46,788 nucleotides of DNA from Elusimicrobia bacterium GWB2_63_16 (lineage in GTDB: Bacteria > Elusimicrobiota > Elusimicrobia > Elusimicrobiales > UBA9959): positions 10,610-57,397 of the forward strand of contig MGTZ01000023.1 of the NCBI GenBank assembly GCA_001799715.1, given 5' to 3'. The notes under the pieces were generated by a model, which did not search any database, was not told the origin of the DNA, and saw only the letters and a list, made by a program, of their open reading frames with translations. A program made the translations under genes and the position numbers. Shown here piece by piece: positions 1 to 46,788 of the stretch. How positions within the stretch are numbered: the stretch's first letter is position 1; each line of letters opens with the position of its first letter.

Positions 1-2097
1 CTCTCCGGCATAGCCGGCGAGCTGCTGGCCGACATCGAGAAGGAGACGGTCAAGTTCGTTCCGAACTACGACGGCTCCATGACCGAGCCCTCCGTGCTGC
101 CCGCCAAGCTCCCCAACCTGCTGGTCAACGGCTCTTCGGGCATCGCCGTCGGCATGGCCACAAATATCCCCACGCACAACCTCGCCGAGGTCTGCGAGGC
201 CACCATAGCCGTCATCGAGAAGCCCGAGATCGACGTCAAGGACCTGATGAAGATCATCAAGGGCCCCGACTTCCCGACCTGCGGCATCATCCGCGGCCGC
301 AAGGGCATCAGGGATTACTTCGAGACCGGCCGCGGCTCCATCACCATCCAGGCCCGCGCCGAGATCGAGGAGATGAAGGGCAACCGCGAGTGCATCGTGG
401 TCACCGAGATCCCCTACCAGGTCAACAAGTCCACCCTCATCGAGACCATCGCCGACCTGGTCAAAGAGAAGAAGATCCCGGACATCTCCGACATCCGCGA
501 CGAGTCGGACCGCCGCGGCATGCGCATCGTCATCGAGATCAAGCGCGACGGCAACGCCCAGGTGGTGCTCAACCAGCTCTACAAGCACACGCAGATGGAG
601 ACCGGCTTCGGCGTCATCATGCTGGCCATCGTGGACGGCCGCCCGCGCGTGCTGCCCATCAAGGAAGTGATGCTGCAGTACGTGCGCCACCGCCGCCTGA
701 TGGTGGTGAACCGCACCAAGTACGACCTTAAGAAAGCCCTGGCCCGCGCCCATATCCTGGAAGGCTACCTGATAGCCCTGCAGAACATCGACGCCGTCGT
801 CGAGATCATCAAGAAGGCCAAGGACGCGCTCGAGGCCAAGATCAAGCTGATGGCCAAGTTCGCCCTCAGCGACATCCAGGCCCAGGCCATCCTGGACATG
901 CGCCTGCACCAGCTGACCAAGCTGGAGACCGGCGCCATCGAGGAAGAGCACAAGGCCCTGATGAAGCTCATCGCCGAGCTGCGCGCCATTCTCGCCGACC
1001 CCAAGCGCGTCCTCAAGATCATCGTGGACGAACTGCGGATGATGATAGACAAGTACGGCGACAAGCGCCAGACCGAGATCACCGGCGAGGCCGCCGAACT
1101 CGACATCGAGGACCTGATCCCCGAGGAAAGGGTCGTGATCACGATGAGCCACGGCGGCTATATCAAGCGCATCCCGGCCGACACCTACAAGGTGCAGGGC
1201 CGCGGCGGCAAAGGCATCATCGGCTCGGACGTGAAGGAGGAGGACTTCATCGAGAAGCTCTTCGTCACCTCCAGCCACGCCACCATCCTGATGTTCACCA
1301 CGCGCGGCAAAGTGTACGCGCTGAAGGGCTACGAGATCCCCGAGGGCAACCGCACCTCCCGCGGCAAGGCGATAGTGAACCTGCTGCAGGTCAAGGACGA
1401 GCGCGTCACCTCGGTGCTCGCCGTCGAATCCTTCGACGAGGCCAAGGGAAAGGAGAGCTTCATAGTGATGTGCACCCGCAAGGGCAACATCAAGAAGACC
1501 CCGATCTCGGACTTCGCCAACATCCGGCGCGGCGGCATCATCGCCATCGGGCTCGAGGACGGCGACATCCTGACGAGCGTGGGCCATACCGACGGCAAGT
1601 ACGAGATCATCATCGGTACCCGCGACGGCATGAGCATCCGCTTCAACGAGAGCGACGTGCGCAGCATGGGCCGCGGGGCGATGGGCGTGCACGGCATCCG
1701 CCTGGACAAGGACGACCAGGTCATAGGCATGGAGGTCGCCGAGCCCAAGACCAAGAAGACCCTGCTCACCGTCTGCCTCAACGGCTACGGCAAGCGCACC
1801 GACCTCGACGAGTACCGCCACCAGCACCGCGGCGGTTCCGGCGTCATCACGATAAAGGCCACCGACCGCAACGGCGCGGTGGTCGGCATCTACCTGGTGG
1901 AGAACAAGGACCACCTGATGGTGATGACGGAGAAGGGGAAGATCATCCGCATGCCCTGCAAGGACCTGCGCGTGATCAGCCGCAACACCCAGGGCGTGCG
2001 CCTGGTGCGCATGGAGGAAGGCGACAAGATAGCCTCCGTGGAGCCCGTGGTGGACGACGGCGCGGACGCCAAGCCCGCGGGCGAAGAAAAGAAGTAA
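1..2097 (+). CDS. gyrA: DNA gyrase subunit A, 5'-truncated by window edge
   Basis: Type IIA topoisomerase subunit that cleaves and rejoins DNA and, with GyrB, introduces negative supercoils in the cytoplasm. The first visible residues ([17 protein letters not shown]) match E. coli GyrA from about residue 127, so the window opens just after the catalytic tyrosine of the RYTE motif. The visible 698 residues include [19 protein letters not shown], the tower and coiled-coil region, and the C-terminal beta-pinwheel domain. A GyrA box, QGRGGKG, at bases 1195-1215 supports gyrase rather than topoisomerase IV; the second position differs from the E. coli QRRGGKG form. The C-terminus is short and lysine-ended rather than a long acidic tail. 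A strong terminator follows the stop. Confidence 0.97.
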
Positions 2098-2117
2098 CCG
2101 CCGCGGCTCAAAGAAAC

Positions 2118-2155
2118 CGGCCGGGAGAGGGAAACCTCCCCCGGCCGTTTTTTTT
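2118..2155 (+). terminator. Intrinsic terminator of gyrA
   Basis: A 13-bp stem with one mismatch (2118-2130 against 2135-2147) closes a GAAA loop and is followed by eight T. It lies 20 bases after the gyrA stop and separates gyrA from the next promoter. Confidence 0.93.
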
Positions 2156-2164
2156 GGGAAATAA

Positions 2165-2182
2165 TATTTTCATTTGAAAATA
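2165..2182. promoter_or_regulatory. Palindromic upstream activator site (copy A)
   Basis: An 18-bp perfect palindrome, TATTTTCATTTGAAAATA, centred about 64 bp upstream of the -24 GG of a sigma-54-type promoter. The same TTTTCATTTGAAA core occurs before two other GG-N10-GC promoters, at 22.6 and 28.4 kb. The position suits binding of an enhancer-binding protein, but that is inference. A poorer second half-match (2148-2163) overlaps the terminator T-tract about 18 bp upstream. Confidence 0.6.
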
Positions 2183-2235
2183 ATCCGGGCCTTCAGGGGC
2201 AAAGCCCCGCTAGATACCGAGAGGTGCTGGTGGGC

Positions 2236-2251
2236 TGGCATAAAAAATGCT
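2236..2251 (+). promoter_or_regulatory. Sigma-54-type -24/-12 promoter (copy A)
   Basis: TGGCATAAAAAATGCT has the invariant GG and GC dinucleotides separated by ten bases, as expected for RpoN promoters (TGGCAC-N5-TTGC). The predicted start of transcription is near 2262, giving a leader of about 34 bases before the ATG at 2296. Two near-identical cores occur at 22691 and 28693, each followed by TCTG. Confidence 0.65.
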
Positions 2252-2295
2252 CTGGATGGTTTAACAGGCTTAAAACGGTCACAACGGAGACTGAA

Positions 2296-3711
2296 ATGAT
2301 GAACTGGATAATGTCTGCGATTTTCTTCTTCGGCTTGGCGGTCGGCGCGGCGGCGCAAAATTACGGTCCGGCCCTGGCTTCCCTGGGAGGTCTTTCCGCT
2401 GACGTGAAAGTCCCCGGGGTCTCCCGCGCCGAGGCGGTAGACGGCCCCGCGGCCGGCCCCGAAAACCCCGCCCCGCCCAAGGAATGGACCGTGATGATCT
2501 TCATGAACGGCTCCAACAACCTTTCCCCGTATTTCCGCGGCGATCTGCGGGCCATCGCTAATTTCGGCGAGACGCCGGATGTGAACGTGGCGGCGGAGTT
2601 CTCGCTGATGACCGGGGAGAAGGCCTCGGTAACCAGGCGTGTGCGCCTGCTGGAGACGCAGGCCGGCCAGCCCCGGGCGGAGGTCTATGAGACCTGGGAA
2701 AACCGCGACATGGGCGACTGGCGCAACGCGGCCGACTTCGTACGCTGGGCCAAGGCCTCCTTCCCGGCCAGGCGCTATATGCTGATCATACAGAACCACG
2801 GCGGCGGCTTCCTGGACCAGACCTACAAGCCCAAGGGCGACAGCAAGGGCATCTCCTACGACGAGGTGTCCGGCAATTACATAAAAACCCCGGAGCTCGC
2901 CCGCCTGCTGCGCGAGACCGGTCCCGTGGACATGCTGGTGATGAACGCCTGCGAAATGCAGATGGCCGAGGTAGCCTACGAGCTGGGCCCGGACGCCGGC
3001 GTGATACTGGCGTCCGAGGAACTGGACAGGGCCGTTTTCTTCCAGTACGGGGAAAGACTCTCTTACCTCGCGGCTAATCCCGGGCAGGGGACGGAGGCCA
3101 TTGCCGCCGCCTATGTGGAAATGCGCCGGCTCCTGGTGCAGCCCGGCAACGAAGTGAATTTCGGCTACAACACTTCCACTTATACGTATACGGTCACCAA
3201 GGACATAGCGAACACCCTGTCGGCGCTGCGCGCCTCCGAATTGGCGGAACTGCCGGCCGCGCTGGACGCCTGGACCGGTGCGGTGATGGCGGCCGGTGAG
3301 CGGGACGCGGTAGTCTACGGCGTGGGGTCCACGGTACGGCTCGGGGTGCTGAAAGCCTCCGACCAGTCCTTCTCCCAGTTCACCGATCTCCGGGATTTCG
3401 TCCGGCGGGTGACGCGCGGATCTGCCGACCCCGCGGTAAAAGCGGCCGCCGAAGTGCTGTACGCCAGGCTGAAGCGGCTTGTGATAGCCAACGCGGCCGT
3501 CAATTTCAACCTCAGCGAAGTGGATTACTCCAGAGCTATCAGCGGCGTCTCGATAAAGATGATACCGCTCGCCCCTGTTTCGCTGGCGGCCATCAACCCT
3601 CACCTGGACGTGATAACCGACACCAGGTACGAGGACCTGCGGCTGTCCCGGGACAGCCGCTGGGACGAGTTCCTGGCCTGGGCGGGGCAGCTGTACTACC
3701 AGCCCCGCTGA
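2296..3711 (+). CDS. Secreted clostripain-like cysteine protease (peptidase C11)
   Basis: Predicted exported endopeptidase of the clostripain family (MEROPS C11), which cleaves after basic residues in characterised members. The 471-aa product starts with a signal peptide (MMNWIMSAIFFFGLAVGAAAQ). The catalytic dyad is visible as His168 in NHGGG and Cys219 in MNACEMQMAEVAYEL. The domain opens with WTVMIFMNGSNNL, typical of the family. Start chosen at 2296 because GGAG lies six bases upstream and the signal peptide begins there; upstream in-frame GTG codons lie within or before the sigma-54-type promoter. The gene stands alone after gyrA, and the promoter at 2236 suggests RpoN-dependent expression. 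Confidence 0.88.
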   Translation: MMNWIMSAIFFFGLAVGAAAQNYGPALASLGGLSADVKVPGVSRAEAVDGPAAGPENPAPPKEWTVMIFMNGSNNLSPYFRGDLRAIANFGETPDVNVAAEFSLMTGEKASVTRRVRLLETQAGQPRAEVYETWENRDMGDWRNAADFVRWAKASFPARRYMLIIQNHGGGFLDQTYKPKGDSKGISYDEVSGNYIKTPELARLLRETGPVDMLVMNACEMQMAEVAYELGPDAGVILASEELDRAVFFQYGERLSYLAANPGQGTEAIAAAYVEMRRLLVQPGNEVNFGYNTSTYTYTVTKDIANTLSALRASELAELPAALDAWTGAVMAAGERDAVVYGVGSTVRLGVLKASDQSFSQFTDLRDFVRRVTRGSADPAVKAAAEVLYARLKRLVIANAAVNFNLSEVDYSRAISGVSIKMIPLAPVSLAAINPHLDVITDTRYEDLRLSRDSRWDEFLAWAGQLYYQPR

Positions 3712-3782
3712 GCCGCGTGGCCGGGCGGCGGCGCTCAGGGCCGGGCGCTCTCGCATGGATACTGACCGGGGCGGCGCGGCTT

Positions 3783-3791
3783 TGCTATCAT
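3783..3791 (+). promoter_or_regulatory. Extended -10 promoter giving a leaderless marC mRNA
   Basis: TGCTATCAT is an extended -10 element. Its last base is six bases before the ATG at 3798, so transcription should begin at or next to the start codon; no Shine-Dalgarno sequence is present. Confidence 0.55.
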
Positions 3792-3797
3792 TGTGTT

Positions 3798-4397
3798 ATG
3801 GACCCGACGCTTTTTATTTCCACCGTCTTCACGCTCACGCTGGTCATGGACCCGCTGGGCAACATCCCGCTGTTCATGAGCGCGCTCAAGAACGTCGGCG
3901 AGGAGCGCCGCCGCGCGGTGATAGCCCGCGAGCTGTTCATAGCGCTGGGTATCATGGTCTTCTTCCTGCTGTTCGGCAAGTATTTCGTCTCGGCGCTCGC
4001 GCTGGACCTGACCGCCATGTCGGTGGCCGGCGGCATAGTGCTGTTCCTGATAGCCATGCAGATGATCTTCCCCACGCACCACTCCGCCTTCGCGGAGGGG
4101 CCGGAGGGGGAGCCCTTCATAGTGCCGCTCGCGATACCGCTGATAGCGGGCCCGTCCACGCTGACCACGGTGCTGCTGTTCTCGCTGCAGGACCCTGGCC
4201 GCATAGGCATGTGGGCCGGCGTGGTGGGCGTCTCCTGGCTGATAAACGCCGTCATCCTGGCCGGCCTGTCCGGCTGGCTGTCGCGGCTGCTGGGCGCCCG
4301 CGGCCTGCTGGCCATGGAAAAGCTGATGGGCATGATCCTGGTCACCATCTCCGTGCAGATGATCATGACCGGCATAAAAAAATTCCTCGCCGCTTAA
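3798..4397 (+). CDS. MarC family integral membrane protein
   Basis: A 199-aa polytopic inner-membrane protein of the MarC/YhgN (UPF0056) family, whose transport function is not established despite the name. Visible family features are an N-terminal helix with LTLVMDPLGNIPLFMSAL, the IPLIAGPSTLTTVLL segment in the middle, and a C-terminal helix, giving about six membrane spans. Length matches the family (about 200 aa). Start chosen at the ATG with MDPTLF; a longer upstream extension would be charged and out of family length. A TGCTATCAT -10 element ends six bases before this ATG, so the message is probably leaderless. The gene is monocistronic between secreted hydrolases. Confidence 0.85.
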   Translation: MDPTLFISTVFTLTLVMDPLGNIPLFMSALKNVGEERRRAVIARELFIALGIMVFFLLFGKYFVSALALDLTAMSVAGGIVLFLIAMQMIFPTHHSAFAEGPEGEPFIVPLAIPLIAGPSTLTTVLLFSLQDPGRIGMWAGVVGVSWLINAVILAGLSGWLSRLLGARGLLAMEKLMGMILVTISVQMIMTGIKKFLAA

Positions 4398-4472
4398 CCG
4401 CTGCCCGGCCTTGTGGGTCCAAGGACCTATTGCCGGCCGGGCCCAACTGCCCTTAACCCCGCCGCTCCCGCC

Positions 4473-4481
4473 TGCCATACT
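4473..4481 (+). promoter_or_regulatory. Extended -10 promoter giving a leaderless mRNA
   Basis: TGCCATACT ends six bases before the ATG at 4488, with no ribosome-binding site between. This is the same geometry as in front of marC. Confidence 0.5.
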
Positions 4482-4487
4482 ATAGGT

Positions 4488-5429
4488 ATGGCGAGAATAA
4501 ATATTTTCCCCCTGATCCTGATCGCGTCGGCCCTGCTGCCGCTGCGCGTTTCCGCCCAGGCGCTCGACGAATTGCTGCGCGCTGACGGCGGGACCGAAAC
4601 GGCCTCGCTGCCGGAGCTGGCCCTGCCCGTGCCGGCCGCGGACGGGATAGAGGCCGAGCCCGAGCAGTACCTGCCTCCGAATAACAACGAGCCCGGCTTC
4701 GAGTGGGATACCGTCCGCAAGAGCGACGACGGCACCGTGGAGCATTTCATCTATGTCGGCGCAGACGCCTCTTTCCTCAAGTCCGGCCCCGGCCAGGCGG
4801 AAGACCTGGCGCCCGGCACCGGCAAGTGCGGGCTGACCCCGCATACCCGCTACGCCGCGGCCGCCCTGCCCGGCTTCGAAGGCGAGCACATGACCGTGCA
4901 GCTGGCCGCGCCGCTGCCCGGCTGTTCGCTGACCGGCGGCTACGTGTACCTGCCTCATATTTCTTCCAGCTCCGCCGGCGGCGCCTGGGAGCTGCCCCGC
5001 ACCGTGCACGCCTTCCTGGATACACTGGCTTACGCCGAGGGGACGAAGGCGAACTACAACTACATCTTTACTTTCGCTACCTTCAACAGCTACTCCGACC
5101 ACCCCCGCATAAAGAAATGCGCCGGCAAGCTCTGCTCCACCGCCGCGGGGCGCTACCAGTTCCTCTCCAAGACCTGGGACCCGCTTGCCGCCGACCTGGG
5201 CCTGCGCGACTTCACGCCGCCCAATCAGGAGAAGGCCACGCTGGAGATCATCCGCCGCGCCGGCGCCTACAACCGCGTGCTGCGCTCCAACGTCTACGAG
5301 AATTTCACCTCGGCGCTGAGCAAACTCAACACGACCTGGGCCTCGCTGCCGGGAAGCCCTTACGGTCAACCCACCCACTCCACCGCCCAGCTGTGGCGCG
5401 TTTACCGCGCGGCCCTGGCCAAGTATTGA
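4488..5429 (+). CDS. Secreted protein with lambda R-type lysozyme domain (GH104)
   Basis: Predicted peptidoglycan lytic transglycosylase exported from the cell. The 313-aa product has a signal peptide ending near VSA-QA, a proline-rich N-terminal region of unknown function (roughly residues 20-170), and a C-terminal domain that follows phage lambda endolysin R closely: FLDTLAYAEGT with the expected catalytic Glu, YSDHP, STAAGRYQFLSKTWD, LGLRDFTP and WASLPGSPYGQ. Lambda R itself has no signal peptide, so the fusion to a secreted N-terminal region is notable. No other phage genes surround it, which argues against a prophage. Possible roles are wall remodelling or attack on other bacteria. A hairpin terminator follows. 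Confidence 0.85.
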   Translation: MARINIFPLILIASALLPLRVSAQALDELLRADGGTETASLPELALPVPAADGIEAEPEQYLPPNNNEPGFEWDTVRKSDDGTVEHFIYVGADASFLKSGPGQAEDLAPGTGKCGLTPHTRYAAAALPGFEGEHMTVQLAAPLPGCSLTGGYVYLPHISSSSAGGAWELPRTVHAFLDTLAYAEGTKANYNYIFTFATFNSYSDHPRIKKCAGKLCSTAAGRYQFLSKTWDPLAADLGLRDFTPPNQEKATLEIIRRAGAYNRVLRSNVYENFTSALSKLNTTWASLPGSPYGQPTHSTAQLWRVYRAALAKY

Positions 5430-5452
5430 AAGCCCTCCGCCAGCCGGAAAAC

Positions 5453-5480
5453 AGAGGCCCGCGAAAAGCGGGCCTCTTTG
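5453..5480 (+). terminator. Intrinsic terminator after the GH104 gene
   Basis: Perfect 10-bp stem AGAGGCCCGC/GCGGGCCTCT around a GAAAA loop, followed by a short T run, 24 bases after the stop codon. Confidence 0.75.
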
Positions 5481-5546
5481 TTGGCGCGCGCCCGCCGGGA
5501 CTCAAAAAGTAATTCCTCCGACGTAAAAAAATATTTTTATTCCACC

Positions 5547-5577
5547 CCTTGACAAGTCAAGGAGCGCCTGCTATACT
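5547..5577 (+). promoter_or_regulatory. Near-consensus sigma-70 promoter with palindrome over the -35
   Basis: TTGACA (5549-5554), a 17-bp spacer and TATACT (5572-5577), with TGC just before the -10. This is the best-matched vegetative promoter in the window. The -35 sits inside a perfect 16-bp palindrome, CCTTGACAAGTCAAGG (5547-5562), which could be a repressor site. Expected transcription start is near 5584; no convincing coding sequence follows, only the A-free tract. Confidence 0.75.
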
Positions 5578-5630
5578 CGATATGTAGTTCAGCTCTCTAT
5601 ATCGGTTGCGCCGGTTGCGGTTCGGGCCCC

Positions 5631-5682
5631 GCGGTTGCGGTCTGGTCTGGTGTGGTCTGGTGCGGTTGCGGTCTGGTCTGGT
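5631..5682 (+). repeat. Direct repeat of 21 bp with two-tier G-quadruplex potential
   Basis: GCGGTTGCGGTCTGGTCTGGT occurs at 5631-5651 and again at 5662-5682, 31 bp apart, within the A-free tract. Each copy contains four GG runs in the order GG-N4-GG-N3-GG-N3-GG, which can in principle form a two-quartet G-quadruplex in the RNA or the non-template DNA strand. Confidence 0.7.
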
Positions 5683-5927
5683 TCGGTTGGGTTGCGGTCG
5701 GGCCCGGTTCTTGGTCGGTTCGGGGTTGCCCCGGCCCTGGCGCGTTTCCTCCCCGGTCCGCTGGTCTGCTTCTGGCAGGGCGGTCTCCCGGGTGCCCGGT
5801 TCCCCGCGGCGCGTTCGGCGCCCGGCTCCCGGGCGGGTGTCCCGGCCCTTCGGCGGCGTTTCTTGCCCCGTCGGTCCCCCGGTCCTCCCCCAGCGCAGTG
5901 TGCAGTGTCTGGCCGGTGCCAGAGTGA

Positions 5928-5957
5928 AGAGCCCCCGCTACCGGGGGCTCTCGCTTT
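5928..5957 (+). terminator. Intrinsic terminator after the A-free tract
   Basis: Perfect 10-bp stem AGAGCCCCCG/CGGGGGCTCT with a CTAC loop, then CGCTTTTAT. It lies upstream of the tldD promoter and would end the transcript that starts near 5584. Confidence 0.75.
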
Positions 5958-5978
5958 TATATCCTCCGCGCCGCTCTT

Positions 5979-5987
5979 TGCTATCAT
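5979..5987 (+). promoter_or_regulatory. Extended -10 promoter of tldD
   Basis: TGCTATCAT, identical to the marC element, placed 23 bases before the tldD ATG at 6011 and after the preceding terminator. Confidence 0.5.
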
Positions 5988-6010
5988 TTATAAGGCAGCG
6001 AACGATAAAC

Positions 6011-7447
6011 ATGGACCATCTCAGCGATATCATCGACCATCTCCGGCGCGGGGGGGCGCGCTTCGCCGACGTGCGCGAGCAGGCCGTGCGCGAGCGCGAG
6101 ATCCACACCGAGGACCTGCGGGTGCGGCATATCTCCGAGCAGGAGGTGGCCGGCACCGGCGTCAGGGCGCTGTGCGGCAATGGCTGGGGCTACGCCTCCA
6201 CCAGCGAGAGATCTGCGGAGGCCCTTAAGAAAGCCGCCGACAGGGCCCTCGAACTGGCCAGGCACGCCGACCGGAGCGCAACGGAAGAGGTGGAACTCGC
6301 GCCCGAGCCCAGGCACATCGATAAGTTTTCCACTAAAATAAAAGAAGATCCTTTCGGCGTCAGCCCCGCCGACACGGTGGCCGCCATGCTCGCCGTTTCG
6401 GAAAAAATCCTCAAGGGCCGGGACATCATAAAGGCCGGCACCATGACGGTGCTGCGCAATATGCGGCGCCGCTACGCCAGCACCGACGGTTCGCTGATAG
6501 AGACGGACATCCATACCGTGGTGCCGCGGATCGACGCCATAGCCAGGGCCAACGGCGAGGTGAAGGGCCGGCATTACATACCCGACCCGAGGAACGCCGG
6601 CTACGAATATTTCAGGAGCATCGATTTCGACGGCAACGCCGCGCGCATAGCGGAGCAGGCCCGGGAGCACTGCTACGCCAGGCCCTGCGCCGAGGGGCCC
6701 ACCGCGCTGGTGCTGGACCCGGAGCATCTGGCGCTGACCATGCACGAGTCCGTGGGCCATCCCACCGAGCTGGACCGCGTGCTGGGCTACGAGGAGTCCT
6801 GCGCCGGCCGCAGCTTCGCCACCACGGAAAAACTCGGCAGCTTCCGCTACGGCTCGGAGATCGTCAATTTTATCGCCGATAATACGATGGAGGGGGGGCT
6901 GGCCAGTTGGGGCTACGACGACGAAGGCGTGGAGTGCCAAAAATGGCATATGGTCAGGGACGGCATCCTGGCGGGCTACGGCGTCAGCCGCGACCTGGCC
7001 CATAAGATCGGGCGGGACCGCGCCAACGGCACCACGCGGGCCGCCAACTATTTCGACGCGCCCATCACCCGCATCCCCAATCTCTACCTGGCCCCGGGGA
7101 CCAGGCCGCTGTCCACGGAGGAGATCATCGCGGACACCGAAGGCGGCATTTACATCGAGGGCCGCGGCTCGTTCAGCATAGACCAGATGCGCCTGAACAT
7201 GCAGTTCGGCGGGGACGCCTGCTGGGAGATAAAGAACGGGAAGATAACGGGCATGCTCAAGAACGTGGTCTACAACGCCGTCTCCTACGAGTTCTGGCGC
7301 AGCTGCGACGCCATCGCCGACGAACGCTATTTTCAGCGGGCGGGGTTCATCACCTGCGGCAAGGGCGACCCCATGCAGCTGACGCAGATGACGCACGGCG
7401 CCAGCCCGGCGCGTTTTCGGGGTATCACGGTCAGGAGGGCGAAATAA
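6011..7447 (+). CDS. tldD: TldD-type metalloprotease subunit
   Basis: Zinc-dependent protease subunit that with TldE degrades or trims peptides; the E. coli pair acts on CcdA antitoxin and on the microcin B17 precursor. The 478-aa protein carries the metal-binding HExxxH motif as HESVGH near residue 247, followed by the expected glycine-rich C-terminal region with EGRGSFSIDQMRLNM. Start chosen at the ATG giving MDHLSDIIDHLRRGG; the open frame continues upstream through the A-free tract, but that extension crosses a terminator and promoter and is low complexity. The stop and the next start share a base (TAATG), so translation with the tldE-like gene is coupled. Confidence 0.93.
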   Translation: MDHLSDIIDHLRRGGARFADVREQAVREREIHTEDLRVRHISEQEVAGTGVRALCGNGWGYASTSERSAEALKKAADRALELARHADRSATEEVELAPEPRHIDKFSTKIKEDPFGVSPADTVAAMLAVSEKILKGRDIIKAGTMTVLRNMRRRYASTDGSLIETDIHTVVPRIDAIARANGEVKGRHYIPDPRNAGYEYFRSIDFDGNAARIAEQAREHCYARPCAEGPTALVLDPEHLALTMHESVGHPTELDRVLGYEESCAGRSFATTEKLGSFRYGSEIVNFIADNTMEGGLASWGYDDEGVECQKWHMVRDGILAGYGVSRDLAHKIGRDRANGTTRAANYFDAPITRIPNLYLAPGTRPLSTEEIIADTEGGIYIEGRGSFSIDQMRLNMQFGGDACWEIKNGKITGMLKNVVYNAVSYEFWRSCDAIADERYFQRAGFITCGKGDPMQLTQMTHGASPARFRGITVRRAK

Positions 7448-8736
7448 TGGAAGCCGTCCGCGCCGCGATAGAAAAGATCCTCGCCGAACCGGTGACCGAC
7501 CACGTGGTAATAGCCGTCACCGGCGGGGACACGCATTTTGTCCGCTTCTCCGGCAGCGCGGTCAACAGGGAGAACCTGCAGGCACCGTTGCGCGAGGCGC
7601 GGGTGGAAGTGGGTTACGACGGCCGCACCGGAGTCGCCAAGACCAACGATACCTCCGAGGAGGGTCTCCGGCGGGCGGTGGCCCGCGCGCACGAGGCCGC
7701 GCGCCTGCTGCCCAAAGACCCTGAATACATGCCCCCGGTCACGCCGGCCGAGGCCGCCGGGATCAAACAGCTCCAACAGCCTTTCTCTCCGCCGTCCGAC
7801 GAGATAAAATACGGCACGCTGGACCGGCTTTTCGGGGATCTCCGGTCGGCCGGGCTGAAGGCGGCGGGCAGCCTGTCGGTGAACCCGCATTATAACGAGG
7901 TGTACAACAGCGCCGGGCTGCGCCTCGCGCACGCCGGCTGCTTCTCCGCGCTGGCCGTCACGGCCATGACCGGCGACTCCTCGTTCAAGGACACTTTTTA
8001 CTCGCGGGACCTGGCCGACTACGTCCCGGACACTTTCATCTCCGGCCTGATGGAGAAGGCCCGCCTGTCCGCCAACCCCTCGCCGCTGGCGCCGGGCAAG
8101 TATACCGTGGTGCTGGCGCCGGCGGCGGTGGAGGAACTGCTGCTGATATTCCTGCGCTACAACATGAACGCCAAGGCCATGGACGAGGGGCGCACCGCCC
8201 TGTCCTCGCGGCGCGACAAGACCATCGCCGCGCCCGGCATCCGCATCTACTCGCGGCCCGACCACCCGGTCACGCCCTGCCCGTTCTCGCCGGCCGACGG
8301 CGCCCCGTACCCGGAGTTCGACATGATCGCCGGCGGCAGGCTGGCGCTGCCGTGGTATTCGCGCTATTACGCCGCCCAAAAAGGCGCCCTGGCCACCGGT
8401 CGCGGCGCGCCGGGCAGCGTGATCCTGGCCGGCACGGACCGCGCGGCGGAGGAGCTGGTGAAAGGCGTGGAAGACGGCCTCTACGTGAACAGCTTCTGGT
8501 ATATACGGCAGGTGGACCAGATGGACGCGGTGTTCACCGGCATGACGCGCGACGGCCTGTTCAGGATCAAAGACGGCCGCCTGGCGGGCAGCGTCAATAA
8601 TTTCAGGTTCAACCAGAGCGTGTTCGCCCTGCTGGAGAACACCGTCGATATCGGGCGCGAGAAGAGAATGATCTACACCTCCATGCCGCATATCACGGTA
8701 AAGGATTTCAACTTCGTCAGCAGCACCGGCTTCTAG
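7447..8736 (+). CDS. TldE/PmbA-type partner of TldD
   Basis: Non-catalytic partner of the TldD protease. The 429-aa product shares the TldD/PmbA fold but lacks the HExxxH zinc site, as expected for TldE. The family pattern is visible in the N-terminal segment around residues 50-85 (REARVEVGYDGRTGVAKTND) and in the C-terminal FWYIRQVDQMDAVFTGMTRDG and VNNFRFNQSVFALLENT. It follows tldD with a one-base overlap, the standard pair arrangement. In other bacteria such pairs mature or degrade small modified peptides, so it is worth noting that a radical SAM peptide locus lies 15 kb downstream; any link is speculation. Confidence 0.9.
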   Translation: MEAVRAAIEKILAEPVTDHVVIAVTGGDTHFVRFSGSAVNRENLQAPLREARVEVGYDGRTGVAKTNDTSEEGLRRAVARAHEAARLLPKDPEYMPPVTPAEAAGIKQLQQPFSPPSDEIKYGTLDRLFGDLRSAGLKAAGSLSVNPHYNEVYNSAGLRLAHAGCFSALAVTAMTGDSSFKDTFYSRDLADYVPDTFISGLMEKARLSANPSPLAPGKYTVVLAPAAVEELLLIFLRYNMNAKAMDEGRTALSSRRDKTIAAPGIRIYSRPDHPVTPCPFSPADGAPYPEFDMIAGGRLALPWYSRYYAAQKGALATGRGAPGSVILAGTDRAAEELVKGVEDGLYVNSFWYIRQVDQMDAVFTGMTRDGLFRIKDGRLAGSVNNFRFNQSVFALLENTVDIGREKRMIYTSMPHITVKDFNFVSSTGF

Positions 8737-8774
8737 GCCCGGGCGGAGATATTATCATGGAGCGCGGAGGAAGA

Positions 8775-9845
8775 ATGTCTATGACCTACCTGGGTGAGCT
8801 GGACGAGGTGAAGAACGAGGTGTACGCTATCACCGGCAACGCTGAGCACCCCGCCGGCGGCGACGCACTGGGAGACTTCTGGCGCCGCGCCAAGTTCAGC
8901 GTCAGGCTGATGTTCCTCGAGAAGGAAATAATAACTTTCGCGCTGCTGCAGTGGGCCTGCATCGGCCTGGGCTATTACCTGTGGGTGCAGATGCTGGGCT
9001 GGATCCCCGAAGAGGCCTGGCAGCGCGCCTCCAAATCCGACAGCGCCTCGCTGGGCGACTATATACTGCTGGCCTGGTCTTTCGTCTGTGTCGGCGTCAC
9101 CGCTTTCCCGCTGGGCGTGCTCAGCGGCTGCATGGGCGCGGTGCATTTCCTCAACCGGCAGGGCAAGGAATCAACCATAGACGAATGCCTGAACATCGTG
9201 CTGCCCAAGGCCTGGCAGCTGTGGGTGTTCCACTGGATAGACGGCTGGTGGACGGTGATGCGCATCCTCGACCGCCTGCCCAAGAAGAACGACCGCCGCA
9301 CGGCCGCGCAGAAGGCCCTGAGCGAGGCGCTGTATTACGCCTGGAAAGTGGCGACCATAGGCATAGTGCCGGCGCTGGTGACCGGCCGCGGCCTGGTGGA
9401 CGCCGGCAAGCGCTCGGTGGACCTGGTGCGCGTGAAGCTCAAGGACGTGCTGCTGCTGCGCGGCGGTTATTCGCTGCTGTGCTGGATAGTGGGCGTGGGC
9501 GGCTACGCTGGCACCATCTTTTTCTTTATCATGTTCCCGAACCTCGTGGATTTCAGCGCGCCGGTGGAAAGCAATATCTACAAATTCTACGTCTGGGCGG
9601 GCGTGCCGCTGATGGTGTCGGCGGGTCTGGTGCTGCTGTTCCTGCGGCCTATCTACCTGATCTCGGCCTGCGACATCTACGCCGACTACGTGGCCGGCCG
9701 CGAGGAGAATCTGATGCTGCCGCCGCCGCCCGGCGGGGCCCGCAGCCACGGCGCCGTCACGACGGCGGTGGTCTTCGCGCTGCTTATACTTGCCGCGATG
9801 ATCTTCCGCGACCGGCTTGGCATCACCGGTCTGCTGGCGCGCTAG
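8775..9845 (+). CDS. Polytopic membrane protein of unknown function
   Basis: Not recognised. The product of about 356 aa has a charged cytoplasmic-looking N-terminus, then hydrophobic segments around FALLQWACIGLGYYLWVQML, YILLAWSFVCVGVTAFPLGVL, LLCWIVGVGGYAGTIFFFIM, AGVPLMVSAGLVLLFL and a C-terminal anchor TTAVVFALLILAAMIF, so five or more membrane spans. A proline-rich loop PPPPGG precedes the last span. The start is uncertain: ATG at 8775 has GGAGG four bases upstream, ATG at 8781 would have it ten bases upstream, and ATG at 8757 has its own GGAG. It is separated by one base from the next membrane protein gene, so the two are probably co-expressed. Confidence 0.75.
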   Translation: MSMTYLGELDEVKNEVYAITGNAEHPAGGDALGDFWRRAKFSVRLMFLEKEIITFALLQWACIGLGYYLWVQMLGWIPEEAWQRASKSDSASLGDYILLAWSFVCVGVTAFPLGVLSGCMGAVHFLNRQGKESTIDECLNIVLPKAWQLWVFHWIDGWWTVMRILDRLPKKNDRRTAAQKALSEALYYAWKVATIGIVPALVTGRGLVDAGKRSVDLVRVKLKDVLLLRGGYSLLCWIVGVGGYAGTIFFFIMFPNLVDFSAPVESNIYKFYVWAGVPLMVSAGLVLLFLRPIYLISACDIYADYVAGREENLMLPPPPGGARSHGAVTTAVVFALLILAAMIFRDRLGITGLLAR

Positions 9846-9846
9846 T

Positions 9847-10371
9847 ATGTGGCGCAGCTTCGCCATAGCCTTCCTGTCCTTCCCGTTCACCGGGCTGGCT
9901 TTTGTCATCGGCTGGGCGGCCGCGGACCTGAGGACCGGGCTGCTGGCCGGGGCCGCGGTCTTCACGCTGTTCTTCACAGCCGCCGTGGTGAACCTGTTCT
10001 TCGTTAAAACCTACTCCTACCTGGACGCCGCCCTGCCGGCGGTGTTCGCCGCGCTGTGGTCTCTGGCGCTCGCGCCGTTCAGCCTGGGGTTGAGCGTCTT
10101 CTCGGCCCCCGCCTTCATCGGGGCCGGGCTGCTGCTGGGCGGCTGCCTGGTCATAGCCAAGCGCTGCGCCACCGGCTGGCGCTGGCTGCTGCTGCCGGCC
10201 GCGGTGTTCCTGTATGAAATGCTGCCGGTGAACATTCCCGGCTTCGTGGACGACACTTTCGCGCTTGGGGCGGCGACCAGCGCCCTGCTGGCGCAGTTCT
10301 GGCGCGCGGCCCTGCCGCGCCTGGCGGCGGAGCTGCTGCGGCAATTGCGGCGCCCCGCCGGAAAAGCCTGA
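9847..10371 (+). CDS. Small polytopic membrane protein of unknown function
   Basis: Not recognised. The 174-aa product is mostly hydrophobic, with about five spans (for example SFAIAFLSFPFTGLAFVIGW, LLAGAAVFTLFFTAAVVNLFF and FIGAGLLLGGCLVIA) and an arginine-rich C-terminus. Start chosen at the ATG one base after the stop of the preceding membrane protein gene, which suggests translational coupling and a shared job. It converges on the minus-strand gene that ends at 10388; I see no clear hairpin terminator in the 16 bases between. Confidence 0.65.
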   Translation: MWRSFAIAFLSFPFTGLAFVIGWAAADLRTGLLAGAAVFTLFFTAAVVNLFFVKTYSYLDAALPAVFAALWSLALAPFSLGLSVFSAPAFIGAGLLLGGCLVIAKRCATGWRWLLLPAAVFLYEMLPVNIPGFVDDTFALGAATSALLAQFWRAALPRLAAELLRQLRRPAGKA

Positions 10372-10387
10372 GGCCACGGGTGCGGAC

Positions 10388-12049
10388 TTATTTAGCGGAA
10401 CGGGAGAGATATTTCAGTATTCTTTCTTTCAGCTTCGCGACCTCGTTCCAGCCGTAGATCACGGCCTCGAGGTCGATCAGGGACCCGCTGACGGGCAACG
10501 GGGTGCGCTCTATGCCGAACAGGTCGCCGCTGTGGTCCATGGCGTCGCCGCTGTCGGCGAGAAAAGCCGCTTCGTAACCGCTGGCCCTGACCTCTTCGAA
10601 AGCCGCCGGCAGTATGTCCTTCTTCTTTCCCCACGGAAAAGAGAAATAGCGCACGGGGGATTTCAGCCGCGCCTCTATCTCCAGCCGGGAGCGCCCGATC
10701 TCTGGCAATTCCTCCGGGCGGGAGCACCTGACGTGGCTTTGGGTATGGGAACAGATCTCGTGCCCCTCGCTCTTCAGCAGGGCTACGTCCTCCCAGCTGA
10801 AGGCCGGGAAGCCGGCGGCGCCTTTGGCCGCGTCATGCGGAAAATCCCCGCCCGAGCCGATATAGCCGGACGAAATGAAGAAAGCAGCTTTGATCGCGGT
10901 GCCGTACAGACCGGCGCGCAGGTTCGCCATGTTCTCGGCGTAGCCGTCGTCGAAGGTCAGCACGACGGCCGGCTCGTAGTTGCGCCCGGCCCTGACCCTG
11001 CGCACGGCTTCGGCCAGCGGGATCACGCTGTAGTGCCGCTGCAGGTGGGAGAGGTATTTGCTGAACGGTTCCGTCCGTATCGCCATGTAGTGGCTCCGGT
11101 CCGAAACCAGATGTCCGTAGAAAATAATTATCGGGGCGCGCCCGCGCAGGCGGGCGAGCAGGGCCCGCAGCGGGGTAAGCGAACCGTACAGGTAGGCGAC
11201 TTTCAGGGCGCGCTTCAGGATTTCCTTGAGATCCGGCCCCCGGCGGCTCAACCGCCTGAAACAAAGCAAGGCTTTGTAATAGGAGAACAGCGCCGGGGAC
11301 GGATCGCGGTACAACCGGCCCGCCCCGGGGACCTGGGGCCGGCAGGGCGCGCCGGCGGCCAGCAGGCCCGCGGCCCGGGTTATAAGTTCGTCGCCGGCCA
11401 GGTCCGCCTTTAGTTTCAGGCTGACCAGGGTGTCTCCCTCGTGGATCGGGACGGCGGTCTCCGCCACGATCTCTCCCTGGTCCAGCTTCTCCGAAACCTT
11501 GTGGACGGTTATCCCTATTTCCTTTTCACCGGCGAGCAGTTCCCACAGGCCGACGGCGCCGCCGCCCCGGTAATCCGGGAGCTTCCGCTTATGAATATTG
11601 ATCGAGCCCAGCCGCGGGACGGAGAAAAAATCTTTTTTCAGGATGCCGGTGCCGTAGACTATGCCCAGGTCCGGCCCCAGGCCCTTGAGGAAGGCTATCG
11701 AGTCCGCAGAGGAAAAGCCGGCCGTACGCAGGAAAGAGAGTTTCTCCTGCGCGCAGCGGCCGGCCAGGTCCCCGGGCCTTTCTTTCCCGGCCAGCCGCAG
11801 CGTGGCGAAATTCACCCGGGCGGCGGCCGCCAGGATTTTTCCCGCGGCCAGGCCGGCGGTCTTGTAGGCTAGCGAGAACGGGCCATATTTTTTTATATGC
11901 CGGGAGGCTCTGAGGGCGAACCCGGCTTCGGGAACTTCCTGCATTACGGCCGTAACCCGCCCCGCGCCTCCCGCGTTGAGCCTGGAGACCAGAGTGAAAA
12001 CGGCATCGGCGTCGTCCGACTGTGTGAATATGACGCATTTCAAGGGCAT
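10388..12049 (-). CDS. Formyltransferase-polysaccharide deacetylase fusion
   Basis: A 553-aa two-domain protein. Residues about 100-210 match the formyl_trans_N fold: N151 and H153 in INIHKRKLPDYRGGG and D190 in KLDQGEIV are the catalytic trio of 10-formyl-THF-dependent enzymes. Residues about 305-545 form a NodB-type carbohydrate esterase 4 domain with TFDDGY (D367, D368), SHTQSH (H435, H439) and RYFSFPWG. The pair could formylate and deacetylate an amino sugar in surface polysaccharide biosynthesis, but substrate and order are unknown. On the minus strand TACAAT lies nine bases before the ATG, so the leader is very short. It stands alone, away from any glycan cluster. Confidence 0.85.
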   Translation of the reverse strand: MPLKCVIFTQSDDADAVFTLVSRLNAGGAGRVTAVMQEVPEAGFALRASRHIKKYGPFSLAYKTAGLAAGKILAAAARVNFATLRLAGKERPGDLAGRCAQEKLSFLRTAGFSSADSIAFLKGLGPDLGIVYGTGILKKDFFSVPRLGSINIHKRKLPDYRGGGAVGLWELLAGEKEIGITVHKVSEKLDQGEIVAETAVPIHEGDTLVSLKLKADLAGDELITRAAGLLAAGAPCRPQVPGAGRLYRDPSPALFSYYKALLCFRRLSRRGPDLKEILKRALKVAYLYGSLTPLRALLARLRGRAPIIIFYGHLVSDRSHYMAIRTEPFSKYLSHLQRHYSVIPLAEAVRRVRAGRNYEPAVVLTFDDGYAENMANLRAGLYGTAIKAAFFISSGYIGSGGDFPHDAAKGAAGFPAFSWEDVALLKSEGHEICSHTQSHVRCSRPEELPEIGRSRLEIEARLKSPVRYFSFPWGKKKDILPAAFEEVRASGYEAAFLADSGDAMDHSGDLFGIERTPLPVSGSLIDLEAVIYGWNEVAKLKERILKYLSRSAK

Positions 12050-12198
12050 GTTTACTGAATTGTAACAAAAAACTCCGGGACCAGCCCCCGCGGCTGCGCC
12101 CGGCCGCGCGTAACGGCGGGAAATTTTGAGGGCGGCGCGAAAAAGTGTAGTATCTGTCTATCCCGATTTTTCAAATTTAATTTTCCACGGAGTCTGAC

Positions 12199-12822
12199 AT
12201 GCCCCACAACAAGAAGCGGCCCTACAAGATCTCGCTCATTTCCACGCACGGCACCGGCAAGACCACCCTCTGCTACGAGGTGGCCGCCGAGCTGAAGAAG
12301 CGCGGCCTGAAGGTGAAGGTCTTCTCCGAGATCGCCGCCTCCGCCTTCGAGCAGGGCATACCGATAAACGAAAGCACCACGCTGCCCGCGCAGATGTACA
12401 TCATGATGCAGCATATCACCGAGGAACTGCGCGGCACGCTGCGCAACTACCAGGTGGTGGTCTGCGACCGCAGCGTGTTCGACAATCTGGTCTACCTCGA
12501 GCGCCGCTGCGGCGAGAACAGGATGCTGCGCGACTTCCTGAAGGCCTACGCCGAGACCTTCCCCTACGACGTCATCTACAAGCTGCCGATGGTCGGGGAG
12601 CTGATGGAAGACGGCATCCGCGACGCGAAAAGCCACGAGTTCCAGCAGGACATTTTCGACCGCCTCAACGCGCTGCTGGGCGAATTCAACATCGACCACC
12701 GCACGCTGCCGCCGCCCACCACCGAGCTGCGCAAGGAGTGGGCCGACCTGATAGTCAACGAGACGCTGGAAGCCCTCGGCTACCCCGTCCCGGCCCACCA
12801 GAAAGAGAAAGCCGCCGTCTAA
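12199..12822 (+). CDS. P-loop kinase/ATPase (AAA_28-like)
   Basis: A 207-aa cytoplasmic P-loop NTPase. The Walker A motif is near the N-terminus as STHGTGKTT, and CDRSVFDNLVY near residue 90 resembles the DR(S/H) segment of nucleoside or thymidylate-type kinases and NadR-like ATPases. No lid or substrate motif identifies the substrate, so a specific name is not justified. GGAG lies about nine bases before the ATG, and the 149-bp divergent gap upstream presumably holds its promoter. Two hairpin terminators follow at once, so it is monocistronic. Confidence 0.75.
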   Translation: MPHNKKRPYKISLISTHGTGKTTLCYEVAAELKKRGLKVKVFSEIAASAFEQGIPINESTTLPAQMYIMMQHITEELRGTLRNYQVVVCDRSVFDNLVYLERRCGENRMLRDFLKAYAETFPYDVIYKLPMVGELMEDGIRDAKSHEFQQDIFDRLNALLGEFNIDHRTLPPPTTELRKEWADLIVNETLEALGYPVPAHQKEKAAV

Positions 12823-12844
12823 GGTCCGCAACCGCGGTCCTTTT
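12821..12844 (+). terminator. Intrinsic terminator overlapping the kinase stop
   Basis: AAGGTCCGC pairs with GCGGTCCTT (one mismatch) over an AACC loop and runs into TTTT. The stem begins within the TAA stop codon at 12820-12822. Confidence 0.7.
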
Positions 12845-12890
12845 GCCGCCGCCCGCATAGGCCCTGAGGCCCTTTTGCGGCGGCGGTTTT
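12845..12890 (+). terminator. Second hairpin terminator
   Basis: GCCGCCGC (12845-12852) pairs with GCGGCGGC (12877-12884), followed by GGTTTT. With the preceding hairpin it forms a tandem terminator before the acid phosphatase gene. Confidence 0.6.
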
Positions 12891-12907
12891 ACTTATAGAC
12901 TTTAGTA

Positions 12908-13672
12908 ATGCCGAATCTCTTCCGCCGTCTTCTGCTTTCCCTTTCCCTGGCCGCGCTGCTGCCCCTCCCCGGGCGGGCGGGCGCTTTAAACGAACTTTAT
13001 AACGGCGCCCCCGCCGCGCCGCCGCCGCTGCCCGCCGCCCCGCAGGCCGCGGACCTCCGCGCCGCTTCGGCCGGGCATTATTTATCGCTGGACGGCCTGG
13101 ACCTGCGCGCCGTGCCGGCCGCGCCCGCCGACGGCTCCTACGAGGACAGGGAGGACTTCAGGATAATATTCGACTGGCAGGCCCGCCGCACGGCCGCGCA
13201 ATGCGCGGCCGCCAAGGCCGAGATGAGCCATAATTACGAGGTTTTCTTCGGGAAGATCGGCCCTTTCGGCAGCCCGGCGCCCGCCGCGGTGAAGGAATTT
13301 TTTAAGAACGTGGGCGAGGACTCGGTGGCGGCCCACAAATATCTCAAGGACGCCTACAAGCGGGAGCGGCCTTTCGTGCGCGACCCCCGCGTGAAGCCCT
13401 GCCTGCCGCGCGTGGCCGGTCTTTCCTATCCCAGCGGCCACTCGGCTATGGCCAGGCTGTTCGCCCTGATCCTGTCCGACCTGGTCCCGGCCCGGCGCGC
13501 CGAATTCATGGCGAAGGCCGACGAAAGCGCCCTTTTCCGGGTGATAGGCGGCGTGCACCACCCCTCCGACACCGCCGCCGGCAAGGCGCTGGCCGACGCG
13601 CTCTACAAGGAATTGAAACGGGAGCCCGCCTTCGCCTCCGACTTGCGGGCCCTGAAGCCGCTGCTGCGCTGA
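12908..13672 (+). CDS. Secreted class A acid phosphatase (PAP2 family)
   Basis: Predicted periplasmic or secreted non-specific acid phosphatase releasing phosphate from organic esters. The 254-aa product has a signal peptide (LLLSLSLAALLPLPGRAGA) and a Pro/Ala-rich linker, then the three PAP2 signature motifs: KDAYKRERP (K-x6-RP), YPSGHSA, and RVIGGVHHPSD (R-x5-H-x3-D). The motif spacing fits PhoC/PhoN-like class A enzymes. TATAGA lies eight bases before the ATG, so the leader would be almost absent. The gene converges on pcp over a shared bidirectional terminator. Confidence 0.9.
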   Translation: MPNLFRRLLLSLSLAALLPLPGRAGALNELYNGAPAAPPPLPAAPQAADLRAASAGHYLSLDGLDLRAVPAAPADGSYEDREDFRIIFDWQARRTAAQCAAAKAEMSHNYEVFFGKIGPFGSPAPAAVKEFFKNVGEDSVAAHKYLKDAYKRERPFVRDPRVKPCLPRVAGLSYPSGHSAMARLFALILSDLVPARRAEFMAKADESALFRVIGGVHHPSDTAAGKALADALYKELKREPAFASDLRALKPLLR

Positions 13673-13687
13673 TAATTTTTTTGCGGA

Positions 13688-13719
13688 AAAAGAGGCCGCC
13701 TAACGGGCGGCCTCTTTTA
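13688..13719. terminator. Bidirectional terminator between phosphatase and pcp
   Basis: AGAGGCCGCC/GGCGGCCTCT stem with a TAACG loop, flanked by A-rich sequence on the left and TTTTATT on the right, so it can serve both converging genes. The pcp stop codon lies at its apex. Confidence 0.85.
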
Positions 13720-14317
13720 TTGCCGCGCCGACGGCCTTTACCAGCAGGTCCAGCGGCAGGGAGGGGGAGATGTTCTTGCCGGGCTTTTCCCTGAGGGCCA
13801 TCTCGGTGCTGACCGGGAGGTGGATGAAAGCGTAGCGCGCGCCGCAGCCGGCCGCGTCTAACGCCGCCAGAGCGCGGTACATCAAGGTGTTGCAGACATA
13901 GCCGCCGGCGTGGTTGCTCACGTAGGCCGGCGCCCCCGCGCGGCGTGCCGCCGCGGCCAGCTTGAGCGGGTCGGCGGTAACGAAATAGGCGGCCGGGCCC
14001 GCGGCGTCCAGCCGCATGCCCTCAGGCTGCCAGCCGGAGTTGTCCTTTATGGCATAGTCGGCCACGTTCACGGCGAAGCGCTCCACCCGGATGGCGGCTT
14101 CGCCCGCGGCCAGGCCGAGCGAGACCACCAGGTCCGGCTTATGGCGCGCTATCAGCGCCGCTATGCGCGGGCCCACGGCCCTGCCGGTGACCGGCAGCCG
14201 CGCCTTGAACAGCCTGGCCCCGGCCGGGGCTTTGAGCCGCGCCAGCACCTGCAGCGAGGGGTTCTCGCCGCGGCCGCCGAAAGGTTCGAAACCGGTAACG
14301 AGGATGTTTTTAGCCAT
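13700..14317 (-). CDS. pcp: Pyroglutamyl-peptidase I
   Basis: Cytoplasmic cysteine peptidase (C15) that removes N-terminal pyroglutamate from peptides. The 205-aa product begins MAKNILVTGFEPFGG, the family start, and carries the catalytic triad E79 (in AIRVERFAVN), C142 (SNHAGGYVCNT) and H166 (AFIHLPVS), almost exactly where E81, C144 and H168 sit in characterised enzymes. Start chosen at this ATG, since the 17 residues that could precede it do not fit the family. TATAAT on the minus strand ends six bases before the ATG, so the message is probably leaderless. It is divergent from the PfkB kinase gene. Confidence 0.93.
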   Translation of the reverse strand: MAKNILVTGFEPFGGRGENPSLQVLARLKAPAGARLFKARLPVTGRAVGPRIAALIARHKPDLVVSLGLAAGEAAIRVERFAVNVADYAIKDNSGWQPEGMRLDAAGPAAYFVTADPLKLAAAARRAGAPAYVSNHAGGYVCNTLMYRALAALDAAGCGARYAFIHLPVSTEMALREKPGKNISPSLPLDLLVKAVGAAIKEAAR

Positions 14318-14323
14318 AGCGAT

Positions 14324-14329
14324 ATTATA
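14324..14329 (-). promoter_or_regulatory. -10 element giving a leaderless pcp mRNA
   Basis: Read on the minus strand, TATAAT is followed by ATCGCT and the pcp ATG, the same six-base gap as for marC and the GH104 gene. Confidence 0.6.
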
Positions 14330-14371
14330 CTCAGGCCTTGAGCCGGCGCAAAGTCCGGCCGCTCCCAATTT

Positions 14372-14379
14372 TGTATCAT
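14372..14379 (+). promoter_or_regulatory. -10 element of the PfkB kinase operon
   Basis: TGTATCAT (TATCAT at 14374-14379) lies about 50 bases before the kinase ATG. Transcription would start near 14386, right at the base of a leader hairpin. Confidence 0.45.
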
Positions 14380-14385
14380 AGAGCC

Positions 14386-14412
14386 ATAGTCCTCCCCGGA
14401 CTATTATTTTTT
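14386..14412 (+). promoter_or_regulatory. Terminator-like hairpin in the PfkB kinase leader
   Basis: ATAGTCC pairs perfectly with GGACTAT over a TCCCC loop, followed by TA and six T, 18 bases before the kinase ATG. There is no upstream plus-strand gene for it to terminate, so it may be an attenuator or a 5' stabilising hairpin. Confidence 0.45.
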
Positions 14413-14430
14413 AAGGCAGCCAGAAGGCAT

Positions 14431-15342
14431 ATGAAAAATACAATCCTGGTGGTCGGTTCGGTAGCGCTCGACTCGGTAAAGACCATACACGGCAGCACCA
14501 ACCACGCCCTCGGGGGCTCGGCCGTGCACTTCTCCCTTTCCGCTTCGAAGTTCAGCCCGGTCAAGATGGTGGGCGTGGTCGGCGAGGATTTTCCTCCCCA
14601 GTTCCGCAAATTCCTCAAGCGCCGCAACATCTGCCTGGAGGGCATGGAGGTCATGCCCGGCAAGACCTTCCACTGGGTGGGCCAGTACGACCAGGATTAC
14701 AAGAACGCCGAGACCATAGCCACCGAGCTCAACGTCTTCCAGCAGTTCAAGCCCAAGCTCAACGCCGACCACGCCCGCTGCGGCGTGCTGTTCCTCGCCA
14801 ACATCGACCCGGACCTGCAGCGCGAGGTGCTAGAGCAGATGGGCAAACCCCGTCTGGTGGCCTGCGACACGATGAATTACTGGATCAGCCTCAAGAAGCC
14901 CTCGCTCCTGAAGCTGCTCAAAAAAGTGGACATGCTCTTCGTCAACGAGGAGGAGGCCCGCCAGCTCACCGGCGAGTACAACCTCATCAAGGCCGCCCGC
15001 CTTATTATGAAGATGGGCCCGCGCGGCATCGTGGTCAAGCGCGGCGACGCGGGCGCCATGCTGTTCTTCAAGGACAACGTGCTTTCCGTCCCCGCCCACC
15101 CCATCGAGAAAGTGGTGGACCCCACCGGCGCGGGAGACACGTTCGCCGGCGGCTTCATGGGCTACCTCGCCGCCGCGCCCGACTGGAAGAATTTCGACGT
15201 GATCCGCCGCGCCATGAGCTACGGCACCGTGATGAGCTCGTTCTCCGTGGAGGATTTCAGCGTTAAGCGCGTGGGCGGCATTTCCAAAAAAGAGATCTGC
15301 TCGCGTTACGGCAAGTACGTGGACGCGCTCCATATCAAGTAG
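14431..15342 (+). CDS. PfkB family sugar/nucleoside kinase
   Basis: A 303-aa cytoplasmic kinase of the ribokinase/PfkB family. The C-terminal signature with the anion hole and catalytic Asp is visible as DPTGAGDTFAGGFMGYLA near residue 231, and the N-terminal substrate-binding region contains GGSAVHFSLSASKF. The substrate cannot be fixed by eye; adenosine or another nucleoside is suggested by the adenosine deaminase-like gene 12 bases downstream. Start chosen at the ATG opening MKNTILVVGSVALD, the usual PfkB first strand; a longer frame would cross the promoter and leader hairpin. Confidence 0.87.
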   Translation: MKNTILVVGSVALDSVKTIHGSTNHALGGSAVHFSLSASKFSPVKMVGVVGEDFPPQFRKFLKRRNICLEGMEVMPGKTFHWVGQYDQDYKNAETIATELNVFQQFKPKLNADHARCGVLFLANIDPDLQREVLEQMGKPRLVACDTMNYWISLKKPSLLKLLKKVDMLFVNEEEARQLTGEYNLIKAARLIMKMGPRGIVVKRGDAGAMLFFKDNVLSVPAHPIEKVVDPTGAGDTFAGGFMGYLAAAPDWKNFDVIRRAMSYGTVMSSFSVEDFSVKRVGGISKKEICSRYGKYVDALHIK

Positions 15343-15354
15343 CGGTCCGGCTCC

Positions 15355-16377
15355 ATGGAAACTACGGCGGACCGGATCCTCGCCCTGCCCAAGGCGGAAC
15401 TGCACCGCCACGTAGAAGGCTGCGTGCGGCTTTCCACCATTCTGGACCTCGCCGCTAAATACAAGTTCAGTTTGCCTTCAGCCGACCCGGCGGAGCTGGA
15501 CCGGGTTTACCGCCTGCGCGCCCCCGGCGCCTCGCTCACGGCAGTGCTGGGTATGTTCGGCCTGGCCCAGGCCTGCTTCGCCTCCTACGAGGCGGTGGAG
15601 CGCATCACCTTCGAGGCTCTCGAAGACGCCTATAAAAAAGAGAACATACGGCTGCTGGAGCTGCGTTACAGCCCCGACTTCATGCTCGGCAAGGCCGGGC
15701 TGGACTGGCAGCGCGCTCACGAGCTGATAGCGGCCGTCTGCGCCCGGTTCGAGAAGGATTACAACATGGTCTGCGGCGTGATAGTGATAGCCTCGCGCAG
15801 CTACGGCCTGGAGTCGGCCCGCCGCACCGTGGATTTCGCCGCGGCTAACAGGAAGTCGGTGATAGGCTTCGACCTCGCCGACAGCGAGAGCGACTACCCG
15901 TCGGCCCTTTACGCCGGCGCCGTGAAGAAGCTGCACGCGGAGGGCATACCGCTTACCGTGCATTCCGGCGAGGAGGGGCCGTACTCGCAGGTGTCCGAAA
16001 CCATAAAGGCGCTGGCGCCGCGGCGCATCGGCCACGGAGTGAAAGCCGCCGACGACCGCAGCGGCCGGACGGTGGAGCTGGTGAAGCGGGCCGGCGTCAC
16101 CATAGAGACCAACCCGTGGAGCAATTACCTGACGCGCGCCGTGCCTTCCGTGGAGGCGCACCCGCTGAAAAGTTTCCTGGACGCCGGCGTCAAATGCACT
16201 ATCGGCGCCGACGACCCCGAGATCCTCGCCACCGACCTCAACCACGAGTACCGCCTGGCCGTGGAGCGGATGGGCCTGTCCTTCGAAGACATACGCCGCA
16301 CGCTGCGCTGGGCGGTGGAGGGCTCTTTCCTGAGCCCCGACCGGCGCCAGCAGGCGGCGAAAGAGCTGGGACTTTAA
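15355..16377 (+). CDS. Adenosine deaminase family protein
   Basis: Predicted zinc-dependent hydrolytic deaminase of adenosine or a related purine (ADA/AMP deaminase family). In the 340-aa protein the metal-binding HxH appears as ELHRHVEG near residue 17, TVHSGEEG supplies the third His and the catalytic Glu, IGHGV the next His, and GADDPE the Asp pair. HRHVEG departs from the common H(T/V)HLDG, so the exact substrate (adenosine, adenine or a modified purine) is open. It follows the PfkB kinase by 12 bases and precedes an MFS transporter by 7, which suggests a nucleoside salvage operon. Confidence 0.87.
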   Translation: METTADRILALPKAELHRHVEGCVRLSTILDLAAKYKFSLPSADPAELDRVYRLRAPGASLTAVLGMFGLAQACFASYEAVERITFEALEDAYKKENIRLLELRYSPDFMLGKAGLDWQRAHELIAAVCARFEKDYNMVCGVIVIASRSYGLESARRTVDFAAANRKSVIGFDLADSESDYPSALYAGAVKKLHAEGIPLTVHSGEEGPYSQVSETIKALAPRRIGHGVKAADDRSGRTVELVKRAGVTIETNPWSNYLTRAVPSVEAHPLKSFLDAGVKCTIGADDPEILATDLNHEYRLAVERMGLSFEDIRRTLRWAVEGSFLSPDRRQQAAKELGL

Positions 16378-16384
16378 TTCAGTT

Positions 16385-17572
16385 ATGAACAACCTGCGCG
16401 CGCGCTGGCGGGACGCCGATCCCGCCTTTAAAGCCTTCCTGCTGGGCGTCTTTTTCCTGGGCATCAACGCCGGGGTCATCTCTTCGGCTTTCAATAACTA
16501 CCTCAACGACTCCTTCAGCCTGACGTCCAGCCAGCGCGGCTTCCTGGAATTTCCCCGCGAACTGCCGGGCTTCCTGGTGATCTTCATGACCGGCCTGCTG
16601 GCCGCCCTGCCGGTGCGGCACTGGGCCGTCATCACCGGCCTGCTCACCGCCGTGGGGGTGGCGGGCCTCGCCTTCCTGTCCCCGGGCTACAACGCTATGC
16701 TGGTCTGGATGCTGGTGTGGAGCGCCGGCAGCCACCTGTTCATGACGGTGGAGAGCGTGATGGGGCTGCGCTTCGCCAAGGCCGGCGGGCACGGCCGCCG
16801 GCTGGGCCAGATCAGCGGCATGACCAATTTCGCCGCCATCGCCGGCGCCGGGCTGGTGTGGCTGTTCGCCGCCGTTGCCGGGCCGGCCGTCTATAAATGG
16901 TCCTTCGCCGTGGCCGCCGCCGCGGCCCTCGCCTCGGCGGCGCTGTTCGCGAGGATGAAGAAGGGCGGGGAGGAGACCGCGCCCGGCGGGCGGCGCTTCG
17001 TCTTCAGGTGGCGCTACAAATGGTATTACCTGCTCAACATCCTGTTCGGCGCGCGCAAGCAGATCTTCCTGACCTTCGCGCCCTGGGTGCTGGTGACGCA
17101 GTACGGCGCCAGCCCGGCGGTGATGGCCGCCCTGGCGCTGGCCGCCGCCGCGGCCGGGGTGGTGTTCCGGCAGGCCTTCGGCGCGCTGACCGACAGGATA
17201 GGCGAGCGCCGCATGTTCATGGCCGACGCCGTGATCCTGCTGTTCATCTGCGCCGGTTTCGCCTTTACCACTTTCAGGCCCGCGCTGTATTTCTTCTTCA
17301 TTCTCGACAACCTGATGTTCGCCACCCGCATAGCGCGCACCACCTACCTCAACAGGATAGCCGAGGAGAAGTCTCATATCGCCCCCACCATCTCTTTCGG
17401 CGTCACGATAGACCACGCGGTCTCCATGACCATCCCCGCCGCGGGGGGCCTGCTCTGGGCGGCCTGCGGGTATAAGTCGGTGTTCCTGGCGGCGTCGCTG
17501 CTGGCCGTGGCCGGCTTCTTCGCCGCGCTGGCGGTGGATGACGTCCGGGCGGCGCGCCCCGGCCAGCCCTGA
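16385..17572 (+). CDS. Major facilitator superfamily transporter
   Basis: A 395-aa inner-membrane transporter with about 12 predicted spans. An arginine-containing loop after the fifth span (FAKAGGHGRRLGQISGMTN) and the second-half loop GALTDRIGERRMFMAD match MFS loop 2-3 patterns. Substrate is not recognisable; as the last gene of the kinase-deaminase operon it may carry nucleosides or bases. The C-terminus runs into the extended -10 element of ettA directly after the stop. A long antisense open frame covering this and the next gene is a high-GC shadow. Confidence 0.82.
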   Translation: MNNLRARWRDADPAFKAFLLGVFFLGINAGVISSAFNNYLNDSFSLTSSQRGFLEFPRELPGFLVIFMTGLLAALPVRHWAVITGLLTAVGVAGLAFLSPGYNAMLVWMLVWSAGSHLFMTVESVMGLRFAKAGGHGRRLGQISGMTNFAAIAGAGLVWLFAAVAGPAVYKWSFAVAAAAALASAALFARMKKGGEETAPGGRRFVFRWRYKWYYLLNILFGARKQIFLTFAPWVLVTQYGASPAVMAALALAAAAAGVVFRQAFGALTDRIGERRMFMADAVILLFICAGFAFTTFRPALYFFFILDNLMFATRIARTTYLNRIAEEKSHIAPTISFGVTIDHAVSMTIPAAGGLLWAACGYKSVFLAASLLAVAGFFAALAVDDVRAARPGQP

Positions 17573-17574
17573 TT

Positions 17575-17583
17575 TGCTAAAAT
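17575..17583 (+). promoter_or_regulatory. Extended -10 promoter of ettA
   Basis: TGCTAAAAT, starting three bases after the MFS stop, gives a leader of about 25 bases containing AAAGGAAC before the ATG at 17615. Confidence 0.5.
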
Positions 17584-17614
17584 TTTCAATCGGCGCGGTA
17601 AAAGGAACTTCAAT

Positions 17615-19303
<1,689 letters not shown>

Positions 19304-19321
19304 GCCGGCAGGGCCGAAAAT

Positions 19322-19353
19322 AAAAAAACCGCCGGATCTCCGGCGGTTTTTTT
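19322..19353. terminator. Bidirectional terminator between ettA and the ACT gene
   Basis: A perfect stem CCGCCGG/CCGGCGG over an ATCT loop, with seven A on the left and seven T on the right, symmetric for both converging genes. Confidence 0.95.
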
Positions 19354-19367
19354 GCCTGGCGGCGCTG

Positions 19368-19778
19368 CTATTTGGCTTCGGGATCCTTCTTGAGCACTTC
19401 AAAGGCCCGGTCCACGTCCGAGACGTTCATGAGCAGGCTGTCCGTGCCGCCGCTGTCGGCCGTGCCGTAGACGGTGGTGATATTGATGTTGTGCTCGCCC
19501 AGCAGCCGGGCTATGCGCAGCAGCTCGCCGGGCCTGTCGAGCAGCTTCACGGAGATCATCTGCGTCTCTATGGTGGTGAAGCCGGCCCCGGTGAGGATGT
19601 GGCTGACCTTGCGCTCGGCGTCCACGGCTATGCGCACTATGCCGGAATCGTCGCGGATCTCGGAGGCGATGCCGATGATGTTGACGCCCTCGTTGGCGAA
19701 CAGCTCCACGAACTTGGAGAGCGCGCCCGGCACATTGGGGAGGAACACGGTGTATTGTTTGACGAGTTTTACCGACAT
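19368..19778 (-). CDS. Tandem ACT-domain protein
   Basis: A 136-aa cytoplasmic protein made of two ACT domains, the ligand-binding fold that senses amino acids. The first covers about residues 1-65 (FLPNVPGALSKFVELFANEGVNI) and the second about 70-136 (LLDRPGELLRIARLLGEHNINI). No catalytic domain is attached, so it is probably a regulator or sensor. The ligand is not known. GGAG lies about seven bases before the ATG. The 5' leader, about 65 bases long if TTTAAT is its -10, contains a small GGGC-GAACA-GCCC hairpin. It is divergent from a membrane protein gene. Confidence 0.85.
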   Translation of the reverse strand: MSVKLVKQYTVFLPNVPGALSKFVELFANEGVNIIGIASEIRDDSGIVRIAVDAERKVSHILTGAGFTTIETQMISVKLLDRPGELLRIARLLGEHNINITTVYGTADSGGTDSLLMNVSDVDRAFEVLKKDPEAK

Positions 19779-19881
19779 AAAGGCTCCGGCTGCGCAGGAT
19801 GGGGCTGTTCGCCCGGTAGACCATTAAATAATTTTTAAGGGCGCAGGGGCAAGGCGACAAAAGTTATATAATCGGTTTGGA

Positions 19882-20418
19882 ATGAAGCTGCTGCCCGGGG
19901 GAAAATCCAAGGCGCTCTCCGCCGGCTCGCTGGCCGCGGCGGCGCTCTGCGCCGCCATGACGGTAAAGGCCGCCAGGGACCTGCTGATGCTGCTGCAGGT
20001 GCTCTCGGCCCCCGCTTTCTACCTGTCGCTGCGGAATGCCACGCTGCCCGTGGAGATGCCGCCGCTGGCCGCCTTCATCATCGGACATGTCCGCCTGTTC
20101 TTCGCTTTCCTGCTGCTGTTCTGGCTCTCCGGCCTGGTGCTGGCCGCCGGCGTCTGGGCGCGCCGGGAGTGGGCCCGCCGCGGCGCGGTGTGGCTGCTGT
20201 ACCTGACGGCGGCGGCCGCGCTGCTGCTGCTGGCGCACCCCTGGCTGGCGATACCGAAGCCGCTGATGTACGGCAGTATCTCGCTGGCCCCTGAATTCAA
20301 CGACGCCGTGACGGCCGCGGCCTTCTTCGCCAGGTTCGCTTCGGCCGTCTGCGGCGCGCTCACCCTGTGGTGGGCGCTGCTGCTGGACAGGGGGGAGCTG
20401 AAGGCCGAGTTCCATTGA
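19882..20418 (+). CDS. Small membrane protein of unknown function
   Basis: Not recognised. The 178-aa product has about four hydrophobic segments, including HVRLFFAFLLLFWLSGLVLAAGV and GAVWLLYLTAAAALLLLAHP, and a hydrophilic C-terminus. TATAAT at 19867-19872 lies nine bases before the ATG, so only about three bases of leader are expected and no ribosome-binding site is present. It may share a transcript with nothing else, since a hairpin and a further -10 element lie before nifU. Confidence 0.6.
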   Translation: MKLLPGGKSKALSAGSLAAAALCAAMTVKAARDLLMLLQVLSAPAFYLSLRNATLPVEMPPLAAFIIGHVRLFFAFLLLFWLSGLVLAAGVWARREWARRGAVWLLYLTAAAALLLLAHPWLAIPKPLMYGSISLAPEFNDAVTAAAFFARFASAVCGALTLWWALLLDRGELKAEFH

Positions 20419-20466
20419 TAGCGGGGCTGGGATTTAATAAAATATAGGAGTAATCCTGTCCTGCAT

Positions 20467-20493
20467 CCTTCCAATCTCTCCTGGAAGGTTTTT
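20467..20493 (+). promoter_or_regulatory. Terminator-like hairpin before nifU
   Basis: CCTTCCA pairs with TGGAAGG over an eight-base loop and is followed by five T. A -10-like TAAAAT (20438-20443) lies upstream of it and the nifU ATG 20 bases downstream. It either terminates the preceding gene or acts as an attenuator in the nifU leader. Confidence 0.45.
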
Positions 20494-20512
20494 GATACCA
20501 ACGAGGTCTATT

Positions 20513-21346
20513 ATGTGGAACTATACCGAAAAAGTCTTTGAGCATTTCAAGAACCCCAAGAACGTGGGAGAGATAGAGAACCCCGACGCCGTCGGCGAGG
20601 TGGGCAGCATAGTCTGCGGCGACGCGCTCAAGCTCACCCTGAGGATAGACAGGGCCACCGATACCATCACCGACGCCAAATTCAAGACCTTCGGCTGCGC
20701 CAGCGCCATCGCCTCCTCTTCCGCCCTCACCGAGATGGTGAAGGGCAAGAAGCTCGACGCCGCCGCCAAGATCACCAACCAGGAGATAGCCGACTTCCTG
20801 GGCGGCCTGCCGGGAGAGAAGATGCACTGCTCCGTGATGGGCATGGAGGCCCTCGAGGCGGCCATAAAGAACTACCGCGGCGGCAAGCAGGAGAAAGTGA
20901 TAGTGGGCGTGGCCGAGCGCGTGGTGTGCAAATGCTTCAGCGTCACCGAAAGCCATATCCTGAAGGCCATAAAGCTCAACAGCCTCAAGACCGTGGAAGA
21001 GGTCACCAATTTCACCAAGGCCGGCGGCGGCTGCGGCCAGTGCAAGGGCGAGATCGAGAAGATCCTGAAGGACTACTGGGCCGAGGCCGAGCACAAGAAG
21101 TTCTCCGCGATGACCGTCGTGGAGAAGATCAAGATGATAGAGAAGGTGCTCTCCGAGGAGATCAACCCCAAGCTCAAGGCCGACGGCGGCTGGATGGAAC
21201 TGGTGGACGTGCAGGGCCAAAAGGTCAAGCTGCGCTTCCTCGGCATGTGCCACGGCTGCCCCTCCTCCGGCGCCACGCTCAAGAACGTGGTCGAGAAAGA
21301 ACTCAAAGAGCGCATCGACCCGGCCATAGAGATCGAAGCGGAATAA
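20513..21346 (+). CDS. nifU: Full-length NifU-type Fe-S cluster scaffold
   Basis: Scaffold on which sulfur from NifS and iron are assembled into clusters for transfer to apo-proteins. The 277-aa protein has all three NifU modules: an IscU-like N-terminal domain with its cysteines (IVCGD, FGCASA, MHCSVMG), a central [2Fe-2S] domain (VVCKCF and GGGCGQC), and a C-terminal Nfu domain (MCHGCPSSG). Such three-domain NifU proteins also occur in anaerobes without nitrogenase, as general Fe-S assembly factors; no nif structural genes are visible here. Start chosen at the ATG preceded by GAGG, opening MWNYTEKVFEHF. nifS follows after nine bases. Confidence 0.95.
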   Translation: MWNYTEKVFEHFKNPKNVGEIENPDAVGEVGSIVCGDALKLTLRIDRATDTITDAKFKTFGCASAIASSSALTEMVKGKKLDAAAKITNQEIADFLGGLPGEKMHCSVMGMEALEAAIKNYRGGKQEKVIVGVAERVVCKCFSVTESHILKAIKLNSLKTVEEVTNFTKAGGGCGQCKGEIEKILKDYWAEAEHKKFSAMTVVEKIKMIEKVLSEEINPKLKADGGWMELVDVQGQKVKLRFLGMCHGCPSSGATLKNVVEKELKERIDPAIEIEAE

Positions 21347-21355
21347 GGGGGCGGT

Positions 21356-22555
21356 ATGGACAAGGTTTATTATTTCGACAATAACGCCACCAGCCGCGTG
21401 GCGCCTGAAGTGGCCGCCGAGATGCAGCCTTTCTTCACCGACCTCTACGGCAACCCGTCGAGCATGCACTTCTTCGGCGGCGGCAACCAGAAGTACCTGG
21501 ACCTCGCCCGCGAGCGCGTGGCCAGGCTGCTGGGCTGCGAAACCTCCGAGATAGTCTTCACCAGCTGCGGCACCGAAGCCGATTCCACCGCCATCTGGAG
21601 CGCCTTGCGCTCCTTCCCCGAGAAGAAGCATGTCATCACCACCAAGGTGGAGCATCCCGCCGTGCTCAATGTCTGCAAGCACCTGGAGACGCAGGGCTAC
21701 CGCGTTACCTACCTGCCCGTGGACGGCACCGGCCAGATCAATCTGGAAGACCTTAAAGTCGCGCTCACCCCGGAGACCGCTATCGTCTCCATCATGTGGG
21801 CCAACAACGAGACCGGCGTGGTCTATCCCGTGGAGGAAGCCGCCCGCATAGCCCACGCCAAGGGCGCCTTGTTCCATACCGACGCCGTGCAGGCCGTGGG
21901 CAAACTGCCTATCAACCTCAAAGAGACCAAGATAGACATGCTCTCCCTGTCGGGCCACAAGCTGCACGCGCCCAAGGGGATAGGCGTGCTCTATGTTAAG
22001 AAGGGTACCCGCTACTCTCCTTTCCTGATAGGCGGCCACCAGGAGCACGGCCGCCGCGCCGGCACCGAGAACGTGCCGTATATCGTCGGCCTGGGTAAGG
22101 CCGCCGAGCTCGCCCTGCAGAACCTGGAGAAGGAAAATACCTACGTAAAAACCCTGCGTGACAGCCTGGAAGCCGGCCTGCTGAAGATCCCCAACGCCCG
22201 CGTGAACGGCGGCGGGGCCCCGCGCCTGCCCAACACCACCAATATCAGCTTCGAGTACATCGAGGGCGAGAGTATACTGCTTATGATCAGCGAGAAAGGC
22301 ATCTGCGCCTCCTCTGGCTCGGCCTGCACCTCCGGCTCGCTGGAGCCGTCCCACGTGCTGATGTCCATGGCCGTGCCGCAGACCTACGCGCACGGCTCCA
22401 TCCGCTTCTCCCTGAGCGTCTATAACACACAGGAAGAGGTGGATTACATCATAAAGGAATTCCCGCCGATAATAGAGCGCCTGCGCGCCATCTCGCCCTT
22501 CGCCGACGGCAAGCCGCTGTTCGGTATGGACGCCTGCGATACGCACCACCACTGA
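21356..22555 (+). CDS. nifS: Cysteine desulfurase NifS
   Basis: PLP-dependent enzyme that takes sulfur from cysteine as an enzyme persulfide and delivers it to NifU. The 399-aa protein shows the N-terminal YYFDNNATS, HTDAVQAVGK, the PLP lysine in SLSGHKLHAPKG, and the catalytic cysteine in the loop ASSGSACTSG. The C-terminus ends in a histidine-rich CDTHHH, which is unusual and could bind metal. A purine-rich GGGGGCGG precedes the ATG. The operon with nifU ends at a hairpin terminator at 22575. Confidence 0.95.
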   Translation: MDKVYYFDNNATSRVAPEVAAEMQPFFTDLYGNPSSMHFFGGGNQKYLDLARERVARLLGCETSEIVFTSCGTEADSTAIWSALRSFPEKKHVITTKVEHPAVLNVCKHLETQGYRVTYLPVDGTGQINLEDLKVALTPETAIVSIMWANNETGVVYPVEEAARIAHAKGALFHTDAVQAVGKLPINLKETKIDMLSLSGHKLHAPKGIGVLYVKKGTRYSPFLIGGHQEHGRRAGTENVPYIVGLGKAAELALQNLEKENTYVKTLRDSLEAGLLKIPNARVNGGGAPRLPNTTNISFEYIEGESILLMISEKGICASSGSACTSGSLEPSHVLMSMAVPQTYAHGSIRFSLSVYNTQEEVDYIIKEFPPIIERLRAISPFADGKPLFGMDACDTHHH

Positions 22556-22574
22556 CCGCCCCTGAGCGGATATG

Positions 22575-22599
22575 AAAGGCGGGCCTCGGCCCGCCTTTT
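22575..22599 (+). terminator. Intrinsic terminator of nifU-nifS
   Basis: AAGGCGGGC/GCCCGCCTT stem with a CTCG loop followed by TT, 20 bases after the nifS stop. Confidence 0.85.
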
Positions 22600-22601
22600 G
22601 T

Positions 22602-22640
22602 ATTTTCATGGGAAAATTAAATATTTTCATTTGAAAATAT
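22602..22640. promoter_or_regulatory. Twin palindromic upstream activator sites (copy B)
   Basis: Two related sites 21 bp apart: ATTTTCATGGGAAAAT (22602-22617) and a perfect 20-bp palindrome ATATTTTCATTTGAAAATAT (22621-22640). The second is centred about 62 bp before the -24 GG of the promoter at 22691, nearly the same spacing as in copy A. Two helical turns between sites is typical for tandem enhancer-binding-protein dimers; the protein itself is not in this window. Confidence 0.65.
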
Positions 22641-22690
22641 ATTGGGCTGGGTTCTGTGTCCTCCCTGGGCAAAAGCCTTGTTTTTAGTAT

Positions 22691-22706
22691 TGGCATTAAA
22701 AATGCT
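22691..22706 (+). promoter_or_regulatory. Sigma-54-type -24/-12 promoter (copy B)
   Basis: TGGCATTAAAAATGCT keeps GG-N10-GC and matches copy A at 15 of 16 positions. Transcription would start near 22717, about 60 bases before the ATG at 22777. Confidence 0.65.
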
Positions 22707-22776
22707 CTGTATTGGTCAAGCCGGCCGTAAGTTTAAGCGGGGGTCGGGTACGGCCGGCCCAGATTTAAGGAGCGAT

Positions 22777-23262
22777 ATGAAAATAATGGTTAATATGGCG
22801 GTGATACTGATGGCGGCGCAGGCCTGTCCGGCCGCGGCCGGTACTGCCGCCATGGCGGCGCGGCCGACAGCCGTGAACGTGACGGTGGGGGAGCTTTCTG
22901 ATGTTTCGGGCGCTATTTCCGACGCCGCGGCTTCCGGGGATAATTACAAGGCCCGGGAACTGCTTTCAGAGCTGTTCTCCGGCGGCGTGAAAGCCGGAAA
23001 GCCGCAGCCTGTCTATGCCGACAAGCACTGCCCTTGCGCCGTGGCCGCGTCTTCGCAGCCCGCAGCTGCCGCCGAGCCCGCGGTCGTTTCAACCGCCGCC
23101 TCCGCCCCGAAGGCCCCGGGCATAGGGAGTCAGGCTAAGTCCAGCAATGCCGCCTCCGAGGCCGCGAAAAAGGAAAAGGAAGAAGCCCAGAAACTGAAGG
23201 GTTTCGCCTGGGGCGTGACCATAATGACCGTCGCCCTTATCTTCCTGATCATACTGCTGTAG
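22777..23262 (+). CDS. Exported protein with C-terminal membrane anchor, unknown function
   Basis: Not recognised. The 161-aa product has a signal peptide (MKIMVNMAVILMAAQACPAAAG), an Ala/Pro-rich middle with a KHCPCA cysteine pair, a charged stretch SEAAKKEKEEAQKLKG, and a C-terminal transmembrane helix (VTIMTVALIFLIILL) with no tail. Start chosen at the ATG five bases after AAGGAG. It is expressed from the sigma-54-type promoter at 22691. A decayed copy of its last third lies at 31078-31185, so the gene belongs to a duplicated family in this region. The tail-anchored layout suggests display on the outside of the inner membrane. Confidence 0.65.
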   Translation: MKIMVNMAVILMAAQACPAAAGTAAMAARPTAVNVTVGELSDVSGAISDAAASGDNYKARELLSELFSGGVKAGKPQPVYADKHCPCAVAASSQPAAAAEPAVVSTAASAPKAPGIGSQAKSSNAASEAAKKEKEEAQKLKGFAWGVTIMTVALIFLIILL

Positions 23263-23301
23263 TGGGGCGAAGGGCCTATGGCGGGCTAGGCCTAAGGTCA
23301 C

Positions 23302-23330
23302 TTACCCGCGCAAGTGTTCTCTGTTAAACT
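23302..23330 (+). promoter_or_regulatory. Candidate promoter of the 23.3-kb RNA
   Basis: Extended -10 TGTTAAACT (TAAACT at 23325-23330), with a weak TTACCC -35 at 17-bp spacing. Start of transcription would be near 23337. Confidence 0.4.
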
Positions 23331-23336
23331 ATCAGT

Positions 23337-23483
23337 GTCGTCCTTGGCCGCTTGTTGAGCATAGCTCCTGAAGCGGCACTGGCAAAGCCTTGTAATTTGG
23401 GGGATTGGCCCCAGAGTATCCACGATCCGGCCTTAACCGGATGTATCCAGGGAAAGCAAAGTAATATTTGCTTTCCCTTTTTT
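23337..23483 (+). ncRNA. Candidate structured RNA or leader of unknown class
   Basis: The stretch between the 22777 gene and the 66-aa peptide gene holds several strong stems. GCCGCTT (23347-23353) pairs with AAGCGGC (23371-23377) and encloses GAGC-ATA-GCTC. ATCCGG pairs with CCGGAT over CCTTAA (23425-23442). A perfect 11-bp terminator ends it. No known riboswitch class is recognised; GGCAAAGCC at 23381-23389 recalls one piece of the GEMM motif, but the rest does not fit. The peptide gene has its own promoter downstream, so this is more likely a separate small RNA of about 147 nt than a cis-acting switch. Confidence 0.45.
23450..23483 (+). terminator. Strong intrinsic terminator before the peptide operon
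   Basis: GGGAAAGCAAA pairs perfectly with TTTGCTTTCCC over a GTAATA loop, followed by six T. Confidence 0.93.
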
Positions 23484-23493
23484 ATTCGGCAAA

Positions 23494-23522
23494 TTGCTCA
23501 AAACTCGCAAAAGTGGTAAAAT
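23494..23522 (+). promoter_or_regulatory. Promoter of the peptide-radical SAM operon
   Basis: TTGCTC, a 17-bp spacer and TAAAAT. Transcription would start near 23529, with AGGGGA as ribosome-binding site five bases before the ATG at 23543. Confidence 0.55.
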
Positions 23523-23542
23523 ATAAATGTTAGGGGAAACAA

Positions 23543-23743
23543 ATGAAAAACAAAGATAAAGTTCTCGCGGCCTTTTTAGTTTCAATGGGGATGTTTTCGG
23601 CGTTGCAGGCAACCAAATATATAGCCTCCCTGTCCGACGCCGATAAGAATGCTTTGGTTCCGGCGGCCGCCGCTTCAAATGACGGGACCGTTACGCTTCT
23701 CTGTTCTACTGACTGGCCGGATACTAACCCTAAGAAAGCCTAA
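23543..23743 (+). CDS. 66-aa peptide, candidate substrate of the adjacent radical SAM enzyme
   Basis: A short gene with a good ribosome-binding site (AGGGGA), 17 bases before a radical SAM gene. The peptide has a lysine-rich start and a hydrophobic segment (VLAAFLVSMGMFSALQA), a middle SLSDADKNALVPAAAASNDG, and a C-terminal tail with Cys54 and Trp58 in TLLCSTDWPDTNPKKA. The layout of small peptide then radical SAM enzyme is that of ribosomally made, post-translationally modified peptides (RiPPs), with the tail as possible core. No known precursor family is recognised. The hydrophobic segment could instead be a signal or membrane anchor. Whether it is modified is not shown by sequence. Confidence 0.6.
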   Translation: MKNKDKVLAAFLVSMGMFSALQATKYIASLSDADKNALVPAAAASNDGTVTLLCSTDWPDTNPKKA

Positions 23744-23760
23744 GCAGACGCAAAGCAAAA

Positions 23761-24627
23761 ATGGTTACACGCCTATCCGGGTTTGTAGTTGTCCCCGGAT
23801 ATGCGTGTAATTTCTTTTGTGAGCATTGTGTCGCTGGAGGGCGCAGAGAGCGAGGGGGCCTTTCGCAAAAAGAAATGCGGCTGGTCACGGATGCGATCGC
23901 CCGCTATAAGGTGCGGTCGATATTTTTTACCGGGGGCGAACCCTCGCTGTATATCCGGAAAATCAACCGGATATTAGGGGGGGTAGACCAGGCTAGGCGG
24001 CTAAACGTGACCGTTACTACCAATGGGTGGTTCGCGACCACACCGAAGAGAACGGTCGATAAACTGATGTCGTTTTCAAAGCTTGATAGTGTACAGCTTT
24101 CCTACGATAAGTTCCATAAAAAGTTCCTGCCGGAAGGGAACGTGCTTAATTTGTTTGAAGCGTGTAAAAAACTTAAGAAACGTTTCAGCGTAGTTATGAG
24201 CGTACAGTCTCCTTTGGACCTTCAATTGGTCGGGCCGCTGAAAAAAATCGGTAAATTCACGATAGGGATTCAACATGTGCTGCCTTTGGGTGCGGCGAAG
24301 ACCAATGGCTTGGGTTACAAACGCCAGAGTTTCGATAAGCAAGTGCTTTTTGAGCGCTGTCCGGTAAGAGGAAAGATCGCGTATATGCCAGGGTATGGTT
24401 TTAGTGCCTGTTGCATAGCTCCGGAAATCGCCGGCCGCGGGAAGCCATATTTTTATCCCACCCCTGAGAAATTGCTTGAAAGCCGGTTTTACAACCTGGT
24501 TTCAAGACATACATTCAAGGAGATAGGAAAAAAATTGAACATATCCGAAGCGGATATTTCCGGAGAGAATTCGTCTCCATGCATGGTCTGCGCTGAAATG
24601 TTCGCAAAAGCGGGGAGATTGAAATGA
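23761..24627 (+). CDS. Radical SAM protein with C-terminal cysteine cluster
   Basis: Predicted S-adenosylmethionine radical enzyme, 288 aa. The [4Fe-4S] motif CxxxCxxC is C16, C20, C23 in ACNFFCEHC, and the SAM-binding TGGEPSLY follows at about residue 57. Further cysteines C200, C217, C218, C274 and C277 in the C-terminal third (FSACCIAP and SSPCMVCAEM) could hold an auxiliary cluster as in SPASM/Twitch peptide-modifying enzymes. No peptide-recognition (PqqD-like) domain is visible in it. It follows the 66-aa peptide and overlaps the next gene by four bases. Its DNA is clearly more AT-rich than the flanking genes, consistent with acquisition from elsewhere. Confidence 0.88.
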   Translation: MVTRLSGFVVVPGYACNFFCEHCVAGGRRERGGLSQKEMRLVTDAIARYKVRSIFFTGGEPSLYIRKINRILGGVDQARRLNVTVTTNGWFATTPKRTVDKLMSFSKLDSVQLSYDKFHKKFLPEGNVLNLFEACKKLKKRFSVVMSVQSPLDLQLVGPLKKIGKFTIGIQHVLPLGAAKTNGLGYKRQSFDKQVLFERCPVRGKIAYMPGYGFSACCIAPEIAGRGKPYFYPTPEKLLESRFYNLVSRHTFKEIGKKLNISEADISGENSSPCMVCAEMFAKAGRLK

Positions 24628-25322
24628 AAGTTTTAGACTCTGACAAGGATAAAATCATTTTGGAAGTGGCAGATATCTCCGAAATTACAGAAGCCGAAAA
24701 AAATTCTTTTAACTGGCCAGCGTCGGTGCCTAAGCTTGTGGTAAAGCTTGGTGGGGGAGAAAGAGATGAGGAAAAAATCATTGGCGCGAGGGTGTTTGAA
24801 AACTGCAAGATCAGAATAATTTATGGCGCCCCGAAGGATGGGATAGGGCTGTCGGGCGGCGTTAATGATTTTCCCGAATTGACCGTTTCAAAGATAGCCG
24901 ATAAGACAGAGCTCGTGGAGTTCTATCTCAAAACCCAGAAGAAGCATTTCAATGATGTATGGGCGGCAGAGACTTCGGGGGCGCCTCAACTCTCGCCTGC
25001 CGTCCTGGCAGAAAAACTTTCGGTGGAGAACGCGATATGTCTGGAGATAAAAGGGGTTAGGGTGGGTTTTGTCGCCCTGGTGGATTGGGTGAACTGGTTT
25101 GGAGTTCCTTCCAGTTTGGTCTCGTGGATATGGATAGACGGAGAACTCCGGCCGGAAGTCAGGAAAGCGGTCCATCAGAAGATAATTCGGTGGTTAAGGG
25201 AGAGGACCGCGGAGAAGCTCTCCTGCGTTGTTGATGTCTTTAATGTTCGTTCGCGTAGATTTTTTAAAAAAATAGGATTTATTCCTGAATGTCTGATCGT
25301 GAGCAGAAAACAACTTCATTAA
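24624..25322 (+). CDS. GNAT-like acetyltransferase fold protein
   Basis: A 232-aa protein whose C-terminal half resembles the GNAT N-acetyltransferase fold: a strand-helix pattern ending VDVFNVRSRRFFKKIGFIPECLIV, close to the usual N-x-x-S/A-x-x-x-Y-x-K-x-GF end of that fold. The first half (residues 1-100) is not recognised and could be a substrate-binding domain. The ATG overlaps the stop of the radical SAM gene (ATGA), and GGGGAG lies upstream, so translation is coupled. A role in acylating the product of the preceding peptide or a small molecule is plausible but unproven. The acetyl-CoA loop is not clear by eye. Confidence 0.6.
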   Translation: MKVLDSDKDKIILEVADISEITEAEKNSFNWPASVPKLVVKLGGGERDEEKIIGARVFENCKIRIIYGAPKDGIGLSGGVNDFPELTVSKIADKTELVEFYLKTQKKHFNDVWAAETSGAPQLSPAVLAEKLSVENAICLEIKGVRVGFVALVDWVNWFGVPSSLVSWIWIDGELRPEVRKAVHQKIIRWLRERTAEKLSCVVDVFNVRSRRFFKKIGFIPECLIVSRKQLH

Positions 25323-26701
25323 TAGCGGGTATTCTCAGCCTGTTCCTTTGCGGGTGCGGTTCCCCGGGGGCCGAGTCCGGCAGGTGGGAAGTCCTGCTTA
25401 TGGGCCTGCCGGAAGAAGTTGCCACGGCAAGAGCCTGGGAAACGGTAACTTACTACATATTAAAACAAACGCACGAACCTCTCTTTAGAACTGACGAAGG
25501 AGAGAATTTCCACTCCAGGATACTAAAAAAGTGGGAAAAAGATATTCTGTCAGGCCAGTATCTCTTTTGTCCTGACACGGATAAGGAATTCGATAAGGAT
25601 CACGCTTTCGGCCCGGAGTTCTTTTCGGAGTATATAACCAAGACGACCTCGAAATATGCGCGGAATTTTTCCGTAGAGCGCAGGGGCGGTTGTTTCTCCG
25701 TGTCCTTCCCTTCCCCTCAGAAAGGTTATATCGAGTTCTTATCCAGATATGAGAACGCCCCCTCAATTCGCCAAACCGACAAGGTGGAAATGGGCCTTGG
25801 AGAGTTCTTTGTCGGCAGCATGGGGGGCGGCAAGATAGTTCTGCGCAGGAAAAAGCCGGTGCCCAATGGGTACTCTGAAATTGTCCTGAACGAATATTCT
25901 CCTGCGAAAGCCAAAACTTACGACTACGGGAGAATATCCGATTTTAACAAGATCCCGGTTTTCGATGTCCCGCGGGAAATACTGAGTGGATTTGCGACGT
26001 ACAATAATATCGAGTTAAGGTCTGACGTCCTGATAATAAATCATCCTGATGCGGAAGTGCGGAAGCGGATATACAATTGTCTCGATGCCGACAGGTTCCG
26101 TCGCGCGTTTTTCCCGCAAAAAAACGATTTTTACAATATCAGCAATGTGCTTCCCGTAGGGGTTTCCGGGGCGGTGCCGGGGCTGCCTCTACAAGACTGT
26201 TCCGCGCTGCCAAAATTCGGCGGTCGGTCGCGCGATCTCGTACTCTTTAACCATCGGAGCGGCAATATTGAACAGCTTGCGGCCGTTGCGGAGGAGTTCT
26301 GGTCGCGCACGGGGTTGAAGATAAACGTAGTAAGTCGGACGCCTAAAGAATTAAGTCCTTTCCTTCACAAATACCCGCGGCCTTACAATATGGTCGTAAT
26401 AAGTCTTGATACCGTAACGCCGGCGTATGAAAGCTTTTTTGGATTTATCGTTCGCCCTGACGGTTATTTCAACCAGCAGGATCCTGTGTTAAAGAAGATC
26501 TTTGACGAGATTTCCAGGGATACCGATCCCGGTAAAAGAGCCTTGCTTGTCGATAAGTTTTTGGGGGAATTGCATAAGCGCTATCTTATCCTGCCGCTTT
26601 ATCAGAACGTTAAAGAGTTATATTATCCCAGACGTATCAAAAATTTCATAGTGGGCCGGGAATTTATGACCTATCCGGAAGTGGCGGATTTCAGATGGTA
26701 A
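25289..26701 (+). CDS. Lipoprotein, oligopeptide-binding (SBP_bac_5-like)
   Basis: A 470-aa exported lipoprotein with lipobox SLFLCGCG near residue 20. The start of the mature part (VTYYILKQTHEPLFRTDEGENFHSRILKKW, read in two parts) and the C-terminal PDGYFNQQDPVLKKIFDEI with ILPLYQNVKELYYPRRIKNF follow the layout of periplasmic oligopeptide/dipeptide-binding proteins of ABC importers. No permease or ATPase genes are adjacent, so it may deliver a ligand to the kinase encoded next rather than to a transporter. The gene overlaps its upstream neighbour by 34 bases and the kinase gene by 7, so the whole series is translationally coupled. Confidence 0.75.
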   Translation: MSDREQKTTSLIAGILSLFLCGCGSPGAESGRWEVLLMGLPEEVATARAWETVTYYILKQTHEPLFRTDEGENFHSRILKKWEKDILSGQYLFCPDTDKEFDKDHAFGPEFFSEYITKTTSKYARNFSVERRGGCFSVSFPSPQKGYIEFLSRYENAPSIRQTDKVEMGLGEFFVGSMGGGKIVLRRKKPVPNGYSEIVLNEYSPAKAKTYDYGRISDFNKIPVFDVPREILSGFATYNNIELRSDVLIINHPDAEVRKRIYNCLDADRFRRAFFPQKNDFYNISNVLPVGVSGAVPGLPLQDCSALPKFGGRSRDLVLFNHRSGNIEQLAAVAEEFWSRTGLKINVVSRTPKELSPFLHKYPRPYNMVVISLDTVTPAYESFFGFIVRPDGYFNQQDPVLKKIFDEISRDTDPGKRALLVDKFLGELHKRYLILPLYQNVKELYYPRRIKNFIVGREFMTYPEVADFRW

Positions 26702-28371
26702 AACTTTTTACGCGCATCCTTGTTTACAACTGGCGGCATTACTCGGCGGCGGTGCTGGTGTTCGTCGCTTTCTGGCAGGGCTACTCGGTGTTCTCGACGC
26801 TGCGGGTGGCGGACGACAAGCTGCTGACGGCCATGCGGCAGAATGCGGCCTATTTCGAAAAGGCGTTCCTGGCGGGGGACGTCTTCGAAACGCAGCGCAT
26901 CATGTGGCGCGTCAAGAACGACAATATCAAGCGCATAACCTTCCACCCGGTTGTGTTCGAGGGCAGCCGCTGGATATTCAAAGAGGCGGTAGTAGGCAAC
27001 CTTTACGACAGGCCGCGGGCGCAGCTCAACCGGAGCGTCCCCTTCGTTTCAAACGGCGCGGAACTGGGGCGCCTGGAGTATGTAATAGACCTCGTAGACG
27101 TGAATGCGGCGGTGTTCGCGGAGAACTATGCCCTGTTCGTCACCGTGGTGCTCTTCTTCCTGGGGCTGCTGATCCTCTCGAATATGGGCGCCCTACAGAC
27201 GCTACTGGCCATAGAGCGCTCGGTGAACGAGATAAATTCTATAACCGATTCCGGCCAGGGCGACATTATCCGCGATTCGATCAAGAAGAACATAGCAAGC
27301 CTACCCGCCGGCATCATAGGCACGCCCTTCGCGCAGATGACAACGCGCATGAGCGAAGCCCTGGGCCAGGCCGCCCGGCTGGAGAGCGAACTGGCCGTCA
27401 GCAAGGCCGTCTCCGACATGGCCGCGCAGGTGGCGCACGATATACGCTCACCGCTGGCGGCGCTCGGGGCCGCCGCGAAGGGCCTGGACCTCCCCGACGA
27501 GAAGCGCACCCTTATAGACGGCTCCATCGCCCGCATGCAGGGCATAGCCGACGACCTGCTGCGGCGCTACCGCGCCCCCGCCGCCGCTAAGGCGAAGCCT
27601 GAAACCTGCGCCCTCGCGGGCCTCATAGAGCAGGTGCTGGCCGAGAAGCGCATTCAGCATAAGGACAGGGCCGGCATAAAGATAGAGTTCCGCTCCGACG
27701 CTGATGGAGTTAAGGCCGCGGTTGACCCGAAAGAGCTGCAGCGCATAATTTCCAACTTGGTCAACAACTCGGTCGAGGCTTTCGCCGGCTCCGGCACCGT
27801 GGCGGTGCGCCTCGCGGCCACGGACGGAAAGGTTTTGATAGAAGTGAAGGACGATGGCAAAGGCATACCGGCGGAGATACTCGCCAGGCTGGGCGCTAAG
27901 GGCGAGACGCACGGCAAGGCCGGCGGCACCGGCCTGGGCCTCTACCATGCCAGGACTTCCGCGGAAAGCTGGGGCGGCGGTCTTAAGATCGAGTCCGCGC
28001 CCGGCAAGGGCACTACGGTCGTTATGGAGCTGCCGGCAGCGGCCAAGCCGGCCGCCGGCCTGCGCGCCGTGCTGTTAGACGACGATTTGCTGGTGCACAT
28101 GAACTGGCGCATGGCCGCCAAAGCCGCCGGCGCCGACCTGAAGGCCTTTAAGACCCCAGAAGAATTCGCCGCCGCCGCGGGCGCGCTGCCGCGCGATATC
28201 CCGGTCTATATAGATTCCGAACTTGGCGACGGCGTCAAAGGCGAAGATATCGCCGTGGACTTGCACGAGCGCGGCTTCACCGACCTCACCATGGCCACCG
28301 GCCACGGCGCCGAAAAATTCGCGGCCCTGCCCTGGCTGAAAGTCACCGGCAAAGAGCCCCCCTGGCAATGA
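26695..28371 (+). CDS. Membrane histidine kinase with C-terminal receiver domain
   Basis: A 558-aa sensor kinase. Order: membrane span (about 14-34), extracytoplasmic segment of about 100 residues, second span (YALFVTVVLFFLGLLILS), linker, dimerisation domain with H248 in QVAHDIRSPLAAL, ATPase domain (N-box SNLVNNSVEAF, DDGKGIP, GTGLGLYHA), then a receiver-type domain from about 458 with LLDDD, YIDSELG, ATGH and VTGKEPPW. No output domain is attached. The ATG lies inside the end of the binding-lipoprotein gene. Its C-terminal half closely resembles the kinase at 38.3 kb. Its base composition is GC-rich like the core genes, unlike the AT-richer genes just upstream. Confidence 0.87.
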   Translation: MVKLFTRILVYNWRHYSAAVLVFVAFWQGYSVFSTLRVADDKLLTAMRQNAAYFEKAFLAGDVFETQRIMWRVKNDNIKRITFHPVVFEGSRWIFKEAVVGNLYDRPRAQLNRSVPFVSNGAELGRLEYVIDLVDVNAAVFAENYALFVTVVLFFLGLLILSNMGALQTLLAIERSVNEINSITDSGQGDIIRDSIKKNIASLPAGIIGTPFAQMTTRMSEALGQAARLESELAVSKAVSDMAAQVAHDIRSPLAALGAAAKGLDLPDEKRTLIDGSIARMQGIADDLLRRYRAPAAAKAKPETCALAGLIEQVLAEKRIQHKDRAGIKIEFRSDADGVKAAVDPKELQRIISNLVNNSVEAFAGSGTVAVRLAATDGKVLIEVKDDGKGIPAEILARLGAKGETHGKAGGTGLGLYHARTSAESWGGGLKIESAPGKGTTVVMELPAAAKPAAGLRAVLLDDDLLVHMNWRMAAKAAGADLKAFKTPEEFAAAAGALPRDIPVYIDSELGDGVKGEDIAVDLHERGFTDLTMATGHGAEKFAALPWLKVTGKEPPWQ

Positions 28372-28422
28372 CCGTGACTCCGACATATTCATAAAGCGGG
28401 CTTACAGCGCACTTTTTTTCCT

Positions 28423-28454
28423 TTTTCATTTGAAATATGCGTTTCAAATGAAAA
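28423..28454. promoter_or_regulatory. Twin palindromic upstream activator sites (copy C)
   Basis: TTTTCATTTGAAA and its exact reverse complement TTTCAAATGAAAA are separated by TATGCG; each arm also contains a TTTCAnnTGAAA palindrome (centres 18 bp apart). It is the same motif as copies A and B. The cognate GG-N10-GC promoter at 28693 is now about 246 bp away because a 172-bp inverted-repeat element lies between. Confidence 0.65.
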
Positions 28455-28492
28455 CATTATCCTTTCACGCCGCAAGCCCGCAAAGCCGCTAC

Positions 28493-28664
28493 CCAGGAGC
28501 CTGTCCGATACAAGCAATTTTGTATGTAATTAACGCTTTTGACCTGCGCTTTTGCGTGCTCAATTCGCAACCTCCGTAGAGAAAGTGCTTGTTGCTCGCT
28601 TCTTCGGTTCGCCGACAAAAGCGAGAGTTTAGCTGTGAAAGCCTTGTGTCGGACAGGCTCCTGG
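28493..28664. mobile_element. 172-bp element with 23-bp terminal inverted repeats (MITE-like)
   Basis: CCAGGAGCCTGTCCGATAC at the left end is matched in reverse at the right end (GTGTCGGACAGGCTCCTGG); the 23-bp arms agree at 21 positions. The interior has no gene and contains further self-complementary pieces (CGCTTTTG and CAAAAGCG). Size and ends fit a miniature inverted-repeat transposable element. No clear target duplication is visible. It separates the palindromic sites at 28.42-28.45 kb from their promoter; with it removed the spacing returns to about 74 bp, close to the two other copies. Confidence 0.6.
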
Positions 28665-28692
28665 TGTTGCGATTCATGTGTTTGCCTGGGCA

Positions 28693-28708
28693 CGGCATAA
28701 GAAATGCT
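28693..28708 (+). promoter_or_regulatory. Sigma-54-type -24/-12 promoter (copy C)
   Basis: CGGCATAAGAAATGCT keeps the GG-N10-GC spacing and is followed by TCTG as in copies A and B. It lies before a broken gene for a secreted Cys-rich protein. Confidence 0.55.
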
Positions 28709-28718
28709 CTGTTTTGGG

Positions 28719-29335
28719 TGGTTGTCATACAATGATTCCACCGGCGGGAGCGTCTCCAAGGATAGCGTCCTATCCCTGCTGTCTGAAGAGGGGACGCCTG
28801 CGGTTGCGCCTTCCGTGGTAATATCTGTACCAGCCCGGCACGAGCTTCCCAATGTAAAAACACTCACAGAAGAAATTCCCGCTGAAAATCGTATTTTATT
28901 CCTTAACAGTCTTGTTTTAAGGAATGGACGCATAGTTTTTGCGGATGCTTCAGTGTTAAGATCTGTCCGTTTTCGAAAAGCGGAAGTCATAAAAGAACTG
29001 TTTACGGGTGCGGATACTGGTAGCACGGATGGAGTTGGAGCCGCTCAACCTTTTAAAATATCAGAGTTCTGCAGGATCTCCCGGCCAATGTGCAGAATGA
29101 TTTCCTGGAAAATATGACGTTTAAAAACGGAGAATTCGTGGCCGCAAAGATAGGAGGCCTGATGGAAGTGGTTGGCTCAGAGCGGATAAAAGGGATTATC
29201 GGCGCTCTCGCGGCCAAAACAGAAAGTTCAAAAACATTATGCGGGAACGGGGTCTGCTATGATGCCGGCTGTTTTTCGCATGGGTGTGAAGAATCCACGA
29301 CCCACTCCGTGTGTACCAGCTCGTGTAATAATTGA
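28719..29335 (+). pseudogene. Broken copy of the Cys-rich secreted protein
   Basis: Translation in one frame gives LTEEIPAENRILFLNSLVL and NGRIVFAD; after a frameshift near 29060 a second frame gives LQDLPANVQNDFLEN, NGEFVAAKIGGL and a Cys-rich end (CGNGVCYDAGCF, CTSSC). These match, in order, the two repeats and the tail of the intact gene at 30303. No start codon with a signal peptide follows the promoter at 28693, so the 5' end is missing too. It is therefore a decayed paralogue, although the second frame from 29090 could still make an 81-aa fragment. Confidence 0.65.
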
Positions 29336-29386
29336 ATCGACTTTGGCGGCCTGGAATATTCAGAAGGTCTTGTGCGGGGAGGAAAA

Positions 29387-30301
29387 ATGAGGAAAATGGT
29401 CATTGTATGCGGTTTGGCGGGTGTGGCGGCGTTCGGGGGCGGATGCGCCTCGCCGGCCGGCCGCAACGCCGACATCTCGCAAGCGCTGGTAAAAGAGGCC
29501 CGGCCCGACCTGGACGTAGTGGCCGCCGCCGCCGCCAGATTCAGGGAAGGAGATTTCTCCGACGCCGCTTTAAAAACACACTCCGACGGCGAGCTGGACC
29601 AGCTCTACGAGGCGCTATACAGGGTGAATTTCTACTACCCGGGCCGGAAAAACAGTATCGTGCTGCAGCGCGGCGTGCTTGAGGAGAGGCTGCGGCGCAA
29701 GCGGCAGACGAACGAAGACGGAGAGCGTATGCACAAAGTCTACATCGGCGCCAGGATGTTCAAAGACGCCGCGGCTATCGGGAAACTCTTCCCTGGGGCC
29801 GAATTCCCCGCCGTCCCTGAGTTGATTGTTTCCGGCGGCGGCGGCGAAAATAAGTGGCGCGTTTATGATATCTCCGATGGCGGCAAAAGGGCGGAACTGC
29901 GGTCTTTGCCGTTAGCCGCCGGGCGAAGGATAATAATGGAGATATTCACCGGCTGCCCCACGGCAGAGAAGGCCCTGGGGGACATCCTGGCTGACCCCGC
30001 CCTGTCCGACGCCTTTAGGAAATACGGCCTTCTGGTGACGGATCGGTTCGACGCCGTAGGGGTGCTTCTTTGGCGGGAACACTTCAAATTTCCCGAGGTA
30101 TACATCGCGCATCGGCGGGACGAATTCCCGGGGGTTAACTTCCGTACTTCGCCTAATTTCTATTTCCTGGATGCCGGGGAGATAAAACATTCCTTCTTCG
30201 GCTGGGCCGACAAAAGCCGGCCCGACTCCGGCGCGGCCAACCTGCTCAAAGGGCTGCGGGCTATCTCCGTCCCGGTGGAGGAGGCCGGTCATGGAGGCTG
30301 A
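29387..30301 (+). CDS. Lipoprotein with thioredoxin-like C-terminal domain
   Basis: A 304-aa exported lipoprotein: N-terminal MRKMVIVCGLAGVAAFGGGCAS has a lipobox ending in Cys22. The C-terminal part from about residue 185 reads like a thioredoxin fold: IIMEIFTGCPTAEKAL with a single cysteine in place of CxxC, then TSPNFYFLDAGEIKHSFFGW, which corresponds to the cis-Pro strand and the following hairpin. A CxxA active site would not form an intramolecular disulfide, so the domain may bind or exchange thiols rather than oxidise. GGGGAGGA lies before the ATG. It overlaps translation signals with the next gene, a Cys-rich exported protein, which may be its partner. Confidence 0.6.
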   Translation: MRKMVIVCGLAGVAAFGGGCASPAGRNADISQALVKEARPDLDVVAAAAARFREGDFSDAALKTHSDGELDQLYEALYRVNFYYPGRKNSIVLQRGVLEERLRRKRQTNEDGERMHKVYIGARMFKDAAAIGKLFPGAEFPAVPELIVSGGGGENKWRVYDISDGGKRAELRSLPLAAGRRIIMEIFTGCPTAEKALGDILADPALSDAFRKYGLLVTDRFDAVGVLLWREHFKFPEVYIAHRRDEFPGVNFRTSPNFYFLDAGEIKHSFFGWADKSRPDSGAANLLKGLRAISVPVEEAGHGG

Positions 30302-30302
30302 T

Positions 30303-31067
30303 ATGCCCATGGTGCGGCGGGCCGGTCTTTTGCCGGCGCTGATCTGCGTAGCGTTCTGCTCCGCTCAGGGCCCGCTCCACGCCGGTCCCGCGGACCGGGC
30401 CGCCGGCACTGGGGAGCCTGCCCGAGAGATCGCCGCGGCCGAGATTAATTCCAGGCTTGAAGGGGCCGCGCATACTGACGGACAAGCAGGCCGGGAAAGG
30501 AGTAAAAAAACACGGTTGCTCGTGATGAAGGAGTTCCTTCGAGAACTCCCGCCGGACGAGAGGGCGAAGGTGCTGGGCAGTTTTGTGCTGGTCAATGGCG
30601 CCGTCGCTTCTTTTTATGTCGGCCCGCTTCGGGCGCGGCTGCGTCCGGAAGCCGTTGCCGGGAAGGTACGGGCTTTGAGCGGGTCATTCCGGGAGAATCT
30701 GCCGGAACGGTCCCGTGAGGCCCGGCGCCATGCGGAACTGTCCGCGCTCCTTGGGGATGTTCCGGAAAAGACCAGGAACGAATTCCTGGACAGCCTGGTG
30801 TTAGAGGACGGCGTTCTGGTCTCCGCTAAAGTCGGCGGCCTGCGCCGCAAAATGGACGACGCCAGGCTGAAGAATATTCTGGATCGGCTCGCGTACGACA
30901 GTCATGAAGTGCCGGGGATAAAAAGCTTTGGCGCCGTCTGCGGGAACGGCTGGTGCACGCACTCAGCTTGCGTCATGCTGCGCGGCACGGTTAAGGAAGA
31001 CGACCGTCCCGCCGCAGCGCCGGCGGACAAGGATACCGTCTGTTACAGCGCCTGCGGGAAGTTTTAG
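30303..31067 (+). CDS. Secreted protein with two LP-x-FL repeats and a Cys-rich tail
   Basis: Not a recognised family. The 254-aa product has a signal peptide (RRAGLLPALICVAFCSAQG), two copies of a repeat of about 40 residues (75-115, FLRELPPDERAKVLGSFVL, and 147-187, LLGDVPEKTRNEFLDSLVL), and a tail with C213, C218, C223, C247 and C251 (CGNGWCTHSAC and CYSAC). A broken paralogue lies at 28719-29335, with the tail cysteines retained. Start chosen at 30303 because GGAGG lies five bases before it; ATG 30291 is possible. It follows the thioredoxin-like lipoprotein gene with one base between stop and start. The end product may be a disulfide-bonded exported protein. Confidence 0.7.
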   Translation: MPMVRRAGLLPALICVAFCSAQGPLHAGPADRAAGTGEPAREIAAAEINSRLEGAAHTDGQAGRERSKKTRLLVMKEFLRELPPDERAKVLGSFVLVNGAVASFYVGPLRARLRPEAVAGKVRALSGSFRENLPERSREARRHAELSALLGDVPEKTRNEFLDSLVLEDGVLVSAKVGGLRRKMDDARLKNILDRLAYDSHEVPGIKSFGAVCGNGWCTHSACVMLRGTVKEDDRPAAAPADKDTVCYSACGKF

Positions 31068-31077
31068 TCCCGCCGCT

Positions 31078-31185
31078 GCCCAGTAATGCCGCTCCGAGGC
31101 CGCGAATAAGGAAAAGGAAGAGGCCAAGAAGCTGAAGGGGTTCGCCCGGGGCGTAACGATAGTGGCCGTAGCCCCGGGCTTTTAA
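31078..31185 (+). pseudogene. Remnant of the 3' end of a 22777-type gene
   Basis: This stretch is about 85% identical to 23140-23240, the last third of the exported protein gene at 22777. After a one-base deletion near the start it reads EAANKEKEEAKKLKGFARGV and then TIVAVAPGF and a stop, whereas the intact gene has TIMTVALIFLIILL. The hydrophobic anchor is lost. There is no 5' part, so it is a duplicated and decayed fragment. Confidence 0.7.
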
Positions 31186-31199
31186 ACGGCCGCGGGAAA

Positions 31200-31208
31200 T
31201 GCTAAACT
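31200..31208 (+). promoter_or_regulatory. Extended -10 promoter of the tRNA
   Basis: TGCTAAACT 26 bases before the tRNA 5' end, with a TTTTAA-like -35 at about 17 bp. Confidence 0.45.
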
Positions 31209-31234
31209 GATTGTTCAGTCACCAGGAGATTTAC

Positions 31235-31308
31235 GGGCCCATAGCTCAGTTGGTTAGAGCAAGCGACTCATAATCGCTGGGTCGTAGGTTCAAGTCCTAC
31301 TGGGCCCA
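31235..31308 (+). tRNA. tRNA with CAT anticodon, probably tRNA-Ile2 (lysidine type)
   Basis: A complete 74-nt cloverleaf: acceptor GGGCCCA/TGGGCCC, D arm GCTC-GAGC, anticodon stem AGCGA/TCGCT with loop CTCATAA (anticodon at 31269-31271), and T arm GTAGG-TTCAAGT-CCTAC. CCA is not encoded. The body around the anticodon (GCGACTCATAATCGCT) matches bacterial tRNA-Ile2, whose C34 is changed to lysidine by TilS, better than elongator tRNA-Met. C4-G69 and C5-G68 agree with TilS recognition. Confidence 0.93.
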
Positions 31309-31323
31309 GTTTTTGCCGCAAAT

Positions 31324-31357
31324 AAAAAGGCCGTCCGGTTTTCCGGGCGGCCTTTTT
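31324..31357. terminator. Bidirectional terminator after the tRNA
   Basis: AAAAAGGCCGTCCGG pairs with CCGGGCGGCCTTTTT (one G-T pair) around TTTT. It serves the tRNA and the minus-strand gene ending at 31374. Confidence 0.92.
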
Positions 31358-31373
31358 ATTGCCTTGGGGCGCC

Positions 31374-32456
31374 TTATTTCTTTACCGCTTTTTCCTTCTC
31401 GTAGCCGTACTCGGCCTTGAGCGGGCCGCCGGGCTCGTAGTCTCGCAGCGCGCGCAGGGTGTTCTTCTCGAAGACGAATTCCTTCACCAGGCGGCCGTCG
31501 GCGGTGTAGACCTTGACCAGACCGTCGGGGATCTTGCCGCCCTGGCTGATGACGTTGTACGCCTTGTCCAGGTGCACCTTGCCCACGTATTTGCCGTTGA
31601 GCTGGAAGGAGAAGCGCTCGCCGCGCGCCAGTTCCAGCGTTTTCACCGTGATCTGGGAGTCGGGCCCGCCGTCGGCGGCGGCCTTAGCGGCGGGCGCGGC
31701 CTGCGCCTGGGGCGGGGCGGCGGGCTTGTCGTCGGCGTAATAGGTTTCGGAGGAGAGCGCGCCGTCGGGGCCGTACTCGCGCTTCCAGCCGTTGAGCTGG
31801 TCGCTGCGGTAGGAGGCCTCCATCAGCAACTTGCCGTCCTCGGTGTGGTAGCGCAGCAGGCCGTCCTTGCCGCCGGCCAGGTAATAGGCCTCGGCCTGCA
31901 GGGCGCCGGACTGGTAATAGGCTTTCAGCGTGCCGTTGGCCTTGCCGCCCAGCATGGTCTTTACCGTCTTCAAGCCGCCCTCCGGGTAGTATTCCGTATA
32001 GGTGCCGTCCTTTATCGCCCCTTCCAGGGTCAGCGGGCCGCCGGCGGCGTCGAAGGTTTCTGTGGCGATAGCCACGCCGTTCTCGGAGTAGACCAACTGG
32101 CGGGTCATGGTGCTGGGGTAGACGGTGGCGAAGGTGAGCGCCGGGGCGGGCTCGGCCACGGCGGCGGGCTGGGCGGAGGAGACTTCCACCGCAGCGGCGG
32201 TAGAGGGCTGCACGGCGGCGGGCGCCGAAGAGATCTCCAGTTTGGCCGGCGGCAGCGGCGCGGCCTCGGCGGCCTTGCGCTCCTGTATGTCGGCCTTCTT
32301 TATGGTCAGGGCGCCGTAGCGGGTCTTGACCAGCAGCGTGTCGTCCATCTCGCCGGTCACTTCGCCTTCCAGCCTGGCGCCGTCCTGCATCAGGAAGGTG
32401 TCGGCCCGGCAAACGGCCGGGGTAAAAAGGATAATAGTATAAAGCAGGTATTTCAT
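31374..32456 (-). CDS. Secreted protein with YwqK/MORN-like repeats
   Basis: A 360-aa exported protein with a signal peptide (MKYLLYTIILFTPAVCRA), a small N-terminal beta domain (TFLMQDGARLEGEVTGEMDD), a Pro/Ala-rich linker, and from about residue 130 a run of MORN-like repeats of the type G-x-x-x-x-Y-Y-x-x-G-x-L (GTYTEYYPEGGLKT, GTLKAYYQSGALQA, GLLRYHTEDGKLLM, GWKREYGPDGALSS). Proteins with such repeats are often labelled YwqK-family antitoxins, but here the signal peptide and the lack of a toxin gene nearby make that role unlikely. GGAGGG precedes the start and TAGAAT is its probable -10 on the minus strand. Confidence 0.75.
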   Translation of the reverse strand: MKYLLYTIILFTPAVCRADTFLMQDGARLEGEVTGEMDDTLLVKTRYGALTIKKADIQERKAAEAAPLPPAKLEISSAPAAVQPSTAAAVEVSSAQPAAVAEPAPALTFATVYPSTMTRQLVYSENGVAIATETFDAAGGPLTLEGAIKDGTYTEYYPEGGLKTVKTMLGGKANGTLKAYYQSGALQAEAYYLAGGKDGLLRYHTEDGKLLMEASYRSDQLNGWKREYGPDGALSSETYYADDKPAAPPQAQAAPAAKAAADGGPDSQITVKTLELARGERFSFQLNGKYVGKVHLDKAYNVISQGGKIPDGLVKVYTADGRLVKEFVFEKNTLRALRDYEPGGPLKAEYGYEKEKAVKK

Positions 32457-32524
32457 AGGCCCTCCATTCTCTATTCTACCAAAGAAAAAAGGGTTAAAAG
32501 CAGGCCGCAGCCAAGGAAGGGGTC

Positions 32525-32553
32525 TTGACAGAATGATACCCGCATGGTATCAT
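32525..32553 (+). promoter_or_regulatory. Promoter and palindromic operator of the Rrf2 gene
   Basis: TTGACA (32525-32530), 17-bp spacer, TATCAT (32548-32553). A perfect inverted repeat, ATGATACC-N5-GGTATCAT (32533-32553), fills the spacer and the -10, so a bound dimer would block RNA polymerase. It is the likely autoregulatory site of the Rrf2 protein encoded next. The leader before the ATG at 32565 is only about five bases. Confidence 0.8.
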
Positions 32554-32564
32554 TAACCTACATT

Positions 32565-32960
32565 ATGAAACTCATAAACAGGGACGTAGATTACGCGGCG
32601 CGGGCGCTGACCTTCATGGCCAGAGCCAACAAACCCACCGTTTCGGTGGCGCAGATGCAGGAGCAGGTGGGGGTCAGCGGGCCATTCTTGCGCAAGATCA
32701 TGCAGAAACTGCATAAAGCCGGTATCGTGCACGCCGTGAAGGGCAAGGGCGGCGGCTTCGCCATGGCCCGCAACCCGGACAAGGTCACCCTGAAGCAGCT
32801 GATGGAGGTGCTGCAGGGCCCGCTGCGGCTTAATGACTGCGTTTTTGGCGAGAAGATCTGCCAGCGGCACGCGGCCTGCGTGCTGCGGCACAAGATCGCC
32901 GGCATAGAGAGCCGGCTGCTGGCCGAGGTGGCCGCCGTTACGATAAAGGACCTGGCATGA
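32565..32960 (+). CDS. Rrf2 family regulator with IscR-like cysteine triad
   Basis: DNA-binding regulator of the Rrf2/IscR family, 131 aa. It has the winged helix-turn-helix with VSVAQMQEQVGVSGPFLRKI and the wing KGKGGGFAMAR, and three cysteines (DCVFGEKICQRHAAC, spacing C-x6-C-x5-C) at the place where IscR, NsrR and RsrR bind an Fe-S cluster. It is likely to sense Fe-S status, nitric oxide or redox state, and to repress itself through the palindrome over its -10. Start chosen at MKLINRDVDYAARAL, the family start. The gene overlaps the ferredoxin gene by four bases. Confidence 0.88.
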   Translation: MKLINRDVDYAARALTFMARANKPTVSVAQMQEQVGVSGPFLRKIMQKLHKAGIVHAVKGKGGGFAMARNPDKVTLKQLMEVLQGPLRLNDCVFGEKICQRHAACVLRHKIAGIESRLLAEVAAVTIKDLA

Positions 32961-33811
32961 AGACCAAGCGACAGATGGTGAAGATCGACGAGGAGAAGTG
33001 CGACGGCTGCGGCAACTGCGTGACCGGCTGCCACGAAGGCGCGCTGCAGGTGATAGACGGCAAGGCCCGGCTGATCAGCGACCTGCTTTGCGACGGCCTG
33101 GGCGCCTGCATAGGCGAATGCCCGCAAGGCGCGATCACCATAGAGACGCGCGAGGCCGCGCCTTACGACGAGGTGAAGGTGATGGAGGGCATGGTCAAGC
33201 ACGGCCCCAACACCATTAAGGCACATTTAAAGCACCTGCGGGACCACGCGCAGAAGGCGTTCCTGAAGCAGGCTTTCGATTACCTTAAGAAACACAAGAT
33301 CCCTAACCCCCTGGAGGAAGAGATGGCCAAGAAAAAAGAGCACGAGCCCTGCGGCTGCCCCGGCGGCCGCACCATGGATTTCCGCGAGCCCTGCGCCTGC
33401 GACGACGGCGGCGACGCCCCGGCGGCCCAGTCCCGGCTGCGGCAGTGGCCGGTGCAGCTGCACCTGGCTTCGCCGATGGCGCCGTATTTCCAGAAGGCCG
33501 ACCTGGTGGTGGCGGCCGACTGCACGGCCTTCGCCTACGGCAATTTCCACAACGACTTCATAAAGGGCAAGGCCATAGTCATCGCCTGCCCCAAGCTCGA
33601 CGACGGCCAGGAGATCTACGTCGAAAAGGTGCAGGCCCTGATAGAGGACGCCAAGGTGAATACGCTGACCGTGGTGACCATGGAGGTGCCCTGCTGCAAC
33701 GGCCTGCTGGCGATGGTGAAGCAGGCCGCCGCCGCCGCCAAGCGCAAGGTGCCGGTGAAGCACGTGGTGGTCGGCATACAGGGCGGCATCAAGAACGAAG
33801 ATTGGGTGTAA
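32957..33811 (+). CDS. Ferredoxin-domain protein with extra cysteine motifs
   Basis: A 284-aa cytoplasmic iron-sulfur protein. The N-terminal bacterial-type ferredoxin domain has a complete first motif, CDGCGNCVTGC, but the second reads CDGLGACIGECP, with Leu in place of the second Cys, so that cluster may be [3Fe-4S] or have another ligand. A central CGCPGG and CAC segment could bind further metal, and the C-terminal domain contains ACPKLDDGQEIY and VPCCNG. Related proteins are coded next to Rrf2 regulators and hybrid cluster proteins in anaerobes. Function is not established; an electron carrier or regulator partner is likely. Its start overlaps the regulator stop (ATGA). Confidence 0.82.
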   Translation: MKTKRQMVKIDEEKCDGCGNCVTGCHEGALQVIDGKARLISDLLCDGLGACIGECPQGAITIETREAAPYDEVKVMEGMVKHGPNTIKAHLKHLRDHAQKAFLKQAFDYLKKHKIPNPLEEEMAKKKEHEPCGCPGGRTMDFREPCACDDGGDAPAAQSRLRQWPVQLHLASPMAPYFQKADLVVAADCTAFAYGNFHNDFIKGKAIVIACPKLDDGQEIYVEKVQALIEDAKVNTLTVVTMEVPCCNGLLAMVKQAAAAAKRKVPVKHVVVGIQGGIKNEDWV

Positions 33812-33834
33812 GGTAGGAAAAGAGGGAGGAACCC

Positions 33835-33861
33835 GGCCGGGCGGCGACGCCCGGCCTTTTT
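33835..33861 (+). terminator. Intrinsic terminator of the Rrf2-ferredoxin operon
   Basis: Perfect stem GGCCGGGC/GCCCGGCC with a GGCGAC loop, followed by five T. Confidence 0.92.
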
Positions 33862-33930
33862 CCTCTTTACGGGGGCGGCCGTAAGGGCTAGAATATAACC
33901 TGCTCCGGCGCGGGCCGGGGGGAGGGGACA

Positions 33931-34623
33931 ATGAAGAACACTATAATTTTCCTGCTGGTGATGTCGGCTTCTATCTACGCGACGCTGCTGGCCAAGCCTG
34001 ACCTGTATTTCAACAAGCGGGTGGACTACAGGGAGTTCACCGTGCGCACGCGCGTTCCCATGACGCCCTCGGAAGTGGAGGGCACGCTGGAGTCGGCGCG
34101 GGAGCGCATCGTGACCTCGGAGCTGTTCAAGGAAGGGATGAAGTTCGACATCTACCTGCCTGCTTCGAGGGGGCAGTTCACTTTCTTTACGCCGTTGCAG
34201 AACGGGGACTACGTGCGCGTCAGCACGCTCAACGGCGGCATCTTCCTGGCGGCGGCGGATTTCAAGGCCGGCGAAGCGCGCAAGGTGCCCGGCGACGCCA
34301 AGTACCGCAGTCTCAGCTCGGTCATAACCGTGGGCGCGGCCTGGGATATGACCAAGCGCAAACTGCGCCCGCTCACTTACATGTTCATGCACGAATGGAA
34401 GGTGCGCGGCTACGCCGCGATACTGGCCGGGCTGAACGGGGACTTCAGCCCCTCCGACGCCTGCGCCGCCACCGGCACGCCGGAGCAGCAGGATTACCGC
34501 TACCGCCTGATGCTGGAAACGGTGCTGAAAGAAGAGCAGGTCTTCTACAACGACCTGCTCGATTCCAATTTCAGCTATGCCAACGCCGAGATGCGCCTGA
34601 AAAAAGCCTATTGCGGCAACTAG
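33931..34623 (+). CDS. Exported or membrane-anchored protein of unknown function
   Basis: Not recognised. The 230-aa product starts with a hydrophobic segment (MKNTIIFLLVMSASIYATLLA) that may be a signal peptide or anchor, then a soluble domain with no motif I know; two cysteines (SDACAAT and KAYCGN) lie near the C-terminus. GGGGAGGGG precedes the ATG, and TAGAAT about 40 bases upstream is a probable -10. It converges on the zinc-ribbon gene, with a six-base gap and no visible hairpin. Confidence 0.65.
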   Translation: MKNTIIFLLVMSASIYATLLAKPDLYFNKRVDYREFTVRTRVPMTPSEVEGTLESARERIVTSELFKEGMKFDIYLPASRGQFTFFTPLQNGDYVRVSTLNGGIFLAAADFKAGEARKVPGDAKYRSLSSVITVGAAWDMTKRKLRPLTYMFMHEWKVRGYAAILAGLNGDFSPSDACAATGTPEQQDYRYRLMLETVLKEEQVFYNDLLDSNFSYANAEMRLKKAYCGN

Positions 34624-34629
34624 CCGGGC

Positions 34630-35229
34630 TTAGCCGCCCGCGCCGGCCTTTTCCGCCAGGAGGCGGTAGCGCCGGCTGAAATCCTCCATGCCGGTGTTCT
34701 CCTTGTAGCGGTGCGTCTCCAGCCAGAGCAGGTAGCCGGCGTCCGCGGCCGGGTCCAGGCCGCCGGGCCCGGGCAGCCGCAGCGCCTCCATGGCGGCGGC
34801 GTACTCCTCTTCTATCCTGAATAATTCCGCCGTATATTCCCCGGCGATGCCGAAGCCTTCCATGGCCGGCTTGGACCCCATCCTGGCGAGCAGGGCTTCC
34901 TTGGCCGCCGTGTAATCTTCCAGCAGCTTGTCGGCTACGGCCGTCTTGGCCGAAAATTGGTTGGCCCGCTCTATCGCCACCTCCTTCCCGGGAGAGGACG
35001 GGGACATGAACCTGATGGAAATAAATACCGCTACGGCCAGGATGCCCCCGACGGCTGCAAAGCGCCGCAAGCTCTCCTTAAAGGGAGAGAGGGACGCGGC
35101 CGGCGCGGCCTCCGCGGGAACGGGTTTCTCCTTGGGCGGCCGCTTTGCGAAAGGCTCGTAGCAGAGCCCGCAGTACAGCGCGTCCCACTTGTTCCAGTAG
35201 CCGCATTTGAAGCATTTCTTCTTTTTCAC
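34630..35229 (-). CDS. Zinc-ribbon membrane protein of unknown function
   Basis: A 199-aa protein with an N-terminal zinc ribbon (CFKCGYWNKWDALYCGLC, CxxC-x10-CxxC), a Pro/Lys-rich linker, one membrane span (FAAVGGILAVAVFISIRF) and an extracytoplasmic helical domain of about 120 residues. The family is not recognised; the layout resembles other zinc_ribbon-TM proteins in bacteria. Start chosen at GTG 35229, because TATTAT on the minus strand ends eight bases before it; a TTG at 35247 would put six residues inside that element. It is therefore probably leaderless. Confidence 0.65.
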   Translation of the reverse strand: MKKKKCFKCGYWNKWDALYCGLCYEPFAKRPPKEKPVPAEAAPAASLSPFKESLRRFAAVGGILAVAVFISIRFMSPSSPGKEVAIERANQFSAKTAVADKLLEDYTAAKEALLARMGSKPAMEGFGIAGEYTAELFRIEEEYAAAMEALRLPGPGGLDPAADAGYLLWLETHRYKENTGMEDFSRRYRLLAEKAGAGG

Positions 35230-35299
35230 GGTTTTTAATAATACCAAAAAAGCGCGGCGGCTTAACTTTAGCCGCGGATATTTGATAAGATATTTTCAC

Positions 35300-35371
35300 G
35301 GCGCGGTGGCCAAGTGGTAAGGCGACAGTCTGCAAAACTGTTATTCGCGGGTTCGATTCCCGCCCGCGCCT
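35300..35371 (+). tRNA. tRNA-Cys (GCA)
   Basis: A 72-nt cloverleaf: acceptor GGCGCGG/CCGCGCC, anticodon stem ACAGT/ACTGT with loop CTGCAAA (anticodon GCA), T arm GCGGG-TTCGATT-CCCGC, and discriminator U73, which is an identity base of tRNA-Cys. CCA is not encoded. Confidence 0.96.
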
Positions 35372-35386
35372 GCCTTCTTTTCTAAC

Positions 35387-35411
35387 TATAATCTGGAGGA
35401 GGGGAAACCCC
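35387..35411 (+). promoter_or_regulatory. -10 element and hairpin-spaced ribosome-binding site of the aminotransferase
   Basis: TATAAT (35387-35392) is followed at once by GGAGGA (35395-35400), which lies 21 bases before the ATG, too far for normal initiation. Between them a perfect hairpin GGGG-AAA-CCCC (35401-35411) would remove 11 bases and bring the two to about ten bases apart. Confidence 0.5.
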
Positions 35412-35421
35412 CTGAACACCC

Positions 35422-36582
35422 ATGAACCTCAGCAGATTAGCCCTGTCCCTCGGCCAGTCGGCCACCCTTAAACTCAACGAATTAGCCAACAACCTCAAAG
35501 CCGAGGGCAAGCCGGTCATCCACCTGGGCGGCGGCGAGCCCGAAGAAAAAATACCGCGCGGCGCGCTCGAGGAAAGCGGCAAGATGCTCGACGCCGGCTT
35601 CGTGCGCTACACTCCCACGTCGGGTACGGCCGCGCTGAAGAAGGAGATAGCCGCCTATACCGAGCAGTATTACGGCGTGAAGCCCGGCCCGAAGAACATC
35701 GTGGTGGCGTCGGGCGCCAAACAGGCCATCTATAATTTCCTGGTCGCCGTGGTCGACCCCGGCGACGAGGTGATCTTCCCCGCGCCCTACTGGGTGAGCT
35801 ATCCCGAGATGGTGAAGCTGGCCTACGGCAACCCCGTAGTGGTGCGGCCGCGCGAGGGCGAGCTGCTGGCCAAGGCCGCCGACATAGAGGCCCATATCAC
35901 CAGCCGCACCAAGGCCATCCTGCTCAACAGCCCCAACAATCCCTCGGGCCAGGTCTACGGCGAGGATTTCATACGCAGGATGGTGGAGGTCTGCGAGGAC
36001 CGCGGCGTCTACCTGCTGATGGATGACATCTACAACCGCCTGGTCTTCGACGGGCTCAAGGCCCCTTCGGCCTTTAATTTCTCCAACAAGCCGCTCAACG
36101 AGTCGCCTATCGTCTCCATTAACGGCGTCTCCAAGACCTTCTCCATGACCGGTTACCGCATAGGCTGGAGCGTGGCCAACGAGGCCATCACGCAGGCTAT
36201 GATCAAGGTGCAGGCGCAGGTTTCCTCGTGCCCGTCGGCGCTCAGCCAGGCCGCCGCGGCCGGCGCGTTGCGCGAGGGGGACGCCTTCGTGGAGAACCTG
36301 AAGGCCGGCCTGCAGAAGAAGCGCGACGTGATGGTGGCCGAACTGGCCAAGCTCAAGAAGGTGAAGCTGCACAAGCCACAGGGTACTTTCTACAGCTTCG
36401 CCGATTTCAGCGCCTATGAGAAGGATTCGGCGAAGCTTTCCGCCCTGCTGCTGGAGAAGGCCATGGTGGTGGCCGTGCCCGGAGTCGAGTTCGGACTGGA
36501 AGGCCACCTGCGCCTGAGCTATTGCGGCGCCGAAAAGGACATAGTCGAAGGCGTGAGCCGCATACGCAAAATCCTGGATTAA
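35422..36582 (+). CDS. Class I aminotransferase (aspartate aminotransferase type)
   Basis: PLP-dependent transaminase, 386 aa, most like AspC/AspAT of subgroup I-beta, which converts aspartate plus 2-oxoglutarate to oxaloacetate plus glutamate. The PLP lysine is in NGVSKTFSMTGYRIGW; LNSPNNPSGQVY holds the conserved Asn-Pro, and LRLSYCGAEKDI the C-terminal carboxylate-binding Arg. pckA follows 10 bases after its stop, which fits a flow from aspartate via oxaloacetate to phosphoenolpyruvate. Substrate assignment rests on overall likeness and context. Confidence 0.88.
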   Translation: MNLSRLALSLGQSATLKLNELANNLKAEGKPVIHLGGGEPEEKIPRGALEESGKMLDAGFVRYTPTSGTAALKKEIAAYTEQYYGVKPGPKNIVVASGAKQAIYNFLVAVVDPGDEVIFPAPYWVSYPEMVKLAYGNPVVVRPREGELLAKAADIEAHITSRTKAILLNSPNNPSGQVYGEDFIRRMVEVCEDRGVYLLMDDIYNRLVFDGLKAPSAFNFSNKPLNESPIVSINGVSKTFSMTGYRIGWSVANEAITQAMIKVQAQVSSCPSALSQAAAAGALREGDAFVENLKAGLQKKRDVMVAELAKLKKVKLHKPQGTFYSFADFSAYEKDSAKLSALLLEKAMVVAVPGVEFGLEGHLRLSYCGAEKDIVEGVSRIRKILD

Positions 36583-36592
36583 GAGAGGGATC

Positions 36593-38173
<1,581 letters not shown>

Positions 38174-38188
38174 GGCCAGCCCCGACAG

Positions 38189-38220
38189 AAGGCCCCCCGC
38201 CGCCGGGGGGCCTTTTTTTT
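38189..38220 (+). terminator. Intrinsic terminator of pckA
   Basis: GGCCCCCC/GGGGGGCC stem with a short GCCGCC loop and eight T. Confidence 0.93.
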
Positions 38221-38246
38221 GCCGCCGGGGACCGCGCGCATTTTTT

Positions 38247-38255
38247 TGTTATCAT
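38247..38255 (+). promoter_or_regulatory. Extended -10 promoter of the hybrid kinase
   Basis: TGTTATCAT, 30 bases before the ATG at 38286, leaving room for a leader with GGGGGAG. Confidence 0.5.
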
Positions 38256-38285
38256 AAGGATAATCTGACGGCGGGGGAGAAAACG

Positions 38286-40856
38286 ATGCTCCTGTTAAGG
38301 CTTCTGTTCTTGTTGCTGCTGCCCGGAGCGGTTTCGGCCGCCAGCCTGGCGGACAGGACTTTTTACATTACCGACGGCGACAGCTGCGAGACCCGGGCCC
38401 CCGCCGGCCAGCCGGCCGGGGACCTGGCCGCGCTAAAACGCCGCCTGGTGGGCAAGACCGGCATCTATTGCGTGAGCTGGCGCATGGAAAAAGAGGACTT
38501 CGCTGGACTCAAGGATCCTGCCATCTACCTGGGCCGCGTGGGCGACGTCAGCGAGCTGTACCTGGACGGCAAAAAGATAGGCCTGACCAGCGGCATCCCG
38601 GCCGGCGGCTGGCACTTGCACGCGCTGCACAGCTATTACTACCTGCCGCCCTGGCTGGTCGGCAAGGGCGCGGCCGCCACGCTGAAGGTGCACAAGTTCT
38701 TCCGGGCCGGCTCCGGCCCGCTGGACGGCATGGAGATAGGCGGCTGGGACGAGATACGCAAAAAAGGGCGCCTGCGGAATTATATACAGACCGACCTGCT
38801 GCTGCTGCTCTCCATCGTCTTCGCTTTCGTCGGCGTGCTGATCTTCGGCCTGTTCCGTCGGCACCCTGCCTTCTCCAGCTACCGCACCTTCTCGCTGGCC
38901 TGCCTGACCGGGGCGATGTTCTCGCTGTCGCTGAGCCGCGTATTGTATTTTTTCATCAGCGACTACGCCGCCATCTACAAGTACAACTGCACGGTGGGCG
39001 CCCTGTTCTTCTACTTCTTCCTGACCTATTTTTACGGCCGCCTGCGCTCGGCGCGCTACTTCTCCGGCATCAACGCTGCGGGCACGGCCGTGTTCCTGGC
39101 CGGCATACTCTTCAGCCCCACGCTCAAGGGCACTTCGGACTTCTACGCCGCCTGGCTGTTCTTCGTCTATCTGAACCTGCTGCTGGTGCTGGGGCACACG
39201 GTATACAGCCGCCGCGAGCAGCCGGGCTACCTGAGCCGGGCCGCCGGCACCGGCATACTGCTGGCCGCGCTGACGCACGACATCCTGGTCTACGCCGACC
39301 TCGCGTCCGGCGCCAACTGGATCCCTTACGCCATCTTCCTGGTGCTGTTCGCCTTCGTCTTCATCGTGCTGACGGACATGGAGCAGATCTACCTGGCCGC
39401 CTCCAAGATGGACTTCGCGGTGCGCGAGCGCAACAAGCTGCAGGAGGACCTGACGCGCGTGGCCAGCATCGCGGCGGTGGGGCAGATGGCCTCGCAGGTA
39501 GCCCACGACATCCGCTCGCCGCTGGCGGCGCTGGACGCCTCGCTCAAGAACGCGGCGCAGCTGCCCGAGGAGCAGCGGGTGATGGTGCGGCACGCCGTCA
39601 ACCGGATCCGCGACATCGCCAACAACCTACTGGAGCGGACCAGGCCTCAGCCGGCGGCGGCCGCGGGGGACCCGCTGGAGCTCCGCCTGCTGTCGAGCCT
39701 GATAGACCCCGTCGTGACCGAAAAGCGCATGCAGTTCGGTTCGCGGACTGGCATACATATCGATTTCGAACTGACCCGCGAGTCTTACGGCCTGTTCGCC
39801 AGGGTGCAGCCGGTGGAACTGGGGCGCGTGGTGTCCAATTTGGTCAACAACGCCGTGGAGGTGCTCGGCGAAGCGGGCCAGGTGCGCCTGGGCCTGGCCG
39901 CCGACGACGGGCACGTGCTGCTGACGGTGGCCGACGACGGGCGCGGCATACCGGCGGAACTGCTGGAAAAGATAGGGCAGCGGGGGGAGACGCACGGCAA
40001 GGCCGGCGGCTACGGGCTGGGCCTGTACCACGCCAGGACCACCGTGGAAGGCTGGGGCGGTTCCATAGCCATAGCTTCGCGGGAGGGCAAGGGGACCACG
40101 GTAACGGTGCGGCTGCCCAGGGCCGAGGTGCCGGAGGATTTCGTGAAGGGGCTGGAGCTGGAGCCGGGCCGGGCGGTGGTGGTGCTTGACGACGATTCCA
40201 CCATACACCATGTCTGGCAGGGGCGCTTCAAATCCGCCGGCGCGGCCGCTCACGATATAGACATCATCCATTTCATCGAGCCGGTGCGGCTGCGCAAATG
40301 GGTAAAGGCCAACCCGGATAAGGTAGCCGGCGCGCTGTGCCTTTTCGATTACGAACTGCTGGACTGCGCCGATACCGGCCTGAGCCTGGCGCAGGAGCTG
40401 GGGCTGGCCCGCCAGGTGATACTGGTGACCAGCCGGCACGAGGAAAAGCGGGTGGTCGACGAGGCGAAGCGCCTGAAGATACGCCTGCTCCCTAAGGGGC
40501 TGGCCGGCCTGGTGCCGATACGCATCAAGCCGGCCGGGCGCGCCGCGCGCGCGGTGCTGCTCGACGACGACATGCTGGTGCAGATGAACTGGCGCCTGGC
40601 CGCCAAAGCCGCCGGCGTGGAGTTCAGCGCCTTCGAGACCCCGCAGGAACTGTACGCGGGCCTGGAGGGATTGCCCAGGGACACGCCGCTCTACCTGGAT
40701 TCCGAGCTGGGCCGTGGCGTAAAAGGCGAGGTGCTGGCCGCGGAGCTGAAGGAAAAGGGCTTTTCCAACATAACCCTCACTACGGGCCACGCCCCCGAAA
40801 AGTTCGCCGGCCTGCCCTGGCTGAAGGTGACCGGCAAGGAGCCGCCCTGGGCCTAG
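38286..40856 (+). CDS. Hybrid histidine kinase with 7TM sensor and two receiver domains
   Basis: An 856-aa sensor kinase. Order: signal peptide, an extracytoplasmic beta domain (about 20-165) like 7TMR-DISMED2, seven membrane spans (about 170-370), a coiled segment, dimerisation domain with H407 in QVAHDIRSPLAAL, ATPase domain (VNNAVEVLG, DDGRGIP, GYGLGLYHA), then receiver 1 (about 632-745; VVLDDD, LFDYEL, VTSRH, LLPKG) and receiver 2 (about 752-856; VLLDDD, YLDSELG, TTGH, VTGKEPPW). Receiver 2 and the kinase core closely resemble those of the kinase at 26.7 kb. No output domain is present, so the signal must pass to another protein. It has its own promoter and stands alone. Confidence 0.88.
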   Translation: MLLLRLLFLLLLPGAVSAASLADRTFYITDGDSCETRAPAGQPAGDLAALKRRLVGKTGIYCVSWRMEKEDFAGLKDPAIYLGRVGDVSELYLDGKKIGLTSGIPAGGWHLHALHSYYYLPPWLVGKGAAATLKVHKFFRAGSGPLDGMEIGGWDEIRKKGRLRNYIQTDLLLLLSIVFAFVGVLIFGLFRRHPAFSSYRTFSLACLTGAMFSLSLSRVLYFFISDYAAIYKYNCTVGALFFYFFLTYFYGRLRSARYFSGINAAGTAVFLAGILFSPTLKGTSDFYAAWLFFVYLNLLLVLGHTVYSRREQPGYLSRAAGTGILLAALTHDILVYADLASGANWIPYAIFLVLFAFVFIVLTDMEQIYLAASKMDFAVRERNKLQEDLTRVASIAAVGQMASQVAHDIRSPLAALDASLKNAAQLPEEQRVMVRHAVNRIRDIANNLLERTRPQPAAAAGDPLELRLLSSLIDPVVTEKRMQFGSRTGIHIDFELTRESYGLFARVQPVELGRVVSNLVNNAVEVLGEAGQVRLGLAADDGHVLLTVADDGRGIPAELLEKIGQRGETHGKAGGYGLGLYHARTTVEGWGGSIAIASREGKGTTVTVRLPRAEVPEDFVKGLELEPGRAVVVLDDDSTIHHVWQGRFKSAGAAAHDIDIIHFIEPVRLRKWVKANPDKVAGALCLFDYELLDCADTGLSLAQELGLARQVILVTSRHEEKRVVDEAKRLKIRLLPKGLAGLVPIRIKPAGRAARAVLLDDDMLVQMNWRLAAKAAGVEFSAFETPQELYAGLEGLPRDTPLYLDSELGRGVKGEVLAAELKEKGFSNITLTTGHAPEKFAGLPWLKVTGKEPPWA

Positions 40857-40887
40857 GCCGCCCGCCGGCCGCGCGCCGACTATTCTA

Positions 40888-40917
40888 TTGACACCGCCGA
40901 GGGAAAATAGGTTATAT
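40888..40917 (+). promoter_or_regulatory. Sigma-70 promoter of the SWIB gene
   Basis: TTGACA (40888-40893), 18-bp spacer and TTATAT (40912-40917), followed by an AT-rich leader and AGGAGGA six bases before the ATG. The consensus -35 and ribosome-binding site suggest high expression. Confidence 0.7.
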
Positions 40918-40958
40918 GTACTTGTAATTTATAAGTATATACCACAGGAGGAAGTACA

Positions 40959-41219
40959 ATGCCCGCTGCAAAAGCAAACTCGAAGTTCATGGCCCCCATC
41001 ACCCCTAACGAGACCCTGGCCGCGGTTATCGGCGCCAAGCCGGTTCCCCGCACCGAGATCGTGAAGAAACTGTGGGCCTACATCAAGAAGAACAACCTGC
41101 AGGACAAGAAGAACAAGCGCAACATCAACGCTGACGAGAAGCTGCTGAAGCTGTTCGCCGGCAAGAAGCAGGTCACGATGTTCGACCTGGCCAAGATCAT
41201 CGGCAAGAACGCGAAATAA
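40959..41219 (+). CDS. Stand-alone SWIB/MDM2-domain protein
   Basis: An 86-aa basic cytoplasmic protein that is a single SWIB domain: KFMAPITPNETLAAVIGAKP, PRTEIVKKLWAYIKKNNLQD, then NINADEKLLKLFAGKKQVTMFDLAKII. SWIB domains are best known from eukaryotic chromatin-remodelling complexes and from chlamydiae, where they are free or fused to topoisomerase I. The bacterial role is unknown; a nucleoid or chromosome-binding role is an inference from basic charge and family. Promoter and ribosome-binding site are near consensus, so it is probably abundant. It has its own terminator. Confidence 0.9.
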   Translation: MPAAKANSKFMAPITPNETLAAVIGAKPVPRTEIVKKLWAYIKKNNLQDKKNKRNINADEKLLKLFAGKKQVTMFDLAKIIGKNAK

Positions 41220-41237
41220 GCCGGTAATCACGAGTTA

Positions 41238-41269
41238 ACGCCGCCCGCGTCAAAACGGGCGGCGTTTTT
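41238..41269 (+). terminator. Intrinsic terminator of the SWIB gene
   Basis: Perfect 10-bp stem ACGCCGCCCG/CGGGCGGCGT with an eight-base loop and a run of five T. Confidence 0.9.
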
Positions 41270-41273
41270 CTTT

Positions 41274-41365
41274 GGGGACGCTGCTTCCTATCTTCCTATT
41301 TTTAGATGTATTTGGCTGCTCAGGGCCGGTTCTGGGTGGTTAGGAAGATAGGAAGCAGCGTCCCC
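41274..41365. repeat. REP-like element: 25-bp perfect inverted repeat
   Basis: The left arm (41274-41298) begins GGGGACGCTGCTTCCTATC and the right arm (41341-41365) is its exact reverse complement over all 25 bases; 42 bases lie between. Arms starting GGGGACG with a palindromic layout are typical of REP elements mobilised by RAYT/IS200-like transposases in many bacteria. No transposase is present, so it would be a non-autonomous copy. Confidence 0.7.
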
Positions 41366-41373
41366 TTATGGGT

Positions 41374-41403
41374 CTAAAGGCCTATATTGGTCTGGGCCTT
41401 TAG
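41374..41403. repeat. Stem-loop upstream of the protease promoter
   Basis: CTAAAGGCC (41374-41382) and GGCCTTTAG (41395-41403) form a perfect 9-bp inverted repeat, ending three bases before the -35 of the protease promoter. It could be a regulatory site or part of the REP-like element next to it. Confidence 0.45.
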
Positions 41404-41406
41404 GGA

Positions 41407-41435
41407 TTGACATTCGTCAACTCTTGTTTCATAAT
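41407..41435 (+). promoter_or_regulatory. Sigma-70 promoter of the serine protease pair
   Basis: TTGACA, a 17-bp spacer and CATAAT. The -35 is part of a palindrome, TTGAC-ATTC-GTCAA (41407-41420), like the one at 5549. AGGTGA lies five bases before the ATG at 41453. Confidence 0.75.
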
Positions 41436-41452
41436 ATATACAGGTGAACATT

Positions 41453-42640
41453 ATGAAACGCGCGCTGAATATGCTGATGACGCTGACGCTGGCCCTGGGG
41501 GCCGGCTCCTTGGCGCGCGCCGGCAGCGACGACCCTTCCGTCACCCCCGCCGCCTACCATGGCGACAATGATCTGCGCGAGGCCTACGAAGCCAGCCAGC
41601 GCATGCGCATGCTGTCCGAGTCCACCGTGGCGCTGTTCTCCCCCAGGAACCTGTTCCTGGACGAGGCCACCGGCAACTACAATCTGAAGAAGCTCAATGT
41701 GAAGCAGAAGTTCAACCTGCGCGACGGCGAGACATTTAACGACCAGCCCTCCGGCGCCTTCTGCTCCGGGGTCCTGGTGGGCGAAGACCTGGTGCTGACG
41801 GCCGGCCACTGCCTGGCGCCGCATCCCAAGGGCGGCCCGTGCGGCAGCGTGCTCTTCGCTTTCGGCTTCGCCTACAGCCGCGCCGGCGCCGCGCCGGTCT
41901 CCATACCGGCCGAGGACGTCTACGGCTGCTCCGAGGTGGTGCAGCAGCACGTGCGCGAGCAGGACAAAGAAGGCTTCGGCGAGCACTTCACCTGCCGCAA
42001 CGGCAGCTGCCAGACTTTCGCGGTGAACGGCAAGGGCGCCGACTACGCCCTGGTCCGCCTGAACAGGCCCGTCAAGAACCGTGTGCCCCTGGCCATAAGC
42101 CGCGTCGCCGTCAAGTCCGGGGCCAGGGTGGGCGCCATAGGCTATCCCAGCGGCATGCCCGTAAAGGTGCAGGAGGAAGGCGCCAGCGTCAGGAGCGTCA
42201 CCGCCAACGGCTACTTCGTCACCGACCTGGACACCTTCGGCGGTAATTCCGGCAGCCCCGTTTTCAACCTGGACACCTACAAAGTCGAGGGCATACTGGT
42301 GCGCGGCGACCCCGATTACGCCTACGCTTCCAATACCTCCAGCGGCGCCGTGGTGAACGACCCCCGCCGCCCCTACCAGTACGCGCCCGGCCGCGCCAAC
42401 TACTACGCCCAGGACGGCGGCGACGGCGAAGAAGTGACCCTGATAAACGAGGTACAGGCCCTGATCCCCGTCACCCGCTTCGAAGCCGCGCTGGACCAGG
42501 CCGCCCGCCAGGTCTCCCGGCCCGCGAGCGCCGCCCCCAAGGCCGTGCCCGCCATCTACTCTCCCGGCCAGGGCGTCGGCGTGCAGCCCGCCGTCTACTA
42601 CGCGCCCGAGCCCTCCGCGCCCCAGCCGGTGCGCATCTGA
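41453..42640 (+). CDS. Secreted trypsin-like serine protease (S1 family)
   Basis: A 395-aa exported protease. A signal peptide (MLMTLTLALGAGSLARAG) precedes a chymotrypsin-fold domain with the catalytic triad: His in VLTAGHC, Asp in KGADYALVRL, and Ser in FGGNSGSPV. Several cysteines (FCSGVLVG, GPCGSV, YGCSE, FTCRNGSCQ) can form disulfides. A C-terminal extension of about 100 residues is Pro/Ala-rich and may be a spacer or cell-surface linker. Start chosen at ATG 41453 rather than GTG 41444, because AGGTGA lies five bases upstream of it. A second protease of the same family follows after seven bases. Confidence 0.9.
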   Translation: MKRALNMLMTLTLALGAGSLARAGSDDPSVTPAAYHGDNDLREAYEASQRMRMLSESTVALFSPRNLFLDEATGNYNLKKLNVKQKFNLRDGETFNDQPSGAFCSGVLVGEDLVLTAGHCLAPHPKGGPCGSVLFAFGFAYSRAGAAPVSIPAEDVYGCSEVVQQHVREQDKEGFGEHFTCRNGSCQTFAVNGKGADYALVRLNRPVKNRVPLAISRVAVKSGARVGAIGYPSGMPVKVQEEGASVRSVTANGYFVTDLDTFGGNSGSPVFNLDTYKVEGILVRGDPDYAYASNTSSGAVVNDPRRPYQYAPGRANYYAQDGGDGEEVTLINEVQALIPVTRFEAALDQAARQVSRPASAAPKAVPAIYSPGQGVGVQPAVYYAPEPSAPQPVRI

Positions 42641-42647
42641 GGCGGTT

Positions 42648-43673
42648 ATGAAAACTATACTTATTCTGGCTTTCGCGCTCGCCCTGCCCTTTCAAGCTGC
42701 GGCTCAGAATAAAACCATATACGGCGGAGACAGCCGCCTGGACTTCTACGAGGTCACCGACCGCGCGGAGCGCGCGGCCATGATGTCGGCCGTGTCGCTG
42801 TTCCGCGACACCGCGCTGGCCGACGCCGGCGAGGTCTTCGCCGTGAACGGCGCTATTTTCGGGCACGAGCGCCGCGCCATCTGCCCCGGCCAGAGGTTCT
42901 TCGAGCAGCGCAGCGCGGCCTTCTGCTCCGGCACGCTGATAGCGCCCGACCTGGTGCTTACCGCCGGCCACTGCATGGGCGACAAGAACAAGCCGCCCAG
43001 CCGCTGCGAGCGGGCGCGTTTCGTGTTCGGCTACGCCGTCTCCGCCGAGGGCTCGGCCACCGACACCATAGCCAAAGCGAACGTTTACTCCTGCTCCAAG
43101 GTAGAGATCTACGCCAACGGCGCCGCCGGCGACTATTCCGTGGTCCGGCTGGACAGGCCGGTGCAGGGGCCCCCGGCAGCCAGGCTGCACGCCGGCGCTT
43201 TCCCCGAGGCCGGCAGCGCCATCTTCACCGTGGGCGGGCCTTACGGTCTGCCGCTCAAGGTGGTCAACGACGCCTCGGTGCGCTTCGTGAACGAGGCCGG
43301 AACCTTCTTCGGCACCAATCTCGACACTTCGGGCGGCAATTCCGGCGGCGGTATTTTCAGCGCGCGCGACGGCGCGCTGATCGGGGTGCATACGGCCAGC
43401 TGGGACCCGGACCTGGTTGAGATACCGCTGCCTCCCAACCACGGCCTGCCGGCCGAAGACGCCCGCGTTAAGGCCGGGAAATGCAAAACTATCACCGCCC
43501 TGGAGCAGGACGGCGGCAGCGGCAAGAAGGGTTATGTGCTTTCCAAGATCCCCGGCCTGGCGGCCCTGCTGCGCGGGGATGCCCGCGGCGATGCCGAAGC
43601 TGCGGTGAACGTACCCGTAGCCGATATTCCAACCGGCCGTGCGGACCTGGCCCGGTTCGGCGCCATCCCGTAA
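42648..43673 (+). CDS. Second secreted trypsin-like serine protease (S1 family)
   Basis: A 341-aa exported protease related to the product of the preceding gene. It has a signal peptide (ILILAFALALPFQAAAQ), and the triad is His in VLTAGHC, Asp in AGDYSVVRLD, and Ser in SGGNSGGG. The residue that follows the GNSG motif is Gly rather than the Pro of its neighbour. It shares the segment AFCSG(V/T)L and a similar cysteine layout. A seven-base gap makes the pair an operon. The pair most likely arose by tandem duplication. A strong terminator follows. Confidence 0.9.
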   Translation: MKTILILAFALALPFQAAAQNKTIYGGDSRLDFYEVTDRAERAAMMSAVSLFRDTALADAGEVFAVNGAIFGHERRAICPGQRFFEQRSAAFCSGTLIAPDLVLTAGHCMGDKNKPPSRCERARFVFGYAVSAEGSATDTIAKANVYSCSKVEIYANGAAGDYSVVRLDRPVQGPPAARLHAGAFPEAGSAIFTVGGPYGLPLKVVNDASVRFVNEAGTFFGTNLDTSGGNSGGGIFSARDGALIGVHTASWDPDLVEIPLPPNHGLPAEDARVKAGKCKTITALEQDGGSGKKGYVLSKIPGLAALLRGDARGDAEAAVNVPVADIPTGRADLARFGAIP

Positions 43674-43686
43674 ACCGCGGGAGGAT

Positions 43687-43731
43687 AAAAGAGCGAGGCC
43701 CGGTTTTCAGCCGGGCCTCGCTCTTTTTTTT
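43687..43731. terminator. Bidirectional terminator after the protease pair
   Basis: A perfect stem of at least 14 bp (AGAGCGAGGCCCGG/CCGGGCCTCGCTCT) with a TTTTCAG loop, four A before it and eight T after it. It separates the plus-strand protease operon from the converging minus-strand gene. Confidence 0.94.
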
Positions 43732-43740
43732 GCGGCGCGC

Positions 43741-45462
43741 TTAGTCCTTGCGGCGGTCCACTATGTAGTGGCTCTTGTCGGAGGCCTTGGCGGCCTTCTT
43801 GAGCTCGGTGCCGATGTTGCTGACATGGGCGAAGGACTGCAGCGGGCGTACCGTGTTGTGCACGATGCCGATGGCGATGGACAGGAAGGGGAACTTCCTG
43901 ATATTGCCCTGCCGGTCGGTGGCCACGATGTGGCCGCGCTCGCGGTCGGCCTTGCTGTAGAAGGAGGGGGCGATCTCGTCGAAAGCGTGCACGATGCGCT
44001 TGGCCAGTTCCTCCGAGCGCTCGTACGTGGTGACCACGATGAAGTCGTCGCCGCCGATGTGGCCGATGAAATCCTCGGAGTTCTCGTTCTGGATGGTCAG
44101 CTTGACCAGCAAATTGGCGGTGGCCTTCAGGATGCGGTCGCCGGCCTCGAAGCCGTAGATGTCGTTGTAGGCCTTGAAATTGTTCAGGTCCAGGTACAGC
44201 ACGGCGAAAGGCCCGCCCTTCTGGATCTCGCGTTCCACCCGGGCCTGGATGGACGGGTTGCCCGGCAGGCGGGACAGCGGGTTGGTGTCGAGCACCTGCT
44301 TGTTGCGCTTGAGGATCATGCGGATGCGCGCCACCAGCTCGTCGGCGTCCACCGGCTTGATCAGGTAATCGTCTATGCCCATGCTCAGGCCCTTGAGCTT
44401 GGCGTGCTTCTCGCCGAAGGCCGTCACTATCATGATGGGGATATGGGCGAACAGGGGGTTGTTCTTTAGGTCCTGGGCCACTTCCAGGCCGTTCTTGCGC
44501 GGCATGTTGTAGTCCAGCACGATGATGTCGGGGTGGGTCTCGAAGACGGCCTTCATGGCCTCCACGCCGTCGGTGGCGGTGATCACGTCGAAGCCGGAGT
44601 ATTCCACCATCTCCTTCATCAGGTACAGCAGCTCGGTCTGGTCGTCGGCCATCAGCACGCGCGGTTTGGAGGGCGCCAGCGGCGCCGGGGAGCCCTCGGG
44701 CGCCGGCGCGGGCCCCTGCGAGGTCTGCTCCTCGATGAGCTTGATCAGCAGGTCGGCGGGGATATCCCGCGAGACGATCTCGGGCAGGCCGGTGAGGATG
44801 CCGCGCTCCTGGTAATTGTCCAGGCGCAGCGCGCTGAGCACGATGATCGGGATCTTGGCGGTGTCGGCCGACTCCTGCATCTCGTCCATGATGGCGAAGC
44901 CGTCCTTGCCCGGCATCATGATGTCGAGCAGCAGCGCGTCCGGCTCCTCGGAGCGCAGCACGTCGAGCACGGCCACGGGGTTGTTGACCACCACGGAGCG
45001 GTAATTGTTGGCTTCCAGGAACATCTGCACGAGGTCGGAAAATTCGGTGTCGTCGTCGGCGACCACCACGGTCTGCTGGCGGCCCTCCGCCGGGGGGGCG
45101 GCCTTGAGCAGCGCGGCCTTGAGGGCCTCGAAATCCACGGGCTTGGTCAGGTAGCCGCAGACGCGGGGCGACGGGCCGGTGACGATCTCGGTCTTACGGG
45201 TCTGCGAGAAGACTATGATCTTCTGCGCCTCGGTAAAGGGGTTCTTCTTCAGTTCGTTAATGAACTCCAGCGGGTTGAAGGCCTGGATGAGGATGTTGAG
45301 TATGACGAGGTCCGGCTTCCAGTTCTGCACGGCCGTGAGGGCCTGCTGGTAGTTGGCCACGGTCTGGGCCTTGTAGCCGCGGCCCTCCAGGAAAGTGGTC
45401 AGCGCGGCCGCCGCGGGGGCGTCGGTGTCAACGAGGAGGATCTTCTTGGCTGCGGCGTCCAT
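43741..45462 (-). CDS. Triple-receiver GGDEF-type protein
   Basis: A 573-aa cytoplasmic signalling protein. Receiver 1 (about 1-125) has LVDTD but Asn (LVILNILI) where the phospho-acceptor Asp should be, so it is a pseudo-receiver. Receiver 2 (about 131-250) has LLLDIMMPG, but the conserved Lys is not evident. Receiver 3 (about 268-385) is complete (ADDQ, LDYNMP, IKPVD). The C-terminal domain is of diguanylate cyclase type with GGDDF in place of GGDEF and no RxxD inhibitory site (NSEDF occupies that place). c-di-GMP synthesis is possible but not certain. On the minus strand TGTTAAAAT ends six bases before the ATG. Confidence 0.88.
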   Translation of the reverse strand: MDAAAKKILLVDTDAPAAAALTTFLEGRGYKAQTVANYQQALTAVQNWKPDLVILNILIQAFNPLEFINELKKNPFTEAQKIIVFSQTRKTEIVTGPSPRVCGYLTKPVDFEALKAALLKAAPPAEGRQQTVVVADDDTEFSDLVQMFLEANNYRSVVVNNPVAVLDVLRSEEPDALLLDIMMPGKDGFAIMDEMQESADTAKIPIIVLSALRLDNYQERGILTGLPEIVSRDIPADLLIKLIEEQTSQGPAPAPEGSPAPLAPSKPRVLMADDQTELLYLMKEMVEYSGFDVITATDGVEAMKAVFETHPDIIVLDYNMPRKNGLEVAQDLKNNPLFAHIPIMIVTAFGEKHAKLKGLSMGIDDYLIKPVDADELVARIRMILKRNKQVLDTNPLSRLPGNPSIQARVEREIQKGGPFAVLYLDLNNFKAYNDIYGFEAGDRILKATANLLVKLTIQNENSEDFIGHIGGDDFIVVTTYERSEELAKRIVHAFDEIAPSFYSKADRERGHIVATDRQGNIRKFPFLSIAIGIVHNTVRPLQSFAHVSNIGTELKKAAKASDKSHYIVDRRKD

Positions 45463-45468
45463 GCTGTG

Positions 45469-45477
45469 ATTTTAACA
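45469..45477 (-). promoter_or_regulatory. Extended -10 promoter giving a leaderless mRNA
   Basis: On the minus strand TGTTAAAAT is followed by CACAGC and the ATG of the triple-receiver gene, the same six-base gap seen in four other genes. Confidence 0.55.
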
Positions 45478-45511
45478 TTTATAAAAAGGGTTTGCGCGCC
45501 CCCATTATTTG

Positions 45512-45517
45512 TAGAAT
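45512..45517 (+). promoter_or_regulatory. -10 element of the atp operon, leaderless
   Basis: TAGAAT ends six bases before the GTG at 45524. Together with the divergent element above it shares a 61-bp intergenic region. Confidence 0.5.
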
Positions 45518-45523
45518 TCAGGG

Positions 45524-45742
45524 GTGGCTGACAAAGAAAATCCGTGGGGTTACGCCCAGATAGGGCTGGAGCTGGCCGGCGCCGTGCTGCTGGGCTTTTT
45601 CGGCGGCTACTGGCTGGACCGGAGGCTCGACACCCTGCCCTGGCTGACGCTGCTCGGGGCGGTGGCGGGCCTGGCCGGGGGTTTCTTCCTGGTCGCCAGG
45701 GAGCTGTTCAAGATCGAGCCGCCAGGCGGGGGGAAGAAGTGA
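45524..45742 (+). CDS. AtpZ-like F0F1-ATPase accessory protein
   Basis: A 72-aa membrane protein of the AtpZ/ATPase_gene1 type, found at the start of ATP synthase operons and linked to Mg2+ import or F0 assembly. It has two hydrophobic helices (GLELAGAVLLGFFGGYWLD and WLTLLGAVAGLAGGFFLV) joined by a short polar turn containing DRRLD. The GTG start is inferred from the family length and the -10 element six bases before it; no ribosome-binding site is present. The stop overlaps the GTG of the next gene. Confidence 0.8.
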   Translation: MADKENPWGYAQIGLELAGAVLLGFFGGYWLDRRLDTLPWLTLLGAVAGLAGGFFLVARELFKIEPPGGGKK

Positions 45743-46020
45743 CCGGCTGGCAGGCGGCCCTGGGCGGCTCGCTGCTGGGGGCCGCGGCGGGCTGGCTGTC
45801 GCGGCTGGCGCTTAAACGCGTTATACGCTCCTCCGACAGCGTCTTCTATTCGGTTTTCGTGGGCGGGGTGTTCGCCAGGCTGGGGCTGCTGGCGGCGGCG
45901 GTTTGTCTTTTGCGCCGGGAAAATTATACAATTATTGTCTTATTTATCGCGCCCATGATACTGGCGCAGATGATTTTTGAGGCGTTCCCGATAAAGCATG
46001 GACCTAAAAGCGATACTTGA
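45739..46020 (+). CDS. AtpI-like ATP synthase accessory protein
   Basis: A 93-aa membrane protein in the position of atpI, between the atpZ-like gene and atpB. It has three to four hydrophobic segments (for example LGGSLLGAAAGWLSRLAL and IIVLFIAPMILAQMIFEAF). GTG at 45739 overlaps the stop of the upstream gene (GTGA), with GGGGGAAG just before it. Its C-terminus overlaps atpB by 23 bases. AtpI-like proteins help assemble the c-ring; assignment is by position and layout because sequence conservation in this family is low. Confidence 0.7.
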   Translation: MTGWQAALGGSLLGAAAGWLSRLALKRVIRSSDSVFYSVFVGGVFARLGLLAAAVCLLRRENYTIIVLFIAPMILAQMIFEAFPIKHGPKSDT

Positions 46021-46759
46021 ACACCACGTCACGGACCAGATCTGGGCCCGCATAGCGCTCGGCCCGCTGGACCTGCCGCTCTCCAAACACCTGCTGATGA
46101 TGGGCATAGCCTCCCTCATCCTGCTGGGGGTCTTTCCCCTTATCATACGCAGCCGCTCCGCGGCGCTCGCGCCGTTCCGCGGCATGATAGAGGCCACGGT
46201 GCTGTTCCTGCGCGACGAGGTGGTGGTGCCGAACATGGGCCACAAGGGCGCGGCCTATACCGGCTATTTCGCCACGCTGTTCTTCTTCATCCTGCTGATG
46301 AACCTCATCGGCCTGGTGCCCTACGGCGCCACCGCCACCGGCAACCTCGCCGTCACTGGCGGCCTGGCCCTGACCACCTTCGCCCTGATCAATTTCACCG
46401 GCATACGGGAGCAGGGCCTGATAGGCTACTTCGCCCACCTGGTGCCCAAAGGTGTGCCTGCCTGGCTGTACCCGCTGATGTTCCCGATAGAGGTGATGGG
46501 CCTGTTCATCAAGACCTTTGCGCTCTGCATCCGTCTCTTCGCCAACATGATAGCCGGCCACATCGTGATCCTCGTTTTCATCTGTTTCATCTTTATCTTC
46601 GGCGCCTTCAACGCGGCTTTCGGTTTCCTCGTGGCGCCGATCTCCATCGGGCTGGTGCTGTTCACGCTGCTGCTGGAACTGTTGGTGGCTTTCCTGCAGG
46701 CCTATATTTTCGTCACGCTGACGGCCATCTTCACCGGCGCGGCGATGCACCCGCATTGA
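45998..46759 (+). CDS. atpB: ATP synthase F0 subunit a
   Basis: Membrane subunit that forms the two proton (or sodium) half-channels against the c-ring. The 253-aa protein has about five to six spans, with the essential arginine in the fourth (FALCIRLFANMIAGH) and the C-terminal helix LLELLVAFLQAYIFVTLTAIF. Both are diagnostic of subunit a. Length is normal for bacteria. The first part contains NLIGLVPYGATATGN. It overlaps the atpI-like gene and is the last gene visible; atpE and the rest should follow beyond the window. Confidence 0.96.
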   Translation: MDLKAILEHHVTDQIWARIALGPLDLPLSKHLLMMGIASLILLGVFPLIIRSRSAALAPFRGMIEATVLFLRDEVVVPNMGHKGAAYTGYFATLFFFILLMNLIGLVPYGATATGNLAVTGGLALTTFALINFTGIREQGLIGYFAHLVPKGVPAWLYPLMFPIEVMGLFIKTFALCIRLFANMIAGHIVILVFICFIFIFGAFNAAFGFLVAPISIGLVLFTLLLELLVAFLQAYIFVTLTAIFTGAAMHPH

Positions 46760-46788
46760 GCGGGAAGTTTTCTGGTTTCAAACTTAAC

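What the first reader, a model, noticed from the sequence alone, without database searches (positions are those of the whole stretch)
23543..28371. Translationally coupled peptide-radical SAM-GNAT-binding lipoprotein-kinase operon
A 66-aa peptide with a Cys/Trp tail, a radical SAM enzyme with extra C-terminal cysteines, a GNAT-like protein, an oligopeptide-binding lipoprotein with no importer genes, and a sensor kinase lie in one series; after the peptide gene each overlaps the next by 4, 34 and 7 bases. The order suggests a system that makes a modified peptide and senses it, or a related peptide, at the membrane. The gene content is seen; the RiPP and sensing roles are inferred from the general layout of radical SAM peptide pathways and from binding protein-kinase pairs. 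I do not recognise this combination as a described system.
Basis: partly seen in the sequence, partly recalled or inferred. Interest (0 to 1): 0.88.

Follow-up and report, generated by a model that had tools for sequence, protein, structure and literature searches.

The report
Riboswitch-gated modified-peptide signalling cassette
A group of little-studied bacteria carries a compact gene set, placed behind an RNA switch for a DNA building block, that appears to make a chemically altered secreted peptide together with its own matched receptor and sensor, which looks like a new kind of bacterial communication system.

Summary
The five genes and their overlaps (4, 34, 7 bases) are real. The genome is of Elusimicrobiota. 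A peptide gene precedes the radical SAM gene at 28 of 30 homologous loci; its N-terminal part is conserved, its C-terminal part variable. The enzyme's closest solved relative is the peptide epimerase YydG/EpeE, including the proposed H-donor cysteine. The binding protein has the OppA/NikA fold; no OppB-type permease was found in this genome. New here: a 2'-deoxyguanosine-II riboswitch (23385-23455) with a mutually exclusive terminator precedes the operon, as at 21 of 30 loci. The same riboswitch class precedes sister cassettes that keep binding protein and kinase but use a YcaO or another radical SAM enzyme; one is in the same genome. Peptide, enzyme and binding protein diverge together (Mantel r 0.5-0.8), while the kinase tracks recA and hardly tracks them, as in polymorphic pheromone systems. 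Best reading: a 2'-dG-licensed, epimerised-peptide signalling system in which a variable binding protein feeds a conserved kinase. Modification, riboswitch ligand and signalling are inferred, not shown; a toxin with its own sensor is the main rival.

The parts
23385..23455 (+). 2'-deoxyguanosine-II (2'-dG-II, RF03165) riboswitch aptamer
   Evidence: cmscan 81.8 bits vs gathering 60, E 3.7e-21; also found by whole-genome search; bases at the G21, U22 and C51 positions present, C51 = 23421 (numbering as in PMC8872408, mapped by me)
23450..23477 (+). intrinsic terminator whose 5' arm overlaps the 3' strand of aptamer helix P1 (predicts ligand turns transcription ON)
   Evidence: folding: -42.6 kcal/mol with terminator and without P1, -31.0 with aptamer enforced; listed by the terminator scan, which by itself is no evidence (1 found, shuffles mean 1.7); same layout in related leaders
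23494..23522 (+). promoter-like element TTGCTC-N17-TAAAAT with TG before the -10
   Evidence: aligned leaders of related cassettes; -10-like element in 11 of 18 SBP-kinase cassette leaders and 0 of 22 other riboswitch leaders, with a pattern written after seeing the leaders; not listed by the strict consensus scan
23543..23743 (+). secreted precursor peptide, 66 aa: signal-like leader (residues 1-23), conserved region to about 36, variable core 37-66
   Evidence: homologues at 28 of 30 rSAM loci; alignment; residue 23 is Ala in 26 of 29; coding constraint
23761..24627 (+). YydG/EpeE-like radical SAM peptide maturase (putative epimerase)
   Evidence: TIGR04078 7.6e-18 full length but 65 bits vs cut-off 300, hit by all 19 members of the alignment, window included; profile vs PDB best YydG 8ai1 E 6e-25; C217 aligned with EpeE C223, present in 29 of 30
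24624..25322 (+). GNAT-like protein in a variable accessory slot
   Evidence: weak Pfam GNAT hits; homologues at 13 of 30 rSAM loci; other loci carry PF00144, transglutaminase-like or TldD/E genes
25289..26701 (+). membrane-tethered OppA/NikA-fold binding protein, presumed peptide receptor
   Evidence: AlphaFold model pLDDT 86, best PDB match OppA 2z23 E 5.1e-23, TMq 0.70; lipobox-like LCGC in the N-terminus, such a pattern in 12 of 32 relatives incl. window
26695..28371 (+). sensor histidine kinase with small extracytoplasmic domain and C-terminal receiver-like domain
   Evidence: HATPase_c 2.2e-25, HisKA 1e-06; low-confidence model (pLDDT 68) with helix-sensor-helix-DHp-CA-alternating beta/alpha layout; 69-84% identical to 12 of 13 aligned relatives, 35% to the other

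Best explanation
This is a peptide-signalling operon. (1) A 2'-dG-II riboswitch prevents a terminator when 2'-deoxyguanosine is present, so a product of DNA breakdown raises transcription, on top of a second promoter-like element just before the peptide gene. (2) The precursor is modified in the cytoplasm by a YydG/EpeE-like radical SAM enzyme, most likely by turning L residues of the variable core into D residues; the GNAT-like protein may add a second change. (3) The signal-like leader sends it across the inner membrane. (4) The tethered OppA-fold protein binds the mature peptide and (5) presents it to the conserved sensor domain of the kinase, which relays phosphate through its receiver-like domain to NtrC-like regulators. 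Shown: parts, order, conservation, co-variation, mutually exclusive folds by calculation. Inferred: ligand, modification, export, binding, relay, signalling.
For: Riboswitch and terminator/P1 exclusivity. Precursor with conserved leader and variable core (mean majority fraction 0.65 vs 0.33). rSAM profile best matches EpeE over its full length, proposed catalytic Cys kept. Interchangeable tailoring/processing genes: GNAT, PF00144 family, transglutaminase-like, TldD/E. Binding-protein fold, no OppB-type permease found. Mantel: rSAM-SBP r 0.74-0.82, peptide-rSAM 0.57-0.68, peptide-SBP 0.48-0.65, all p<=0.002; rSAM or SBP vs kinase -0.10 to 0.12, not significant; within the genus (n=11) kinase-recA 0.69 (p<0.0005) while the other three do not follow recA. 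Window vs L113: kinase 91.2%, peptide 45.5%, rSAM 41.8%, SBP 35.9%. A riboswitch-peptide-SBP-kinase unit with no rSAM in between exists (L082, kinase cut by the contig end). Sister cassettes keep SBP and kinase but use YcaO or other rSAM. NtrC-like regulators flank the sister cassette of this genome.
Against: No step is measured. TIGR04078 score is far below its cut-off. Peptide and kinase correlate weakly in the two larger sets (r 0.22-0.24, p 0.004-0.005), not in the pruned or genus sets; rSAM vs kinase sensor part is 0.21 (p 0.09) in the genus set. Co-variation would also arise for a toxin with its immunity or sensor protein. Six of 30 loci show no riboswitch (two of them with under 200 bases of upstream sequence) and one has only a remnant, so it is not essential. 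The second promoter-like element means part of expression may escape the riboswitch. Only 12 of 32 binding proteins show a lipobox-like pattern. No regulator gene lies in the window's own operon. The kinase model is of low confidence and PF00072 was not hit.
Confidence: 0.6

Rival explanations
1. Antimicrobial epipeptide with a dedicated damage/immunity sensor: the modified peptide is a toxin for close competitors, and the binding protein sequesters it or reports it to the kinase for self-protection, as LiaRS does for B. subtilis epipeptide.
For: [quoted passage not shown] co-variation of peptide, enzyme and SBP fits toxin plus immunity; PF00144-family and GNAT genes could be protective.
Against: Between peptide and kinase the window operon has room only for the rSAM, GNAT-like and SBP genes, so no exporter or separate immunity protein is part of the conserved core (L026 does have an MFS gene); the conserved sensor sits behind a variable binding protein, which suits recognition better than damage sensing; sister cassettes with other maturases keep the SBP-kinase pair.
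Confidence: 0.25
2. Peptide metallophore or nutrient sensor: the binding protein resembles NikA/CntA, so the peptide could carry a metal and the kinase report metal-loaded peptide.
For: Best sequence hits of the SBP profile are nickel-type binding proteins (5yh5 group, NikA); 18 of 27 cores contain Cys.
Against: No OppB-type importer found; 9 of 27 cores lack Cys; the structure search puts an oligopeptide-binding protein first.
Confidence: 0.08
3. The SBP-kinase pair senses environmental oligopeptides and merely shares an operon with an unrelated RiPP.
For: 5 of 33 SBP matches have no family rSAM beside them; two of these five (G267:C24, G317:C45) are at contig ends, G253 keeps the peptide gene, leaving G276:C41 and G030:C6.
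Against: Peptide and rSAM distances track SBP distances strongly; gene order kept at loci of six genera; the rSAM-less unit L082 still has the peptide gene.
Confidence: 0.05

Closest known systems
Epipeptide locus yydFGHIJ/epeXEPAB (Bacillota)
   Same: Small precursor followed by a radical SAM enzyme; same enzyme family by profile over the full length, CxxxCxxC, proposed H-donor Cys and C-terminal Cys pair
   Different: No protease or transporter gene inside the operon; precursor without detected similarity; SBP and kinase in the operon; riboswitch; enzyme score far below the family cut-off
Polymorphic peptide quorum sensing such as agr (recalled, no call)
   Same: Peptide, maturation enzyme and receptor part vary together while the output part of the kinase is conserved
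   Different: The variable receptor is a separate binding protein, not the kinase sensor domain; radical SAM or YcaO maturase; riboswitch input
LuxP-LuxQ type binding protein plus kinase (recalled, no call)
   Same: Binding-fold protein presents a signal to a hybrid kinase
   Different: OppA/NikA-fold binding protein; gene-encoded peptide made in the same operon
Rgg/SHP-controlled radical SAM RiPPs of streptococci (search listing only, PMC13361665, PMC8092268)
   Same: Radical SAM-modified peptide tied to peptide signalling
   Different: There a cytoplasmic Rgg regulator and SHP peptide control RiPP production (part recalled); here membrane sensing is inferred
2'-dG-II riboswitch regulon (PMC8872408, passages)
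   Same: Same aptamer class; [quoted passage not shown] ComEC-like and PLD-like genes were seen here too
   Different: RiPP cassettes are not in that list; that paper places the class in Bacteroidetes, here 97 of 340 genomes of the window's phylum match

Membership tests
2'-dG-II riboswitch (RF03165) | Score over the curated gathering threshold | tested here: met
   81.8 vs 60 bits, best of its clan at this place
2'-dG-II riboswitch (RF03165) | Class-specific binding-site bases (U22, C51, G-C at junction end of P1) | tested here: met
   present in all 41 aptamers compared (40 sampled plus the window); base numbering from PMC8872408 passages, positions mapped by me
2'-dG-II riboswitch (RF03165) | Binds 2'-deoxyguanosine and changes expression | not testable with these tools
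   needs in-line probing and transcription assay
YydG/EpeE radical SAM epimerase (TIGR04078) | Score over the NCBIfam cut-off | tested here: not met
   65 bits vs 300; still the best-scoring model for the window enzyme, so a relative and not filed as a member
YydG/EpeE radical SAM epimerase (TIGR04078) | CxxxCxxC motif and full-length alignment with EpeE | tested here: met
   profile 6-285 of 289 vs 8ai1, E 6e-25; C16, C20, C23 in 29 of 30, the other (L114) being cut there
YydG/EpeE radical SAM epimerase (TIGR04078) | H-donor Cys (Cys223 in EpeE) | tested here: met
   window C217 aligns with chain Cys 248, which is Cys223 if the tag is 25 residues (offset is my inference); present in 29 of 30, Ser in decayed L116
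Epipeptide gene cluster | epeP/epeA/epeB protease and ABC transporter genes | tested here: not met
   not inside the window operon, and four neighbouring proteins gave no such Pfam hit; no family search for these genes was made in the relatives
RiPP pathway | Short precursor with conserved leader and variable core next to a maturase | tested here: met
   28 of 30 loci; leader/core conservation 0.65 vs 0.33
RiPP pathway | Post-translational change of the core by the enzyme | not testable with these tools
   needs co-expression and mass spectrometry
Family 5 solute-binding protein (OppA/NikA) | Pfam PF00496 over cut-off | tested here: not met
   window protein no hit; 5 of 19 alignment members hit at E<=1, best 1.2e-05; the seven sister-cassette proteins tested are over cut-off
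Family 5 solute-binding protein (OppA/NikA) | Fold | tested here: met
   model pLDDT 86; the 50 listed PDB matches are substrate-binding proteins of this kind, E 5e-23 to 7e-21, TMq 0.53-0.72
Sensor histidine kinase | DHp and ATPase domains | tested here: met
   HisKA 29.1 vs 26.9 bits, HATPase_c 89.7 vs 26.4 bits
Sensor histidine kinase | C-terminal receiver domain | tested here: inconclusive
   no PF00072 hit; alternating beta/alpha topology in a low-confidence model; conserved Asp, Thr and Lys residues in the alignment
Peptide quorum-sensing system | Secreted peptide activates its own receptor in a density-dependent way | not testable with these tools
   only the co-variation pattern was tested

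The most novel reading that the evidence does not exclude
A previously undescribed class of polymorphic pheromone systems in Elusimicrobiota, licensed by a nucleoside released from DNA: a 2'-dG riboswitch turns on secreted RiPP signals, made by interchangeable maturases (YydG-like epimerase, other radical SAM, YcaO), each with a matched OppA-fold receptor that plugs into one common kinase family, alongside riboswitch-controlled ComEC-like and PLD-like enzymes that may act on DNA. Cells would thus announce their kin type when DNA from lysed neighbours is being consumed.
Probability: 0.4. Interest if true: 0.95.

Novelty: categorically new. Interest (0 to 1): 0.87.

Why it matters
It would give the 2'-dG-II riboswitch class, whose physiological purpose is unclear in the papers I saw in passages, a concrete regulon that joins DNA breakdown with RiPP signalling; it would extend YydG-like peptide modification to Elusimicrobiota and to signalling; and it offers a modular receptor system (one kinase family, many peptide-receptor pairs) whose specificity can be tested directly in E. 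coli.

Tried and rejected
Searched phages (no match) and plasmids (one distant partial radical SAM hit) with the rSAM protein, and viral contigs with the SBP profile (37 pattern stretches, none a relative): no sign that the operon is viral or plasmid-borne. A sigma-54 promoter scan of the window gave 8 sites against 7.0 expected by chance: nothing. Association of core Cys with the GNAT gene: 11 of 13 versus 7 of 14, Fisher p 0.10: not significant. The strict sigma-70 scan lists two minus-strand sites and not the promoter-like element; I keep the element only because it is conserved. Metal-carrier and unrelated-operon readings are kept as low rivals. Papers not held: Weinberg 2017 and the 2'-dG-II structure paper, so I could not check whether they list such loci.

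Dropped rows and limits: L103 and L104 (duplicates). Mantel sets: 24 of 34 loci (those with all four proteins and not too short; two kinases there are only 163 and 177 aa), then 19, 16 and 11, the 11 picked by hand as one per genome in the genus. recA could not be taken for G268 (no full match) and my motif filter missed G283 and G285, so recA was compared in the genus set only. L020 and L112 were left out of the Cys/GNAT count because the slot runs to the contig end. In L113 only the better of two rSAM genes was used. Peptide starts were trimmed by my own rule. The 40 riboswitch loci are a hand-picked part of the matches (3 of the window's genome, 37 of others, high scorers preferred), not a random draw. 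The -10 pattern was written after seeing the leaders, and the non-cassette leaders have shorter spacers, so its contrast is descriptive.
Full report
WHAT WAS CHECKED. The five ORFs lie exactly as described, with overlaps of 4, 34 and 7 bases. The window is part of a 2.87 Mb, 62-contig genome, 91% complete. One relative, G281, is in the same genus, and its contig is the record titled 'uncultured Elusimicrobia bacterium' (same length and match), so I place the window in Elusimicrobiota.

HOW WIDE IT IS. A profile of the radical SAM proteins matched 31 genes in 25 of 340 genomes of the phylum, in 6 of 100 genera; a profile of the binding proteins matched 33 genes in 28 of 340 genomes. I fetched every rSAM place: 30 loci, L113 holding two rSAM genes. 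A peptide homologue precedes the rSAM at 28 of 30. The exceptions are L114, where the contig begins inside the rSAM gene, and L027, which has a 68-aa ORF of similar shape that the peptide HMM does not hit. The binding protein follows at 28 of 30; at L020 the contig ends inside the rSAM gene, and at L112 1.1 kb without an SBP hit is left before the contig end. The GNAT-like gene is at 13 of 30. Elsewhere that slot, or a place nearby, holds PF00144-family hydrolases (L025, L026, L085, and L027 on the other strand), a transglutaminase-like protein (L018), a TldD/TldE pair upstream (L021 by Pfam; L022 by similar ORFs only) or a second radical SAM with an MFS protein (L026). Such swaps of processing and tailoring genes are typical of RiPP loci (general knowledge).

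THE PEPTIDE. Residues 1-36 are conserved (mean majority fraction 0.65), residues 37-66 are not (0.33). The N-terminus looks like a Sec signal: charged start, hydrophobic stretch, Ala at position 23 in 26 of 29, mostly small or aliphatic residues at 21; no signal-peptide predictor was available. Codon-position differences of 0.36/0.26/0.64 in the leader show protein-level constraint; in the core they are 0.64/0.60/0.72, much weaker.

THE ENZYME. The best NCBIfam model for the window enzyme is TIGR04078 (YydG peptide epimerase), over its whole length but at 65 bits against a cut-off of 300; all 19 alignment members hit it, as they hit some MoaA and viperin models more weakly. Against the PDB the profile's best match is YydG/EpeE (8ai1, E 6e-25, full length); the next family is at 5e-08 and partial. 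Cys223, the proposed H donor of EpeE (PMC8326336, passages), aligns with window C217, present in 29 of 30; the exception, L116, is a decayed copy. I call it YydG-like, not a member.

THE RECEPTOR AND KINASE. The binding protein alone has no Pfam hit, but its model (pLDDT 86) matches OppA, NikA, DppA and an AapF structure with a signalling molecule. The genome has two PF00496 matches, one of them in the sister cassette, and no PF19300 permease match. The kinase has HisKA and HATPase_c, a small extracytoplasmic domain between two helices, and a receiver-like end (low confidence).

THE RIBOSWITCH. A 2'-dG-II aptamer lies at 23385-23455 (81.8 bits, gathering 60), 87 bases before the peptide ATG. 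The same class precedes the peptide at 21 of 30 rSAM loci and at L082. Six loci (L018, L019, L023, L027, L110, L111) have none, of which L018 and L019 have only 157 and 195 bases upstream; L116 has a 24.7-bit remnant; L106 and L114 are cut by contig ends. The next hairpin, 23450-23477 followed by T's, uses the 3' strand of P1; folded freely the leader forms the terminator (-42.6 kcal/mol), with the aptamer enforced -31.0. This predicts an ON switch. In 40 sampled riboswitch leaders my simple arm search found a P1-overlapping hairpin in 29, with T-rich tails in 27; several of the other 11 look translational by eye. Between terminator and ATG, 11 of 18 SBP-kinase cassettes, and 0 of 22 other riboswitch genes, carry a TGnTAAAAT-like element (shuffle expectation 0.36 and 0.06; pattern chosen after seeing the leaders).

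THE REGULON. In the phylum, 97 of 340 genomes match this riboswitch at E<=0.001, 88 over the cut-off. Of 40 sampled switches, 18 precede a same-strand kinase of this family or its truncated start; a weaker same-strand match 2.5 kb downstream in L075 and an opposite-strand one in L063 were not counted. Sister cassettes pair an over-threshold PF00496 binding protein (L061, L071, L073, L076, L078, L084, L091) with the same kinase family, and most also have YcaO proteins (L061, L091 over cut-off; L073, L084 below; also L077 over cut-off, whose binding protein I did not test) or radical SAM/SPASM proteins (L071, L078); in L076 I saw no maturase. L061 is in the window's own genome: its 59-aa peptide also starts with a signal-like stretch, and two homologues of a sigma-54-type response regulator flank it (one match with stop codons inside the aligned stretch). 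Other switches precede metallo-hydrolases (L063 of the own genome, ComEC-like by TIGR00361 below its cut-off; L067, L097, L100 by PF00753) and a PLD-like protein (L095), in line with the functions listed in PMC8872408 (passages); six others tested had no Pfam family (L080, L088, L093, L094, L096, L098). This is why I read 2'-dG as a DNA-breakdown cue; it is an inference.

CO-VARIATION. Pairwise distances: rSAM-SBP r 0.74, peptide-rSAM 0.60, peptide-SBP 0.54, but rSAM-kinase 0.05 and SBP-kinase 0.03 (n=24). With full kinases (n=19), pruned (n=16) and one per genome within the genus (n=11) the result holds: rSAM-SBP 0.79, 0.78, 0.82; rSAM-kinase 0.07, 0.05, 0.06; in the genus set kinase-recA is 0.69 (p<0.0005) and recA does not correlate with peptide, rSAM or SBP (0.06-0.15, n.s.). 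A weak peptide-kinase correlation (0.22-0.24, p 0.004-0.005) in the two larger sets disappears in the others. So peptide, maturase and receptor behave as one exchangeable unit ahead of a kinase that, in the genus, looks vertically inherited. Pheromone polymorphism explains this best; toxin-immunity exchange is the rival.

KNOWN OR NOT. Full-text searches for deoxyguanosine riboswitch with Elusimicrobia (0 papers), Elusimicrobia with radical SAM and peptide (3 papers, listings only, none on this), riboswitch with RiPP, quorum sensing and radical SAM (70 papers holding at least three of four terms; 15 listings seen), ComEC with deoxyguanosine riboswitch (2 papers), epipeptide with radical SAM (16 listings) and 2'-dG-II riboswitch (8 listings) showed no description of this system. 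Passages only were read of PMC8872408, PMC8326336, PMC9295807, PMC11477304 and PMC9881172. The library lacks most subscription papers, including Weinberg 2017.

Noticed in passing
window 28493-28664: 22-nt inverted repeat arms (95% complementary) 128 nt apart just after the kinase gene, like a small non-autonomous mobile element.
   Followed up: no
window 28704-31067: Run of ORFs, two with Cys-rich ends sharing CGNGxC (81-aa ORF 29090-29335, 258-aa ORF 30291-31067), no Pfam family over cut-off.
   Followed up: partly
L061 (window genome G000:C10:12500-21000): Second riboswitch cassette of the same genome: 59-aa peptide, YcaO, binding protein, kinase (with an N gap), small ORF that looks Hpt-like to me (the similar one in L077 had no Pfam hit), flanked by homologues of an NtrC-like regulator; its peptide core and that of L025 share VPVDN.
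   Followed up: partly
L065 932-2347; similar by eye L069, L074, L075, L083, L086, L090: Riboswitch followed by a secreted-looking 200-250 aa protein (the L065 one has no Pfam hit); in L065 a CPBP/Rce1-like membrane protease follows.
   Followed up: no
L116 (G275:C62): Decayed cassette: riboswitch reduced to a remnant and rSAM altered and shortened while SBP and kinase ORFs are full length.
   Followed up: no
L082 (G253:C271): Riboswitch-peptide-SBP-kinase unit without any rSAM between peptide and SBP; contig ends inside the kinase.
   Followed up: partly
L113 (G266:C81): Two radical SAM genes of the family in a row, the riboswitch and peptide lying between them.
   Followed up: no
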